Shown in pieces: positions 1 through 64,000 of a stretch of DNA of 64,000 nt. A program made the position numbers and the translations under genes. Within the stretch, counting starts at the first letter, position 1, and each line of letters begins with the position of its first letter. The DNA lies in contig NZ_FZMF01000033.1 of assembly GCF_900197685.1 (NCBI RefSeq), positions 1 through 64,000 of the forward strand, read 5' to 3'. This DNA comes from Helicobacter baculiformis. Lineage in GTDB: Bacteria; Campylobacterota; Campylobacteria; Campylobacterales; Helicobacteraceae. The notes beneath the pieces were generated by a model, which did no database searches, had not been told where the DNA came from, and was given only the letters and a program-made list of their open reading frames with translations.

Positions 1-2166
1 GGGGGGGGTTTTGGAGTGGAGGGTTTGCACGCTCAAAGCAGGGAGCAGGTCTTGTAGCATTTTTTGGACAATGGGCATGCTTTGGATATGGTTGTAGATG
101 TAAAACACCTGCCCCTTGCGCCGCAATTCTCTTAAAATAATCTCTTTGAGCAATCCGGGGGTTTTTTCTTTCACAAAGGTGCGCACGGGGGGTTTGCTCT
201 CTGGGGGTGTGGCTAAGTAGCTGATGTCTTTAATGCGCGCTAGTGCCATGCTCAAGGTGCGCGGGATGGGGGTAGCTGACATGCTTAAAAGGTGCACATT
301 TTGGCTTAAAGCCTTGATGGCTTCTTTTTGTTTCACTCCAAATTTATGCTCTTCATCTACTACCACCAAACCTAGATTTTTAAAGTTTGCCTCCAAGAGG
401 GCGTGCGTGCCCACCACCACATCAATACCCCCCTCTTGCAAACCCTGTAAAACGCGCTTTTTATCCTTGCTAAAGCGATCGAGTTTGGCAATAGTGATGT
501 TAAAGGGGCTCAAACGGGCTTGCAAGGTGGCAAAATGTTGGGTGGATAAAAGCGTGGTGGGCACAAAGAGCGCACTTTGGTACTTGGCTAGAGCGAGCGC
601 GTAAATTGCCACAAGAGCGACCTCAGTTTTGCCAAAGCCAACATCTCCATTTAAAAGGCGATCCATCACCTGCGCGCTGGCTAGATCGCCTAACACCTCC
701 TCTATGGCGCGCGCTTGATCCTCTGTAAGCTTAAAGGGGCGCGCGTTATGAAAGGCTTTTAATTGGGCAGGATGGGGGGCAATTCTCACCCCCTCAAGCA
801 GCATGCGATTGGCGTGCGCGTGGATAATATCCCCAGCCAAGCTCAAGAGCTCGGCGCGCATTTTGGCTTTGATCTTGCTAAAGCTCCCCTTGCCTAGCTT
901 ATCTAGCGTGGGCGTGTTGGGGGCGATGTAGCGCTCCAATAGGTGTAGGTTTTCTACCGGCACAAAAAGGCGGTCTTGGTTTTGGTATTCTAGGGCGATG
1001 AAGTCGCGCACACTCCCCAAAACGCTTTGTTGTACCAGCCCCTGAAAAATCCCCACTCCGTAATCTTCATGCACCACAAAATCCCCGCTACTAAGCTCAC
1101 TGAGCGCGAAGTTTAAGGGCTTGGCTTTGGGGGGTTTGGGGTAGGTGTGCAGGGAGATAAAAATGTGTGTGGGGGTGCTAAAATGCAACACGCAATCAGA
1201 AATGCAGGATCGGACATGCGACTCTAGGGGGGGTAAGTTGTCATAGGCGCGGTGTAATAGCGTGATTTGATGTTGGGGGTGCAAAGCGCAAAAATCGCCC
1301 AAATCTTTTAAAGGCAGGCGCAAATCCTGACAGCCCGGGGGGTGCTTAAGTTGGGGCAGAGCTAGGATTTTTTCTAATTGGGGGATATGCTCCAAATTGG
1401 CGTATTCTTGGGCTTCTTGGTACGCCTCAGCGCTCAAGAGGGTAGGGTACTCCTCCCACAAATAACCCCCCCAATCTTGTAACGCCCAAAAGCCCAAAGA
1501 GGCTATATCGGGCACTAAACTATCTGTGTTTAAATCTTCAAGGCGTGCTAAAAGGCTAGCATGTTGCTCTGAGGTGAGGCTAAAGAGAGCGGGGGGGATT
1601 TCTAGGCGTTCTAACAGCTCTGAGTCGCTCAATTGTGTGGCTAGCTCAAAGGTCTTAATGTCCTCGCACTCCTCCCCAAAAAAGCTCAGGCGGTGGGGTT
1701 TAGAAGACCCGGGGATAAAAATATCCACAATGTCCCCGCGCACGCTCACCTCCCCGGGCAACTCCACCATGTCCACAAATTCATAGCCATAGGCGCGTAA
1801 GCGTTCTTGCAAGGCTTCTAAGGGGCAGGCTTCTAGGGCTTGGATTTGGAAGTGTTGGCATAAAAAGGGTTTGGGCAAAGGGTATATTAGCGCGCTCAAA
1901 GGGGCGATGAGCAAGCACTCTTGGGCGCGCGCTTGGGCTTGGTAAAAGAGGCGCAACTGGCTTAAAAGCGCGCTTAATTCGGTATAGAAAGCGCGCATGT
2001 CGTCCAAATAATGGGCGCGTAGTTCCGGGAAAATAAAAAGGGCTTTTTGGGGGGCAAAAAAACGCGCCACTTGCAAGGCTTGGCGCGCCTGTGCCTCATC
2101 TTGCACAAGGAGTATTGTACTCTCAAGCCCCTTTAAAAGCGCGCTATAAAGGCTGGCTTGAATCAA
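1..2166 (-). CDS. mfd: Transcription-repair coupling factor Mfd (N-terminal ~722 residues; 3' end outside window)
   Basis: Mfd removes RNA polymerase stalled at DNA damage and recruits UvrA. The reverse strand reads open from a TTG at 2166, directly after the ccmA stop, to the window edge. Visible parts are an N-terminal UvrB-like region, an RNAP-interaction-like segment with VVHEDYGVG near residue 365, Walker A GDVGFGKTE near 505, the helicase box VVVDEEHKFG near 607 and MSATPIPRT near 628. The family is about 1000 residues in Helicobacter, so roughly a quarter is missing to the left. The TTG start is inferred from the abutting stop and the upstream purine-rich AAAAGAAAG; no ATG fits better. 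It is the last gene seen of the long minus-strand block and also sits after ccmA in H. pylori. Confidence 0.95.
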   Translation of the reverse strand, partial: MIQASLYSALLKGLESTILLVQDEAQARQALQVARFFAPQKALFIFPELRAHYLDDMRAFYTELSALLSQLRLFYQAQARAQECLLIAPLSALIYPLPKPFLCQHFQIQALEACPLEALQERLRAYGYEFVDMVELPGEVSVRGDIVDIFIPGSSKPHRLSFFGEECEDIKTFELATQLSDSELLERLEIPPALFSLTSEQHASLLARLEDLNTDSLVPDIASLGFWALQDWGGYLWEEYPTLLSAEAYQEAQEYANLEHIPQLEKILALPQLKHPPGCQDLRLPLKDLGDFCALHPQHQITLLHRAYDNLPPLESHVRSCISDCVLHFSTPTHIFISLHTYPKPPKAKPLNFALSELSSGDFVVHEDYGVGIFQGLVQQSVLGSVRDFIALEYQNQDRLFVPVENLHLLERYIAPNTPTLDKLGKGSFSKIKAKMRAELLSLAGDIIHAHANRMLLEGVRIAPHPAQLKAFHNARPFKLTEDQARAIEEVLGDLASAQVMDRLLNGDVGFGKTEVALVAIYALALAKYQSALFVPTTLLSTQHFATLQARLSPFNITIAKLDRFSKDKKRVLQGLQEGGIDVVVGTHALLEANFKNLGLVVVDEEHKFGVKQKEAIKALSQNVHLLSMSATPIPRTLSMALARIKDISYLATPPESKPPVRTFVKEKTPGLLKEIILRELRRKGQVFYIYNHIQSMPIVQKMLQDLLPALSVQTLHSKTPP

Positions 2167-2574
2167 TTAGGCTTTCTTTTCTGCCAGCAAAGCATTTTTC
2201 TTATTTTCTAGCAGGGGGTGGGCATTGTCTTTAGGGCGGCTTTCTCCTACTAAAATCCCCTTGCGTTCAATAATAAGTTCTGAACTGGTAATCTTGCCAT
2301 CCACAAAACCCAAGGGCATAATCTCAATCACATCTGCCTGAACATTGCCGTTGAGTTTGCCACTCACAACGAGTTTTAACGCCACAATATCTCCTAGTAC
2401 TACGCCATTTTTTCCAATCACCACGGTATTGTTAGACTGAATAGAGCCTTCCACTTCACCATCGATGTGAAGATGGCAATTCATATTTAGAGTACCTTGG
2501 AGTTTAGTGCCTTGGGCGATGATGGTGGCGGAGCCATTAGTAGTTTGTTTATTGTCGTTAGTAAAGATTGCCAT
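2167..2574 (-). CDS. ccmA: Bactofilin CcmA (cell-shape scaffold)
   Basis: CcmA is a 135-residue bactofilin, a polymer-forming beta-helix that helps set helical cell curvature together with the Csd peptidases. The central repeats (GTLNMNCHLHIDGEVEGSI, VVIGKNGVVLGDI, GKLNGNVQADVIEIMPLGFV) form the bactofilin ladder, and the length matches the H. pylori protein. An upstream in-frame ATG at 2625 exists. I place the start at 2574 (MAIFTNDNK) because AAGGA lies about seven bases ahead and the H. pylori protein begins MAIF. The first 88 bases lie inside the end of csd1 in another frame, so the two are translationally tied. Confidence 0.95.
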   Translation of the reverse strand: MAIFTNDNKQTTNGSATIIAQGTKLQGTLNMNCHLHIDGEVEGSIQSNNTVVIGKNGVVLGDIVALKLVVSGKLNGNVQADVIEIMPLGFVDGKITSSELIIERKGILVGESRPKDNAHPLLENKKNALLAEKKA

Positions 2575-3437
2575 GCAATGTTCCTTTCTTGTGTGAAGAT
2601 AAAATCGAAGTTTTTCATGTTCCATTTAATGAAAAAGATGGGGTTGATGGGTTTATCCATGAAGCGCACTTCGTAGTGCAGGTGCGGTCCCGTGCTCATT
2701 CCAGAGCTCCCGCTATAGGCAATAAGCTGTCCCTTTTTGACAAATTCCCCATCTTTGACGACAATTTTGTGCAAATGTGCATAATAGGTCTTAAATCCAA
2801 AGGGGTGGTAAAGCTTGATGAGCCGCCCATAACCCCCATTCCAACCATTGCGTGCCATGCCCACCACTCCATTAGCTGTGGCGTACACCAGCGTGTCAAT
2901 GGGGGTGCTCAAATCCACACCGGTGTGGTTTTGCATGCGGTGCAAGATGGGGTGGTAGCGTTGTTGGAATTCACTAGAAATGCGGCGATAGGATTCTAGA
3001 GGGTTGTCATTGGGGATAAAGCGCATGATAAAACTTTTCTGCGCCCCTGTGATGCTAGCCACATCTAGGCGCGCGCTCAGGGGGGTCTTATCTTCTTGGG
3101 TGTCATTTTCTACTCCTACAAGGTCTTCTAAATTGCTCACCCGCTCTCCAGCCAAAAGTAAGTCTTCCACATATCCGCGTACTTTTTCATTTAAACGCGT
3201 GTGGGCTTGCGAACTCTTTTCAAATTCTGCATGCAAAAGCTTGGTTTGGGCTTTAGTGCGCGCAATCTGCGTATCAAAAGTATAGATCACAATCACCAAA
3301 AACAAGAGTACACTGAGCACCAGCAATAATAGGTAATAAACAATCTGTTTATAGATTGCGTGCACATTGATAGATTTACTGCCATCTTGATAGGTGAAGA
3401 CAAGAATTAAACGCCTATTTAACCACACGGAATACAT
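2487..3437 (-). CDS. csd1: M23 (LytM) peptidoglycan endopeptidase Csd1
   Basis: Csd1 is a cell-shape D,D-endopeptidase that trims peptidoglycan crosslinks in the periplasm. It is 316 residues with an N-terminal membrane anchor (LLLLVLSVLLFLVIVIYTF, about residues 35-55), a coiled-coil-prone stretch, and a C-terminal M23 domain. The zinc/catalytic signature is complete: HTGVD, AHLH and GPHLHYE. It starts 23 bases inside the end of csd2 and ends 88 bases inside ccmA. ATG at 3437 is used; a GTG at 3428 is an alternative. With csd2 and ccmA it forms the shape locus known from H. pylori (HP1543). Confidence 0.93.
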   Translation of the reverse strand: MYSVWLNRRLILVFTYQDGSKSINVHAIYKQIVYYLLLLVLSVLLFLVIVIYTFDTQIARTKAQTKLLHAEFEKSSQAHTRLNEKVRGYVEDLLLAGERVSNLEDLVGVENDTQEDKTPLSARLDVASITGAQKSFIMRFIPNDNPLESYRRISSEFQQRYHPILHRMQNHTGVDLSTPIDTLVYATANGVVGMARNGWNGGYGRLIKLYHPFGFKTYYAHLHKIVVKDGEFVKKGQLIAYSGSSGMSTGPHLHYEVRFMDKPINPIFFIKWNMKNFDFIFTQERNIAWQSLLTTINKLLMAPPPSSPKALNSKVL

Positions 3438-4347
3438 CTTTCAAAGATTCTAGCTTGGGTGTTACATTTTGGTAATCTTGGGTTTGAGCGATGTCTTCAA
3501 TGCTGTAAAAAAGATTTTTCCAATTAATATTAGAGTCTGTGAAGAGTGTATCAAAATTCTTGAGACTCCAGCTAAGGTAAGAGGGCATATCCACTACCTG
3601 CCCTAAAAAACGGATTTCATAATGAAGACCTTGCGCGCGCGCATTTTTATTGTTGCCGCTGTAACCGACAAGTTGTCCTTTTTGTACAAAGCTGTGGGGC
3701 TTGAGCACAATGCGATCTAGATGGGCATAAATCGAGCTAAAGCCAAAAGCATGTTCTAAGCGCACCAAATTCCCATACCCCTGCTTGCTCAAAAGCACCA
3801 CATCCACAATGCCACTAGCACTGGCATAAACGGGTGTGTTAGGAGGCGCGTCAAAGTCATAGCCCGCGTGTGCTTGTAGTCTGTTAGGCACGGGAGGAGT
3901 GAATGTTTTGCGTGTGTATGTGGCTAAAGGAATACCATTAGGAATCAAGGCTAGAGCTAAGTTCTTGCTCGCCAAAGGAAGGGATTTTAAATCGATATGA
4001 CTATACACTTGTGCGTTCAAGGTGTCGCCTTTTTTAACCCGCAAAATACGCTCTAAATTCTTGATTTGACTGGTTACAAGGGCAATTTCGTGGCTTTTTT
4101 GTTTTACATCTTGTTTTAGCATATTATTCTTATGATAGAGCTCTTGGTAGTTAGATTCTACAATGCTCTTCTCTAAAGTCATTCTACCTAGCTTCTTAAC
4201 CAAATAACCCAATCCAATCCCTCCGCCTACAACACTTATCAGCACAATTAAAGCAACGATGACAAGATATTTTTTCACATTCCTAGACAATCTGAGTTGT
4301 TTTGAACCGCTTTCATCAATAATAGTGAGCACAAGTTTATCTTGCAT
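3415..4347 (-). CDS. csd2: Csd2-like M23-fold protein with degenerate active site
   Basis: This 310-residue relative of Csd1 has the same plan: one N-terminal membrane helix (about residues 27-52), a coiled coil and a C-terminal M23 fold. HAGYD is kept, but the second site reads AHLD instead of AHLH and the last reads GLHYE instead of HLHYE. Metal-binding and catalytic histidines are therefore missing. In H. pylori, Csd2 is likewise the catalytically defective partner that supports Csd1, so a structural rather than enzymatic role is inferred. The gene overlaps the start of folC's end by 11 bases and csd1 by 23. Confidence 0.92.
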   Translation of the reverse strand: MQDKLVLTIIDESGSKQLRLSRNVKKYLVIVALIVLISVVGGGIGLGYLVKKLGRMTLEKSIVESNYQELYHKNNMLKQDVKQKSHEIALVTSQIKNLERILRVKKGDTLNAQVYSHIDLKSLPLASKNLALALIPNGIPLATYTRKTFTPPVPNRLQAHAGYDFDAPPNTPVYASASGIVDVVLLSKQGYGNLVRLEHAFGFSSIYAHLDRIVLKPHSFVQKGQLVGYSGNNKNARAQGLHYEIRFLGQVVDMPSYLSWSLKNFDTLFTDSNINWKNLFYSIEDIAQTQDYQNVTPKLESLKDVFRVVK

Positions 4348-5503
4348 GATAGCCTTTCAAAAAGGCGCGCACCACGCTAAAAGACCCCCCCACCACCCAA
4401 AGCGCGCGCAACGCCTTAAAAGCTTCCCAATTAAAACGTGCCCATGCCACACCCACATCCTCTAAAACTAGTGCGAGTTCTTGCATGTCTATTAACTGGG
4501 GATCTTCAAATTCCAACACCCATACACGCGCGATAATGGGTTTTAAACATGCCAAGACACCCCGTACATCTTTTCTAGAGTAGCTATGATACACCAAGTG
4601 GATTTTTTGATCGCCAAAGTTCTCTTGCAAGGCTTCTTTTAACGCCTGCGCTCCGCTTACATTGTGCGCCACATCTATAATCAAATGCTCCTCTAGCCTT
4701 TCAAAACGCCCGCGTAAGTTTAAAGGAGAGGGATTTGTGGAGGGTTGGGGAATTTGGAGCGCTCCTAGAGCTGTGAGCGCGGTTTGGAAATTTTGGGCTA
4801 AAAAAGGGGGATAATAGTGTTGGCTGGCATAGATCATTGCCCTCTCTTGAGGGGGGCTGACGGAGAATAGCGCTAAACCGTATTCCTGTGCCATATGGTG
4901 GGCTTGTTGGGCTATCTTTGATTCTTGAGGGGCTAGAATCACGGGCGTGTTGGGGGTGAGTGTGCCCATTGTGGCTAATTTGGTGTGGGCGATTTGCTCT
5001 AAGGTGTTGCCCAAGCGATCGGTGTGATCTAAACTAATGGGTGTGATCACCAGTGCCGCGCGCGCGCGCAAATGTGTCGTGCTATCCCATTCCCCCCCAA
5101 GCCCAGCTTCTGTAATCATGTAGTCGCAACCCTGCGCGAGGATCACAGCCAGGAGGGTCATATATTCAAAAAAGCTAATCTTGGGGTCTAGGTGGAGCTC
5201 TTGTAGGCGCGCATGGGCATGTTCTAATTTCGCATCGTTCACTAGAGCACGATCTTTATAAAAGCGTTCGTTGAGGGTTAAAAGATGAGGGGAAGTGAAA
5301 TGCAGGACTCTAAACCCGGCTTGCTCTAAAAGCAAAGTGAGAAAACGCCCCGTGCTCCCCTTGCCATTGGTGCCAACGATTTGGATTTTAGGAACATTAT
5401 CTGCAAAAAATTCCAAAAAGTGCGCGTAAATTCTAGGAAAACGAGCGGGGTCAAAGGGGGCGTATTCTTGCGCGCGTGTGGCTAAAAATTCGCTCAAGCT
5501 CAT
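4337..5503 (-). CDS. folC: Folylpolyglutamate / dihydrofolate synthase FolC
   Basis: A Mur-ligase-family enzyme that adds glutamate to folates, and dihydropteroate in bifunctional members, using ATP in the cytoplasm. The P-loop GTNGKGSTG lies near residue 44, followed by HFTSPHLLTLNERF and EAGLGGEWDST; the C-terminal domain carries DVAHNVSGAQAL. At 388 residues it is slightly shorter than enteric FolC (~420) but normal for Helicobacter. It shares ATGA with lptE upstream (5500-5503) and overlaps csd2, so it belongs to the same transcript. The position corresponds to HP1545. Confidence 0.93.
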   Translation of the reverse strand: MSLSEFLATRAQEYAPFDPARFPRIYAHFLEFFADNVPKIQIVGTNGKGSTGRFLTLLLEQAGFRVLHFTSPHLLTLNERFYKDRALVNDAKLEHAHARLQELHLDPKISFFEYMTLLAVILAQGCDYMITEAGLGGEWDSTTHLRARAALVITPISLDHTDRLGNTLEQIAHTKLATMGTLTPNTPVILAPQESKIAQQAHHMAQEYGLALFSVSPPQERAMIYASQHYYPPFLAQNFQTALTALGALQIPQPSTNPSPLNLRGRFERLEEHLIIDVAHNVSGAQALKEALQENFGDQKIHLVYHSYSRKDVRGVLACLKPIIARVWVLEFEDPQLIDMQELALVLEDVGVAWARFNWEAFKALRALWVVGGSFSVVRAFLKGYHAR

Positions 5504-6006
5504 TTGTTCAACTTGCCCTCATAAGCGATTTGGGAAACAAATTGGGTCAAAGTTTGATCTAGGGCTTGCGAGATCGCATAAAAGCGATTATTGTAAGTGG
5601 TGAGGGGGTTTTGTAAAGACACCGCATAGTTATAATACCCGCTATTACTATATTTTTTCACCACCCCTTTTTTGTTGTCATAGGTGTAATCCACATATAC
5701 CGTAGCCCGGTAAAAGGTGGTGAAACCCTCTTGATTTTGGCTAATGGAAGTGTCCGCCACTTTGGTGATCTCTATGGTGATGATGGAGTCTGCTTGTTGC
5801 TCGCTAGTTAGGGTGTTTTGGAAGCGCTGCACAATCACGCGATTGAGCATATCCTTAAAAGCCACTGAATTCTTAGGGTTGGGTAGATTAACAACGAGAC
5901 GCACGAAAATACCCTGCCCCAGCGCATTTTCTGCAAAGGTGGCAATGGGTTTATAGCCGCATGCCCCCAAGATGAAGATCAAACCCACAATCCACACTCT
6001 CATCAA
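5500..6006 (-). CDS. lptE: LptE-like outer-membrane lipoprotein of LPS transport
   Basis: A 168-residue lipoprotein with signal peptide and lipobox (IFILGACGYKP, lipid-modified Cys at about residue 16). The CGYKP start and the following beta-rich ~150 residues match the LptE/RlpB (LPS-assembly) family, the plug and partner of LptD at the outer membrane. It lies between leuS and folC, the classic neighbourhood of lptE in many proteobacteria (leuS-lptE). It shares four bases with each neighbour. Sequence identity in this family is low, so the call rests on lipobox, size and context. Confidence 0.82.
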   Translation of the reverse strand: MMRVWIVGLIFILGACGYKPIATFAENALGQGIFVRLVVNLPNPKNSVAFKDMLNRVIVQRFQNTLTSEQQADSIITIEITKVADTSISQNQEGFTTFYRATVYVDYTYDNKKGVVKKYSNSGYYNYAVSLQNPLTTYNNRFYAISQALDQTLTQFVSQIAYEGKLNK

Positions 6007-8411
6007 ATCACAAAATTGACCAATTTAGCAGGCACAACCACTTCTTTACGAATCTCTTGATTCTCTAGCCATTTATGTGCCTCTACTTTGGCTTGGGCTA
6101 GCAACGCGTCGCGATCTAAATCCTTAGCCACGACCATGCTCGCGCGCTTTTTGCCATTGATGGTGATGGCGATCTCGATGCTCTCTTGCTCTAGGGCTGT
6201 TTTGTCCACCTCTTGAGGTTTGAAATTTTGGCATTTAAAGAGACGATTGGCGATTTCAGAGCACACATGGGGGATGATGGGCTCTAGAATATGGGTTAAA
6301 ATGTAATAGGCTTCGCTCCACAGGGCGGGATTAGAAGTTTTTTCTAACGCATTGAGCGCCTCCATGCTTGCGGCAATGAGGGTGTTAAAGGGGTAACCGG
6401 GTTGTTTTTTCTCAAAGATGGCATGGCATTTTTGCAAGGCGGTATGCACCTTGGCGCGCGCCTGTTTTTCTTGGGCATTGAGATTTTCTAGCTTGGGGGG
6501 GTGATCGCAGGGGAGAACTAGAAAAGACTTCTCATAAAAGCGTTTGATAAAGCGCGCCCCCCCCTCTAGGGCTTTGTCATTCCAATCTAGTTCTTTACTA
6601 GGGGGGGCGACAAAGTGGATATAGAGCCGTGCGATGTCTGCGCCGTACTTGCTTAAAATCTCTTGGGGGCTGACCACATTCCCCTTAGACTTGCTCATCT
6701 TTGCCCCCTCTTTAAGCACCATCCCCTGCGTGGTCAAGCAGGTAAAGGGCTCATCAAGGCGCACATAGCCTAAATCGCGCAACACTCTAGTAAAGAAGCG
6801 CGCATAGAGGAGGTGCAAGATCGCATGTTCCACCCCGCCGATGTATTCGTCCACACCCAACCAATAGTCCAAAGCTTGGGGATCAAAAGCTTCTTTTTCC
6901 CAGAGTTCTTTGGGCGTGGCATAGCGCAAAAAATACCAACTGGATTGAAAAAAGGTGTCCATGGTGTCGCACTCTCTGAGTGCGGGGCGATTGCATGTCG
7001 GGCAGGTGCAGGCTCTAAACTTAGGATGCTTTTCTAAAGGATTGCCCTCCCCATCAATATTGACGTCTTCGGGCAATAAGATGGGCAAGTTTTCGTGTTT
7101 TTCAGGCACGAGTCCGCAGTGATCGCAGCGCACCATAGGGATGAGCGCGCCCCAGTAGCGTTGGCGACTAATCCCCCAATCTTGGAGACGATAATGGGTG
7201 ATGCGTTGCCCTAAACCCTGTGCCTCAAACCAATCGCTCAATTTTTCGCGCGCTTGGGCGGGGGTTAAGCCGTCATAGTCATGGCTGTGTTCTAAAAGCC
7301 CCTCTTGGCTGATCACGGATTTAATGGGGATATTTAAAAGCGTGGCAAATTCGTGATCGCGTGTGTCGTGAGCGGGCACGCCCATGAGCGCGCCACTCCC
7401 ATAGCTCTCTAGAACGAAATTAGCCACATAGATAGGGATGCGCTCACAACTTAGGGGGTGCAAAGCATATAGGGGCAATAACACCCCCTTTTTCTCCATA
7501 GATCGCGCGCGCGCGCTGGTGTTTTGCATTTCTATAATGGCTTGTTTGATGCTAGGCTCTAGCAGATCGCGCTCTAAAAGCACGCCCACACTCGGATGCC
7601 CGGGGGCTAGGGCGATGAAGGTTACTCCGTAAATGGTGTCTATACGGGTGGTAAAGACTTCAATTTGGGCATGCGAATCTAAAAGAGCAGCGCTTTCAGG
7701 GGCTAGGGTAAAGGCAAAAGCCAAGCCCTGCGATTTGCCAATCCAATTTTCTTGCATGCGCAGTACTTGGGCTGGCCAATGCCCTTCTAGGGTTTTTAAA
7801 CCCTCTAAGAGTTCTTCAGCGTACTGGGTGATCTTGAGGTAGTATTGGGGCATCTGTTTTTGTACCACAGGGGTATCACAGCGCCAACATTTTCCATCAA
7901 CGACCTGTTCATTGGCTAGAACGGTTTTATCCTTAGGACACCAATTCAGCCACGCCTCTTTTTGATAAACCAAACCTTGTTTGTACATTTCAATAAAAAA
8001 GCCCTGTTCGATCTTGGTGTAGTGAGGATCGCAAGTGGCAAACTCCCTCTCTTTAGAAAAAGAAAAGCCCAACGCCTGAAATTCTATGCGCATTTTGGAC
8101 ATGTTTTCATAAGTCCATTGTTTAGGGTGGATGCCATACTGAATTGCCGCATTTTCTGCAGGCATGCCAAAAGCGTCAAAGCCCATCGGGTGCAAGACAT
8201 TGTAGCCCATTTGGCGGTAATAGCGCGCTAGAGCGTCCCCGATAGCGTAATTGCGCACATGCCCCATGTGGATCGCCCCGCTAGGGTAGGGGAACATGCT
8301 TAAGATGTATTTCTTGGGTTTACTAAAATCCTTAAGGGGTTCAAAAACCCCGCTTTGTGCCCAAATATTTTGCCATCTTGCTTCTATGGTGTGTGCGTTG
8401 TAGTGTTTCAT
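6003..8411 (-). CDS. leuS: Leucyl-tRNA synthetase
   Basis: A class Ia aminoacyl-tRNA synthetase of 802 residues that charges tRNA-Leu. The HIGH-type motif occurs in GAIHMGHVRNY near residue 45 and KMSKS in EGAKMSKSKGN near residue 575. The CP1 editing domain has the TTRIDT and GVPAHDTRDHEF segments. A Cys cluster (CDHCG, CTCPTC) sits in the zinc region. The start at 8411 shares one base with the upstream gene's end, and the 3' end overlaps lptE by four bases. An uninterrupted C8 tract lies inside the gene (about 6547-6554 on the plus strand), which argues against reading such tracts in this genome as phase switches. Confidence 0.97.
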   Translation of the reverse strand: MKHYNAHTIEARWQNIWAQSGVFEPLKDFSKPKKYILSMFPYPSGAIHMGHVRNYAIGDALARYYRQMGYNVLHPMGFDAFGMPAENAAIQYGIHPKQWTYENMSKMRIEFQALGFSFSKEREFATCDPHYTKIEQGFFIEMYKQGLVYQKEAWLNWCPKDKTVLANEQVVDGKCWRCDTPVVQKQMPQYYLKITQYAEELLEGLKTLEGHWPAQVLRMQENWIGKSQGLAFAFTLAPESAALLDSHAQIEVFTTRIDTIYGVTFIALAPGHPSVGVLLERDLLEPSIKQAIIEMQNTSARARSMEKKGVLLPLYALHPLSCERIPIYVANFVLESYGSGALMGVPAHDTRDHEFATLLNIPIKSVISQEGLLEHSHDYDGLTPAQAREKLSDWFEAQGLGQRITHYRLQDWGISRQRYWGALIPMVRCDHCGLVPEKHENLPILLPEDVNIDGEGNPLEKHPKFRACTCPTCNRPALRECDTMDTFFQSSWYFLRYATPKELWEKEAFDPQALDYWLGVDEYIGGVEHAILHLLYARFFTRVLRDLGYVRLDEPFTCLTTQGMVLKEGAKMSKSKGNVVSPQEILSKYGADIARLYIHFVAPPSKELDWNDKALEGGARFIKRFYEKSFLVLPCDHPPKLENLNAQEKQARAKVHTALQKCHAIFEKKQPGYPFNTLIAASMEALNALEKTSNPALWSEAYYILTHILEPIIPHVCSEIANRLFKCQNFKPQEVDKTALEQESIEIAITINGKKRASMVVAKDLDRDALLAQAKVEAHKWLENQEIRKEVVVPAKLVNFVI

Positions 8412-8752
8412 CAGTACTCCGTATCGGTATTTTTCGCGCCATCAATGATGATCACCACCAAGCAAAAAACATTGCTCACCAGCGCGCCGATCATCAGCGT
8501 GTAGGCAAAAATAGAGCTATTGAGAATCTGTAAAAAAATGAAAGCGGGGATAAGGTGTAAAAGCGCAGCCAACGAGCCCCCCAAGAGTTCAGAAGCAAAT
8601 TGTTTTTGCACCCCGATTTTAAGCGTGGTGGTGATGAGATTGAGCGCGAGCGCGATGAAAAGCACGACCACATTAGGATCGTAAAAAAACCCTGCTATAG
8701 AAGTGGTGCTCCCTAAGCTAAAGATCACAAAGGCGACACGACCCCAATCCAT
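8411..8752 (-). CDS. Small integral membrane protein (HP1548-like, DUF6394-type)
   Basis: A 113-residue protein with three to four hydrophobic segments (VAFVIFSLGSTTSIAGFFY, VVLFIALALNLITTTLKI, LAALLHLIPAFIFLQIL and YTLMIGALVSNVFCLVVIII). Its only polar end is the C-terminal IDGAKNTDTEY. It lies between secF and leuS, as in H. pylori, where the homologue is a conserved membrane protein of unknown role. I recall the family as DUF6394 in Campylobacterota but cannot confirm it here. No catalytic motif is visible. Co-transcription with secDF and leuS is likely because spacing is 12 bases and one base overlaps. Confidence 0.85.
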   Translation of the reverse strand: MDWGRVAFVIFSLGSTTSIAGFFYDPNVVVLFIALALNLITTTLKIGVQKQFASELLGGSLAALLHLIPAFIFLQILNSSIFAYTLMIGALVSNVFCLVVIIIDGAKNTDTEY

Positions 8753-8764
8753 GCGACTCCTTAC

Positions 8765-9736
8765 CTAGACACGCCCGTGCTCATAGAGCTGTCTTAGGCG
8801 TTCTTTCTCTTGTTTGCGCTTGAGTTTTTTGAGCTCATTGTCATGGTAACGCCCCAAGTCAAAACCCAAGAGTACCGCCAATCTTGGAGCAATGAAGATT
8901 GAGCTGCAAGTCCCTACGACTGTACCCACCAACATGGGCAAAGAAAAGCCTATGAGAATTTTAGAGCCAAAGAGATAGAGCACTACTAAGACAAAGAAGA
9001 CCGTAAGAGAGGTTAGCAGGGTGCGACTAAGCGTGTTGGAAATAGCTTGGTTGATCAGGGCATTTAAATCTTGCTGCTTGCGTGTGAGCATGCCCTCACG
9101 AATGCGATCAAAAATAATGATCGTGTCGTTAATAGAATAGCCTAGTAAAGTCAAAAGCGCGGCGATCACCTCTAAATTGAGATCAATGTTAAAAACGATT
9201 ACGCTCACCGCTGTAACCAAAGTATCATGGGCTAGAGCCAACACCCCGGCTAAAGCAAAACGCCACTCATAGCGAAAACTCACATAGAGCATCATTGCAA
9301 TGATGGCCAATACGAGCGACAACACCCCCTTTTCTTTGAGTTCGCTCCCCACTCTAGGACCCACACTGTCCAATTTACGGATTTCAAACTTGCCCAAGGG
9401 GCTAAGAAGATGACTAATTTGTGTGCCTAAATCCTGTTTAGCACCCTGCTGGGTAGCTAAAAGGGGGATTTTAATCACCATTTCTTCAGGCGCACCAAAC
9501 TCGCTCACTTGCACCCCTTTAAAGGCGTGCGCCACAGCCTCACGCACTTTAGCCACCCCCACCGCCTTTTCAAAGCGCACTTGCACCACACTCCCCCCGG
9601 CAAAATCCACCCCCAAATTAAAGCCCTTAAAAAATATCAAAAGCATACAAACAAGTACAAGCGCGCCTGAAAAGGGTAGTGTAAAACGGGCATAGCCCAT
9701 AAAATTCAAGACCCTTACACGCTTAAAGAGTTCCAT
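8765..9736 (-). CDS. secF: Protein-export membrane protein SecF
   Basis: SecF forms the SecDF complex that uses the proton gradient to pull exported proteins through SecYEG on the periplasmic side. The 323 residues hold the N-terminal helix with [13 protein letters not shown] (the conserved G-D-F-x-GG), a small periplasmic domain, and five C-terminal helices including [16 protein letters not shown], the SecF signature. The start overlaps the end of secD by 14 bases in another frame. The C-terminal tail is strongly basic ([11 protein letters not shown]), as expected for a cytosolic end. Confidence 0.96.
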
Positions 9737-11348
9737 GCTTAGCCTTTTTAGGAAGTTTGGGGTGCGCGTTTAGGCTAATCCCAAACCAAAAGTAAAGCCC
9801 TCTCTTTTTGGAGAGTTTAGAGGCAATGGCTTGGTAAAAACCCTGCGTACCAATGATGGCAGTCAGAATAGAAGCCAAAATCCCAATCCCGGTGGTGAGT
9901 GCAAAGCCCTTGATCGAGCCCGTACCATAGGCATAGAGCAAAAAAGAGGCAATGAGAGAGGTGAGATTGGAGTCAAAGATCGCGCGCGAGGCGTTGGCAT
10001 AGCCTGAACGCAACGCTTGTGCCACACTTTCATTTGCTCGAAGTCCTTCGCGGATGCGCTCATTGATAATAATATTGGCATCCACAGCCATCCCTACAGT
10101 GAGCACAATCCCGGCCATGCCCGGCAGAGTCAAGGTTGCCCCAAAGAGCGCCATCACCGCGATGATCAAAAAGAGATTGACCACCAACGCTACGCTGGCA
10201 ATCACTCCAGCCATCGCGTAATAAAAGATCATAAAAGCGATGACCAAGACAAACGCTCCGGCTAGGGCAATCAAAGAGGTATGGATACTATCTGCCCCTA
10301 AACTAGGTCCAATAATGCGCTTTTCTAACACACTAATAGGTGCGCTCAAAACCCCACTTCTAAGCGTAATGGCCAAATCACTTGCCTGCTCCACGCTAAA
10401 GCTCCCGCTAATTTGCCCGCTCCCCCCCCCGATGCGCTCGCGAATATAGGGCGCAGAGTAAACCTTATTGTCTAAGACCACCGCCATGCGCTTACCTACA
10501 TTAGAGCCTGAAAAATCCCCAAAAATCTTTGCCCCTCTAGAATCCAAACTAAAGCTCACCACCGGTTGGTTGTTTTTATCATAAGCCACTTGCGCGTCAG
10601 TGAGCATTTCCCCATCTAAAATAGGGATCGCCTTTAACAATAATTTACCCGCCCCCCCACTTTGGGGCGCATAGGGCAAGACCACATCGCCTAGCTTGTG
10701 AATCTCCTCTGGGCTCAATTCTGCTAGATAGGGGTTTTTCTCCTCATCTACGGCCATCATCTGCAAATGGGCAGATTTAGTGATCAAATCCTTAGCCCGC
10801 TGCTCTTCAGCAAGAGTCTTGATCCCGGGTAATTGCACTAAAATTGCGTCCCTGCCCTGTTGGAGCACTGTGGGTTCGGCTAGCCCGAATTGATCGAGGC
10901 GATTTCTAATGGTGTTAATGACTTGCAGGAGGGTTTGCTGTTGGAAGGTCTGTATCTTTTCAAAGCCTAGAGAAAGGGTATAATGCTCTTGGGCTACACT
11001 CACCTGCACCCCATCCTTGCTAAAATCCTCTAAAATCTTGTTGAGGGCTTTGGCTTCATCGGGGTCTAAGAGATCAAACTCCACTCCCTGCAAAGAAGAT
11101 CGCAAGTCCTTGACTAAAATATTTTGCGCTTTCAGGTCATAGTCCAACGAGGTGGCGATAGAAGTGTATTTGTTCTTGAGTGCCTCTTCAAGTTGCACTC
11201 CTAATAACAGACTCAAACCCCCCCTTAAATCTAGTCCTAAGGTGATCTTGGGTCCCTTAGTCTGTAACAAGCTAGGCAGAGAAAGTCCCACCCCAAAAAT
11301 CAGCGCGATCACAAAGACGAGTAAGCGCGCGTTAAATACCCGCCCCAA
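9723..11348 (-). CDS. secD: Protein-export membrane protein SecD
   Basis: SecD is the larger subunit of the SecDF proton-driven secretion motor. The 541 residues contain the N-terminal helix, [14 protein letters not shown] (D-L-R-G-G), a large periplasmic P1 domain, and the C-terminal transmembrane block with [18 protein letters not shown] (the SecD signature). The gene carries an uninterrupted C9 run on the plus strand (about 10422-10430) coding part of IGGGSG, with the reading frame intact. It lies three bases downstream of yajC and overlaps secF. Confidence 0.96.
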
Positions 11349-11351
11349 AGA

Positions 11352-11666
11352 CTACTGCGCCTCTTTCTTCAAAGAAATGGGGTTACTAGCAAGCTCTTCA
11401 TCGATCTTATAGGCGACATAGTTTTTAGCCAGCTTGACTTCCAAGCCCTCGTTTAATCTTACTTTAAAAAAATTCGCTTCGGGCTTGATCACCTCACAGA
11501 TGAGTCCCCCTTGAGAGACAATCTTATCGCCTTTTTGGAGGCTATCTAGCATTTCTTTATGCTTTTTTGCTTGTGTGCGCTGGGGACGAATAATAAGAAA
11601 ATAAAAAATAGCAAAGAGTACCAATAAAGGCAAAAGCGAGGTCAAGATTTCCTTAGCTTGATTCAT
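11352..11666 (-). CDS. yajC: Preprotein translocase accessory subunit YajC
   Basis: A 104-residue single-pass membrane protein: LLVLFAIFYFLIIRPQRTQAKKHKEML gives the typical hydrophobic helix followed by the RPQ...K motif, then a small soluble domain with GDKIVSQGGL. YajC associates with SecDF in the inner membrane. The AAGGGAG ribosome-binding site just ahead of ATG 11666 is strong, and a TATAAT box lies 30 bases upstream. yajC is therefore probably the first gene of a yajC-secD-secF transcript. Confidence 0.95.
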   Translation of the reverse strand: MNQAKEILTSLLPLLVLFAIFYFLIIRPQRTQAKKHKEMLDSLQKGDKIVSQGGLICEVIKPEANFFKVRLNEGLEVKLAKNYVAYKIDEELASNPISLKKEAQ

Positions 11667-11695
11667 ACAACTCCCTTGTGAGATTCAAAACTTCG

Positions 11696-11701
11696 ATTAT
11701 A
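11696..11701 (-). promoter_or_regulatory. -10 box ahead of yajC-secDF
   Basis: The reverse strand reads TATAAT (within TTATTATAATCG) 30 bases before the yajC start. Helicobacter sigma-80 promoters rely mainly on this box, with little -35 conservation, so this is a credible promoter despite lying only about 10 bases after the nhaA stop. Confidence 0.65.
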
Positions 11702-11711
11702 ATAACTTTAC

Positions 11712-13034
11712 TTAAGGCTTGGCTTTAAGACCCTCTTTTTTATGAATCAAAACCAAGTACAGGGTGCCCAATATCCCTGAAATGATCGAAGCTAACAAAA
11801 TAGCGACCTTGGAAACCTCCATCGCATCCTTATTATTAAAAGCCAAATTAGACATGAACATGGACATGGTAAAGCCAATGCCTGCGAGCATGCCCGCCCC
11901 TAGAATCTGCGCCCAACTCACTCCATCGGGGCGTTTGGTGATCTTAAACTTCTCAGCTAGAAAGGTAATGCCAAAAATGCCAATGGGCTTACCCACCACC
12001 AGTCCCAACACCACGCCCCATAAAATTTCATCTACATGAAAATTGAGCTCCTTACTAATAGCCACTCCCGCATTAGCCAACGCAAATAAGGGCATGATGA
12101 AGTAAGCGCTATAGGGGTGCAAAGCGTGTTCTAGGCGTTCTAGGGGGCTTTGTAATTTTCTAGTGGCGTCTTGCAAGGTGTAGAGAATGTCGCGTTGCTC
12201 TTGTTCTAGGGGTTTGTTGGTGCTGTGCGTGCTGGGGTTAAACGCGCTCTTAAAGTTTTCCACCATCGTGCTAAAACCCTGTACAGCCTGCTTGCGCTGG
12301 GTGATTTTAATAGGGATGGTGAAGGCTAGTGCTACGCCGGCGATAGTGGCATGAATCCCGCTATTGTACGTGGTGATCCACAGCCCCACCCCTAAGAGCA
12401 AATACGCCCACAAATAGCGCACCCCTAGCATATTTAGCAACACCAACACCAGCAAAATCCCCCCCGATCCAGCCAGCCAAGCCATGTGTAAATTAGAGCT
12501 ATAAAAGATCGCAATCACCACGATCGCGCCCAAGTCATCGGCCACGGCTAAAGTTACTAGAAACACCTTGAGCGCAGGGGGGACGCGCTTACCTAGCAAT
12601 AAGATCACCCCCAAAGCAAAGGCAATATCTGTAGCCATGGGAATCCCAAAGCCATGCGCGCTGGCTGTGTTGGCGTTCAAACTATGATAAATCAAGCCCG
12701 GGACAATCATACCCCCCAAAGCGGCGATCACAGGAAAGGCGGCTTTGGCAAACCCGCAAAGCTCGCCATAGAGCACCTCGCGCTTGATCTCCAAACCCAC
12801 CAAGAGAAAAAACAACGCCATGAGCACATCATCAATCCATTGGTGGATAGAAAAACCAAAGAAATGTTCTCCCACCCTAAAGCCCACTTGGGTGTGCCAT
12901 AACTCAAAATAGTAAGGGGCTAAAAAAGAGTTGGCATAGATCATCGCCCACACGGCGCTCACAAAGAGAAAAATCCCTCCAAAAGATTCGCTTTTGACGA
13001 AGTCTAAAAAAAGATTCTTGGGCGTTTGTGTCAT
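11712..13034 (-). CDS. nhaA: Na+/H+ antiporter NhaA
   Basis: NhaA exchanges sodium for protons across the inner membrane and sets pH and salt tolerance. The 440 residues contain about 11-12 helices; the Asp pair in VADDLGAIVVIAIFY and the Asp in PMATDIAFALG correspond to the transport site. A long hydrophilic loop of ~70 residues (about 225-300, including HSTNKPLEQEQRDILYTLQD) separates the later helices. I recall such an enlarged loop from H. pylori NhaA. The gene is 19 bases downstream of addA, on the same strand. Confidence 0.96.
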   Translation of the reverse strand: MTQTPKNLFLDFVKSESFGGIFLFVSAVWAMIYANSFLAPYYFELWHTQVGFRVGEHFFGFSIHQWIDDVLMALFFLLVGLEIKREVLYGELCGFAKAAFPVIAALGGMIVPGLIYHSLNANTASAHGFGIPMATDIAFALGVILLLGKRVPPALKVFLVTLAVADDLGAIVVIAIFYSSNLHMAWLAGSGGILLVLVLLNMLGVRYLWAYLLLGVGLWITTYNSGIHATIAGVALAFTIPIKITQRKQAVQGFSTMVENFKSAFNPSTHSTNKPLEQEQRDILYTLQDATRKLQSPLERLEHALHPYSAYFIMPLFALANAGVAISKELNFHVDEILWGVVLGLVVGKPIGIFGITFLAEKFKITKRPDGVSWAQILGAGMLAGIGFTMSMFMSNLAFNNKDAMEVSKVAILLASIISGILGTLYLVLIHKKEGLKAKP

Positions 13035-13053
13035 CGCTGTCCTTCTTGAGAGA

Positions 13054-15861
13054 TTATAAGGGGCGCACTTGCACGCCCGATTCTAACGCGTAAATCAAAA
13101 CCCCCTGTACTTGGCAATCCGGATAAACGCGTTGCACACTTTGTTGGTAAGCTAAGATTTGTTGGCGGTGCTTATTTTGATAGCTCTCTCCACTCTTGTA
13201 ATCCAAAATGCATAAACGCGTGGATTCACTCACAAGCATGTCCATTCTGATCACATGCCGTCCTGTTTTAAAAGAGAGTTCCACAGCAATATCGCCATGC
13301 AATAGAGCTTGAAACGCGCCTGTGTGCTCCAGGGTTTCTAGGCGCGCTAAAACCCGATCTATGTCCACACCCTGAAAGCCATAATGATACCCTAAATAGT
13401 CTTTTAAAGTGGGTCTATCAATCCCATAACCATAGTGTAATTCTAACGCCTTGTGCAGCACCTCCCCAAACCGCAACGCCTCACTAGAAAAATGCGAATC
13501 CTCTTGTGTTTGTTGCAAGTGATCGTCCTGCCTCCCAAAGGCGCGTTGGCGATCTAGCAAAGCGGGGGTATCCTCTAGCAGGGGTGTGTGCGGGGGAGTG
13601 GGGCTAGGCACGATTGTACCCTTTTCTAAGGGCTGGAGTTGCAGGGATTCAAAGGCGCTTTTTTCTGTCTGCTGCACAAGGATCAAGCTGTGTTTGGCGC
13701 GCGTGCATGCCACATAGCGTACATGCTTTTCTTCGGCACTCTGACGCTCTTTAAAGGCTTGCAAAGCTTGCGCATAGTCCAAATCAAAGTGTTCACGCCC
13801 CTTTTGGCGATAAAAAGGTGTCAAAGAGCCCTTTTGATAAAGGGTGAAAAACTTAGAAGTGTCCGCCTTGCTCCCTCCCAAAGGCTCGACCACGAGCACA
13901 TGCCCAAATTCCATGCCCTTAGATTTATGGATCGTCATCACTTTAATCCCCTGTGCGCTTTGGTGGCTAAAGCCCAAATCCTCTTTTTCTAACACCTCTA
14001 TAAAGCGCGTAGGGTCATGGTGGGCTAGGGAGAGTTCTAAAAAATGGCGCGCTGGAGGGCTATAGAGCTGAAAATGGCGCATGAGCGCTAGAACAAACCC
14101 GCCTAAATTGGCGTTGAATGCGGGGACATCTAGAGAGGCGTTCAAGGGCAGACCTAGCAATTTGAGCATACATGCGCGGTGGTAGGGTTTGTATTCTTGG
14201 GGGGCTAAAGCGTGTTTAAGCGCGTGCATTAAGATTTTAGCCTCTCTTTGGGCTAATAGATGGGTGTCTGTCTCGCTGATAATGGGTACGCCCCGCAGGG
14301 CTGGGGTGGCTTCTTGGGCTTCTAGCAGATGATCTTTAATACAGATCGCATCTTGGTTTTTAAAGCAAAGAATGGTGATCTCTGAAGGGTCTACGCGCTT
14401 TTGCAACAGTGCACACACTTCTTGAGTGAGGGTCTTTAAAAGATCCTCTTTGGGCGTTTGGCGTACTTTAACATAGCCTTCTTGGGCATCTTGATAAGGT
14501 TCCTGGGACTCATAATCTGTAAACACTTGAGAAAAGATCGTATTAACAAATGCTAGGATGTTTTTATCACTACGGTAATTGTGGGTTAAGGGCTTGCTGT
14601 GAAATTGACCGCACACTTGTTTAAAGAGATCGCTATAACTCCCCCTAAAGCCATAAATGCTCTGCTTCACATCTCCTACAAAAAACACGCTCCGCTGGGC
14701 TAAATTCTGCCCCTTACCCGCTTTGATTTCATCAATCAGGGGTTTTAGAATTTGGTATTGCAACACGCTGGTGTCTTGAAATTCATCGACTAAAATGTGG
14801 CTAATACGGCTATCGAGTCTAAAATAGAAAAAATCTCTATCAAGCAGACTCCCCGCTAAAAGGGCATGCGCTTTGAGGGCAATGGCATTAAAATCCAATT
14901 GGGTAGGGCTGTGGGTATGGGCTTGATAAAGGCTTAGAAAACGATTCAAATCTTTAAACGCCAAAGACTCTTGAACTTGGTAATACAAGGCGATGTTCTC
15001 TTGCAAAGCTTGGAAATCAGGAGTTAAATCCTGCAGGGCATATTTTTTAAAGTAAAGGTAGGTCGCGCCCTCTATGATGGGCTTAAAAGATTTGAGGACC
15101 TCTTGGATAGAGGCACATTTAAGAGCATTTTGGGCGCGTGGGGTGCTCACCCGTTTTTTGATCTTGCCTTGGAGCGCGCGCGCTTGGTGTAGAATTTCTG
15201 CTTCAAGGGTGGCTATATCAGGGGTACTTAGGATTGTGGGAGGGATGACACTAATCCCGCTGTAATACAGCTCTAAAATCAAGCCCAACGCGTGAATGGC
15301 GTTAAAACTATCCCCAGTGTCCAAAATGCGCTGGCAAAAGCCCCGTAACGCATGCATATCCCTAGCCTTGAGAGACAATAAGAAGCCTAGTAATTTGTCC
15401 TCCACGCTCAGATAACTCACCTTAAAGGACGCGCTCACCCCTACAAAGTAGCTAAACTTGCGCAAGACTTTTTGCAAAAACGCGTCAATGGTCATGATTT
15501 GGGCATTGTCTTGCAAGAATTGCGTATAAACTTGAGAGATGTGCTTGGCGATGGTAGGGATTTCAAGGGCATATTCTTGTTCTAATGCCTTTAAGAGATT
15601 GTTATTTTTAAAATTTACAGGCGTGCCACTTTTATCACTTTGTATGTAAGTCAAGCCATCGCTTAATAGATTCTCTAGGGCTTGGATGATGCGTTCTTGC
15701 ATTTGCAAGGCTGCTTTATTGGTAAAAGTGAGCGCTAGGATTTCATGGGCGCGCGCGCCTTTCAATAACAACGCCACATAGCGCAACACCAGCGCAAAGG
15801 TCTTGCCGCTCCCAGCTGAGGCGCGCAACGCCAAATAGGCATTTTTACCAGCGGTGCCCAT
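13054..15861 (-). CDS. addA: AddA-type helicase-nuclease subunit
   Basis: AddA is a UvrD-like ATP-dependent 3'-5' helicase with a C-terminal nuclease; with AddB it processes double-strand breaks for RecA. Walker A is ASAGSGKTFAL near residue 14, followed by DEFQDTS, GDVKQSIYGFRG and VMTIHKSKGMEF. The C-terminal ILDYKSG...QQILAYQ is the PD-(D/E)XK nuclease core. The open frame extends to 15963, but I choose ATG 15861 (MGTAGKNAY, 935 residues). The longer version would run through the eda end, and the protein then begins just before its P-loop, as helicases of this group do. addB is not in the window. Confidence 0.92.
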   Translation of the reverse strand: MGTAGKNAYLALRASAGSGKTFALVLRYVALLLKGARAHEILALTFTNKAALQMQERIIQALENLLSDGLTYIQSDKSGTPVNFKNNNLLKALEQEYALEIPTIAKHISQVYTQFLQDNAQIMTIDAFLQKVLRKFSYFVGVSASFKVSYLSVEDKLLGFLLSLKARDMHALRGFCQRILDTGDSFNAIHALGLILELYYSGISVIPPTILSTPDIATLEAEILHQARALQGKIKKRVSTPRAQNALKCASIQEVLKSFKPIIEGATYLYFKKYALQDLTPDFQALQENIALYYQVQESLAFKDLNRFLSLYQAHTHSPTQLDFNAIALKAHALLAGSLLDRDFFYFRLDSRISHILVDEFQDTSVLQYQILKPLIDEIKAGKGQNLAQRSVFFVGDVKQSIYGFRGSYSDLFKQVCGQFHSKPLTHNYRSDKNILAFVNTIFSQVFTDYESQEPYQDAQEGYVKVRQTPKEDLLKTLTQEVCALLQKRVDPSEITILCFKNQDAICIKDHLLEAQEATPALRGVPIISETDTHLLAQREAKILMHALKHALAPQEYKPYHRACMLKLLGLPLNASLDVPAFNANLGGFVLALMRHFQLYSPPARHFLELSLAHHDPTRFIEVLEKEDLGFSHQSAQGIKVMTIHKSKGMEFGHVLVVEPLGGSKADTSKFFTLYQKGSLTPFYRQKGREHFDLDYAQALQAFKERQSAEEKHVRYVACTRAKHSLILVQQTEKSAFESLQLQPLEKGTIVPSPTPPHTPLLEDTPALLDRQRAFGRQDDHLQQTQEDSHFSSEALRFGEVLHKALELHYGYGIDRPTLKDYLGYHYGFQGVDIDRVLARLETLEHTGAFQALLHGDIAVELSFKTGRHVIRMDMLVSESTRLCILDYKSGESYQNKHRQQILAYQQSVQRVYPDCQVQGVLIYALESGVQVRPL

Positions 15862-15863
15862 GC

Positions 15864-16499
15864 CTATCCCTTTTGCGCTTGCACTGCTTGTAAACTCTTT
15901 TGAGCAATCTGGGTAATTTGATCCCATTGCCCCTTTGCCATCAAGTCTTGAGGGGTCAGCCACGATCCCCCCACACAGGCGACATTCTCTAGGGCTAGAT
16001 ACGCGCCCATGTTCTCTAAGCTAATCCCCCCAGTGGGGCAGAATTGTACCCCCTTAAAGGGCGCACTCAAGGATTTGAGCAATTTCACCCCCCCCACCGC
16101 CTCAGCCGGGAAGAGTTTGAGCGCGTCAAAGCCGTATTCTAAAGCCAACATCAATTCGCCCGCGCTGGCTACGCCCGGGATCAGGGGAATATCTATGCCT
16201 TGGGCTTCTTTGGCAAACTTGGCGTTGATCCCCGGGCTAATGGCAAAGCGCGCCCCGGCTTCTTTAGCTTGTTTGAGCATGGGGGCATTTAAAATCGTGC
16301 CCGCCCCCACAATCGCCTCGGGGACTTCTTTAGAAATCAAGGCGATCCCCTCTAGCGCGCCTGCTGTACGCAAGGTGATCTCTAAAATCTTAACCCCCCC
16401 TTTTAAAAGGGCATGGGCTAGGGGCACGCCTTGTTTGGGGTCTTGCAAAGTGATCACAGGGATTAACGGGCCGGTGTTTAAAATCTCTTTAGCTTGCAT
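15864..16499 (-). CDS. eda: KDPG aldolase Eda
   Basis: Eda splits 2-keto-3-deoxy-6-phosphogluconate into pyruvate and glyceraldehyde-3-phosphate, the last Entner-Doudoroff step. The 211-residue class I aldolase shows the catalytic Glu in ILEITLRT, the phosphate loop FAISPGIN, and the Schiff-base Lys in DALKLFPAE. The frame is open to 16535, but GAGGAGAACACC directly before ATG 16499 is an excellent ribosome-binding site and makes MQAKEIL the start. It lies 10 bases after edd and two bases before addA, so a nuclease subunit appears to be co-transcribed with a sugar pathway. Confidence 0.95.
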   Translation of the reverse strand: MQAKEILNTGPLIPVITLQDPKQGVPLAHALLKGGVKILEITLRTAGALEGIALISKEVPEAIVGAGTILNAPMLKQAKEAGARFAISPGINAKFAKEAQGIDIPLIPGVASAGELMLALEYGFDALKLFPAEAVGGVKLLKSLSAPFKGVQFCPTGGISLENMGAYLALENVACVGGSWLTPQDLMAKGQWDQITQIAQKSLQAVQAQKG

Positions 16500-16509
16500 G
16501 GTGTTCTCC

Positions 16510-18300
16510 TCAATGTCCAAAACTGGTTGCCCCATTCTCTGCGCTGGTGGCTAAACTCCTAAAACCGGCAAAGAGTTCGCGCCCACTGCCCACATGGACG
16601 CGCTGTATCAGATCAGACTCCCTAGCCTCCCATTCTCTAGGTTCTACAAGCGCTTCTAACACCCCCTCTTGTGCGTCTAAAAGCACCTCATCGCCCTCTT
16701 GCACGCGTGCGATCGCCCCGCCTAGCAACGCCTCCGGGCTGATGTGGATGGCAGCGGGCACTTTGCCTGAAGCCCCACTCATACGCCCATCGGTGAGCAA
16801 AGCCACTTGAAAGCCTTGATCTTGCAGAGTGCCTAAAATGGGGGTGAGTTTGTGCAACTCGGGCATGCCATTAGCCCGGGGACCCTGATAGGGCAAGACC
16901 GCGACAAAGTCGCGATTCAAATCCCCTTGCTCAAAACGATCTATAAATTCTTGTTGGGAGTGAAAGACTAAAGCGGGGGCTTGGATTTTTTGGTGTGCTG
17001 GAGCGACTGCGGAGATTTTGATCACCGCGCGCCCCAAATTGCCCTTTAAAGTTCTAAGCCCCCCGTCTGCACTAAAGGGTTCTTTTACAGGGCGCACGAT
17101 ATTGGTATCCAAACTCTCTAATACGCCCTCTTTGTAGGTGAGCTCACCCTCAAGCAAATAGGGGTTTTTGGTGTAGGCTTCTAGCCCAACTCCCATGATG
17201 GTCTGGCAATCCTCATGCAAAAGCCCGGCTTTTAGCAATTCACGCACCACGAACGCTAGCCCCCCTGCTGCTTCAAATTGATTCACATCGGCTTTGCCAT
17301 TAGGATAGACGCGCGCCAGTAAGGGGGTGATCTGTGAGATCGCATCAAAATCATCCCAATTAATGATAATCCCCGCGGCTTTGGCGATGGCTACAAGGTG
17401 GATGGTGTGGTTGGTTGAGCCCCCGGTTGCCATCAAACCCACCATCGCGTTGACAATATTCTTTTCAGAGAGCAACACCCCAATAGGTTGCACTTCTTTA
17501 GTCGCCATGTGTGTAGCGGCTGCTTTAACTAGGGCTTGTCTTAAAGAGGTGTTGGGGTTGATGAAAGCCGAATTGGGCAGGTGTAAACCCATTAACTCCA
17601 CCATCATTTGGTTAGAGTTTGCCGTGCCATAAAAGGTACAAGTGCCCACAGAATGGTAAGACTGCATTTCGCTCTCCAAAAGCGCGTCCCTAGAAATCTT
17701 GCCCTGTGCAAACAGCTCCCTAGTTTTAGATTTTTGCGCGTTAGAAATCCCGCTAGTCATAGGACCTGAGGGCACAAAAATACTGGGCAAATGCCCAAAA
17801 CTTAATGCACCAATGAGCAATCCGGGCACAACCTTATCACACACGCCTAAATAAAACGCCCCATCAAAGACATTATGAGAAAGCGCGACCGCGCTGCTCA
17901 TCGCGATCACATCGCGTGAAAACAAACTAAGCTCCATACCCTCATAGCCCTGTGTGATCCCATCACACATCGCTGGCACTCCCCCGGCAAATTGCGCGCT
18001 CAAACCATGTTTAGCTAGCTCTTCTTTGATCCAATCTGGATAAGTTTTAAAAGGCTGGTGGGCAGAGAGCATGTCATTGTAAGCCGAGACAATGGCAAAA
18101 TTGCGCCTTTGGGTGTCCTTGATGGTGGCTTTGAGATGATCGGGCAGGCTGGCATAGGTGTGGGCTAAATTGGCACAACCCAAGTCCTTACGGGCGATCT
18201 TGCCCCGATGTGCGGCGATGCGCTCTAGGTAAGCTTGGCGGGTGGGTTGGCTGCGTTCTATGATAATTTTTGTAACATGTTCTAGGGCTTTTAGTGCCAT
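16510..18300 (-). CDS. edd: 6-phosphogluconate dehydratase Edd
   Basis: Edd dehydrates 6-phosphogluconate to KDPG using an iron-sulfur cluster. The 596 residues carry both IlvD/Edd signatures: [16 protein letters not shown] and [17 protein letters not shown]. The open frame runs to 18435, but I set the start at 18300 (MALKALEHV) because AAGGATCATTG precedes it and the longer form would cross the zwf promoter and start. It is transcribed away from zwf, with eda directly downstream. The length is close to the H. pylori enzyme (~608). Confidence 0.95.
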
Positions 18301-18379
18301 CAATGATCCTTGTGTATCTAGTGTGCGTCTAAAGTATGCTATCTTTTTGGTAAAAGTATCCCACATATAAAGGATTTGA
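18301..18379. promoter_or_regulatory. Divergent edd / zwf promoter region
   Basis: These 79 bases separate two divergent starts. On the plus strand AAAGGATTTGA is the zwf ribosome-binding site, and TATGCTATCT about 40 bases upstream is the best -10-like sequence. On the minus strand AAGGATCATTG serves edd. No clear operator repeat is visible. The shared region makes joint control of both arms of the pathway possible, but this is inference. Confidence 0.45.
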
Positions 18380-19711
18380 ATGCGCGAAGGCCATTTTATT
18401 TTGTTGGGCGCAACGGGAGATTTAGCTTTGCGCAAAATTTTCCCCGCCCTCTATGTGGCCTTTAAGGATCAGTTATTAGCTCCTCGTATCTTAGCTACGA
18501 GTCGTTCGCGCCTCAGCCAAGCGGAGTTTTTACAAATATTAGACACCAAGTCAAAATCGCATCTTAAAAATCTTGATTTGACATTATGGGAAAGTTTTAC
18601 CCAACATATTGAGTATGTGGCGATGGACTTGACCCAAGCGCAGGATTTCAACGCCCTTACAGCCCGCCCCCTCCACCCTAACACGATCATCTATTTCTCC
18701 ATCGCTCCGGAGTTTTTTGCCACCACTTGCGCGCACTTAGCCCAAGTGGGGCTGAATGCCCCCCAAGTGAAGATCGTGCTAGAAAAGCCCCTAGGGGTGG
18801 ACCTGCACTCCGCGCGCGCCATCCACAAGAGCATCGCCCAGCACTACCAAGAAAACCAAATCTATCGCATCGATCACTATCTGGGCAAACAGAGCGTACA
18901 AAATCTCTTGCATCTGCGCGCCTCTAATGCGCTCTTGCAAACCCTTTTGCATAGAGATCATGTCGATCATGTCCAAGTGAGCGTGTGCGAAACTTTGGGG
19001 GTGGAGAGTCGGGGGGGCTTTTACGATCCTATGGGGGCGTTGCGCGACATGCTCCAAAACCACATGCTCCAAATGCTCACCTTGCTCACCATGCCCTTGC
19101 CCTCAAACCTAAATGCCTCCTCTATCCGTCAGGCTAAACTCTCCTTACTCCAAAGCCTCAAACCCCTAGAGAATAAAAACTTGGCTAGCCAGGTCATCCG
19201 TGCCCAATACAGCGCAGATGGCGCGCTTGCAGGTTATCGTCAAGAACCCCATGTCAATCCTAACAGCCAAACCGAAACCTTTGTCGCGCTCAAATTAGAG
19301 ATCGATCGCCCTGAGTGGGCGGGCGTGCCCTTTTACTTGCGCACGGGCAAGCGCATGGGGAGTTCTTTTGTGGAGGTGGTGGTTAGCTTTAAGGGGGGTG
19401 CTCCCCTTGTCTTTAGGATACAGCCCAACCCCGCCATTTCTCTAAATCTGCATGCCAATACCCCCCTTGTGTTGCAAAGCGCGCTAGAGAGTGGGATGGA
19501 CGCTTACCAACGCCTCATCTTAGACGCGTTTGACTCCAATCAAAGCGCGTTCAACCACCAAGACGAGCTAGAAGCCGCTTGGGTGTGGCTCGATCCCATC
19601 TTGCAGGCATGGCAGGCAAACCAAACCCCCTTGTATTTCTACCCAGCGGGGAGTTTTGGACCACAAGAAGCCTTTGAACTTTTAGAAAAAGAGGGGCGTG
19701 CGTGGTTTTAA
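18380..19711 (+). CDS. zwf: Glucose-6-phosphate 1-dehydrogenase Zwf
   Basis: Zwf oxidises glucose-6-phosphate to 6-phosphogluconolactone with NAD(P)+. The nucleotide-binding motif is [15 protein letters not shown] at residue 10 onward. The active-site segment is [14 protein letters not shown], where the residue after K is Q rather than the common [10 protein letters not shown] and [16 protein letters not shown] complete the C-terminal family motifs. At 443 residues it is slightly short, as in Helicobacter. The first gene of the plus-strand glucose operon, it overlaps the next gene by 10 bases. Confidence 0.96.
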
Positions 19712-20409
19712 ATTTTTTTGAACTTGCCAATAAGGGCACTCCTCAAGGATACCTAGAGGATTTTGGATGCCATGCTAGCGCATTCATAAATGATCTAGAT
19801 CATCGCCATGCCAGAGAGCATCACCAAATCCATATCGCCTTTTCGGGGGGTAAAAGCCCGATCCCCTTTTTAGAGTATATGGCAGGATTTAAGCGGTGGG
19901 ATGGCTACACACTGAGTTTAGTAGATGATCGCATTGTCCCCCCCGATCACGAAGATAGCAACGCGTCTTTGATCCATAGGCATTTTTTGGACAAGGTGCG
20001 CTCTAAATTTAACATTGAAGTGCCCTTTAGCCCCTTGGTAACAGATGCTAGCCTACCCCCTGAGATGATCTTAGCAAAAGCCCTAGAGAATTATCAACAA
20101 CCCGATTTAGCGCTGCTTGGCATGGGCTTGGATGGACACACCGCCTCGCTTTTCGCTGATGCTCCTGAATACGAGCACGCCCTAAGCACCACAGATCCCC
20201 TTGTGCTCACCACCCCTCAAAACGCCCCCCACAAACGCATTAGCATGAGTTTGCACGCCCTGCAGAGTTGCAAAGAAACTTGGTTGCTCATCTCTGGGGA
20301 GGAGAAGCGCAGGGTTTTTGAGGAGGCTGCTAAGGGGATCAACCCCAAGCTTCCCATTTCTTTTATTCTGCATTCCAAGGTGCTTTGTAATATCTTCTAT
20401 GTCCCATGA
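19702..20409 (+). CDS. pgl: 6-phosphogluconolactonase (active-looking copy)
   Basis: This enzyme hydrolyses 6-phosphogluconolactone to 6-phosphogluconate. The 235-residue DevB/SOL-type protein has all hallmark segments: AFSGGKSPI (48-51), LVDDRIVPPDHEDSN (75-85), the catalytic-His motif GMGLDGHTASLF (His146) and ISGEEKRRVF. Its GTG start lies 10 bases inside zwf, which suggests coupled translation. The family's usual length is 225-240. The next gene is a tandem paralogue that has lost several of these residues, so this copy is the likely working enzyme. Confidence 0.94.
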   Translation: MVLNFFELANKGTPQGYLEDFGCHASAFINDLDHRHAREHHQIHIAFSGGKSPIPFLEYMAGFKRWDGYTLSLVDDRIVPPDHEDSNASLIHRHFLDKVRSKFNIEVPFSPLVTDASLPPEMILAKALENYQQPDLALLGMGLDGHTASLFADAPEYEHALSTTDPLVLTTPQNAPHKRISMSLHALQSCKETWLLISGEEKRRVFEEAAKGINPKLPISFILHSKVLCNIFYVP

Positions 20410-20436
20410 AACCTACCGCTACCTCAAGGAGTTATA

Positions 20437-21159
20437 ATGATTGTGTTTTTTAAAGAATTCCCCGCCCAAAGGCCTCAAGGGTCTGAAGATAGTTATGTAA
20501 CTGTAGCCCATGGGATTTCAGGTTTTGCAAGCGATTGGCTCACCTTTCCTCCCATTCAACAAGATCATGTGCGCATGGCTTTTTCTGGGGACAAAACACT
20601 CATTCCTTTGCTAAAAGCACTAGCAGAAATCTACTCTCCTTGGTGGGAGGACTTTTCTATCTGTCTTGTAGAGGAACAGGTGGTAGATAAAGATCATGCG
20701 CAGAGCAGTGCTAGATTGATTGAAGAGTATTTTTTAAAGAGGTGTAGGGCTAACTTTTCCGTGCCCTTGCCCTTTACCCCCCTTGTGTGCGATGCGACCT
20801 TGCCTCCGGAGGCTATCCTCCAAGAAGCGCTTTTTCAATACCAACAGCCCGATGTTGCCCTACTAGGCATGGGTGCTGATGGGCGCATCGCCTCGCTTTT
20901 CCCCGATGCGCCTGAATACGAGCACGCCCTAAGCGCCACAGATCCCCTTGTGCTCACCACGCCTACCCACGCCCCCTTTAAATGCTTAGGCATGTCTTTA
21001 AGCGCGCTTGAAAATTGCAAAAGCATTTTTTTGTTTGCCTCTGGGGAAGATAAAGGGGCTGTGCTTGATCTAGCCAAAAAGGGGATCAACCCCCAACTTC
21101 CTATTTCCTACATCTTACATTCTGAAAAGGTAGAGTGCTTTGTCTTCTGTATCCGATAA
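20437..21159 (+). CDS. Second 6-phosphogluconolactonase-like gene, active site degraded
   Basis: This 240-residue tandem paralogue of the preceding gene has clear similarity along its whole length (for example [12 protein letters not shown] and [19 protein letters not shown]). The residues that matter have changed: SGGK becomes SGDK (50-53), DDR becomes EEQ (79-81), DSN becomes QSS, and the motif with the catalytic His reads [10 protein letters not shown] (Arg150 for His). The frame is intact, an AAGGAG ribosome-binding site precedes ATG 20437, and the stop overlaps glk, so it appears to be translated. A regulatory, scaffolding or altered-substrate role is possible; lactonase activity is unlikely by this reading. 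Confidence 0.9.
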
Positions 21160-22126
21160 AACTTACCCCCGCCTCTTGGCTGACATTGGAGGCACGAACG
21201 CGCGCTTTGGGCTAGAGGTCGCCCCTGGCAAAATTGAATCCATTGAGGTTTTACCATGTCAAGATTATAACACCGTCGTAGATGCAATCAAGACTTATTT
21301 AACCAAAACCAACAACCCCCCCGTGAAATACGCTGCCATCGCCATCGCTAACCCGGTGATGGGTGATTGGGTGCAGATGACCAACCACCACTGGGCGTTT
21401 TCCATTGAAACCACGCGCCAAGCTCTCAAGTTAGAGGTACTTATCCTTATCAATGACTTCACTGCCCAAGCCCATGCTATTTCTAAGATTAACTCGGAGG
21501 AATTGTTACAAGTGGGGGGGAGTGTGTGTGAGATCGACGCGCCCAAAGTGGTCTTAGGGCCGGGTACGGGGCTAGGGGTGAGCGCACTCATCCCTTGTTG
21601 TGATGGCTCTTACACAGCCTTGGCCGGAGAGGGGGGGCATGTGAGCTTTGCGCCCTTTGATGACACCGAGATCATGATTTGGCACTACGCGCGCAAGAAG
21701 TACGGGCATGTTTCTGCAGAGCGCTTTTTGAGTGGGGCGGGATTAGTGCTTATCCATGCGGCTTTAGCTGATAGAGAGGGCATTAAACCCACTAAGATGA
21801 CTCCTGAGCTTATTAGTCAGCAGGCTTTAAGTGGTAAATCACCCCTATGCCGCTTGACTTTGGATATTTTCTGCACCATCTTAGGCACGGTGGCTTCCAA
21901 TATGGCTTTGATCTTGGGGGCACGCGGGGGAGTGTATCTATGTGGGGGCATTATCCCACGCATTATTGATTATTTTAAAACTTCGCCTTTCCGCTTGCGC
22001 TTTGAAAACAAGGGGCGTTTTGCTGCCTACTTGGCGGCTATTCCGGTGTATGTGGTGCTCTCTAAATATCCCGGACTTAAAGGGGTAGCAGTCGCCTTGG
22101 ACAATCACTTAAAGGCTAAAGTATGA
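21140..22126 (+). CDS. glk: Glucokinase Glk
   Basis: Glk phosphorylates glucose with ATP. The 328-residue ROK/hexokinase-fold protein has the phosphate loop [12 protein letters not shown] near residue 13, the sugar-binding Asp in [10 protein letters not shown], and the adenosine motif [12 protein letters not shown]. The start is TTG at 21140, 20 bases inside the preceding paralogue, with GAAAAGG upstream. The stop shares ATGA with pgi. It is the entry enzyme for glucose brought in by the transporter at the end of this operon. Confidence 0.95.
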
Positions 22127-23787
22127 GCTTGACAACCCTGAATGCTTTTAAGGCTTTGCACGCGCATTTTCGAAACTTAGAACAGGTGCATATGAAAGAT
22201 ATGTTCGCGCGTGATCCAGAGCGCGCCACGCGTTATTTCCTCAAAGTGGGGAATTTATCTTTAGATTATTCCAAGAATCGTATCGATGATGAAACCTTGA
22301 AACTTCTAAGAGACCTCGCTCAAGAATGCGCCCTAGAACGCAAGATTGAAGCCATGTTTTCTGGAGAAAAGATCAACGCCACAGAGGGGCGCGCGGTGTT
22401 GCACACGGCGTTGCGCAAGCAAACCCAAGAGCCCGTTATGGTGGAAGGGCAGGATGTGATGCCTAAGGTGCGCGAAGTGCTCACGCGCATGGCAGATTTT
22501 AGCGATGCGGTGCGTTGTGGGCGTTGGTTGGGTTATACCAATCAAATTATTACGGATGTGGTTAATATTGGTATTGGGGGCTCGGATTTGGGTGCGCTAA
22601 TGGTGTGCAAAGCGCTGAAACATTACGCCCACCCACGCCTAAACATGTATTTTGTCTCCAATGTGGATGGGATTCAAATCCAAAGCGTGCTGGATAAAAT
22701 CCATCCTGAGACCACACTTTTTATTGTGGCTTCTAAGACTTTTTCTACCCAAGAAACCTTGACTAACGCGTTGAGCGCACGGGCATGGTTTTTAGCCCAT
22801 GCTCATGATACGCGCCATATCGCTAAGCACTTTGTAGCGCTCTCTACCAATAAGCAAGCCGTACAAGACTTTGGGATCGACACGGCAAACATGTTTGAGT
22901 TTTGGAGCTGGGTAGGAGGGCGTTATAGCCTATGGTCAGCGATTGGACTTTCTATCATGATCTATTTGGGCAAGGAAAATTTTCAAGCGCTCTTGCAAGG
23001 AGCGTTTGAGATGGACATACATTTTAGAAGTACGCCCTTCGAACATAACATGCCTGTAATCTTAGCTTTGCTGGGAATTTGGTATGTGAATTTCTTTGAT
23101 GCGGGTAGCCATTTGATCGCCCCTTATGATCAATATTTGCGCTATTTTCCTAGATTTATTCAACAACTAGACATGGAAAGTAATGGCAAGCGCACCACTT
23201 TAGGGGGGGAAGTGGTGGATTACGACACCGGACCCATCATTTGGGGGGATATTGGAATCAACTCCCAACACGCCTTTTTTCAACTACTCCATCAGGGCAC
23301 GCATTTAACCCCCATTGATTTTATTGCCTCTTTGAGTAAAGAGGGCAATTTGCCCGGCCACCATGAGATTTTACTTAGTAATGTGTTTGCTCAAGCGGAA
23401 GCGTTTATGAAGGGTAAGGGTTACCACGAAGTGCTTAATCAAATGCTAGAAAAGGGGATGTCCCTTGAGCGCGCGCGCGCGCTCGCTCCCCACCGCGTGT
23501 TTTCAGGTAATCGCCCTAGCAATATGCTTTTACTCGATGCGATCACGCCCAAGAGTATTGGGAGTTTGGTCGCGCTTTATGAACATAAAATTTTCGTGCA
23601 GGGGGCTATTTGGGACATCAATAGCTTTGATCAATGGGGCGTGGAATTAGGAAAAGAGTTAGCTAAAGATATTTTGGTCCAATTGCGCGAGGGGAGTGCA
23701 CAAAATCCCCATGATAGCTCCACACAACACTTAATCAATCTCTATAAAATCTATAATAAAGGAGTTTTGCATGCAGACCAAGAGTAA
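22123..23787 (+). CDS. pgi: Glucose-6-phosphate isomerase
   Basis: Pgi interconverts glucose-6-phosphate and fructose-6-phosphate. The 554 residues include [44 protein letters not shown], the active-site [12 protein letters not shown] and the C-terminal signature [11 protein letters not shown]. It starts in the ATGA shared with glk and ends 17 bases inside the transporter gene. In H. pylori, as I recall, pgi lies elsewhere, so its place here in the Entner-Doudoroff operon is a lineage difference. Confidence 0.97.
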
Positions 23788-24988
23788 TAATTTTGCTCTA
23801 GCCAGCCTCACCGCGCTGTTTTTTATTATGGGATTCATCACGGTGCTCAACGATATTCTAGTGCCTCATCTTAAGAAAATCTTCGATCTTAATTATTTTG
23901 AAGCGGCTTTAATCCAGCTTTGTTTTTTTGGCGCGTATTTTATTACGGGGGGACCTTTTGGGAAACTTTTAGAGAAGATTGGTTACCCGGTTGGGGTGGT
24001 GGGGGGTTTTTTGATCACTGCTTTAGGTTGTGTTCTCTTTTACCCGGCCGCTTCTACAGGATCTTATCCCATCTTTTTAGGCGCGCTCTTCGTCTTGGCT
24101 AGTGGGATCGTGCTTTTGCAGACGGCGGGTAACCCTTTTGTAACCCTATTGTCTCCGGGTAAAGAAGCCACCGCGCTCACTCTCGTGCAAGCCTTCAACT
24201 CGCTAGGCACATTCTTAGGTCCACACTTTGGTGCTCTGTTAATTATTTCTGGCACAGCTGAAGTAGCAGATAAGATTAAAGAAGCTGAGTCGGTGCAAAT
24301 TCCCTATTTGATCATTGCCGGGGTGTCCGTCTTGTTAGCTATTGTGTTCTACTTACTGAAGCTACCTGATGTGCGCGCGCGCGCCGAGCAAATCAGCGAA
24401 GAGAATCACGATGGCAAACAGAGCATGTTTGAATACCCTCATCTAGTGCTAGGGGCATTAGCGATCTTTTTTTATGTGGGTGCGGAAGTTTCTATTGGCT
24501 CATTCTTAATTTTAACGATGGAAAAAGTGGCTAGTTTAGATGCCAAAACTAGCGCACACTATATTAGCTTCTATTGGGGTGGAGCGATGGCAGGACGCTT
24601 CTTAGGAAGTGCTATCATGGCTAAGATCGCACCTAATAAATGTCTAGCCTTCAATGCAATCACAAATATTATCTTAATCGCTTTAGCCATTGTTTTTGAT
24701 GGACAGGCTACAATATATCTCTTAATAGCTATTGGATTCTTCAACTCTATTATGTTTCCCACTATTTTCTCTTTAGCGACTAAAAATTTAGGTAAATTCA
24801 CAAGCCAAGCTTCTGGACTTATTTGTATCGCCATTGTTGGGGGCGCGCTTGTACCCCCTGTACAAGGGATTATTGCCGATTACATGGGACTTATTACTTC
24901 CTATCTCGTGCCCATGGTCTGCTACTTCTATATCGTCTTCTTTGCCCTTCAAGGCTACAAGGTCATAACAGACAAAGAACACCTCTAG
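23771..24988 (+). CDS. gluP: Glucose/galactose transporter GluP (MFS, FHS family)
   Basis: A sugar importer of the inner membrane with 405 residues and about 12 hydrophobic helices. The first is [21 protein letters not shown], and the family segments [28 protein letters not shown]-type (seen as [16 protein letters not shown]) and [14 protein letters not shown] mark the fucose/galactose/glucose symporter group. The ribosome-binding site GGAGTTTTGC precedes ATG 23771. As the last gene of the operon it couples uptake to phosphorylation and oxidation. Its end converges on ligA 16 bases away, with no obvious terminator hairpin between. Confidence 0.94.
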
Positions 24989-25004
24989 GTTAAAAAGGAG
25001 GGGG

Positions 25005-27149
25005 TTAATCTTTCAGCATCTGCCACAGCTGGGTTTGATCCATAACGGGGATGCCCCGTTCTTGGGCGCGCTCTAACTTGCTTCCCGGATTGTCCCCATA
25101 AATGAGTAAATGGGTGGCCGCGCTCATGCTGCTTTTCACACATGCCCCTAAACTTTCTAAACGCGCGCTCAAGGCCTCTCTAGAGACACTAAAAGTACCT
25201 GTCAACACGATGTTTTTTTGATTGAAAAAAGAAGACTCTTGTACAAGGGTACTAGGAGGGGTGGGTTCTAGCAGGTGCAATAATTGGGCGATGAGATCGC
25301 GATTTTCATGCATGAATTGCTCTAACGCGTTAGCCATCTTGTGCTCAAAGCCAGGCAGGGCTTTAAAATCTTGCGCGCGTTTTGTAAACACCTCTAACCC
25401 GAAGGCTTGGGCTAGGGCTTTGCTCGCCCCCTTGCCGATGTACTCAATCCCCAAGGCGTTGATTAAACGCCATAACGGGGCGTGCTTGGTGTTGGCAATG
25501 GCATCTAGGAGATTTTGGGCGCGTTTGCGCTTCCAGCCCTCTAGAGTGAGCAAGGTTTCTAGATCGAGCGTATAAAGGTCAGTGATCCCACCAATACACT
25601 TTGATTCTAGCAGTTGCGCCACCACCCTATCCCCCAATCCGGCAATATCCAAACCATGCTTAGAGGCAAAATGTACAATTTTTTCCTTGAGTTTGGGGGG
25701 GCAGTGGGGGTTAGGACAAAACAAGGCGCGATCTCTGCAGGAGAGGTCGCATGCGCAACGATGGCAATAGGGTTTATATTCTAAAACCCCTTCACACACC
25801 AAACAATGCGTACTTAGGGTATTTCTGCCATATTTACGCATAAAGGCATGGCAGGTGGGGCAGAAGTTGGGCTTGTTTTTCAGGAGTAAAGACATCTTGC
25901 ACGCGGGGCAGTGGTTGAGTTCTTGTTGGGCTAGGGGAGTATCACATGCAGGGCAGTGGGTGGGGGGGATGATGGGGGTTTGCGTGCCATCGCGCAGATG
26001 GATTAAAGGCTTGATGAGTTTAGGAATCACATCCCCACTTCTAACCACCACCACCATGTCATGGAGCATAAAGCCCCTTTGCTGAATTTCGGTGTAATTA
26101 TTGAGCGTGGCTTTAGAGACTCGCGCCCCATCAAGCACTATGGGCTCTAAAATCGCCACTGGAGTGATCGCCCCTGTACGCCCGATTTGGGGAGATACCC
26201 CTAAAAGTTTAGTGTGCTTTTCTGTGGCGGGAAATTTGTAAGCGATCGCAAAACGGGGGGCTTTGAGGGTGAATCCTAACTTGACTTGCAACGCGAAAGC
26301 ATCGACCAAAATCACCATGCCATCCATGCCCACCTGTGCATGCGCGCGTTGGGCGTGTAACTCTGTATAAGCGCGTTCGATCTCTGCAAGATTGGTGCAT
26401 GTTAAAAAGCGCGTGGGTAAAAAACCATCGCCCATGATCTCTTCCATCATGGTTTTAAAGCTGGGACTAGTGGGTTGGCAACGCCCCAAGCCCCAGGGCA
26501 TAAAGGTGAGTTTGCGCGCCGCGCAAATTTTAGGATCGAGTTGGCGCAAACTCCCCGCTGCGGCATTTCTAGGGTTGGCAAAGAGGGGTTGTCCTTGATG
26601 GAGGCGTTCTTGATTCAATCTTTCAAAATCCGCGCTCTCAATGACCACTTCCCCGCGAATTTCTAGGGGTCCTGTGTAAGCAATGCGTAAAGGGATGGAG
26701 GGGATGGTCTTGGCGTTGTGAGTAACAAGCTCCCCTTCAATCCCATTCCCCCGCGTGGCAGCACTCACTAATTTTCCCTGATGATAAAAGAGATTGAGCG
26801 ACACCCCGTCGAGCTTGGGCGAACAGGTGAAACTAGCATGGGGGTAAACTTTAAAAATGCGCGCAAGCCATGTTTGTAAGCCCTGCGTGTCAAAGACATT
26901 ATCCAAACTCCACATGCGCTCTAAATGGGTGTGTTTGGGCAAATACGCGAGCAAAGCCCCGCCCACGCGCTGGGTGGGAGAATGCTCTAAAAGATGCTCT
27001 GGGTGGCTGTGTTCGTAATCCTTGATCTGCTGGTAGAGGGTGTCGTACTCTGAGTCGCTGATGAGGGGATCGTCTAGCACATAGTAGTGGTGTGCGTACA
27101 CGCAAGCTTGCTCGACACATTTTTGATAGTCTTGAAAAGTTTGTATCAT
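25005..27149 (-). CDS. ligA: NAD-dependent DNA ligase LigA with enlarged zinc region
   Basis: LigA seals nicks using NAD+. The 714 residues contain the Ia domain (YYVLDDPLISDSEYD), the adenylation core with catalytic Lys102 in SPKLDGVSL, the OB fold (GRTGAITPVA), zinc region, HhH repeats and a C-terminal BRCT domain (KNIVLTGTF). Bacterial LigA is usually 650-680 residues with one four-Cys zinc finger. Here residues ~389-473 hold extra Cys pairs (CPAC, CPAC, CPTC, CLVC, CHRC before the normal CPNPHC), roughly 50 residues more. It diverges from cheV; its place matches HP0615. Confidence 0.95.
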   Translation of the reverse strand: MIQTFQDYQKCVEQACVYAHHYYVLDDPLISDSEYDTLYQQIKDYEHSHPEHLLEHSPTQRVGGALLAYLPKHTHLERMWSLDNVFDTQGLQTWLARIFKVYPHASFTCSPKLDGVSLNLFYHQGKLVSAATRGNGIEGELVTHNAKTIPSIPLRIAYTGPLEIRGEVVIESADFERLNQERLHQGQPLFANPRNAAAGSLRQLDPKICAARKLTFMPWGLGRCQPTSPSFKTMMEEIMGDGFLPTRFLTCTNLAEIERAYTELHAQRAHAQVGMDGMVILVDAFALQVKLGFTLKAPRFAIAYKFPATEKHTKLLGVSPQIGRTGAITPVAILEPIVLDGARVSKATLNNYTEIQQRGFMLHDMVVVVRSGDVIPKLIKPLIHLRDGTQTPIIPPTHCPACDTPLAQQELNHCPACKMSLLLKNKPNFCPTCHAFMRKYGRNTLSTHCLVCEGVLEYKPYCHRCACDLSCRDRALFCPNPHCPPKLKEKIVHFASKHGLDIAGLGDRVVAQLLESKCIGGITDLYTLDLETLLTLEGWKRKRAQNLLDAIANTKHAPLWRLINALGIEYIGKGASKALAQAFGLEVFTKRAQDFKALPGFEHKMANALEQFMHENRDLIAQLLHLLEPTPPSTLVQESSFFNQKNIVLTGTFSVSREALSARLESLGACVKSSMSAATHLLIYGDNPGSKLERAQERGIPVMDQTQLWQMLKD

Positions 27150-27163
27150 TTCCTAGTCTTTGC

Positions 27164-27169
27164 TATAAT
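27164..27169 (+). promoter_or_regulatory. -10 box ahead of cheV-aspS-adk-ppa
   Basis: TGCTATAAT is an extended -10 element on the plus strand, 44 bases before the cheV start, in the 63-base gap between divergent ligA and cheV. No other good box lies between it and the start. Confidence 0.65.
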
Positions 27170-27212
27170 GAAGGGCATTGTAGCGGACTTTAGGTTAAGA
27201 TAAAGGACAGGC

Positions 27213-28163
27213 TTGGTTAGTGATGTGGACACCACAATCTCTTTGCATTTGAATAACGAGGCGCAGTTTTTGTGTTTCACTTTGAGCGATGATAGCAATA
27301 ACGATGCCGAACTCTATGGCATCAATATTTTTAAAATCCGCGAAATTATTTATTACGATGGGGATGTTACCGAAACGGTGGGGGGTAACGAGAGCATGAT
27401 GGTGGGTTTTTTGACCATCAGGGGGGAGTCTGTACCCTTAATTGATGTGAGTCGTTGGTTGCATTATGAACCTGACAATCCCAATAAAGATTTGAGCGGT
27501 GCATCTATCCAAAGCGAAGAGAATCTAGTGATCGTGTGTGAGTTTTCTAGCTGTGTGGTGGGGTTGAGAATCTTTGCTATCAAGCGCATAGTACATAAGA
27601 ATTGGGGCGATGTGAGTGTGGGGGATAAACAAGGTTTTGGCACAGGGGGTAAGGTGAGCGCGATCACACGCTTTGAACAGGATCGCGTGATTCAAATCTT
27701 AGATGTAGAGCGTATGTTAATAGATACCTTCCCAGCTTTGCGTGAAATCAATCAGCTTAAAGCGCAATTTGTGGAGGCGATCAAGAGCGATAAGGTGATC
27801 TTCATCGCCGAGGATTCTCAAGTTGCAATGAAGAACCTAGAAAGAATTGTAGAAAATTTACATCTCAAATACGAAGCTTTTCCCAATGGCGAGGCGTTGC
27901 TCAAGCGACTTTTTACAGATGATGCGCTTGCGCGCGTGGGAGCAGTCATTACCGACTTGGAGATGCCCGTTATTTCCGGCTTTGAGGTGCTTAAGCGGAT
28001 CAAAGAGGACGCACGCACCAAGCATCTGCCCGTCATCATCAATTCTTCGATGAGTAGCGAATCTAATAAGCAGCTTGCCGACTCTTTGCATGCTGACGGG
28101 TTTGTCATCAAATCCCATCCTGATGAAATCCGCGAACTCTTGCACGCGTATTTGCAAGTCTGA
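27213..28163 (+). CDS. cheV: Chemotaxis coupling protein CheV (CheW + receiver domain)
   Basis: CheV links chemoreceptors to CheA and is tuned by phosphorylation. The 316 residues have an N-terminal CheW-like domain ([25 protein letters not shown] to about residue 170, shown here in part) and a C-terminal receiver with acidic pocket IFIAEDSQ, phospho-acceptor Asp in VITDLEMP, and the VIINSSM Thr/Ser site. The start is TTG 27213 with TAAAGGACAGG upstream. By position (between ligA and aspS) it matches HP0616, which is called CheV2 in H. pylori. Confidence 0.92.
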
Positions 28164-28177
28164 ATAAAAGGAAATTA

Positions 28178-29920
28178 ATGTTGAGGACGCATTTATGTGC
28201 CCAAGTGGGCGAAGCGTTGCTGGGGCAGAAGGTAGAATTGTGCGGGTGGTGTCATAATTATCGCGACCATGGGGGGGTGATCTTCATTGATTTGCGCGAT
28301 AAAAGCGGGTTGGTGCAATTGGTGTGTGATCCTAGCTCCCTAGCCTACAAAGAGGCTAATTTAGTGCGCCATGAATTTGTCTTGATCGCACAGGGAATCG
28401 TGCGCTTGAGAGGAGAGGGCTTAGAAAACCCCAAACTCCAAACCGGCAAGGTAGAGGTGGTGCTAGAGAGTTTGCGTATTGAAAATAAGAGTCTGACTCC
28501 CCCTATTGCCATTGGGGATTCAAGTGTGAATGAGGACTTACGCCTGCAATACCGCTTTTTGGATTTGCGCGCCCCTAAGAGTTATGAAATCTTCAAAATG
28601 CGTAGTCATGTGGCTAAGGCGGTGCGCGATTGCTTGCATGCTTTGGACTTTTTAGAGATAGAAACCCCTATGCTAGCCAAAACCACCCCTGAAGGGGCTA
28701 GGGATTTTCTCATCCCTAGCCGTGTGCATGATGGGGCGTTTTTTGCTCTACCCCAAAGCCCACAACTCTTTAAACAGCTTTTAATGGTGGCGGGCATGGA
28801 TCGCTATTATCAAATTGTCAAGTGCTTTAGAGATGAGGATTTGCGCGCCGATCGCCAGCCCGAGTTTACTCAGATCGATGTAGAAATGAGTTTTTGCACC
28901 CAAGAAGATGTCTTGGAGGTGGCCGAAACCCTGCTACAAGCCGTCTTTAAAAGCGTGGGCATAGAGGTTTCTACTCCCTTTAGGCGCTTAGACTACATGG
29001 AAGCGATGGAGCAATACGGAAGCGATAAGCCCGATCTGCGCTTTGAATTGCCCCTAGTGGAAGTGGGCGATCTCTTTGTAGATTCTAGCAATGACATCTT
29101 TAAGAAGATCGCTAGCGACCCCAAAAAGAATCGCTTTAAAGCCTTGTGCGTGCCCGGGGGGGATAGCCTTAGCCGTAAATATTTGAGTGAGGCGGAGAGC
29201 TTTGTGCGTGCCTTTGGGGCGCAAGGTTTGGCGTATTTGCAAATCAAGCCTGAGGGAGCTAAGGGTCCTTTAGTAAAATTTTTAAGTGAAGCGCGCTTGC
29301 AGGAGATCTTAGCGCGTACACAGGCGCAAGTGGGCGATCTAATCTTCTTTGGCGCGGGGGCTAAAAAAATCGTCTGGGATTACATGGGGCGTTTGCGCTT
29401 AAAGCTCGCCCAAGATTTAAACTTGGTTGACACTAACGCCTTTAATCTCTTATGGGTGATGGACTTCCCCATGTTCGAACAAGCAGAGGGCAAACTCAGC
29501 GCCGCACACCACCCCTTCACCATGCCCAAGAATTTAGAAAGCGAAGATTTAGAAGACATGCGCTCAATCGCCTATGACATCGTGCTCAATGGGGTAGAAT
29601 TGGGCGGAGGGAGTGTGCGTATCCATAAGGAGGAGGTTCAGGCAAAGGTTTTTGAATTGTTGGGCATTAGTCCCCAAGAAGCCCAAGAAAAGTTTGGCTT
29701 CTTCTTAGAGGCGCTACAATACGGCGCGCCCCCACATGGGGGCTTTGCGCTGGGATTGGATCGCCTTGTAATGTTGCTAGCCAAAGTGCCCAGTATCCGC
29801 GATGTGATCGCCTTCCCCAAAACCCAAAAAGCCACCTGTTTACTCAGCCAAGCCCCTAGCCGTGCTTCTGAAGAACAACTTAGAGAATTGCATATCCGTT
29901 TGAGAAACCCTAAACCCTAA
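28178..29920 (+). CDS. aspS: Aspartyl-tRNA synthetase (probably non-discriminating)
   Basis: A class II synthetase of 580 residues: N-terminal OB-fold anticodon domain ([22 protein letters not shown]-like start), motif 2 in [16 protein letters not shown], the GAD insertion domain, and motif 3 in [13 protein letters not shown]. In H. pylori, which lacks asparaginyl-tRNA synthetase, this enzyme also loads tRNA-Asn and GatCAB then amidates it; the same is expected here but is not shown by this window. It lies 14 bases after cheV. Confidence 0.96.
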
Positions 29921-29934
29921 GAAAGGACGAATCC

Positions 29935-30507
29935 ATGAAACACTTATTCTTGATTATTGGCGCGCCCGGGAGTGGCAAAACCACAGACGCACAGCTGATT
30001 GCCCAACGCAATAGCGCTAGTATGGTGCACTACTCCACTGGCGATCTCTTGCGCGCTGAGATTGCCAAAGAGAGTGAGCGAGGAAAACGCATTGCCGAGT
30101 TTGCCAATAAGGGCGATCTCGTGCCCCTAGAGATTGTAATTGACACGATTATTAGTGCCATCAAAAGCGCACCCAAAGATGTGATTATTATCGATGGTTA
30201 CCCCCGTAGCGTGGAGCAGATGCACGCGCTTGATCGCGTCCTTAAAGCACAAGAAGAGGTGCATTTGCGGGGAGTAGTCGAGGTTAAGGTAAGCGAACCA
30301 GTGGCTAGAGAAAGGGTTTTAGGGCGTTCAAGAGGAGATGATGACAATTTAGAGGTCTTTAATAAGCGTATGCGGGTTTATTTAGAACCTTTAGAAAGTA
30401 TTTTGGAGTTTTATAAAGCCCTAGAGGTGCACCAAGAGATCAATGGGGAACGGAGCATTGAAGACATTGTAAGCGACATTGAAAACTACATTAAAACTAA
30501 TCTATAA
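29935..30507 (+). CDS. adk: Adenylate kinase (short-lid form)
   Basis: Adk equilibrates ATP, AMP and ADP. The 190-residue protein has the P-loop [11 protein letters not shown] at about residue 9, the AMP-binding [10 protein letters not shown], and [10 protein letters not shown]. The lid around GRSRGDDDN is short and has no zinc cysteines, the short-lid form known in Helicobacter. GAAAGGACGAATCC gives a strong ribosome-binding site. The gene is co-directional with aspS and ppa. Confidence 0.96.
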
Positions 30508-30515
30508 GGACACAG

Positions 30516-31037
30516 ATGCAAATCCAACACATTAAGACAGGTCAAAATCCAAATGCGATCAACGCCATTATTGAAATCCCCTATGGCTCAAAAGTGAAAT
30601 ACGAAGTGGATAAGGATAGCGGGGCGGTGGTGGTCGATCGCGTGCTTTACCCCTCTATGGTGTATCCGGCTAATTACGGCTTTGTGCCCCACACTTTGGG
30701 AGGCGATGGCGATCCGGCTGATATTCTCGTGCTCAATGAAGACCCTCTGCAAGCGGGGAGCGTGATCAAATGCCGTTTAATTGGGGTGCTCTTTATGGAA
30801 GATGAGGGCGGGGTGGATGAAAAGCTCCTAGCCCTACCGGTAGAAAAAATCGATCCGCGCTATGCTAAAATCCAAAGTCTAGAGGATTTACCCGCCATCA
30901 CTTTAGAAAAAATCAAACATTTCTTTGAAACCTATAAGGACTTAGAAGCAGATAAGTGGGTTAAAGTGAAAGGCTTTGGCAATAAAGCCCAAGCCCAAGA
31001 GGTGCTAGATAAGGCGATCAAAAATCATCAGAACTAA
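30516..31037 (+). CDS. ppa: Inorganic pyrophosphatase (family I)
   Basis: Ppa hydrolyses pyrophosphate from biosynthetic reactions. The 173 residues show the family I signature: IEIPYGSKVKYEVDK, YPSMVYPANYGFVPHTLGGDGDPADILVL with its acidic metal site, and DPRYAKIQ. It is a hexameric Mg-dependent enzyme in relatives. It ends the cheV-aspS-adk-ppa run, followed by 350 bases without a gene. Confidence 0.97.
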   Translation: MQIQHIKTGQNPNAINAIIEIPYGSKVKYEVDKDSGAVVVDRVLYPSMVYPANYGFVPHTLGGDGDPADILVLNEDPLQAGSVIKCRLIGVLFMEDEGGVDEKLLALPVEKIDPRYAKIQSLEDLPAITLEKIKHFFETYKDLEADKWVKVKGFGNKAQAQEVLDKAIKNHQN

Positions 31038-31069
31038 GATAAAAGCTCCAATTTTTGCTAAGCAGGCTC

Positions 31070-31103
31070 GCCTTGAGCAGACGGAGTTTCCGCCACCTCA
31101 GGC
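31070..31103 (+). other. Imperfect hairpin downstream of ppa
   Basis: GCCTTGAG (31070-31077) can pair with CTCAGGC (31097-31103) with one bulge, and CGGA (31082-31085) with TCCG (31089-31092) inside it. No T-run follows, so it is not a standard intrinsic terminator. It could end the ppa transcript or belong to the structured element that follows. Confidence 0.35.
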
Positions 31104-31114
31104 TTGCGGACATT

Positions 31115-31320
31115 TGACATACTCCCCATCACTAAAGTTAGGGGATTCTAACTTTAGCGGAGATTGTGGCTTCAAGCGGGACAGCTCGCTTAGGAGTCTT
31201 ATGTTCCCTATTGCAGTTGGTTGATGCCCTAATCCTAAGGGTATAACCCCTTGATTGCGACTATTCGCACAAGGCTACTGCTAACCAACTATCTCCATAA
31301 CTAAAGCTAGGGGTTTTAGC
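31115..31320 (+). mobile_element. ~200-bp structured element, probable IS200/IS605-derived remnant
   Basis: A motif close to TGACATACTCCCCATCACTA (start 31115) recurs in degenerate form at 31291-31320 in the same orientation, framing about 170 bases. The left copy contains a perfect 10-base inverted repeat CTAAAGTTAG / CTAACTTTAG (31132-31141 and 31148-31157). IS200/IS605 elements carry similar subterminal hairpins in direct orientation at both ends and no terminal inverted repeats, which fits. No transposase frame is present. It sits just where the gene order I recall from H. pylori (ppa next to mutS2) is broken. Related ends occur near 38.4, 53.4 and perhaps 60.8 kb. Confidence 0.45.
31215..31320 (+). 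ncRNA. Possible orphan structured RNA (omega-RNA-like) inside the element
   Basis: AGTTGGTT (31215-31222) pairs perfectly with AACCAACT (31283-31290). Inside lies a strong hairpin, CCTTG-AT-TGCGA (31249-31260) with TCGCA-CAAGG (31265-31274). The right element end follows at once. This resembles the layout of TnpB guide RNAs, which run through the right end of IS605-type elements, but there is no tnpB nearby. Structure is seen; the RNA role and expression are inference. Confidence 0.3.
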
Positions 31321-31388
31321 GCGCGAGTGGTAGAACGCTTGACATCTTCAAAACCAAAGGTGTGGCGGGCATGGAGGATGAGTTGTTG

Positions 31389-32129
31389 TTAGCCTCTATG
31401 CCATAACCCCCAAATCTTATAAGGATACTTCAACAACATCGTCCCCCAATGCGCCTTGATCCCATTTTCTCTACAAGCCCGTAGATTCTCTTTATTGGAT
31501 AGCCATAGGCTTTTGAGCCCCCGCGTGCTCACCCCCCCCACGCCCATTTTCACCCACACCTCTGGCACATACACCGCCCTTAAGCCTGCCACATACAGAG
31601 TACGCAATAAAAACTCATAATCCGCAGAGATTTTATAGTCAATCTTATAGCCCCCAAAGCGATCATAGACTTCTTTGCGCACAAAGAGGGTTGGGTGCGC
31701 GGGCACTTTGCCATAAAAAAAGCCCTTTTTGCTAAATGCCCCGCTCTTATAATAGCGCACAATGCGATCGCCCTTGACATAGACCAAATCCGCATAGACC
31801 ATGTCCGCTTGTGGGTGCGTTTTAAACGCTTCTAGCACTTGCGCCAAAACGCCACTATGCGCGTAACTATCATCGCTATTAATGATCCCCACAACCTCCC
31901 CTTGCGCGCGCGCAATGCCCTTATTCATGGCATCATAAAGCCCTTGATCGGGCGCGCTAAAGACTTGCAAATGGGGGTAGCCTTGCAAAATCTCTAGCGT
32001 GCCATCTATGCTCCCCCCATCCATGATCCAATGCTCTAAGGGGGCAATACTTTGGCTTGCTACAGATTCAAGAGTGGCTTTAATGGTTGTAGCTCCATTG
32101 AAAACGGGGGTAATAAGAGAGATTTTCAC
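31389..32129 (-). CDS. Family 2 glycosyltransferase
   Basis: A 246-residue inverting GT2 enzyme with GT-A fold. The N-terminus ISLITPVFNGATTIKATLES is typical, with the nucleotide-sugar Asp in WIMDGGSIDGT, the DXD-like INSDDSY near residue 82, and the acceptor region KISADYEFLLRTLY. It resembles WcaA/WcaE-type enzymes of exopolysaccharide and O-antigen assembly; donor and acceptor cannot be read from sequence. It is last of a four-gene minus-strand cluster, sharing four bases with the GT4 gene upstream. No membrane helix is visible, so cytosolic or peripheral. Confidence 0.88.
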   Translation of the reverse strand: MKISLITPVFNGATTIKATLESVASQSIAPLEHWIMDGGSIDGTLEILQGYPHLQVFSAPDQGLYDAMNKGIARAQGEVVGIINSDDSYAHSGVLAQVLEAFKTHPQADMVYADLVYVKGDRIVRYYKSGAFSKKGFFYGKVPAHPTLFVRKEVYDRFGGYKIDYKISADYEFLLRTLYVAGLRAVYVPEVWVKMGVGGVSTRGLKSLWLSNKENLRACRENGIKAHWGTMLLKYPYKIWGLWHRG

Positions 32130-33148
32130 AAATACGCCCTTATTTGCTCCCTATCTTTGCGCGCCAAATCCCATGTACTAGCCCCCTTTAAAAGCGTGGG
32201 GTAAGAGTCTTCTAAACTCTGCAAAAGCCCTTTTAAAGCCCCCTCATCTTTAGGGTCAAACACAAAGCCGTTGAACCCATTTTCTACTAAAACCTGCGCC
32301 CCGCACGCACGGCTCACCAACACCGGCAAACCCACCCCTAAGGCTTCTTCTACCACCAAGCCCCAAGATTCGCTAAGAGAGGGCAAAATCAACGCGTCAT
32401 GGGCGCAAAGCAGGGCGGCGATTTGGCAATTTGCCACAGCCCCCAAAAAGGCAACATTAGCACTTGCCATGCCTTTTAATGTGGCTTCTAGCTCCCCTGT
32501 GCCCACAAGGCTTAAAGACATTTGGGGCAACTCTTTAAAGACCTTTAGCAAAAACTCTAAATTTTTCACGGGGGTTAAGCGGGCGATGCAGATAAACTTT
32601 TTAGAGTAGGGGCGTGGCTCTCTTTGCAACTTAGGGGGGGTGATGATCCCCACCCCGTGCGTGGTTTTAATCACCCCCTTAAAGCCCAAAACCTCTAAGA
32701 GTTGAGAGTGCCAATCCCCACACACAAAGGCAATAGAGATTCGTTTTAAAAACAGCCGTTTCAAGCTAGCCTTTAGCCCGCTGGTTGTACTCTCTTGAAT
32801 GCTCGACTCCACGACCACAGCATTTTTAGATTTCACGCTCAAAGCCCACCCCGCCCAAAACTCCACACAATCCCACCCTCCCAGCAGCAAGCGTTTATAG
32901 GGGTGTTTTTTTAAGATTTTAAAGAGTTTGCGCGTATTTTGCCAAGTAGGGCGCTCTTGCAATGCCCCCTGAAACAACACTTCATGGGCAAATTGCGCCT
33001 TCTCTAAGGTGTTAAAATCCTTGGCGCGGGTTTCTTTGGTGTCCCTAGCCAAAAACACCACAAAGATTTTTAAACGCTGGGCTAGGGCGTTGTAGAGATG
33101 GATTTTATAAAAAACGGGCAGGGGAGTGATGATGAGGTAGTCTAACAT
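32126..33148 (-). CDS. Family 4 glycosyltransferase (1)
   Basis: A 340-residue GT-B enzyme. The C-terminal donor domain has FICIARLTPVKNLEFLLK, SLVGTGELE, and the E-x7-E type motif LPSLSESWGLVVEEALGVG. The N-terminal half (LIITPLPVFYKIHLYNALA) fits the acceptor domain. Retaining GT4 enzymes transfer hexoses to glycan chains; the sugar is unknown. A G7 run lies in the gene (plus-strand 32634-32640), but similar runs occur in housekeeping genes here. It overlaps its upstream neighbour by seven bases and its downstream one by four. Confidence 0.88.
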   Translation of the reverse strand: MLDYLIITPLPVFYKIHLYNALAQRLKIFVVFLARDTKETRAKDFNTLEKAQFAHEVLFQGALQERPTWQNTRKLFKILKKHPYKRLLLGGWDCVEFWAGWALSVKSKNAVVVESSIQESTTSGLKASLKRLFLKRISIAFVCGDWHSQLLEVLGFKGVIKTTHGVGIITPPKLQREPRPYSKKFICIARLTPVKNLEFLLKVFKELPQMSLSLVGTGELEATLKGMASANVAFLGAVANCQIAALLCAHDALILPSLSESWGLVVEEALGVGLPVLVSRACGAQVLVENGFNGFVFDPKDEGALKGLLQSLEDSYPTLLKGASTWDLARKDREQIRAYL

Positions 33149-34368
33149 GCTTTGATTTTTTCATAAAGGGCGCGGTATTGCTTGGCAACCACCGCCTCAC
33201 TGAAACACTCCAAAACATGCGCACGCGCGCGATCGCACAGCTTAGGGTAATGCGCTGTGTTTAACACCCACACTATCCCCTTTTTTAAATCCAAAACATC
33301 AAAAGGGCGGGCTAGATAGCCATTTTCTTGGTGTTTGATTAGATCGCCATTGCCCCCAATGTCAAAGCCCACAACCGGCGTGCCACACGCCAAACTCTCT
33401 AAAATCACATTGCTTAAATTCTCTTGACGGCTAGGCACCACCACCACATCTAGGGCATTGTAGAGGGCAACTAGGCTCGCATTGTCTTTAAGCACACCTA
33501 GATAGCGGGTTTTAAAAGGTAAGTTGGGCATGTGTGTGTGCGCGCCAAACACCACTAATTCTATATCTGCTAACTCTAGCTTAGACAAAGCCTCTAGCAA
33601 GAGATCATAACCTTTATTAGGATCGCCAATATCCATTGCCCCAAAACCTATTAATTTTTGCGGCAAGGGCAGCCCTAAAAGTTGGCGGCAAAAGGCTTTA
33701 TCTAGAGGCTTGTATTGATTGGTGTCTATGGGGTTGGGGATCACTAGGTGGGGCTTGTCTTGTAAAAGCGCGCTTTGCTTGGCGAGTCTAGAAATCCAAG
33801 AACTCACCCCCACCACGCTTAAGTGAGAAATTTTAGTATAGGCGCGTTTTTTCATAGAAAAACCCAGTGTGGCTAGGTCGCATTCAAAGGGGCTATTTAA
33901 AATGCAAGAATGCTTGTAGGTGCGTTCATTTTCATTGTTGTAGTAGTGATCGCCCCCAGTAAAAGCCCACATGTCATGCAAACTCCACACCAAAGGGGCA
34001 GGGATTTTAGGCAAATCCCTTAAGGGTAAAACCCCCCGCCCTAGCCAGTGTAAATGCACAATGTCGGGTTTTAAAGCATCGATCGCACTTAGGGGCAAAC
34101 TAAAGGGCAACCAGCCCAAATTAAAAGTACCTTTTTTGCGCTTGGGGTAGAGCAGGATCGGGGCTTTGTCCAAATAAGGGCGCACAAACGCCCACGCTTT
34201 GGCTAGGCGCATTTTTGGGCTTAAGACATTTGGCTCTAAATTTGCCCCCCGCCCATCTTGCACCCATACAAAGCTCTCAACCCCCTCTTTTAAAAGGGCT
34301 GTGTGTAGGCGCAAACACGCGCGCGCCGCCCCCCCAGTGAGTGTGGCGTTGAGGTGGAGGACTTTCAT
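33142..34368 (-). CDS. Family 4 glycosyltransferase (2)
   Basis: A 408-residue GT-B enzyme. The start MKVLHLNATLTGGAARACLR has the glycine-rich loop seen in many GT4 acceptor domains. LVIPNPIDTNQYKPL, VVVPSRQENLSNVILESLACG and TPVVGFDIGGN form the donor-binding motifs. The frame is open to 34401, but ATG 34368 sits in an ATGA shared with the deacetylase gene and is preferred. It resembles WcaL-like enzymes of capsule and colanic-acid clusters. With the adjacent GT4, GT2 and CE4 genes it should assemble one surface glycan. Confidence 0.88.
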   Translation of the reverse strand: MKVLHLNATLTGGAARACLRLHTALLKEGVESFVWVQDGRGANLEPNVLSPKMRLAKAWAFVRPYLDKAPILLYPKRKKGTFNLGWLPFSLPLSAIDALKPDIVHLHWLGRGVLPLRDLPKIPAPLVWSLHDMWAFTGGDHYYNNENERTYKHSCILNSPFECDLATLGFSMKKRAYTKISHLSVVGVSSWISRLAKQSALLQDKPHLVIPNPIDTNQYKPLDKAFCRQLLGLPLPQKLIGFGAMDIGDPNKGYDLLLEALSKLELADIELVVFGAHTHMPNLPFKTRYLGVLKDNASLVALYNALDVVVVPSRQENLSNVILESLACGTPVVGFDIGGNGDLIKHQENGYLARPFDVLDLKKGIVWVLNTAHYPKLCDRARAHVLECFSEAVVAKQYRALYEKIKAC

Positions 34369-35147
34369 AGCGTGGCTACTTGGTATTTGCGGATACGCCA
34401 AATCTCATGGAGCTTGAAATTTTCTACAAGCATCACACGGGGCAGACAGGTTAAAAAATCTCGATGTGCGGGGTAAAGCGTGCCCCGTCTTGTCGTTACA
34501 GCACTTCTAAGCCCTAATTCCTGCACCACTTCTACCTCCCTTAGCCCACATGCATTCACGCCTCCATAAGGATAAGCAAAGTGGCGAATCTCCTGCCCTA
34601 AGCGTTCTTTGAGAATGGCATGTGCCCCTTGAATTTCTGCCATAACTTCCCCCCTCTCTTTGATTTGACTCAATTTGGGGTGGCTTTGAGTATGCCCACC
34701 AATGGTACAAAGGGGTTCTTGATAGAGGGTTTTCACCCCTTCCCAGTCTAGCATGCCTGCTTTTCCAAGGTAATTAGTACAAATATAAATTGTGAAAGGG
34801 ACATCATGGGCTTTGAAAATAGGCGATGCGTTGTTGAGCGTGCTTTGATAGCCATCGTCCAAAGTAAAATGCACCGCTTTATGAAAGAACTTGCCCCTTT
34901 GCAAGAGATCGCAGATTTCATCTAGACTTACAAAGCTGAAGCCTTTGTTTTTAAGAAGGGTGATCAAGAAATCTAAAAAGGCAACAGAGACACTAAGATC
35001 AGACTTGACAGAGGGCATGTTCAAGACTTCATGGAGCATAAAGATCACGCCCTGTCCTTCATAATAACGCTGTGCCCATGTATTGTTGGATAGCTTACTG
35101 AGTAAATGCAGAATAGGAAGTCTTAGAAATGTGTTTAGCATCAACAA
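34365..35147 (-). CDS. Polysaccharide deacetylase (CE4 / NodB fold)
   Basis: A 260-residue metal-dependent deacetylase, probably acting on N- or O-acetyl groups of a surface glycan or its lipid-linked precursor. CE4 motifs are visible in order: HFTLDDGYQS (catalytic and metal Asp), GGHTQSHPKLS (metal His pair) and HFAYPYGGVN. It has no clear signal peptide, only a moderately hydrophobic N-terminus, so action on a cytosolic precursor is likely. It leads the four-gene glycan cluster; the spacing and overlaps (four bases with the next gene) mark one operon. It is not recognisably H. pylori PgdA (HP0310), which deacetylates peptidoglycan. Confidence 0.87.
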   Translation of the reverse strand: MLMLNTFLRLPILHLLSKLSNNTWAQRYYEGQGVIFMLHEVLNMPSVKSDLSVSVAFLDFLITLLKNKGFSFVSLDEICDLLQRGKFFHKAVHFTLDDGYQSTLNNASPIFKAHDVPFTIYICTNYLGKAGMLDWEGVKTLYQEPLCTIGGHTQSHPKLSQIKERGEVMAEIQGAHAILKERLGQEIRHFAYPYGGVNACGLREVEVVQELGLRSAVTTRRGTLYPAHRDFLTCLPRVMLVENFKLHEIWRIRKYQVATL

Positions 35148-35230
35148 CCTACTTATTAGGGATTAAAGGCGGCTTGATGGAGGCAGGAAATCCAGCTAGA
35201 AACCTTTTACTTTTCACACACTAACAGCTA

Positions 35231-35878
35231 TTACAGCGTACCCCCTAAATTGAAATATCTCTCGGTATTCTTCATATCCCTCGCTTTTTGATAGTATTGC
35301 AACGCTTTTTGATAATCCTTTGTAACACCATCACCACTACCATACATGTCTGCTAGAAAATAGTAGGCTTTAGCTTCTCCCATATCCCCCGCTTTTTGAT
35401 AGTATTGCAACGCTTTTTGATAATCCTTTGTAACACCATCACCATGGTAATACATGTTGCCTAGCCTAGTATAGCCTTCAGCCACTCCCATATCAGCAGC
35501 TTTTTGATAATATTGTAGGGCTTTTTGGCAGTCTTTAATCACACCTTGCCCATTGACATACATATCGCCTAAACTACTGTAGGCTAAGGCTACACCCATA
35601 TGAGCGGCTTTTTGATAATATTCTAACGCTTTTTGCGTGTCTTTTGCTACGCCTTGCCCATTGTAGTACATCATCCCTAAAATGGCATAACTCCTAGCAT
35701 TCCCCATCTTTGCAGATTCTTGGTAGTATTGTAGCGCTTTTTTGTAGTCTTTGCTTTTATATGCCTCGTTAGCAATTGAGAGTTCTTGATCGCCACTCTT
35801 CTTAGCATACATGTTCCCTAAACAGCACATGCCTATCAACATTATCTTTGATATGCTTTTAAACGAGCTTGCCATCAT
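35231..35878 (-). CDS. Secreted Sel1-repeat protein (five repeats)
   Basis: A 215-residue protein with an N-terminal signal-like segment (ISKIMLIGMCCLGNMYA) and five near-perfect 36-residue Sel1-like repeats built on KALQYYQKAADMG and LGNMYYHGDGV. Unlike the H. pylori Hcp proteins it has no regular Cys pair in each repeat, so it is not a disulfide-bridged Hcp. Sel1 repeats form alpha-alpha superhelices for protein binding; the partner is unknown. The middle repeats are nearly identical in DNA, which suggests recent repeat duplication. It diverges from the Sel1-NlpC/P60 gene. Confidence 0.88.
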   Translation of the reverse strand: MMASSFKSISKIMLIGMCCLGNMYAKKSGDQELSIANEAYKSKDYKKALQYYQESAKMGNARSYAILGMMYYNGQGVAKDTQKALEYYQKAAHMGVALAYSSLGDMYVNGQGVIKDCQKALQYYQKAADMGVAEGYTRLGNMYYHGDGVTKDYQKALQYYQKAGDMGEAKAYYFLADMYGSGDGVTKDYQKALQYYQKARDMKNTERYFNLGGTL

Positions 35879-35913
35879 CGCCCTTTCCCCAATTTTAAAG
35901 ATTCTAAAGGGCG
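35879..35913 (-). promoter_or_regulatory. Hairpin covering the ribosome-binding site of the Sel1 gene
   Basis: CGCCCTTT (35879-35886) and AAAGGGCG (35906-35913) are a perfect 8-base inverted repeat ending one base before the ATG at 35878. On the transcript the GGGGAAAGGG ribosome-binding site is partly inside this stem, so translation could be limited when it folds. Confidence 0.45.
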
Positions 35914-35972
35914 TAATTTAGCTTATGCGAGTATTAAATGGGCTTAAATCAATACCATCTTTAGATTTTTAA

Positions 35973-35978
35973 TATAAT
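35973..35978 (+). promoter_or_regulatory. -10 box upstream of the Sel1-NlpC/P60 gene
   Basis: TATAAT in TTTTTAATATAATGAG on the plus strand, 255 bases ahead of the coding start. If used, it would give a leader of about 250 nucleotides containing the structured segment at 36091-36224. Confidence 0.45.
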
Positions 35979-36090
35979 GAGATGAATAATTGTAACAGAT
36001 TATTTTATAGATTTCTATATTTTAAGCTTTTGTAATATTAAATGTATTTGAACTTTACCGATTATGTGAAATACCCTATCATATGAAGCT

Positions 36091-36224
36091 CCCAAATGCG
36101 TAAGACTTTGGGTCCTCCTAGGCTGATTGCCCATAGAGGACAAGCGCACCGCATTTCTTGAGTGGAATTTCTGCCAAAGAGTTTTGAAATGCAAAATTCG
36201 CGCCTGTCGGATTGTCCTCAAGGA
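36091..36224 (+). promoter_or_regulatory. Structured leader with two mutually exclusive pairings
   Basis: Perfect stems are visible: CCCAAA/TTTGGG (36091-36096, 36107-36112), GTCCTC/GAGGAC (36112-36117, 36136-36141) and GCATTTC/GAAATGC (36151-36157, 36186-36192). GAGGACAA (36136-36143) can instead pair with TTGTCCTC (36212-36219), which touches the AAGGA ribosome-binding site at 36220-36224. The layout is that of a translational switch, or else of a palindromic repeat element that landed here. Confidence 0.4.
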
Positions 36225-36232
36225 TACAGCCT

Positions 36233-38422
36233 ATGCTACAAGCCTTAAAATTCTTGAGCGTGATTTTAGGGATTAGCGTATTTCATATGGGATGCTTAGA
36301 GCACGATCAAGCTCTAAGCCCTGCAAGCCAATATCACCAAGTTATAGCACCTGAAATTACCGGCACCACTCCAGATCAAGCCACTACAGCGCCCCCTACA
36401 CAAGTGGAAAACAACCAAGAGATTAAAATAACACTGACAGCCAAACCGATAACCGATACCATACGGGAGATAATTAAGACTCCAAAAACCAAAGTGCAGA
36501 CGGAATCGCATACATCAGAGGCACGTAAATTACACCACAATGTAGAGCGTGCTCAAAAAATCTATAAAAGTCAAGATTATATTAACACAGAACTTTCCTA
36601 TCAAAAACTAGCTAGCATGGGCGATGCTAGGGGTTATTATGGTCTGGGTGTGCTGTATAGCACTTACTACTATGATCGGCAAAATAGGGATATCCCACCC
36701 AACTACCCTAAGGCTCTAGAGTGTTTCCAAAAAGCAGCCCATCTAGGAAACACCCAAGCCTATATCAAGCTAGGCGACTTGTATGTCGAAGCTAAAGGGG
36801 TTTTTCAAAATCCTCAAAAAGCCATTGAATACTACCAAAAGGGTGCGAATTTGGGCGATGCACAGGGCTACTATAAATTAGGAATCTTGTATCGCGATGG
36901 CAAGGGTGTTCCCCCTAACTTCCAAAAAGCAGTCCTGTATTTTGAAAAAGCAGAAAAAATGGGAAATGTCATGGCTGGGTTAGCTTTAGGTGTGATGTAT
37001 AGAGACGCTCAGGGCGTCCTTCAAGATTACGCTAAAGCCCTCAAGCACTTCCAAAAAGCAGCCCATAGGGGTAGCGCCATAGCCTATACACTTTTAGGCG
37101 ATACATATATGAATGGCTATGGTGTCCCCAAAAACACGCAAAAAGCTAAAACTTACTATGCGAAAGCCATCACCTTAGAACATAAACCGCGCAATGAAAC
37201 GCCCATAGACCAAGATTCTCTACTGGATCTTCTCCGTCTGCCCCAAAAAGCCACACACTACCTCTCTCAGAACACTTTTCTTATTCCCCCTCCAAATAAG
37301 CTCAAAAGCGCCTATTTAAAACAATGGTATACCCCTTGGGAATCGATGAAGGTGATACGCAAACACCAAAAAATCTTTTGGATGCAATACAGCTTTTTTA
37401 AGCCGGGTTATAGACAAGATGGAACACGCCATAATCTTAAAGAATTACGCCGTATCTACGAGGATATGGATATTCCCCACTATCCTAGCGTCGCGCTCAA
37501 AGCTGTAATTCTTACTAATACTTCTGTGCGCGCTGCCCCTACAGAGATGTCCTACTATCTCACGCAGTACAGCTATCCCTCCGACCTATGGCAAAACTCT
37601 TTGATTTTTGCAGGCACTCCCGTGCTCATCACCCACTATAATAAAGCTAAAACCTATGCTTTAATCCAAAGTAGCTTTACAACAGGCTGGGTGCGCGTGC
37701 GCGATATTGCCCCAATCCGGACAAAAACCATTCAACAGATCTTAAATTTAAAAGATTATCTCACACCTCTTAAAGATAGAGTCTCTAGCGGTGCGCGTAT
37801 AGGGCAGATTTTCTTAAAAGTTCCTCATACCTCTAATAAAATCTATACCTTTTCTAAAGACGCACAGGGCTTTGCTCAACTCACCCAAACCCTCATCAAT
37901 CCTAAAAATTTTGTACCTTTTCCTCGCCCTTTCACCCCGCAAGCTATGGCGGCTGTCCTTGATATGATGTTAGGACAGAGATATGGTTGGGGTGGATTGG
38001 ATCAAAACCGCGATTGTTCGGCTTTCACGCGTGATAGTTTTGCGGGTTTTGGGGTGTTCCTACCTAGAAACTCTTTGGCACAGGTGCGTTATGCACGTAA
38101 CACCATCGATTTACATAAAATGTCTCCCTCTCAGAAAGAAGCCTTTATTGTCAAGCACGCAACCCCTTTTGCCACAATTTTATGGCTCAATGGACACATC
38201 ATGCTTTACTTGGGCACCTACCATAATCAGCTCATCGTGGCGCACAGCATTTGGTCTATCTCGATCTCTAAAATCCGCAAACGAGAACATGTTTACCATG
38301 TGGAAAAAGCCGTCATCACTACCCTCAAATTAGGCGAAGAACATAAACATCTTGCCACACAGCCTAATTTTCTTATTGACCGCATCAGGGCGATGTCCGA
38401 TCTTTACCCAAACACGCCGTAA
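36233..38422 (+). CDS. Lipoprotein with Sel1 repeats fused to SH3 and NlpC/P60 peptidase domains
   Basis: A 729-residue protein with a lipoprotein signal (SVILGISVFHMGC, Cys21), a Pro/Thr-rich linker, five to six Sel1-like repeats (about residues 100-310, e.g. KALECFQKAAHLG), a bacterial SH3-like region (VILTNTSVRAAPTE to TGWVRVRDIAP, ~420-495), and a C-terminal NlpC/P60 domain with catalytic Cys595 in DQNRDCSAFT and His in NGHIMLYLG. It probably cleaves stem peptides of peptidoglycan at the outer-membrane face. A TTG at 36212 is open in frame; ATG 36233 with AAGGA eight bases upstream is preferred. The stop codon is the first three bases of a dispersed repeat. Confidence 0.88.
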   Translation: MLQALKFLSVILGISVFHMGCLEHDQALSPASQYHQVIAPEITGTTPDQATTAPPTQVENNQEIKITLTAKPITDTIREIIKTPKTKVQTESHTSEARKLHHNVERAQKIYKSQDYINTELSYQKLASMGDARGYYGLGVLYSTYYYDRQNRDIPPNYPKALECFQKAAHLGNTQAYIKLGDLYVEAKGVFQNPQKAIEYYQKGANLGDAQGYYKLGILYRDGKGVPPNFQKAVLYFEKAEKMGNVMAGLALGVMYRDAQGVLQDYAKALKHFQKAAHRGSAIAYTLLGDTYMNGYGVPKNTQKAKTYYAKAITLEHKPRNETPIDQDSLLDLLRLPQKATHYLSQNTFLIPPPNKLKSAYLKQWYTPWESMKVIRKHQKIFWMQYSFFKPGYRQDGTRHNLKELRRIYEDMDIPHYPSVALKAVILTNTSVRAAPTEMSYYLTQYSYPSDLWQNSLIFAGTPVLITHYNKAKTYALIQSSFTTGWVRVRDIAPIRTKTIQQILNLKDYLTPLKDRVSSGARIGQIFLKVPHTSNKIYTFSKDAQGFAQLTQTLINPKNFVPFPRPFTPQAMAAVLDMMLGQRYGWGGLDQNRDCSAFTRDSFAGFGVFLPRNSLAQVRYARNTIDLHKMSPSQKEAFIVKHATPFATILWLNGHIMLYLGTYHNQLIVAHSIWSISISKIRKREHVYHVEKAVITTLKLGEEHKHLATQPNFLIDRIRAMSDLYPNTP

Positions 38423-38455
38423 AATCCCCTAACTTTGAGTATGGGGAGTATGTCA
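38420..38455 (-). repeat. Dispersed ~36-nt repeat (IS-end-like), copy 2
   Basis: On the reverse strand it reads TGACATACTCCCCATACTCA and continues into AAGTTAGGGGATTTTA, closely matching the 31115 copy. It lies between the convergent NlpC/P60 gene and trpB and supplies the former's TAA stop. Confidence 0.6.
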
Positions 38456-38515
38456 AAAAGTTTTATATATCTGCAAGAACGGAAGTGTCTCTCAAAGGTC
38501 AAATGGATCAATTGG

Positions 38516-39694
38516 CTAGTGGACTTCTAAAGCTTCCTGCACGCTGGCTAGATCCTTATCCCCCCGTCCACTCAGATTAACCACCATGAGCGTCTCTTGT
38601 GTACAATTTTGGGCAATTTTAAGCGCATAAGCTAGGGCGTGTGCGCTCTCTAAAGCCGGGATAATGCCCTCGCTTTGACTCAGGCACACAAAGGCATCCA
38701 AAGCTTCTTGATCGCTCACAGCGACATACTTCGCTCGTCCACTTGTCTTTAAATAACTATGTTCTGGTCCCACTCCCGGGTAATCTAGCCCAGCACTCAG
38801 ACTATGACTTTCACAAATTTGCCCCTGCTCATCTTGCAAAATATAGGTCTTGCTCCCATGTAGAATCCCCACACTTCCCTTACATAGCACAGCCCCATGC
38901 TTATTGGTATCTAGCCCGAGTCCAGCAGGCTCAACGCCTATTAGTTGTACCTGCGTGTCCTCCAAAAAAGCAGAGAACATACCAATAGCGTTAGAACCCC
39001 CGCCCACGCATGCAATGACCATGTTTGGTAAGCGCCTTTCTTTTTCTAAAATCTGTGCCCTCGTTTCCGTGCCAATCATGCTTTGAAAATGTTTAACCAT
39101 GCGTGGGTAAGGGTGCGGTCCTGCAGCTGTGCCTAGCAAATAATGGGTGGTGGCATACGAGCTAGACCAGTCGCGTAAAGCTTGGTTAATGGCATCTTTG
39201 AGTGTAGCACTCCCGCTATTGACACCAATCACCTCAGCTCCCATCAGACGCATACGGAAGACATTTTGTTCTTGGCGCTGTATATCTTTTTCTCCCATAT
39301 AAATCACACACTCTAACCCTAGTAGCGCGCAAGCAATCGCCGTTGCTACCCCGTGCTGCCCTGCACCCGTCTCGGCAATGATACGCTTCTTTCCCATTTG
39401 TTTAGCCAGCAACGCCTGCCCTAAGGCTTGATTAGTCTTGTGCGCTCCACCATGGATTAAATCCTCGCGTTTGAGATATAACTTAACCTTAGGATTCTTT
39501 ACCATATTTTTCACTAAAGTTAGGGGACTAGGGCGTCCCACAAAGTCGCGCAAAAGTGCATTGAAACTCTCTTGAAACGCGCTGTCATGCAAGCACGCTA
39601 CAAATGCCTCTTCTAATTCTCGTAAAGCAGGAATAAGAATCTCAGGCACAAAACAACCCCCAAAATCTCCAAAATAAGCCTGTCGTTCTTGCAT
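38516..39694 (-). CDS. trpB: Tryptophan synthase beta chain (solitary)
   Basis: TrpB joins indole and serine using PLP. The 392 residues start [20 protein letters not shown] and carry the PLP Lys in [12 protein letters not shown], the phosphate loop [14 protein letters not shown], and [12 protein letters not shown]. The frame opens at 39745, but the first 17 residues do not belong to the family, so ATG 39694 is used; AAAGAG precedes it. No trpA or other trp gene adjoins it. It could use imported indole or partner with TrpA encoded elsewhere. Flanked downstream by a dispersed repeat; possibly relocated. Confidence 0.94.
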
Positions 39695-39911
39695 TTGTAC
39701 TCTTTTGATTGAAATTCCCTTATTACAAGGGGTTTTGCAGGGCATTATGGAAGCGATTTTCTAATAGAAAAACTTAGATGATTCTTAAGAGGAAGTGTAT
39801 CCCACGCTAAAAACAGATCCACCCCGCATGAGCTTTCCATTTTTAGATAGAAGTTCTTAAACAATGTAGAACGCTCGAGATAGTCCGTCTTTGCTGATCC
39901 CCAAATCTAAG

Positions 39912-40808
39912 TTAAGATGTGTTGCCCTTAGCGTATTCTAAAAGCGCTCTGTAAAGGGCATCGGTTTGCAATGAGGTGATGTTTTGAAACTGCGTTTTGT
40001 TGAAGGTGGTTTGCCGTTTGGCTAATTGGCAGGTGTGGGTGTGGATCGCCTCTTTAAGTGCCTCTAAACTGAGCTTGCCCTCCAAATGCGCCAAACACTC
40101 CTTAGGTCCTATCGCCTTAAAAGGTTGGTGGTGCGTGCCATATGCACGCGCAAGATGTTCTACCTCCGCTACGATCCCGCGATCTAGCATGCTTTGGGTG
40201 CGCTGGGCAATTTGGGCGTGCAAAACCTCCTTAGGTAGAGTGAGGGCATAAAGTTTAATGGGCAATGCAAAGGGGATTCTAGGATGGGCTTTGAAATACG
40301 CGCTAGGGGGGGTGTGGGTGGCTAGAAAAATTTCTAAGCCCTTTTGGATGCGATAGGTGTCCTTAGGGTGGATTTTATGCGCATAAGCGGGGTCTACTTG
40401 CGTCAAAAAGGCATAAGGATCGCATAGATGAGCGACTTGAGCGCGCACTGCCTTGCTAATAGGGGGCATAGGGCTCAAACCCTCTAAAATTGCCTTGAGG
40501 TAAAAGCCGCTCCCACCCACCAACAATAACACGCTCTTTTGCGTGAGGGCTAAAGCTTTTTGCAATTCTTGCATGAACACGGGGGCGTTGTTGGGCTGGT
40601 GGATCTCTAAAACATTGATGGCGTAATGTTTGACTCGTTGCAAATCCTGTATGCTAGGCTTGGCAGCAGCGATGTCAAAATCTTTATAAATGCTCAAAGA
40701 GTCCAAAGAGAAAATTTCTGCGTCCAAATCTTGGGCGAGTTTGAGGGCTAAGGCGCTCTTGCCACTCCCGCTTGCCCCCAAAATGGCGATGAGAGTTGGG
40801 TTTGCCAC
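39912..40808 (-). CDS. miaA: tRNA dimethylallyltransferase MiaA
   Basis: MiaA adds the dimethylallyl group to A37 of tRNAs reading UNN codons. The 298-residue protein has the P-loop ILGASGSGKSALAL, the tRNA-contact motif SLDSLSIYKDFDIAAAKPS, LVGGSGFYLKAIL, and TCQLAKRQTTFNK near the C-terminus. It shares one base with rsfS upstream and is the last gene of the minus-strand run from the DciA-like gene. The 217 bases between it and trpB hold no gene. Confidence 0.95.
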   Translation of the reverse strand: MANPTLIAILGASGSGKSALALKLAQDLDAEIFSLDSLSIYKDFDIAAAKPSIQDLQRVKHYAINVLEIHQPNNAPVFMQELQKALALTQKSVLLLVGGSGFYLKAILEGLSPMPPISKAVRAQVAHLCDPYAFLTQVDPAYAHKIHPKDTYRIQKGLEIFLATHTPPSAYFKAHPRIPFALPIKLYALTLPKEVLHAQIAQRTQSMLDRGIVAEVEHLARAYGTHHQPFKAIGPKECLAHLEGKLSLEALKEAIHTHTCQLAKRQTTFNKTQFQNITSLQTDALYRALLEYAKGNTS

Positions 40809-41134
40809 TAAGGGGCTTTGTAGGTGGTTAAAAATCCTTCTAGATCAAAGCGCACGCGTTGATCATGGGTGAATAAATGCACCATCATATCGCCCAAGTC
40901 GATGATGATCCACTCCTCATTTTGGGCATCTATGGCGTAAAATTCTTCGCCTAAGGGCTTTAGGGTGCTTTTGAGATGATCGAGCAGAGCTAGAGCATGT
41001 TTGGGGGCTAGGGTGGTGGCGATGATGACTTTTTGGGTTACATAAGCGCGATCGCTCAAATCAAAGACCACAATATCGCTGGCTTTTTTATCTTCTAGCA
41101 AGTCTACAATTCTATCAATTCTAGGATCGGGCAT
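40808..41134 (-). CDS. rsfS: Ribosomal silencing factor RsfS
   Basis: RsfS (YbeB/DUF143) binds ribosomal protein uL14 and blocks subunit joining during starvation. The 108 residues include DIVDLLEDKKASDIVVFDL-like start (here RIVDLLEDKKASDIVVFDLS in part), ALLDHLKSTLKP, and EWIIIDLGDMMVHLFTHDQR, the family's best-conserved segment. It overlaps nadD by 14 bases, and the nadD-rsfS pairing is widespread in bacteria, which supports both calls. Confidence 0.95.
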   Translation of the reverse strand: MPDPRIDRIVDLLEDKKASDIVVFDLSDRAYVTQKVIIATTLAPKHALALLDHLKSTLKPLGEEFYAIDAQNEEWIIIDLGDMMVHLFTHDQRVRFDLEGFLTTYKAP

Positions 41135-41711
41135 GAGTCTCCTTAAAAGCTTGCACCACGCCCCTTTGCAAGATGGGGGGTAGGTGAGCAGGGATTTGGT
41201 GTTGGGCTAAGAGGGCTTTAATTTGGCTCGATGAAATGCGCTCTTGAATCTGGGGCAAGGGGATACAAAGCGAAGAAAAAGAAGGCTCTATGGGGTAGCC
41301 CTCCCTTTGCACAATCACAAATTCAGTGAGTTTTTGCATCGTGGTATAGCCCTCCCACTGGGACAAATGCGCCAAATTATCCGCGCCCAAAATAAAGTAA
41401 AGCTTGCTAGGTTGCAAGGTGTGGTGAAAATGCAAGACACTTTCTACACTGGGTACAGGGCGTTGCGCGCGAATCTCAAAATCGCTCACCTCCACTTTAG
41501 CCAACCCGCTTAAAAGCCTTTGCATCCAAGTATAGCGTTGGGTGGCGCTAAAGCAGGGCGCGCCCTTGAAGGGGTTTTGATAGGCGACAAGCACGATGAG
41601 CTGATCAATCTCTAAATGCTCTAAAGCCTGATAAATCACCTCCAAATGGGCGATATGGGGGGGGTCAAAGCTCCCGCCATAGAGGGCAATTTTACTAGGT
41701 GTTTTGCTCAA
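41121..41711 (-). CDS. nadD: Nicotinate-nucleotide adenylyltransferase NadD
   Basis: NadD makes nicotinate adenine dinucleotide in NAD synthesis. The 196-residue nucleotidyltransferase opens with [19 protein letters not shown], whose [11 protein letters not shown] holds the catalytic HxxH-type motif. [18 protein letters not shown] and [13 protein letters not shown] follow. It overlaps nikR upstream by 17 bases and rsfS downstream by 14. The nikR-nadD pair is also adjacent in H. pylori (HP1338, HP1337). Confidence 0.96.
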
Positions 41712-42147
41712 AACTAGATGCCTTGGTGAGTTTAGAAAATTTCACGCCCTTTAGCCCCCCGATCTCCAAGTGCAAATGCATGATCTCTGAGGGCTTGCCC
41801 TTTAAAATAATGGTTTCTAAGCAGTTATTGGCGTTGAGATGTACATGGGTGGTGCACATAATGGTGATGTGGCTCTCATGTTGGATGTCGATGATCTTTT
41901 GATTGAGTTCGCGTTGGTGGTGATCGTAAATAATGACCAACACCGCCACAGTGAGCCCCTCCTTTGCTTCGCTCAAATCCTCATCGCTCGACCAATTGTC
42001 TTCTACGAGCTTTTCACGAATCATGTCGCGCACCAACTCCGATCGCGAAGAATAGCCATTTTTGATAATGCGGTTGTCTAGCTCGTCTAATAGGTTCTGC
42101 TGCAAAGACACAGAAAACCTGATTATAGCGTCGTCCTTATGCTCCAT
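41695..42147 (-). CDS. nikR: Nickel-responsive regulator NikR
   Basis: NikR is a tetrameric ribbon-helix-helix regulator that binds DNA when loaded with Ni(II) and controls urease, nickel uptake and storage in Helicobacter. The 150-residue protein has the DNA-binding half [20 protein letters not shown] and an ACT-like metal domain. The high-affinity site is intact: His of IQHES, His pair in TTHVH (+11, +13) and Cys (+19) of NNCLE. ATG 42147 is chosen over upstream in-frame ATGs because AAGGG lies five bases ahead. Its product is a good candidate to control the His-rich gene at 60.9 kb, but no matching operator was established. Confidence 0.96.
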
Positions 42148-42194
42148 CATGACCCTTATTTGCAAAAAATTCTTTTACTTTATCCTAATTTGAC

Positions 42195-43454
42195 TTATTG
42201 CGCGTTAATTTGGGCTAAAAATTTGTGGCGGTGGAAAGCTAGGGCGTAACGATGCGCTTCATCTCTCAAGCGTTGCAAGAATTGCAAACAAGGGTCATTT
42301 GCCCTTAAGCGCAACACCCCATCGCGTGTGTAGAGGATGTCTGGGACATCGCCCAAAGATCGGCGGGTTTTGCTGGCTATCTTCGCCTTAGCAATGCCCA
42401 CCACCTCTACATGGATTTGGGCGCGCTCTAAAATCTGCACAGCCAAGCGCACTTGCGCGCGCCCTCCATCTAAAAGCCACAGGTGGGGGAGGTGTTGTAA
42501 TCTCTTAGCGCGTCTCTCTAGCAATTCGCGCATTTGGCTGTATTCGTCCTTGCCTTGCAAGATGTAGCGCCGATAGGCGCTCTTCACCCATGCCCCCTTG
42601 TCAAACACCACCATCGCCCCCACACAATGGCTTTGGGCGTGGTGACTCACATCAAAAACCTCCACGCGTTCTACAGGGGCACTAAGCCCCAAAAGAATTT
42701 GCAAGGCGCGCGCGCTCCCCTCTAAAGGTCCTTGCAAGCGTTGCAAGAGGGCGTGAATTTTGCTCCAACGATCGCGCTGTATTGCTGCCTCTTCAAAGCG
42801 TTCTTGAGAAGAAAGCGCGCGCATGCGCGCCTCTAAAAGGGCGCATAACATGGGCAGATTTTCTAAAAGTTCTACCCCCTCTTGCATCAAGTTGGCGTAA
42901 TCTTTAGGGCTAATTTTGCCCTCACAAGGGGCAAGGCAACGCTTGATCTCATAGAAAATACAGGCGTGTTTGCCCCGCACACAGCCCGGGCTCTGCACTA
43001 GGGGGATCAAATCTAACACGCTTTCTAAAATCTCTTTGGCTGCAGAGCTAAAAGGTCCAAAACAGCGCAGGTGATCGCAGGGGTGTCTTTGTAGGTGCCA
43101 GACCGGATAGGGCAGAGTGGGATCAAAACAAACATAGGGGTAAGTCTTAGAGTCCTTGAGCAAGATATTGTAACGGGGCTGGTGTTTTTTGATCAAGCGA
43201 TCTTCTAAGAGCAGGGCTTCATGTTCGTTAGAAGTGAGATGTAATTCTACATGCGCGATTTTAGCGACCATATCGCGCACCCGGGCATTGTTTCTTGGAT
43301 TGGGCAAGAGTTGCTCCCCTTGCACACTGAAATAACTTACAATGCGCTTTTTGAGATTCTTTGCCTTGCCGATATAGAGCAACTGGTGGGCGCGATCAAA
43401 GTAAAGATAGACTCCACATCGCTCCGGTAGGTTTTCAAGTTGGCTACTTTGCAT
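42195..43454 (-). CDS. uvrC: UvrC, unusually short excinuclease subunit
   Basis: UvrC makes both incisions in nucleotide excision repair. This version is 419 residues against ~590-610 usually. Present are the N-terminal GIY-YIG nuclease (GVYLYFDRAHQLLYIGKAKNL), the four Cys around GCVRGKHACIFYEIKRCLAPC, the UVR motif (SSQERFEEAAIQRDRWSKI), and the RNase-H-like nuclease with VFDVSHH, LLDGGRAQ and LRDEAHRYA. Missing are about 120 residues between the UVR motif and the second nuclease domain, and the C-terminal helix-hairpin-helix domain. Only 47 bases separate the stop from nikR, so nothing is lost to a frameshift. ATG 43454 is preferred over 43589. Confidence 0.93.
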   Translation of the reverse strand: MQSSQLENLPERCGVYLYFDRAHQLLYIGKAKNLKKRIVSYFSVQGEQLLPNPRNNARVRDMVAKIAHVELHLTSNEHEALLLEDRLIKKHQPRYNILLKDSKTYPYVCFDPTLPYPVWHLQRHPCDHLRCFGPFSSAAKEILESVLDLIPLVQSPGCVRGKHACIFYEIKRCLAPCEGKISPKDYANLMQEGVELLENLPMLCALLEARMRALSSQERFEEAAIQRDRWSKIHALLQRLQGPLEGSARALQILLGLSAPVERVEVFDVSHHAQSHCVGAMVVFDKGAWVKSAYRRYILQGKDEYSQMRELLERRAKRLQHLPHLWLLDGGRAQVRLAVQILERAQIHVEVVGIAKAKIASKTRRSLGDVPDILYTRDGVLRLRANDPCLQFLQRLRDEAHRYALAFHRHKFLAQINAQ

Positions 43455-43887
43455 GCTTTTGGATACACAAACGGATGCGCTCAAAAACAGCCCGTAACTG
43501 GGGGTCTTGTGCGTGGTTGGTGAAAGTGCCTTGCGCGCATTCGTGGTAATAGAGTTTGGGAGATTTGGGCTTGAACTTTGCCATGACAATGGAGGGCAAG
43601 TAGGCTTTGACCACGAGGTCTTCAGGGATTTCTAACTCTAGGCGTTTTACCTCTCTGAGTAGAATTTGGCTAAATTCTTGAGCGTGCATGCAAAAATAGT
43701 TGTGCGCACTGGGGTGGTTGAACGCAAGCAAGAGTTTAGAGTTTTTGATTATAATGGAGCTCACCGCCCCCCTAATAGAGAGGGGCAAAAAGAGCTTGAG
43801 TTGGCTGAGTTTGAGGCGTGTGTCTAGGGGTTTTAGAAAGGCTTTGTTTTGCAAGACAGAAGAGAGAATATCTTGAGAGTTTTTCAT
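43444..43887 (-). CDS. DUF721/DciA-like small protein
   Basis: A 147-residue protein of unknown function. The middle segment (SSIIIKNSKLLLAFNHPSAH) followed by alternating hydrophobic and basic residues resembles DUF721 proteins, a family that includes the DnaB-loading protein DciA; the match is weak by eye. It has no signal or membrane helix. It overlaps uvrC by 11 bases and is first of the minus-strand run uvrC-nikR-nadD-rsfS-miaA. Its start overlaps, on the opposite strand, the start of a small lipoprotein gene. Confidence 0.7.
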   Translation of the reverse strand: MKNSQDILSSVLQNKAFLKPLDTRLKLSQLKLFLPLSIRGAVSSIIIKNSKLLLAFNHPSAHNYFCMHAQEFSQILLREVKRLELEIPEDLVVKAYLPSIVMAKFKPKSPKLYYHECAQGTFTNHAQDPQLRAVFERIRLCIQKHAK

Positions 43888-44019
43888 GCCGGTATCTTAG
43901 CATGTTTACTAGCAGGCTGTGGTTACAAAGCCCCCCCTTTTTACAAAGCAAAACCCTCACCCTATCCCCATGCCCAAATGCCTAACTCCGAGCATTCTAT
44001 CCAAGAGAGTACCCCTTAA
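43873..44019 (+). CDS. Small LptM-like lipoprotein
   Basis: A 48-residue protein with TTG start: a short hydrophobic segment, then lipobox LLAGCGYKAPPFYKA with Cys16, and a Pro/Ser-rich tail. The CGxKxPP pattern just after the lipid-modified Cys is the hallmark of the LptM (YifL) family, tiny lipoproteins that assist LptD maturation in enterobacteria. AGAAGAGAG lies ahead of the TTG. The stop overlaps the next ATG as TAATG, suggesting translational coupling. The start region lies antisense to the DciA-like gene. Function is inferred from the motif only. Confidence 0.65.
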   Translation: MRVFHAGILACLLAGCGYKAPPFYKAKPSPYPHAQMPNSEHSIQESTP

Positions 44020-45149
44020 TGCAATTTGCCCCCTATCCCTTTGAGCGCCTGAGCGCTCTTTTACAGGACATTACCCCTCCAAGAATGATCGATCTGAGCA
44101 TTGGCGAGCCCCAGTTCCCCACGCCTTTATGTGTCCAACAAGCCCTGCAAGCCCATACAGACACGCTGAGATTTTACCCCAAAAGTGGGGGTGAGGACTT
44201 CTTAAAAGAGGCACAGAGGCGCTTTATAGAACACCGCTTCAAAGTGCGCTTAAGCGCTGATCAAATTTTGCCCACTCTAGGCTCTAAAGAAGCCCTTTTT
44301 AACTTCCCCATTTTCTACTTGCATGACAAGCCCCAACCCAAAATCGCCATGCCCGATCCGCTTTATCAAGTCTATTTAGGGAGCGCGCAGGTGGCTAAGG
44401 CACAACCCCTCTTTATGCCCCTGAGTGTGGCTAACCACTTCACCCCTGAACTAGACCCCAAATTAAAACCCCATCTAGTCATTTTAAACTCCCCCAACAA
44501 CCCCACCGGGCGCGCTCTGAATCTAGAAGCGTTAAAAGAGTGGGTGTTGCGCGCGCTAGAGGAAAATTTTGTACTGATCAATGATGAATGTTATAGCAAT
44601 ATTTACGCCACCACCCCCCCACCCTCCATCTTGCAAGCCTGCACAGAGGTGGGCAACACCGAGTTTAAAAATGTCCTAGCGATCAACTCGCTTTCTAAGA
44701 CTTTGAGCGTGCCGGGTGTGCGCAGCGCGTATGTGGCTGGCGATGCAAATATTCTAAGAGAATACAAAATTTTTAGAGGTTATAGCGGGTGTGCGATCCC
44801 TTTGCCCTTGCAATATGCTAGCGCGGTGGGGTGGTTGGATTTTGGGCAACAAGAGCAAATCCGCCAACTCTATGCTACCAATTTGACACTAGCCCAAGAA
44901 ATTTTAGGCGTGCCCATCGCGCCCACAAGTTTTTATGTGTGGTTAGAGGCGCATAGGGGCGAAGATTTTGCGCGCTATCTATTTGCCCACACGGGGATTA
45001 AAGTGTTGCCAGGGGGCTTTTTAAGCCCTAGTCATAGCCCCCATAGCGCGCCCTTTGTGCGCGTGGCGTTGGTTTATGAATCCATGCGCCCTATCTTAGA
45101 AGATTTAAAGCGCGCCCATCAAGATTATTTGAAGAGTGTGGCATGTTAG
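44019..45149 (+). CDS. Class I/II aminotransferase (DapC-like)
   Basis: A 376-residue PLP aminotransferase. Motifs are [12 protein letters not shown] near the N-terminus, NSPNNPTG, the NDECYS Asp/Tyr, the Schiff-base Lys in [11 protein letters not shown] and the substrate Arg near FVRVALV. It resembles succinyldiaminopimelate or aspartate aminotransferases; DapC activity would feed lysine and meso-DAP synthesis, which suits its position next to murC. The H. pylori gene at this place is HP0624. Substrate assignment is tentative. Confidence 0.87.
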
Positions 45150-46477
45150 ATCGCCCCATTCATACCTATAAAATCCATTTCATCGGCATTGGGGGGATTG
45201 GCATTTCTGGCTTGGCAAAGTATTTAAAAGCACAGGGCGCACTGGTGAGCGGCTCGGATTTGGTGCAAAGCTCTATTACCGATTACCTAGCCAACTTGGG
45301 CATCCCCATCACCATCCCCCATGATCCTAGCGCGCTTTGCGATCAAGAAGTGGTGATCCACTCTGCCATTATCAAGGTGGACAATGTCGAAATTGTCGCA
45401 GCGATGGAGAAAAATTGTGTGATTCTCTCGCGCAAGCGGGCGTTAGAATACATTTTGGGGGATAAGCGAGTCTTTAGTGTGTGTGGGGCGCATGGCAAGA
45501 GCACCACCAGCGCGATGTTAAGCGCATTGTTGCCCCACTTTGGGGCGATCATCGGGGCGACCAGTAAGGATTTTGGCTCCAATGTGCGCGAGAGCGATAG
45601 TTCTAGCTTGGTATTTGAAGCCGATGAATCCGATCAAAGCTTTTTGCATTCTAACCCCTATTGTTCGCTGGTAACCAACGCTGAGGTGGAGCATTTAGAG
45701 GGTTATGATTACGATTTAGACGCTTTTTATCAGGCGTATACAGATTTTTTAACAATGGGGCAAAAGCGCGTGATCAATGTGGACGACCCCTTTTTAAAAG
45801 AGTTCAGAGCAGAGGCGATTCGCCTAGACCCTGCTAAGGACATCAGCCAAATTAGCTATTTTTTAAGAGAAGATGAGCCCTACACCCGTTTTAAGTTCAA
45901 GGATTATGGCTTTTTTGAAGTGTGGGGCTTGGGGGAGCACACGGCGAGCAATGCGGCTTTGGCGATCCTAGCTGCCCTAGAAGAGTTGCCCCTAGAGAGT
46001 TTGCGTGCCAATCTGCTCAATTTTAAGGGGATCAAAAAGCGTTTTGACATTCTCCAAAAAGATTCGCTCTTGCTCATTGACGACTACGCCCACCACCCCA
46101 CAGAGATTAGCGCCACTTTGCAGGCGTTGCAAACCTATGCGCATTTAAAGGGCTTGCAACAAAGTATTGTCATTTGGCAACCCCATAAATTCTCCCGTCT
46201 CTTGGACAATTTAGAGGGCTTTCAAGCGTGTTTTAAACACCCCATTGTGAGCCAACTCTACATCTTGCCCGTGTGGCGTGCGGGCGAGAAGCCCCGCGAA
46301 GTGGACATGCATGCCCTCTTTGGGCATTTGCAGCCCACTTTTATCGATTCTGTATGGCGCACCTCAAGGGGCTTAGAACTCTTTGTACAGGGGGTTAGGA
46401 TTCGCACCTTGCATAGCGGATTGGTGATAGGCTTTGGCGCGGGCGACATCACCACCCAACTCAGAGGGGAGATTTAA
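45143..46477 (+). CDS. murC: UDP-N-acetylmuramate-L-alanine ligase MurC
   Basis: MurC adds the first amino acid of the peptidoglycan stem peptide. The 444 residues show the N-terminal Rossmann loop [17 protein letters not shown], the Mur ligase P-loop [23 protein letters not shown] and the C-terminal domain start [14 protein letters not shown]. It overlaps the aminotransferase by seven bases and shares a base with the next gene. Position equals HP0623. Confidence 0.97.
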
Positions 46478-46824
46478 TGGGGGCGTGGATTGTCTTAGGC
46501 TTAGTCTTGCTCTTGTTATGGCTACTGCTCAAGGATTTTGGGCTGGTGCGCTTTAAACAAAAGTTTATAAGTGCGGGCATACTCTTGCTTTTAGGGGGTG
46601 TGGTGGGGTTTTACACTTACGAGCAAGATCGCACTAATCGCACGCAGATGGATCTGCAACGCGCCTTTTTGCGGGGCGAAACCCTGCTTTGCAGCAACCA
46701 TGTAGAGGTCAATAACAAAAACTTCAATCTTGTAACGGGCACTCTGAGTTTTTTGGGCAAACCCAATGGTCCCATGAAAGACACCTTGATCGATTTGCAA
46801 TCCTGCCAGAAAAAAACCCCTTGA
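46477..46824 (+). CDS. Small membrane protein (HP0622-like)
   Basis: A 115-residue protein of unknown function with two N-terminal hydrophobic helices (WIVLGLVLLLLWLLL, ISAGILLLLGGVVGFYTY) and a C-terminal soluble part with a Cys pair (LLCSNHVEVNN, LQSCQKK) that could form a disulfide outside the membrane. It lies between murC and mutS2 as in H. pylori. Both neighbours overlap it (1 and 4 bases), so it belongs to this operon. Confidence 0.85.
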   Translation: MGAWIVLGLVLLLLWLLLKDFGLVRFKQKFISAGILLLLGGVVGFYTYEQDRTNRTQMDLQRAFLRGETLLCSNHVEVNNKNFNLVTGTLSFLGKPNGPMKDTLIDLQSCQKKTP

Positions 46825-49043
46825 ACACGCTAGCCACTTCCTTAGATTTAGAACGCTTTTTAGCCCATTTTGCAAGCTTTTTAGCCCGCCCCAAAGAGGT
46901 AACCCTCAATCCACGCCCAAGCGTGTGGGAGCATTTGCAAGAATTTGAACGCTTGGATTTCACCCCCCCTAGTGCGATCATCTGCTTGAAAGAAGCCCTT
47001 AAAACCTTAAAAAAGGGGGGGATGTGGCGCTTAGAAATTTTATTTGAATTTGTGAAAATCACGCGCTATTTTTTCTACCTTAAAGGGCGTGCGCGCTTTA
47101 AAGATCACCCCCATTTATGCGCCTATTTAGAAAATATCCACTTTCCCCCTCCCTTGTTGGAGTTGGAGGCGCGCATGCAAGATGTCCCCGCTCTCAAAGA
47201 GGGCTTTTACCCCGAATTGGACGCGCTCTTAGAGAGTTTAGGGCGTTTGCAAGCCCAACAAAAACAAGTCTTCAATCAGATTTTAAGCCGATCGGCTTTG
47301 CAAATCTATCTAGCCGATCGCCAAGTGCATTTTGTGCAGGGGGTAGAAACTTTGCTGCTCAAGCCGGGCTTTTCTGCCGCGCTTAAGGGCGTGGTGGTGG
47401 CGCGCTCCCATGGGGGGCAATTTTACATAGAACCCTTAGAAGTGAAGAGTTTGGCGCGCAAAATCCAAGAAGTGCGCAACAAGGTAGAGGAGAACATCGC
47501 ACAAATTTGCACACAATGGAGTCAAAGTTTACGCCCCCTTTTTTTATTCTTGCGCTTCATCAACCACGAGTTTGACTATCTCGATCATCTACAAGCCCGT
47601 GTCTGCTTTGCCAAAAGCGCGGGGCTAAGTTTTATCCAGCCCAATGTCAGCGGGCATTTTGTGCTCAAAGACTTTGAGCACCCCAATCTCAACAACCCTA
47701 AACCCCTCTCTCTTGTCTTTAATCAGGCTCTGTTATTGGTTACAGGGGTCAATACGGGGGGCAAAACGATGTTGCTCAAATCCATCTTGAGCGCGGCGTG
47801 GCTAGCTAAACACTTCTTGCCCTTTAAAATCAACGCGCACCACTCTCAAATCCCCTATATAGAGAATATCCAAGCCATCATCAACGACCCGCAAAATAGC
47901 CAAAATGACATCTCCACCTTCGCCGGGCGCATGCTCGACTTTAACCAAGCTCTCAACACTCCCCAACTCTTGCTAGGGGTCGATGAAATCGAGCTAGGCA
48001 CGGACGCATCAGAGGCGAGTTGTTTATATAAGGTGTTGCTAGAAACATTGTTAGCTAAGGGGGCTAAGGTGGTGGTTACCACGCACCACAAGCATCTAGC
48101 GATGTTGTTGGCTAAAAACCCGGCTGTGCAATTGCTTGCAGCCAATTACGATCTGCAAGCCCAAATGCCCACCTACACCTTTACCCCGGGGCTCATTGGC
48201 AAGAGTTACGCCTTTGAGAGCGCGTTGCGTTATGGCGTGCCTTTGGATTTGATAGAGCAGGCGCGCGCCCTTTATGGTGCAGAGCAAACCCATTTAAACG
48301 CCTTGATTGAGCGCACCAGCGCGCTAGAGCAAGAGCTCCTTAACGAGCGTGCCCAACTAGAAGACGCCAAACAAGCCCATATGCAGAGCGTGCAGGCGCG
48401 CCTAGCACAAATGCAAAACGCTCAAGAACAACAAGAAGCCAAGCAACGCGCCCTAGAGAAGAGCTACCAGCAGGCATTAAAAGCGTTGCAAGAAGCGCTC
48501 AAAGAGTTTGAGCGCGCCCAAAATAAAAGCCGTGCCCACCAACAAATCCAAGCGATCCAAGAGGGTTTAAAACGAGGCAAGCCCTTAGAGTCCAAGCCTT
48601 TAGAAACTTCTTTGGCTATTGGCATGGGGGTTGTCTATGGGAAACAAAAAGGGCAGATTGTGGGTTTGAATGGGGAATTATTTGTCGTACTCCTAGAAAA
48701 TGGGCTCAAGATCAAAACTCGCGCCCATGCCCTCAAAATATCCCACACGCCTCCTAAAACCCCCAAACCCCAAGTCAAATTAGAGCGCAAGCCCCAAGCC
48801 CATGCCAATATGCGCCTAGATGTGCGCGCCTTAGAAGTACAAGAAGCCCTAGAACAAGCCCAAGACTTCTTAGCCAACGCGCTTTTAGCCGGCTTTGAAG
48901 AAGTGTTGATTGTGCATGGCAAGGGCAAGGGGGTTTTACGCCAAGCCCTCAAAGGGTGGCTCAAAACCCACCCTAAGGTAATCTCCTTTGAGGACGCGCC
49001 CTACAATTTAGGCGGCTCTGGGGCGCAAGTGGTGAAAATCTAA
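46821..49043 (+). CDS. mutS2: MutS2 (anti-recombination / ribosome-rescue ATPase)
   Basis: MutS2 is a MutS-like ATPase without the mismatch-recognition domain; in H. pylori it limits homologous recombination, and in Bacillus it splits collided ribosomes. The 740 residues hold the clamp/lever region, Walker A VTGVNTGGKTMLLKS, GVDEIELGTDASEAS, a long Gln/Ala-rich coiled coil (~500-600), and the C-terminal Smr nuclease domain (MRLDVRAL, VLIVHGKGKGVLR). The start is TTG 46821 in a TTGA overlap with the previous stop. No mutL partner is expected. Confidence 0.95.
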   Translation: MNTLATSLDLERFLAHFASFLARPKEVTLNPRPSVWEHLQEFERLDFTPPSAIICLKEALKTLKKGGMWRLEILFEFVKITRYFFYLKGRARFKDHPHLCAYLENIHFPPPLLELEARMQDVPALKEGFYPELDALLESLGRLQAQQKQVFNQILSRSALQIYLADRQVHFVQGVETLLLKPGFSAALKGVVVARSHGGQFYIEPLEVKSLARKIQEVRNKVEENIAQICTQWSQSLRPLFLFLRFINHEFDYLDHLQARVCFAKSAGLSFIQPNVSGHFVLKDFEHPNLNNPKPLSLVFNQALLLVTGVNTGGKTMLLKSILSAAWLAKHFLPFKINAHHSQIPYIENIQAIINDPQNSQNDISTFAGRMLDFNQALNTPQLLLGVDEIELGTDASEASCLYKVLLETLLAKGAKVVVTTHHKHLAMLLAKNPAVQLLAANYDLQAQMPTYTFTPGLIGKSYAFESALRYGVPLDLIEQARALYGAEQTHLNALIERTSALEQELLNERAQLEDAKQAHMQSVQARLAQMQNAQEQQEAKQRALEKSYQQALKALQEALKEFERAQNKSRAHQQIQAIQEGLKRGKPLESKPLETSLAIGMGVVYGKQKGQIVGLNGELFVVLLENGLKIKTRAHALKISHTPPKTPKPQVKLERKPQAHANMRLDVRALEVQEALEQAQDFLANALLAGFEEVLIVHGKGKGVLRQALKGWLKTHPKVISFEDAPYNLGGSGAQVVKI

Positions 49044-49235
49044 ACCCCTGCACTCCAAGAGCACAGAGCGCAAAAATCTATCAAATTATTGGTATGTGAA
49101 GGGTAGAAGTGTATCGCGCTTTGGTATGCCCTCTGTGTTGGCACAAGAAAAGGTTTGGCGTGCTACGGGCAGATGTCCTAACTGCAATCAAAGCAATGAA
49201 GGCGTGCATATGGAGGCACGCCCACACTCAAGGCA

Positions 49236-50384
49236 CTATGAGTTTTCTAAAATCTGTCCGTTTCTCAAGCAAGTGAACGACTGGCGAGCAAGAAGGGTAC
49301 ACAACGCGCCTAGGGTTTCTAAAGTGTGGCTAGGTTGCACATTCAAAGAGATACGCAACAAGGGCTTTTGCACGGTAGGGGGGCGAATGGGTGCGCATAA
49401 GAAACCCGCTTCAAGTAAACTTGTATGCATGTTCAATAGGCTTTGAACACGTTCAAAGGGCAAAGTTAAAATATTGCTAGGGGTGCTAAAGCCTAGAATC
49501 TGTGCGCAACATACGCGCATCTTTTCTAGTATAGAAACATAATTAGACAGATGGGCATAAAGGTGTTCTAAATGGACTAGAGCCAATGCGCTATCCAGCA
49601 AGGATAGACTAGTGGTATAAATTACACTCTTAGCGCGGTTACACAAGAACTCTACCACTTGCGGACTTGCCCCAATAAAAGCCCCATAACTGCCATAGGC
49701 TTTAGACAAAGTGCCCAAAACGATAATACGAGGCGTAAGCTTGAGATGATAGTAACTTAAATACCCCCCCAAGTCCCGCCCTAATACACCCAAACTATGA
49801 GCTTCGTCTAAAATCAGGTAAGCGTCATATTCTTGAGCGATCGTATAAAACTCTTTGGGAGCAACTTGCCCATCCATAGAATACACGCCCTCTATCGCAA
49901 TAAAGATGCGTCCTTTAGGGTGCTGTGCACGTTGATTTTTGAGTTGTTGGACTAAATCTAGCGTGTTATTATGAGAAAAAAAGTGCGCATTGGGTAATTT
50001 TTTAGCTAGAAATTGCCCACTAGCGTGGTAGTGTGCATCCATAAAGAGTATGTCATTTTTACGCACTAACGCATCTATCAAAGCCACATTGCCCAAAAAA
50101 CCACTCCCCACCAACAAGCAGGCTTCATAGCCAAAGCGTGCACACAAAAATTCCTCTAACTCGCGGTGCAAGGGATGATAGCCATTAAGCAACATGGAAG
50201 CTTTAGGCGCATGGGTAGTTAGGGAGCGCACTTTCTCAAAAGCATGCTCCAAAAGGAGGGCATGAGTACTCAAGCCCAAATAGTCATTAGAAGCAAAATC
50301 GTGCAGGTGAGCGGGGTAAAGATGGCGCTCGCGGTATAAACCGGCACGCCTAAGCGCGCGTAATTCAGATGAATAGGTGTCCAA
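49236..50384 (-). CDS. bioF: 8-amino-7-oxononanoate synthase (BioF/KBL family)
   Basis: A PLP enzyme of the alpha-oxoamine synthase family that condenses alanine with pimeloyl-thioester in biotin synthesis. The 382 residues include FASNDYLGLSTH, LVGSGFLGNVAL, ILDEAHSLGVLG and the PLP Lys in LGTLSKAYGSYGAF. It begins directly after the tlpD stop, matching HP0598-HP0599. Glycine C-acetyltransferase (Kbl) is the main alternative, since the family is hard to split by sequence. The 192 bases between it and mutS2 hold no convincing gene. Confidence 0.9.
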   Translation of the reverse strand: MDTYSSELRALRRAGLYRERHLYPAHLHDFASNDYLGLSTHALLLEHAFEKVRSLTTHAPKASMLLNGYHPLHRELEEFLCARFGYEACLLVGSGFLGNVALIDALVRKNDILFMDAHYHASGQFLAKKLPNAHFFSHNNTLDLVQQLKNQRAQHPKGRIFIAIEGVYSMDGQVAPKEFYTIAQEYDAYLILDEAHSLGVLGRDLGGYLSYYHLKLTPRIIVLGTLSKAYGSYGAFIGASPQVVEFLCNRAKSVIYTTSLSLLDSALALVHLEHLYAHLSNYVSILEKMRVCCAQILGFSTPSNILTLPFERVQSLLNMHTSLLEAGFLCAPIRPPTVQKPLLRISLNVQPSHTLETLGALCTLLARQSFTCLRNGQILENS

Positions 50385-51704
50385 TTAGTGATGCCCTGCG
50401 TTGAGCCCCTCTGCCATGTTGGCGATTTTTCGATTGAGTTCATCGCGTTTTTCATAAAACATTTTATCAATAGTTTCGCGCACGCCCTTAGCATGCTGTT
50501 CAACAGCACGGATACCTTGCTCAATGGCGCTGGGTGTAGCTCTATCGGGGTCCTTGAGCAGACTAGCCAATGCATTAGCTTCGTCATGCACGCCGTTATG
50601 ACAGGACTCCAAAGCGCGATAACTAGGAGTGCTAGAGAAGTGTTCTTTGCCACTACCTTCATGATACCATTTACCCAAACGGCATTCGCTACCATTAATT
50701 ACCTTAAAGCTATTAGGCGCACCAAAGACCAAGCCATAGAGATTACACTTATAGACCACATGATCGATCTTAGCCAGTCCGCAAAAAGCGCGGTTATTCA
50801 CATTCTCAATAGAAAAAAGGGCTGCATCCGCGACAACCTTATTGGCGTGAGAAATATTTTTCACATTGTCTACATCACTCTTAATGCTTTGAACGATGGT
50901 GTTTGTCTCATGTGTATTGCCTTGAATGTCGCTCGCTTCTTGTTGCATGGACTTGACAACCACGGCGATTTCTTTAGTGGCTTTTTGGGTTTTTTCGGCA
51001 AGCTTGCGCACTTCATCGGCTACCACCGCGAAGCCCCGCCCATGTTCGCCCGCGCGTGCGGCTTCGATAGCAGCATTCAGAGCTAAGAGGTTAGTTTGTT
51101 CGGCAATGTCATCAATCAAAGAAATTACTTGGGTGATCTCGCTACTGCGCTGGTTGAGCGAGTCAGCCAAGACAATAGCATTTTGCATTTTTTCATAAAG
51201 TGTATCGATCTTATCGCTTGTTTTAGATACATGACCGAGTGAGTCTTGAGAGTTTTTACTTCCATTACCCGCCGCTTCGATCAAGGCATCTGTATCGGTC
51301 AGGATACTTTGTAAAGTTTGCTGAATACCCTCTATACCTGTTTTCATACTATTGTAATAGAGGTTAAAAATGCTATTTTTGCCTAGCCCAGCCAGTGCGT
51401 CAAAATCCTCGCTTAAAGAGTAATAAAGCGTGTCATCAATGCGCTTGCTTTTAAGGTGGTAAGTATGGTTATTGAAATGGAAGGTTTGGCTAGCATGGGC
51501 TAGTTCGCTCGTTTTTTGTTCTAAGCCACTGATTTCTGCAATTGCTCCACTTTTAAAGACGATCTGATTTTCTTTGATGCCAATCAGCCCTTCGCGGGCG
51601 CATAACTCCACAAGTTGCTGGTAACAATCCAGTTTTTTTTGCAAAGAGCGAATCTGTGCGTCCTTGTCGTCTACTTGCTTGTTACGCTCCTTAGAAAAAA
51701 ACAT
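50385..51704 (-). CDS. tlpD: Cytosolic energy/redox chemoreceptor TlpD
   Basis: A 439-residue soluble chemoreceptor. It has no membrane helix. The signalling hairpin is intact ([35 protein letters not shown]). A C-terminal CZB zinc-binding domain follows with [18 protein letters not shown] and HNGVHDEAN supplying His and Cys ligands. In H. pylori TlpD senses oxidants and electron-transport state and is needed for gastric colonisation. bioF follows without a gap. Two -10 boxes precede it. Confidence 0.95.
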
Positions 51705-51741
51705 GCCGAGTCCCTTTTCTCATTTATTTTGTTTAAGGCTT

Positions 51742-51758
51742 ATTATATGCTTATTATA
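51742..51758 (-). promoter_or_regulatory. Tandem -10 boxes upstream of tlpD
   Basis: The reverse strand contains TATAAT twice in the direct repeat CATATAATAAG CATATAATAAG (TATAAT at 51753-51758 and 51742-51747), 11 bases apart, 38-49 bases before the tlpD start. Spacing of one helical turn puts both on the same DNA face. Two transcription starts, or a metal-regulator site with TTATTAT halves, are both possible. Confidence 0.6.
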
Positions 51759-51788
51759 TGGCGCTTTAACTTAATTTTAGAGCCACTC

Positions 51789-53165
51789 TTATAATTCGTA
51801 ACTGAGTGAAGTCATTAAATAAGAACGATCTTGAGTGGTGGGTGCGAAATCGGGGTTAAACGCACCAAAATAAGCCACCTTATAGCCACGATGCATGAAA
51901 ACTTGATAGCCATTGAGTCTAATCATGGCGTGGATATGTTTCGTGATGTTGTACGTGCATGTCAAGCCCAAGCTACGCGAGTCAGCGCGCGGTGAGTAGG
52001 TAAGCTTACCCAACAAGGCACAGCTTAAATTCTTGTAGCTAGCTCCTATAAAGGCAAAGGGGGTTACAGAATTGGCGTTATAAAGGTTAGTATAAGCGTC
52101 TTCATAGGGGGTATCGTCTGTAGTGTCAAAGGGGATGGGCGAGCCGTTCCAACCTAGTTGGGCGTTAGCGTTACCAAAATTCTTGTACACTCCCCAACCA
52201 AAATTCACATGCTTTACATCAAAGCGTTGGCGCACCAGTAAACTAGCTGTGTCTTTACCTATGAGGTTTCCGCGATAATAAGTGTGCGCTAGAGCCGCAC
52301 TATAAAGGGGAAACCACATGTAAATACGGGTTTGAATTTTCCACTTACCCGGGCTAAAGTGCGCACTCACATGCAACCCCGGGGCGTTAAAATTTTTAGG
52401 GTAAAACCAAATAAAAGGGGTGATCTGCCAGTGTTTGGATTGCCAAGTAGCGCTGAAAGCGTGCATGCCATAATTGGTACGCGTTCCATTGGCAAAATGA
52501 TACTGCACGGGAGCATAAAAGTCGCGGATAAATTGAATATTAGCCAACCCACGCCCATAGGTGCTAAACCAATCTAACCTAAAATTTTTCCAGTGCACAA
52601 AAGCCTCAAAGCCCTGATTATAGCCGCGTAAGAACAATGCCCGATCACTTTTATAACGCCCTAACTTGATTCCAAAAATGTCTTTGTAAGTGTAGTCTAA
52701 ATAAGCGTTGTAAAGGATATAATTACGCGCGTGTACTTCGTCGCCATAGCGTGAAGTGTGCCAAGGCGCATTCATCAAGTAACCCTCCCAACGCCCCATA
52801 TAATACCAGTTTGCCGGCTGAAACCCGGCGCTAGGATCGCTTTGATCGGTTAAGGTTCGGGTGGAATCAAAGGCTAATCCGCCAACCTGTCCGCCGATCC
52901 CTGCACTGAGTTTGTGCGCGCTTACAGACTTAGGCAGTAAGTTGACATCAATTTGCAATGCCCCGATGGCCGTAACATAACTGCCTGTGGGATAAATCCC
53001 TTTATCCGAGTTAATTTCAGAATTATTAAACCCGATGCGTGAAAACGAGCCTGCCCTACCTCCAATTTTATAGTCTAGGGCGCATAAAGAAGAAAGAAAT
53101 GACGAACACAAAAGCACACCCCAAACAAAAGTTAGCCCCGCACCACTATGTGCTATCCTTTGCAA
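51789..53165 (-). CDS. Helicobacter outer-membrane porin family protein (Hof type)
   Basis: A 458-residue predicted outer-membrane beta-barrel. The N-terminus (FVWGVLLCSSFLSSLCALDYK) is a signal peptide. The mature part has alternating aromatic-rich strands (WYYMGRWEGYLMNAPW, RLDWFSTYGRGLANIQF) and ends in LMTSLSYEL. Length, the early IGGRAGSFSRIGFNNSEIN segment and the strand pattern fit the Hof family of Helicobacter porins; the member cannot be named. Start is TTG 53165 with AGGTAAAACACT upstream. It lies 84 bases upstream of tlpD on the same strand. Confidence 0.88.
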   Translation of the reverse strand: MQRIAHSGAGLTFVWGVLLCSSFLSSLCALDYKIGGRAGSFSRIGFNNSEINSDKGIYPTGSYVTAIGALQIDVNLLPKSVSAHKLSAGIGGQVGGLAFDSTRTLTDQSDPSAGFQPANWYYMGRWEGYLMNAPWHTSRYGDEVHARNYILYNAYLDYTYKDIFGIKLGRYKSDRALFLRGYNQGFEAFVHWKNFRLDWFSTYGRGLANIQFIRDFYAPVQYHFANGTRTNYGMHAFSATWQSKHWQITPFIWFYPKNFNAPGLHVSAHFSPGKWKIQTRIYMWFPLYSAALAHTYYRGNLIGKDTASLLVRQRFDVKHVNFGWGVYKNFGNANAQLGWNGSPIPFDTTDDTPYEDAYTNLYNANSVTPFAFIGASYKNLSCALLGKLTYSPRADSRSLGLTCTYNITKHIHAMIRLNGYQVFMHRGYKVAYFGAFNPDFAPTTQDRSYLMTSLSYEL

Positions 53166-53482
53166 AGTGTTTTACCTGTGGCTTGAGAATCCCTATCTCT
53201 TCTTAGGTTCACCATATTCTCCTACTACAGCTCCCATACCTTGGGAACTTTAGGGTGTTGCTTGTTTTTGTAAGGCACTTTATTTTTTAGATGCCATGCC
53301 CTTAACTTCGTCTAAGTTCTTTTAAGCACACGCACAACTTGGGGGTTATAACATATTTTGTATGAAGTCCCCTTAACTGACATATTCCCCATCGCTAAGG
53401 CTAGGGATTTTACGCTGAGTTGTGGACACCTATATTTTCTAACAATCTTTTGCTAACATGCCCGTTTTGCAAAGGAGCATGC
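53166..53482 (+). other. Intergenic region hof / eno
   Basis: 317 bases between divergent hof and eno. It holds one dispersed repeat copy (53378-53413), a GGGG...CCCC bracket around 53341-53372, a small AACTT/AAGTT hairpin near 53305, and a TATATT box (53431-53436) about 47 bases before eno as the best promoter candidate. No open frame of note. Confidence 0.5.
53378..53413 (+). repeat. Dispersed ~36-nt repeat (IS-end-like), copy 3
   Basis: TGACATATTCCCCATCGCTA followed by AGGCTAGGGATTTTAC, matching the copies at 31115 (plus) and 38420 (minus) with a few changes in the stem. It sits upstream of eno. Confidence 0.55.
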
Positions 53483-54751
53483 ATGCAGATTCAAAATATC
53501 AGTGCTAGCCAAGTCTTGGATAGTCGAGGTAACCCCACCTTAAAAGCTAAAGTGGTATTAAGTGATGGGAGTGTGGGCGTGGCAATTGTGCCTAGTGGGG
53601 CGAGCACGGGCAAAAGGGAAGCTTTAGAGCTTAGAGATGCCGATCCGCATAAATTTTTAGGTAAGGGGGTTTTACAGGCGTGTAATTTTGTCAATCAACA
53701 TATTAACACTGCCTTACAGGGCAAAGATCCCTATGATCAGACAGGTGCAGACGCAAATATGTTAGCTCTAGACAACACACCTAATTACGCGTATTTAGGC
53801 GCAAACGCTGTTTTGGGGGTTTCTATGGCTCTAGCGCGTGCCAGTGCGCAATCTCTACATTTACCCCTGTATCGTTATTTGGGCGGACTCAATGCACGCG
53901 TGTTACCTGCACCCATGCTTAATGTGATCAATGGGGGTGCTCATGCCAATAATTCCCTTGATTTTCAAGAGTATATGGTCATGCCCCTAGGGTTTGACGA
54001 TTTTGCTGAAGCCCTGCGCGCAGGAGTAGAGGTTTATCACCATCTTAAGGCGATGTTAAGTCAAGAGGGGCATAGTGTGAGCGTGGGCGATGAGGGGGGA
54101 TTTGCACCTAATTTCAAAAACAATACAGAGCCTTTAGAGTGGTTGCTTAAAGCCATTGAAAAAGCGGGCTATAAGGTTGGAGAACAAATTGCCTTGGCTT
54201 TAGATATCGCTAGCAGTGAGCTTTTAAACAAAGAGGGGCGCTACACTTTGAGCAGTGAAGATAAAGAACTAGAAACTGAAGAGCTTATTGAACATTACAG
54301 CGTGCTGTGCCGTCAATACCCCATTGTGTCGATTGAAGATGCCTTATCTGAAGAGGATTATGAGGGATGGGCGCAACTAACTAGCACTTTAGGGCATAAA
54401 GTTCAACTTGTGGGTGATGATCTGTTTGTAACAAACAAAGCTCTTTTAGAAGAGGGTATTGCGCGCAAGCTAGCCAATGCGATCCTTATCAAGCCCAACC
54501 AGATTGGCACACTTTCCCAAACCCTAGAAACAATTCAGCATGCACAACGCGCAGGCTATGCTTGCATCATGAGTCATCGTAGTGCAGAGAGTGAAGATAG
54601 CTTTATTGCCGATTTCAGCGTGGCGCTTAACACCGCCCAAATTAAAACAGGCGCACCAGCTAGAGGGGAACGCACCGCAAAATACAACCGCCTACTTGAG
54701 ATCAACCAAGAAATTCAAGGGGAATATTTGGGGGCTAAACTTTTTAAATGA
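53483..54751 (+). CDS. eno: Enolase
   Basis: Eno converts 2-phosphoglycerate to phosphoenolpyruvate, serving both gluconeogenesis and the lower part of the Entner-Doudoroff route. The 422 residues include [46 protein letters not shown], and the signature [14 protein letters not shown] with [10 protein letters not shown]. The frame opens at 53420, but AAAGGAG before ATG 53483 (MQIQNIS) and the family's N-terminus fix the start. It shares ATGA with aroK. Confidence 0.97.
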
Positions 54752-55236
54752 AATTATGGCTTATTGGATTTATGGGAAGTGGAAAAAGCACTATTGGGGG
54801 TTTGCTTGCCTCCAAATTAGGCTACTCCTTTATAGATACCGATCTCATCATTAGTCAAGAGTGTGGACTGAGCGTGGAAAAGATCTTTGCGCGCTACGGA
54901 GCTCCTCATTTTAGAACTCTAGAAGCCCAGCTCATCGCACGCCTTCGTGCTAAATCCTCATGTGTGATAGCTACTGGAGGTGGCATGCCCATCTATAACA
55001 AGCTAGGAGAGGGATTAGTATGCTATCTATGTGTCGATTTTGAAGTGCTATACATGCGTCTTTTGCAGGATGGCACTCCCCGTCCACTTTTTAAGGATAA
55101 AACAACGCTTTATCAGCTTTACACAGAACGCACTCCTATTTACGCACACCTTGCGCAACACACTTTTAGCGCTAACCAAACCCCTCCTCAAGTGGTCGCA
55201 GAGATTTTAGCACTCTTACGACAAGTTGAGTTATAA
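54748..55236 (+). CDS. aroK: Shikimate kinase AroK
   Basis: AroK phosphorylates shikimate in aromatic amino acid synthesis. The 162 residues carry the P-loop [23 protein letters not shown], the shikimate-binding FRTLEAQL and GGGMPIYN, and the lid region DGTPRPLF. It is translationally coupled to eno through ATGA, an arrangement close to the eno/aroK vicinity of H. pylori. Confidence 0.95.
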
Positions 55237-55265
55237 TAACGGCATCTTATTAAGAAAGGATTGCT

Positions 55266-56753
55266 ATGGGTTGTGGGATCTTGGTTGTCGCGCCATGTGT
55301 CGCATTGGAAGATAAGATCGTGGCTTGTCTAAGTGGTATGTTAAACGCACAGCACAAGAGTTTTAAAGTAATGGAGGCGACTTTTGGGCTGGTGGACTCA
55401 GAAATCGTTACCCAATACGCACAAAGCGCATGGGGGAGGTGGCTAGACACCTATGAGGCGTTACGACCAAAACAGGATTATCTTTTGTTGCGTGCCAGCG
55501 CATTAGAAACCTTGCAAGCCCTAGAACCTAACATAGCTATCAAGCTTGCTCAGCATTTGAATTTGCTTGTGGTTAATGGCGTACAGGGTGGAGCGAGTGC
55601 GTGTGCGCTCGCCTGCTCTAGTCTAGCACATGCCAACCTAGCTAACCCTTTAAGCTTTGCGCATGGTTATGCCCAGCAAAAGCCTGATCACATCGTGTTG
55701 GATATAGATACTCTCCCCCAAGATCTGAGCCCAGTCTTCCAGGTTTTACAACAAACTAAGAGTGCATGCGTGAGCCCAGTACGTTTCCAAACGGGTTTGC
55801 TTAAACGCGCTAAAGGTGCACTCAAAACAATCGTTTTGCCCGAGAGTCAAGACCCTAGAATCTTGCAAGCCGCCCATACAATTTTACAAAACCAGGCCGC
55901 TAAACTCATCTTGCTAGGCGAAGCAGATAAAATCCATCAAGACGCACAAAAATTAGGTTTAGATTTGCAAGGATGCACTTTAATTAACCCTAACACTTCT
56001 GAACATCTTGACGCCTTTGCTAATACTCTTTATGCGTTACGCCAAAGCAAGGGCCTTAGTTTACAGCAAGCTCAAGAGCTGGTAAAAACTCCAACTTATT
56101 TTGGGACCATGTTAGTCTATAGTGGGCATGCTGATGGAATGGTTTCGGGTGCAACCCACACCACAGCTGATACTGTGCGCCCTGCTTTACAGACTATTAA
56201 ATTGCACCCGGGTGTGAATTTGGTTTCTAGTGTTTTTTTCATGTGCTTAGACACCCGTGTTTTGGTTTTTGCTGATTGTGCCATTAACCCTAATCCTACC
56301 AGTGAAGAGCTCGCCCACATTGCCCTTAGCTCGGCGCGCACAGCTAGAAGTTTTGGCATTGAACCTAGAGTTGCGATGCTCTCTTATTCTACCGGCACAT
56401 CTGGTAAGGGTGTGGATGTCGATAAGGTGCACCAAGCCTTGGAAATCGCGCGAAGCTTAGATGAAAATTTACTCATCGATGGACCTTTACAATTTGATGC
56501 AGCCATTGATCCTAAAACCGGGGCTAAAAAAATGCCCGGAAGTAGTGTAGCTGGGCAGGCGAATGTCTTTATCTTCCCTGATCTAGATGCGGGCAACATT
56601 GCCTATAAAGCCGTGCAAAGGACTGCTAAGACTCTAGCCATTGGACCCGTGTTACAAGGACTTAAAAAGCCTGTCAATGATCTAAGTCGAGGCTGTTTGG
56701 TAGAGGATGTGATTAACACCATTATAATAACTGCTATCCAAGCACAAGGGTGA
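55266..56753 (+). CDS. pta: Phosphate acetyltransferase Pta
   Basis: Pta makes acetyl phosphate from acetyl-CoA. The 495 residues end in a normal PTA domain (TIVLPESQDPRILQAA, MVSGATHTTADTVRPALQ, MLSYSTGTSGKG, GPLQFDAAIDP). The N-terminal ~180 residues correspond to the regulatory P-loop part of long Pta, but no Walker A is seen (ILVVAPCVALEDKIVA), so that part is shortened and probably not nucleotide-binding. AAGAAAGGA precedes the ATG. ackA follows after four bases. Confidence 0.93.
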   Translation: MGCGILVVAPCVALEDKIVACLSGMLNAQHKSFKVMEATFGLVDSEIVTQYAQSAWGRWLDTYEALRPKQDYLLLRASALETLQALEPNIAIKLAQHLNLLVVNGVQGGASACALACSSLAHANLANPLSFAHGYAQQKPDHIVLDIDTLPQDLSPVFQVLQQTKSACVSPVRFQTGLLKRAKGALKTIVLPESQDPRILQAAHTILQNQAAKLILLGEADKIHQDAQKLGLDLQGCTLINPNTSEHLDAFANTLYALRQSKGLSLQQAQELVKTPTYFGTMLVYSGHADGMVSGATHTTADTVRPALQTIKLHPGVNLVSSVFFMCLDTRVLVFADCAINPNPTSEELAHIALSSARTARSFGIEPRVAMLSYSTGTSGKGVDVDKVHQALEIARSLDENLLIDGPLQFDAAIDPKTGAKKMPGSSVAGQANVFIFPDLDAGNIAYKAVQRTAKTLAIGPVLQGLKKPVNDLSRGCLVEDVINTIIITAIQAQG

Positions 56754-56757
56754 GAAC

Positions 56758-57957
56758 ATGCATATTTTGGTTTTAAATCTAGGTAGTTCTTCCATCAAGT
56801 TTCAGTTATTTCACATTGAGAGACAAAGCGTGCTTGCTAAAGGGCTTGTGGAACAAATTGGTGGGGATTGTTCCCAAATCCAAATCTATTCTCATGAAGG
56901 GTGTGCTAAGATCAGTCAAGAATGCATGCGCATCTCCACTTACGAAGAAGGGCTACAGCATATCGAGTATGCTCTGCGTGATTTGGGCATTTTGGAGAGT
57001 TTAGGACATGTAGATGGTGTAGGGCATCGTGTTGTGCATGGAGGGGATCTGTTTATTAAGCCCACTCTCATCACTGATGAGGTGATCGCTCACATTGAAA
57101 AACTCGCCTTTTTAGCTCCTCTCCATAACCCCGCCCACTTAATGGGTATTAAGACTCTCAAACAAAAAGCCCCTCATGTGCCCCAAGTTGCTGTTTTTGA
57201 CACCGCTTTTCACCAAAGTATTCCTGCACATGCGTTCATGTATGCCCTACCTTACGATCTCTATGAAACCTACAAATTGCGCCGTTATGGCTTTCATGGC
57301 ACTTCACACCATTTTGTAGCGATGGAGGCGGCTAATTTCTTGGGTATTCCTTATGAGCAATTTAATGCCATCTCTCTACACTTGGGCAATGGAGCGAGTG
57401 TGTGTGCCATTGAAAAAGGTAAGAGTGTAGACACTTCCATGGGACTCACCCCCTTAGAGGGCTTGATTATGGGCACCCGCTCAGGCGATTTAGATCCTGC
57501 TTTGTTGGGCTATATCATGCAAATCCAGCGTGAGAGTTTAGAAGAGGTCAATGATGTTCTCAATAAAGAAAGTGGCTTAAAAGGGTTGTGTGGCAAAAGC
57601 GACATGCGTAGCGTGGAAGCCTTGATTGAGAAGGGCGATGAAAAAGCGCAATTGGCTTTTGACATGTATGCCTATCGTATCCGTAAATATGTGGGGTCTT
57701 ACTTACTCACCTTGGGGCGCATTGATGCGTTGATTTTTACCGGGGGTGTGGGTGAGAATTGTGCACGATTGCGCAAGGCCGTTTGTGCCAATTTGGAGAA
57801 TTTTGGCATGATTCTCGATCTAGACACCAATAGCAACCCTCCTAAAGGCGTGGTAAATTTAAGCCAGTCTAATACGGCTGTGCAGATTTTGCGCGTGCCC
57901 ACCAATGAAGAATGGGCGATTGCAAATCAAAGTGCCAAGATTATTCAAGCGTGCTAG
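56758..57957 (+). CDS. ackA: Acetate kinase AckA
   Basis: AckA converts acetyl phosphate and ADP to acetate and ATP. The 399 residues include both acetate-kinase signatures: VLNLGSSSIKFQLF at the N-terminus and YGFHGTSHHFVA in the middle. HLGNGASVCAI, MGTRSGDLDP, FTGGVGENCA and the C-terminal VPTNEEWAIA follow. Together with pta, it gives an overflow route yielding ATP from the pyruvate made by the glucose cluster. Confidence 0.97.
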   Translation: MHILVLNLGSSSIKFQLFHIERQSVLAKGLVEQIGGDCSQIQIYSHEGCAKISQECMRISTYEEGLQHIEYALRDLGILESLGHVDGVGHRVVHGGDLFIKPTLITDEVIAHIEKLAFLAPLHNPAHLMGIKTLKQKAPHVPQVAVFDTAFHQSIPAHAFMYALPYDLYETYKLRRYGFHGTSHHFVAMEAANFLGIPYEQFNAISLHLGNGASVCAIEKGKSVDTSMGLTPLEGLIMGTRSGDLDPALLGYIMQIQRESLEEVNDVLNKESGLKGLCGKSDMRSVEALIEKGDEKAQLAFDMYAYRIRKYVGSYLLTLGRIDALIFTGGVGENCARLRKAVCANLENFGMILDLDTNSNPPKGVVNLSQSNTAVQILRVPTNEEWAIANQSAKIIQAC

Positions 57958-58045
57958 TCTTCAAAAGTCTTGTGGGAGCTAGATTGCAAAAATGAGGGGT
58001 GGGTGTTCTAATCTTTTGGTTATGGTGGCAAATAAAAGGGTATTG

Positions 58046-58144
58046 ATGGGCTTACTCGATATTTTGTTACTCGTGTTTTTAATAGGGGTGTTGATAGGGG
58101 GAGTGGGCTATTACCTTTACATGGTGTTTAAAAATGATTCCTAG
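58046..58144 (+). CDS. 32-residue single-helix membrane peptide
   Basis: ATG 58046 preceded by AAAAGGG opens a 32-codon frame whose product is nearly all membrane helix (LLDILLLVFLIGVLIGGVGY) followed by YLYMVFKNDS. It overlaps queH by 11 bases. In-frame ATGs at 58022 and 57992 would lengthen it to 40 or 50 residues but have poorer ribosome-binding sites. Function unknown; the overlap suggests coupling to queH. Confidence 0.5.
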   Translation: MGLLDILLLVFLIGVLIGGVGYYLYMVFKNDS

Positions 58145-59300
58145 CATGTTAGTGCATATCTGTTGTGCTGTAGATAGTCATTATTTTTTGCAGGAGTTGC
58201 GTAAACTCTATCCTCAAACAAAAATAACAGGTTTTTTTTACAATCCTAATATACATCCGCACGAAGAATATCTCTTGCGTTTACAAGACACCAAGCGTTC
58301 GTGCAAGATGTTAAATATTGATCTTGTAGAGGGAGATTACACGCTTGAAGAGTGGTTAGAAGCCATCAAGGGGCTAGAGCAAGAGAAAGAAAAAGGGGCT
58401 AGGTGCAATATCTGTTTTGATGTGCGTTTAGAAACAAGTGCAAAAATGGCACTCATGTTAGGCATTACGCATTTTAGCACCACTTTACTTTCTAGTCCCA
58501 TGAAAGAGCAAGCCATTCTTAAAGCTCAAGGTGAAGCTATTGGAGCGCGTTATAATCTTACATTCCTCTATCACAATGTGCGGGCTAAAGGGGGGGTAGA
58601 GCGACAAAATGCCCTTGCCAAACGCGACAAACTCTACCGCCAAAATTACTGCGGATGTAAGTTCGCTTTAAATGCCCAAAGGGAGACGCAAAACAAAGTC
58701 TGCATTGAACTTATGAGCCCTCTTAATCGCCAAGTGCATCCAGCAAGCATTGCGCAACGCTTAAAACTTTTCAAAGAGCGCGACATCCTAGAGGCAAATG
58801 GACAGGATTACCATCTTTTGCAGCGCCAATCTCAAAGTTATCTGCTCATGCGCGCGTTTGTATGTGTAGGCACAAGCGTGTTGCCTAGTTTGGTCTTGAA
58901 CCGCTCCCAAAGCAAAAAGATAAATATTAAAGATTTGGAGATTCATAGCATCAAGCTACCCCCCACCCTCACAGAATCTCTCTTATCTCAGCAACACCAT
59001 CTTACTTTGGAGTCCACTTGCTTGGATGTGGGTATATCTGTGAAAGACGATACACTTTTTTTAGATGTGCAAGGTGTAGCAACCCTGCTTAATATCCCTC
59101 CCACATCTCTAGAAACGCTACGACTGAGTTATGCCCAAGAGCTCTATATTCGTGAGAAACTGGTGGGCATCGAGAGTATTCAGCCTCTAATCGTGGTGCA
59201 GAGCTTAGCGCTTTTCAAAGCCTCACATGCACCTATTCATGTAGAGGTTGTGGCAGAATTTTTTGAGCACAAATCCTTTTACATGCTCGCTAATACCTAA
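58134..59300 (+). CDS. queH: Epoxyqueuosine reductase QueH (long form)
   Basis: QueH does the last step of queuosine tRNA modification. The N-terminal ~200 residues hold the conserved set: VHICCAVDSHYF (CC pair), FYNPNIHPHEEY, GARCNICFDVRL and NYCGCKFAL, giving the Cys ligands for the iron-sulfur and metal centres. The remaining ~185 residues are an extra domain of unknown role, also present, as I recall, in the H. pylori homologue HP0100. The gene starts inside the small membrane-peptide gene. Confidence 0.88.
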   Translation: MIPSMLVHICCAVDSHYFLQELRKLYPQTKITGFFYNPNIHPHEEYLLRLQDTKRSCKMLNIDLVEGDYTLEEWLEAIKGLEQEKEKGARCNICFDVRLETSAKMALMLGITHFSTTLLSSPMKEQAILKAQGEAIGARYNLTFLYHNVRAKGGVERQNALAKRDKLYRQNYCGCKFALNAQRETQNKVCIELMSPLNRQVHPASIAQRLKLFKERDILEANGQDYHLLQRQSQSYLLMRAFVCVGTSVLPSLVLNRSQSKKINIKDLEIHSIKLPPTLTESLLSQQHHLTLESTCLDVGISVKDDTLFLDVQGVATLLNIPPTSLETLRLSYAQELYIREKLVGIESIQPLIVVQSLALFKASHAPIHVEVVAEFFEHKSFYMLANT

Positions 59301-59374
59301 GTGTGCTTTAGCTGGCTTCTTTTTTAGCTTGAAGTTTATAGACAGAAAAAGCGATTAGATAATCTGTAAAGCAA

Positions 59375-60685
59375 CTATTCCCCATCTCCCTCACAAGCAC
59401 TTTCTTCCCCTATATCACATATAATGGCACTCCCATGATGAGCGTATGCCCGTGCTTTTTTACGATCTTTTGGCACCCCTAAGCCCTTTTCATACATGTC
59501 TGATAAAGATACATAACAATAGCCATTCCCCATGTCCGCGCATTTTTTGTAGTAATGCGCTGCCTTTTTGTAATCGCGTGGGATATGGGCAGCACTAGGG
59601 TCATTTTCATTCCTTTCCAAACCGCCATAATAATAGATGTCGCCCAGTTGGTTGTAGCTAGAGTCATCTCCCAAATCCCCCGCTGCTTTCAAATACTCCA
59701 TAACCTTCTTTAGTGCCTCCACAGAATTTTCTGGTGCCATGGTTTGATACAAATTCGCCAAATGTGCATATCCCTGTGCATCCCCCAACTCCCCTGCCTT
59801 TTTATAATACTCCATAGCCTTGTTCTTATCTACTTGCACTGCTTGGCTAAAACCCCCATTTTCGTAATACTCTCCCATATGGACATAAGCATGCGCATTC
59901 CCCATTGCCACCGCCTTTTGAAAATACGCCACCGCCTTATGCCCATTTTCTAGGATAGTCTCCGTGCTAAGAGAACCATCATAGTCTTGATAAAGCAACC
60001 CCAGTTCATTGTAGGCTTGGCTATCCCCCTTTGTCCCCGCTTTTTCTAGCACCGCCACTGCTTTGAGATAGTATTGTTTGGCTATTTTATGACTGCGTGT
60101 AAAGCCCGGCGCGCCATAAAGATATTTGTAGCCTAGTGTTGTGTAGGCATTAAAATCGCCCATTTCCCCCGCCTTTTCAAGATATGACACTCCCTTTTGG
60201 TGGTATTGATTTTCTTGTGCCTTGCTTAATTCTACACCAAAGCAAAGAAAATCAAAGGGAGCGAACACATAAAATCTCCCAAAGTCCGCATAAATATCTG
60301 CCCTATTTTGATCTAAGTCTAGGGCTTTTTGGTAATAGATGAGTGGTTTTTTACAAGAAAGCCCCCCTTTCGTATCTTCTGCCATGTGTGCTAGCTCAAG
60401 GTAAGCATCTACCACCCCCATTTTCCCCGCCTTTTCAAAGTATTTAATCGCTTTTTTGTAGTCCAAATCCACCCACTGCCCATAGCGATACATCAATCCC
60501 AAATGATAGATCGCCTGCGCCTCTCCTCTTTGCGCCCCCTGTTTGTAAAGTTTAAAAGCTGTGAGGTAGCCCTTCCTCTTGTAAGCTGCCTCTGCCTGCT
60601 CTAAAAGTGTTGCCTGAGCACCCAGTGCGCCTATCATGAATAATATGGCAAAGAAGCCTTTCATGAACGCTCTTTTATTGATCAT
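59375..60685 (-). CDS. Secreted Sel1-repeat protein (long)
   Basis: A 436-residue protein with signal peptide (FFAILFMIGALGAQA) and about eight irregular Sel1-like repeats (KAIKYFEKAGKMG, KAVAYFQKAVAMGNAHAY, KAAHYYKKCADMGNGYCY), several with insertions of 10-20 residues between helices. Only a few Cys are present (for example CKKP, FLCFG, CADMGNGYC), so it is not a classical Hcp. The start may be ATG 60664, which has AAAAGAG upstream. It is the third Sel1 gene in the window; periplasmic or secreted binding functions are likely but unproven. Confidence 0.85.
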   Translation of the reverse strand: MINKRAFMKGFFAILFMIGALGAQATLLEQAEAAYKRKGYLTAFKLYKQGAQRGEAQAIYHLGLMYRYGQWVDLDYKKAIKYFEKAGKMGVVDAYLELAHMAEDTKGGLSCKKPLIYYQKALDLDQNRADIYADFGRFYVFAPFDFLCFGVELSKAQENQYHQKGVSYLEKAGEMGDFNAYTTLGYKYLYGAPGFTRSHKIAKQYYLKAVAVLEKAGTKGDSQAYNELGLLYQDYDGSLSTETILENGHKAVAYFQKAVAMGNAHAYVHMGEYYENGGFSQAVQVDKNKAMEYYKKAGELGDAQGYAHLANLYQTMAPENSVEALKKVMEYLKAAGDLGDDSSYNQLGDIYYYGGLERNENDPSAAHIPRDYKKAAHYYKKCADMGNGYCYVSLSDMYEKGLGVPKDRKKARAYAHHGSAIICDIGEESACEGDGE

Positions 60686-60844
60686 TTTTTATAAAATCTT
60701 CTCTGTTGTTAGCAGGTAGTATACCTACCCTTGACTTTCTATGCACTTCGTGATAGCTTGTAGTTTCGGACTTTGTGGCTATTTTATATAATGCCTATTA
60801 GAATCTTGGCAGTTTATGGTGGTGTAAGCGTTGCGCTTATTTTT

Positions 60845-60880
60845 GATATGCCCCACAGCTAAGGCTTGGGAGCTTGACAG
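60845..60880 (+). repeat. Possible degenerate copy of the dispersed repeat
   Basis: GATATGCCCCACAGCTAAGG followed by CTTGGGAGCTTGACAG keeps the GCTAAGGCT core and flanking C/G runs of the 53378 copy but differs elsewhere. The surrounding 60686-60937 stretch has no gene; it also carries a GGTAG/CTACC hairpin (60715-60729). Confidence 0.3.
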
Positions 60881-60937
60881 AAAGACTAAACAGGACTGCC
60901 CACCCCAAGATTGAGATAAGCAGGCAGACATTGGCAA

Positions 60938-61642
60938 CTAATGGCAGTTAAAATCTCGATCGCCATACGCTTGGGGACCTTGAGCGTGGGGCGCGCTTGC
61001 AAAGCCATGTGGGAAATGGTGGGCATGGGGTCCAAAATGACCATGGGGATTAAAATGTGCTTGATGGGCAAAACCATGTCCATAAAAAGGCATAAAACCT
61101 AGCACAAACATGCCGCAAAAGTGAGGGAAAGGGTGGAAACCAAAGGGCATTCCATAAGCGCCGTGGTTAAAGCCATGGGATTGTGGGCCACAGCATGCAT
61201 GTCCATGCGCACCAAAGGGGGGTTGACCTTGAAAGCCGCCCGCTTGATGTCCAAAATGTCCAAAATGTCCTTGATGTCCTTGATGTCCTTGATGTCCTTG
61301 ATGTCCTTGATGTCCTTGATGTCCTTGATGTCCTTGATGTGTTCCATAATCATGCTGTGTGGCATGATGGCAAGAATCCTCTGAGGAAGCGGGAGCGTCG
61401 GCGCCTAAAAGAGCAACGAGGGCATCGCGGATCCCTTCAAAATTTTCAAGCTTATGAGGGAATACTAATTTAAAGACTTCTTCCTTACCCTCTTTGGTGT
61501 AGACAATTTTCATTTCACTCAGATTAAGATCTTTAACTCGTACATTGCTTACACCTTGAACTTGCGCGTACTTTTCTAGCAACTTTACTACATTGTCTAA
61601 CTGCTTAGTGTTCAAGACATCTAACGCGTGCTGTTTATCCAT
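60938..61642 (-). CDS. Histidine-rich (HQG-repeat) probable nickel/metal-binding protein
   Basis: A 234-residue protein in two parts. Residues 1-82 are a compact alpha/beta domain (LDVLNTKQLDNVVKLLEKY, KEEVFKLVFPHKLENFEGIR) reminiscent of DUF2470-type domains. Residues 91-234 contain about 31 His, five Cys, and many Gly and Gln, starting with (HQG)8 HFG HFG and continuing with GHG/PHG/HAHH patterns. Such tails bind Ni or Zn, as in Hpn and Hpn-2 of gastric Helicobacter, but this is longer and has an extra N-terminal domain. AAAAGGAG gives a strong ribosome-binding site. No signal peptide: cytosolic storage or donation to urease or hydrogenase is the best guess. Confidence 0.85.
   Translation of the reverse strand: MDKQHALDVLNTKQLDNVVKLLEKYAQVQGVSNVRVKDLNLSEMKIVYTKEGKEEVFKLVFPHKLENFEGIRDALVALLGADAPASSEDSCHHATQHDYGTHQGHQGHQGHQGHQGHQGHQGHQGHFGHFGHQAGGFQGQPPFGAHGHACCGPQSHGFNHGAYGMPFGFHPFPHFCGMFVLGFMPFYGHGFAHQAHFNPHGHFGPHAHHFPHGFASAPHAQGPQAYGDRDFNCH
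61251..61340 (-). repeat. 9-bp tandem repeat, ten units
   Basis: On the plus strand two CCAAAATGT units (61251-61268) are followed by eight perfect CCTTGATGT units (61269-61340). Read in reverse they code HQG eight times, then HFG twice. Being multiples of three, changes in copy number alter repeat length without breaking the frame. Confidence 0.9.
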
Positions 61643-62095
61643 AAAGGCTCCTTTTTGCTTGTTTTTCGTCCTAAGACTTGGGAAGTTTAGTGATATGAAG
61701 CTTAATAATAACTTAATTAATAATATTGCATATAAATTAGTTGATAGTATTAATAATAACTTTATTGATAATTTAATTAGTATATAAATTTATTGATAGA
61801 TAACTTAATTATAATTACTTTGAAAAGTTAAGATATCAACTTGATTATTTATGATGTCTTTTTTTAAGCAAGAGGTTTAGACATAATTGAGATATGATTC
61901 CATGTAGGTTAGGACAAAAAATATTAACGCCTTGCGTATGCATATACATGCCGTCCAAATGGCATGCACTCCTTAAGATGATTTTTGAGCGGACCTTCAC
62001 CCCTGATCCTGCATAGGATACGTGGAAAGTTTTTATATTTGCCCCTTAATCCAAAATACGCTAAGCTAAGGCATCATTTTCTAAGGTGGTGTGTT
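61643..62095. other. AT-rich intergenic region between the His-rich gene and comB2
   Basis: About 61695-61870 is almost pure A/T, unlike the rest of the window. TTAATAATAACTT occurs twice (61702-61714 and 61750-61762), and TTATTGATA also recurs. Such T/A-rich repeats resemble Fur- or NikR-type operator composition in Helicobacter, but no full palindrome was established. Both flanking genes read away from it. A frame open from 61985 lies ahead of comB2 without a supported start. Confidence 0.5.
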
Positions 62096-62362
62096 TTGCG
62101 TTTTTGGATGCTTTGGGGTTTGGGAGCTTGTGTTCTGCTTGCGCAAGGGGCTGAGAGCTTTTTTAACGCCATTGAAGCACAATTAAAAAGCAACACGGCT
62201 AAGGGCATTCTGATGTTAATCTTCATTGGAATTGCCTTTTATGTGTGGCGTAACTTGGATCGTTGGCGCGAAATTTTCTTCACTCTCTTAAGTGTAGTCT
62301 TAGGGATTATGCTCTTTTTCAAAGCCCCCGCTTTAGCTTCATGGTTTATGGAGTTATTTTAA
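62096..62362 (+). CDS. comB2: ComB2 (VirB2-like pilin of the DNA-uptake system)
   Basis: An 88-residue VirB2-like protein of the ComB type IV apparatus that takes up DNA across the outer membrane in Helicobacter. It has a signal-like first helix (MLWGLGACVLLAQGAES), then GFFNAIEAQLKSNTAKGILM-like mature start (here ESFFNAIEAQLK) and two more helices (ILMLIFIGIAFYVWRNLDRW, FFTLLSVVLGIMLFF). The frame opens at 61985, but TTG 62096 with AAGGTGG upstream, or ATG 62108, gives the family length. TAATG overlap with comB3. Confidence 0.9.
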   Translation: MRFWMLWGLGACVLLAQGAESFFNAIEAQLKSNTAKGILMLIFIGIAFYVWRNLDRWREIFFTLLSVVLGIMLFFKAPALASWFMELF

Positions 62363-62637
62363 TGAGTGCTAGTTATCCTGTCCTCGTGATCTCCGTGCCC
62401 AATTTGAAAGAGATTTCTACTAAAGATAAATTTCTGTGGTTAAACGCTAAATCTTGGATTCTAGCTATTTTTATTCCTTTTATATTCCTGCCATGGCTAG
62501 GTATTCTTTACGCTGTACTGTTATATGGAGGATTTTTATTGTTCTTTAGCATTTTAGAGTTTTTTGATGAAGATATTGCGGATATTTTGATTACGCGCTC
62601 TAAAATCAAAACACCCAGCGATGCATTTTACGCGTGA
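62362..62637 (+). CDS. comB3: ComB3 (VirB3-like inner-membrane protein)
   Basis: A 91-residue VirB3-like protein with a central pair of helices (WILAIFIPFIFLPWLGILYAVLLYGGFLLFF) and short polar ends (SVPNLKEISTKDKF, DEDIADILITRSKIK). It is translationally coupled to comB2 by TAATG. VirB3 proteins work with the VirB4 ATPase; in H. pylori comB4 follows directly, but here a converging gene lies 65 bases downstream and no comB4 is present in the window. Confidence 0.88.
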   Translation: MSASYPVLVISVPNLKEISTKDKFLWLNAKSWILAIFIPFIFLPWLGILYAVLLYGGFLLFFSILEFFDEDIADILITRSKIKTPSDAFYA

Positions 62638-62702
62638 TTCTTCGATATAGTTTCTACAGCTAAACTCTATCAAACACTACGCCACAAGGATATTTTAAGG
62701 TC

Positions 62703-64000
62703 TTACCAGCGCAATTTGCCAGTGCGGTCGGGGTTTTCTAAAATGTTTTGGACATCCTGTATCGTTTTAATGGAGAGTTCGCCCCCATAGAGTTGGCAAA
62801 TACCATTTAGAGCCTCATAAATTTTACCCTCATCACAATGCGCGTAGGCACTTTGATAATCCTTAAAACACGCATCTAATGCCATCAAACGCTCTTGATG
62901 GGTGGAGGCGATCAAGGCTTCTAACTCTTCTCTTTTGGCTACCAATGCGGGCAAGTGTGTCTCTACTAATTGGGTGATCTCTTCGGCTCTGAGCTTGGCA
63001 CGATCCCTAGCAGCAAACGCCCCAAAAAGAGAATCTAGCGCCATATCAATGCTTCTATGACTCACCACCACCGCAAAGGCTCCGGCCACAATGGCTAAAA
63101 TAGGCGCGACAAAGGGAGCAAGAGGGGGCGCAATCACGGCTAACTTAGCCTCTAAGCTCCTTTCTAACCCCACAACACCAACCACCCACGCCGCACCAAA
63201 AAGAGATTTTAAAATGGTTTTGAGTAAATCTCTAAAACTTTTGATCTCTCCCTTGATGTAAGAGAAAATGCCATTGTAGATAGATTTAGCCACATTTCTA
63301 AGGGCATGCCAAAGTTGGCGCAAAGACCCGGCAATGCTTTTAAAGATTTGCCCCACAATGCCCACCACCACATCGATCGCTCCAAATCCTGCCCTGCGCG
63401 CAAATGCCGACTTAAAAGCCTCTAGGGTTTTGCTTAAAAGCCGTTTGATCCGCTCCAGAATGCTGATATCCGTATCTATGGGGTGCTTGGCATACGCGTC
63501 CTTGATTTCCCACACAATCCCATTAGCTAGAGTAGAGAGACTAAAAACAATCGCATCGCTCAAACCCGCTTGGGCGATGTGCCCGCTAGCCGCCACGCTT
63601 TGGGTCATCAACGCGCTAACTCTAGGGTTTTCACACATCCAGCGATTGGTTGTGTTGTTGGCATTGAGTTTGTCTAGGGCTTGTTGGGCTTTTTGTGCTT
63701 GCGCTCCACCATTTGCGACCATTTTTTCTAGGTTTTCTTTATGGTGTTTGTAGTCCTCATAGGGCATGCGCAAATCCACCCCGCTCTCTAGGTAGCGATC
63801 CTTTAATAGCCCCTTTGTGTCTTTAATCACCTTGAGTTGGGCGGTGTTGATGACATTGCCCTTTTTGTCTGGGGTGAGCGTGTCTGTGGTGTTGTGGTTG
63901 GTGCGGGCTAGATCGTCAAGTTTGCTAAAATCCATGTGTTGCACCTCATCACCATAATAAGCTAGAATGTGCTCCACTTTTGCCTGGTCTTTGGGACTCA
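62703..64000 (-). CDS. Unrecognised membrane-associated protein (5' end outside window)
   Basis: An open frame of at least 432 codons running off the window edge; a GTG at 63977 is only the first possible start inside. Order of parts: a hydrophilic, charged N-terminal region (~1-120), a long run of amphipathic basic helices (~170-265, e.g. RLLSKTLEAFKSAFARR and FKSIAGSLRQLWHALRN), a hydrophobic pair (AAWVVGVVGL, LAPFVAPILAIVAGAFAVVV) and a C-terminal helical region with KLRAEEITQLVETHLPALV. I do not recognise the family. The mix of amphipathic and hydrophobic helices could suit a membrane-acting protein. It converges on comB3. Confidence 0.75.
   Translation of the reverse strand, partial: SPKDQAKVEHILAYYGDEVQHMDFSKLDDLARTNHNTTDTLTPDKKGNVINTAQLKVIKDTKGLLKDRYLESGVDLRMPYEDYKHHKENLEKMVANGGAQAQKAQQALDKLNANNTTNRWMCENPRVSALMTQSVAASGHIAQAGLSDAIVFSLSTLANGIVWEIKDAYAKHPIDTDISILERIKRLLSKTLEAFKSAFARRAGFGAIDVVVGIVGQIFKSIAGSLRQLWHALRNVAKSIYNGIFSYIKGEIKSFRDLLKTILKSLFGAAWVVGVVGLERSLEAKLAVIAPPLAPFVAPILAIVAGAFAVVVSHRSIDMALDSLFGAFAARDRAKLRAEEITQLVETHLPALVAKREELEALIASTHQERLMALDACFKDYQSAYAHCDEGKIYEALNGICQLYGGELSIKTIQDVQNILENPDRTGKLRW

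Follow-up and report, generated by a model that had tools for sequence, protein, structure and literature searches.

HspA (GroES with a His/Cys tail), SlyD, HypB and UreE each join a folded domain to a variable histidine-rich tail, and a nickel function has been tested in these families. The protein described here resembles them in layout, although its folded domain, of the DRI (DUF2470) type, differs from theirs. The histidine-rich proteins named in H. pylori are Hpn, Hpn-2 and HspA, and Hpn has been found in other gastric species tested (Vinella et al. 2015, PMC4671568). Among DRI proteins, HugZ/ChuZ (TIGR04109; 3gas, 3swj) carries DUF2470 at its N terminus together with a split-barrel catalytic domain; cyanobacterial Dri1/Ssr1698 (8gdw, 8gf4) stands alone without a split barrel and binds Zn/heme through His16, His21 and His79. 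Heme binding is abolished in a His16Ala–His21Ala double mutant of Dri1, and likewise by His9 and His14 mutations in ChuZ; the histidine pair is strictly conserved across phyla, with the exception of the plant glutamyl-tRNA-reductase-binding protein (GBP) (Grosjean et al., PMC11014987).

Here we describe a gene in a 64,000-nucleotide stretch of Helicobacter baculiformis DNA (the window) whose product combines a DRI domain that lacks the heme site with a disordered tail. This combination is a new architecture, and we hold both the architecture and the loss of the heme site with high confidence. The literature searched contained no account of a Helicobacter protein in which DUF2470 is joined to a His-rich tail.

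An intact gene under selection

The open reading frame runs on the minus strand from an ATG at 61642 to a stop codon at 60938 and comprises 234 codons without interruption (Table 1), confirming the intact frame claimed in an earlier note on this DNA. The strong ribosome-binding site claimed there was also found, directly ahead of the ATG, and, in line with the view taken there that a signal peptide is lacking, a hydrophobic leader is absent: residues 1–82 are modelled as a folded domain. The gene is probably monocistronic. With a pN of 0.04–0.21 in the N-terminal domain versus a pS of 0.24–0.92 across orthologs, the gene is under selection, which in this domain is purifying. We conclude that it is a genuine gene. 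A frame artefact was considered and rejected, as the tail aligns in frame with that of H. mehlei through the GMFV-GF-PF core.

Table 1 Features of the DRI/His-tail locus (positions in the window)
Feature	Position	Strand	Evidence
DRI-domain/His-tail protein, 234 aa	60938..61642	minus	ORF calling, Pfam, AlphaFold model, residue counts, orthologs
DRI (DUF2470) domain, residues 1–82, V9/Q14 in place of heme/Zn His	61397..61642	minus	Pfam, PDB sequence match, AlphaFold model, Foldseek
Predicted disordered tail, residues 83–234	60941..61396	minus	AlphaFold pLDDT mostly 40–50; composition
9-bp minisatellite coding (HQG)8 HFGHFG, with flanks	61243..61340	minus	TRF, DNA-level unit comparison
Tail core GMPFGFHPFPHFCGMFVLGFMPF, kept in most orthologs	61071..61160 (approximate span)	minus	Alignment
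Ribosome-binding site AAGGAG (AAAAGGAG), just 5′ of the ATG	61648..61655 (approximate span)	minus	Sequence
Palindrome, consensus AAGTTTATAGTnnnACTATMAACTT, ~100 nt 5′ of the ATG; degenerate copy here	61738..61762	minus	Cross-species conservation
Intrinsic-terminator-like hairpin, directly 3′ of the stop codon	60896..60923	minus	

A DRI domain that has lost its heme histidines

The resemblance of the N-terminal domain to DUF2470, suggested previously, is borne out by several methods. Residues 5–78 match PF10615 with 25.8 bits, and the isolated domain with 29.1 bits, above the Pfam gathering cut-off of 22 bits; all eight orthologs scanned also match. A profile of the orthologs searched against the PDB retrieved ChuZ (3swj), HugZ (3gas) and Dri1/Ssr1698. 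AlphaFold modelled residues 1–82 with a pLDDT of 89–95 and the tail with values around 40–45, and the predicted model contains the three-helix/three-strand DRI fold. The best Foldseek matches were all to Dri1 (rmsd 1.3–2.4 Å over 76–79 columns), followed by HugZ 3gas, mycobacterial MSMEG_6519 and plant GBP.

When aligned to ChuZ (3swj), the domain lacks the heme/zinc histidine pair of the HMNxxH motif, with V9 and Q14 at the positions of H9 and H14. The orthologs carry V or I at position 9 and Q at position 14; therefore, the heme site has been lost. In terms of Dri1, other residues stand where His16 and His21 would be, and there is no histidine in the third helix of the domain. Since the heme site is lost, and with GBP as a precedent, the domain is by analogy more likely to be a protein-binding module now than a heme binder. 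It could have other ligands, for example given His5, which is invariant among the orthologs.

The HugZ of the same genome (L002:1501-2370) shares the N-terminal DUF2470 domain, with 31% identity over 80 residues, and also ends in an HPHG-type tail. The two proteins are nevertheless distinct: here the split-barrel catalytic domain is absent, the HMNxxH heme histidines are lost and the tail is predicted to be disordered, and the protein scores only 26 bits against the HugZ model TIGR04109, for which the cut-off is 240. HugZ proteins of the clade have His-rich, HPHG-type C-terminal tails that vary by species. Dri1, the best PDB match by fold, has ~100 residues and, unlike this protein, no long disordered tail.

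Histidine content of the tail varies among species

We counted 31 histidines in the last 144 residues (binomial P ~4e-17 against a background of 3.2% in the other proteins of the window), and the enrichment persists when the HQG units are left out (P ~6e-12). The tail contains an exact (HQG)8 run at residues 102–125, and the protein has five cysteines, at positions 91, 150, 151, 176 and 233; the earlier counts of all three were exact. TRF reports 10.9 copies of a 9-bp unit at 61243–61340, and all eight HQG units are identical in DNA, each reading CATCAAGGA. The alignment places a single HQG in the corresponding tail region of H. mehlei. This single copy, together with the identity of the units, points to recent slippage; (HQG)8 thus reflects the recent growth of a minisatellite rather than conservation of a motif. 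Matches of the tail to Collagen/Scl were dismissed as composition-driven, arising from G-x-Q repeats.

Full-length orthologs have in common a tail rich in G, F, Q and P and the core GMPF...GMFVxGFxPFxGF, which the truncated copy of H. heilmannii lacks. Across ortholog tails, glycine (mostly 17–20%) and phenylalanine (10–14%) are steady and each tail has 3–8 charged residues, whereas histidine ranges from 3.5 to 21% by species (counts of 31, 22, 21, 11, 8, 6, 5 and 2). The highest count is that of H. baculiformis, followed by probable H. felis and H. cynogastricus (21–22) and H. mehlei (11); tails of the H. heilmannii group are of similar length and lack cysteine, and their histidines number 5–8, except in H. 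heilmannii itself, whose truncated copy has 2. Histidine is not common to the ortholog tails, and its enrichment is thus lineage-specific. With 31 histidines, a CC pair and other cysteines, the tail of this species has a putative Ni/Zn/Cu-binding capacity that is chemically likely.

A clade confined to some gastric species

A family search in Helicobacter found the gene in nine of the 34 species of the genus, among them H. mehlei, H. ailurogastricus, H. cynogastricus, H. heilmannii, H. sp. NHP21005 and probable H. felis; the family is confined to some gastric Helicobacter species. In NHP21005 the reading frame is shifted early in the gene, and in H. heilmannii the tail is short, so the gene is not indispensable in every species. 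The tail family forms one clade with support of 100/100, and the branch between it and HugZ measures ~1.9 changes per site; a separate full-length HugZ is encoded in this genome and in most other genomes that hold the tail gene. A HugZ fragment or pseudogene was rejected as an explanation on the basis of the separate 100/100 clade, purifying selection and the presence of this second, full-length gene.

Other DUF2470 matches in 121 genomes of the family and 399 of the order had the length of HugZ, save one short type with a Met/Gly/Pro-rich tail in two species (L051:4487-5122 and L052:8123-8773, in genomes G013 and G033). This second short type keeps HMNxxH, its tail is also rich in Cys, and upstream of its gene are hypB...hypD and a methyltransferase gene; a link to a metal (Ni or Cu) is possible. 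Both genomes are near that of H. baculiformis in the HugZ tree, yet they lack the His-tail gene.

Gene neighbours differ between groups. Probable H. felis and H. cynogastricus have the gene and queH in convergent orientation, an arrangement also found in the window, though there with a Sel1-repeat gene in between; in the H. heilmannii group the gene adjoins a glutamyl-tRNA synthetase-type gene and a gene for a YeeE/YedE-type sulfur transporter. A receptor-like gene lies beside the His-tail gene of H. mehlei, and the window encodes a soluble chemoreceptor with a CZB zinc-binding domain (50388–51704). The window also encodes a protein of at least 431 residues (62706–63998) that has no Pfam match and continues past the window end.

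Hpn, urease and the promoter

The protein, Hpn and Hpn-2 are all His-rich proteins of gastric Helicobacter with paired cysteines. However, the present protein is four times longer, has a folded domain, has no His run longer than two in its tail and shares no alignable sequence with the Hpn of this genome. A genuine Hpn of 56 residues is encoded elsewhere in this genome (contig C37, near 5.7 kb), and a BLASTP comparison of the two yielded no alignment; homology to Hpn was rejected on this ground, in line with the earlier view that the two are distinct. Among eleven genomes searched, only those of H. baculiformis, H. cynogastricus and probable H. felis have two ureA genes. These are the three holders of the tail gene with the most tail histidines, a correlation that rests on two or three lineages. 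The ureA genes of H. baculiformis are on contigs C51 and C37; the second shares its contig with hpn, at a distance of ~2.7 kb.

A palindrome precedes the gene in six of nine genomes, representing six species, and is nearly unique to it: further matches in the nine genomes comprise two inside ORFs and one intergenic copy in H. heilmannii. We therefore rejected the palindrome as a regulon marker, and no regulon can be named. The intergenic H. heilmannii copy (L038, ~1501–1525) lies between divergent genes, and the gene to its right resembles the TrbC/VirB2-type gene of the window (61985–62359).

NikR is encoded in the window (41695–42165), and the H. pylori-type NikR consensus has a two-mismatch match at 61731–61755, one of four in the window versus 1.5 expected by chance. 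By eye, no copy of the palindrome was seen ahead of ureA, hpn or nikR. The window in turn lacks the element that is conserved upstream of ureA in the clade; control of the gene by NikR is therefore not supported by these sequence comparisons.

Discussion

The earlier note had proposed a nickel storage or delivery factor. As a dedicated factor for urease or hydrogenase, the protein would sequester Ni(II) in its tail and dock on an accessory protein through its N-terminal domain, and the His-rich tail with its CC and C residues, the coincidence of the three most His-rich tails with a second ureA among the holders, and the occurrence of another DUF2470 protein downstream of hypB...hypD in two other species all count in favour of such a role. 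However, that coincidence comes from two or three lineages, Hpn is already encoded separately, the palindrome is missing at ureA, hpn and nikR while the ureA element is missing from the window, and the H. heilmannii group keeps the gene despite few histidines and no tail cysteine. We consider a dedicated nickel factor rather unlikely. A metal-binding tail on a new N-terminal domain thus survives from the proposal as a supported prediction for this species, whereas nickel storage or delivery does not hold as the job of the family: besides the His-poor orthologs, comparison of the promoter with those of urease and hpn revealed no common element, and the DUF2470 heme/zinc histidines are gone. For the version found in this species a nickel role is plausible, but it is not what the family has conserved.

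Descent from the HugZ/Dri1 family would also suit a heme- or iron-linked regulator, in which the DRI domain would still sense heme or iron through non-canonical ligands (such as invariant His5 or tail histidines) and target a partner protein, much as succinate dehydrogenase is targeted by Dri1. In the promoter, the half-site TTGATAGT has a putative likeness to Fur-type half-sites, but the spacing is unlike that of known Fur boxes; with both heme/Zn histidines lost in the orthologs and the split-barrel domain absent, such a regulator seems improbable. Alternatively, the protein could be structural or form condensates, its aromatic G/F/Q/P tail causing it to self-associate or to attach to a partner or surface, with histidines that drift without function. 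The steady G/F content and GMF-GF-PF core alongside widely varying histidine, the few charged residues per tail and the origin of the HQG run by slippage from one ancestral unit are consistent with this, although drift sits poorly with the enrichment of histidine apart from the HQG repeat in this species, and we regard a purely structural protein as unlikely.

Our tentative preference, still short of an even call, is for a heme-blind DRI domain that serves as a protein-binding platform and bears a rapidly evolving sticker tail, to which this lineage has added a capacity to bind metal. The product is a cytosolic two-part protein: a compact domain homologous to that at the N terminus of HugZ, minus both heme/zinc histidines, and a low-complexity, disordered tail. 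The tail spans ~150 residues and is rich in Gly, Phe, Gln and Pro, to which His is added in this species. Fold and composition are the sole basis on which we infer that the domain may act as a protein–protein platform (for dimerization or partner binding), for which GBP, likewise without these histidines, is a precedent, and that the aromatic/Gly tail may act as a multivalent sticker. Here the tail has gained histidines through Q/P/N-to-H changes and expansion of the 9-bp repeat; it is expected to bind Ni/Zn/Cu-type ions and may serve as an auxiliary buffer beside Hpn. Since the tail histidines were gained in this lineage, metal buffering would be a lineage-specific addition and not the founding function. 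That the protein buffers metal in this species is possible but uncertain, and that the metal is nickel is doubtful. In a broader and unlikely version, the DRI domain of a group of gastric Helicobacter discarded its heme site and was rebuilt as the anchor of an evolvable tail; the tail would be a Phe/Gly/Gln sticker in certain species, whereas those with a second urease would use it as a His metal reservoir.

In some species, the protein adds a further His-rich candidate to Hpn, Hpn-2 and HspA, and it illustrates how fast a His-rich tail can arise on a domain of unrelated origin. With it, the DRI/DUF2470 family gains a bacterial branch without heme ligands, in which a partner-binding role could be studied apart from heme.
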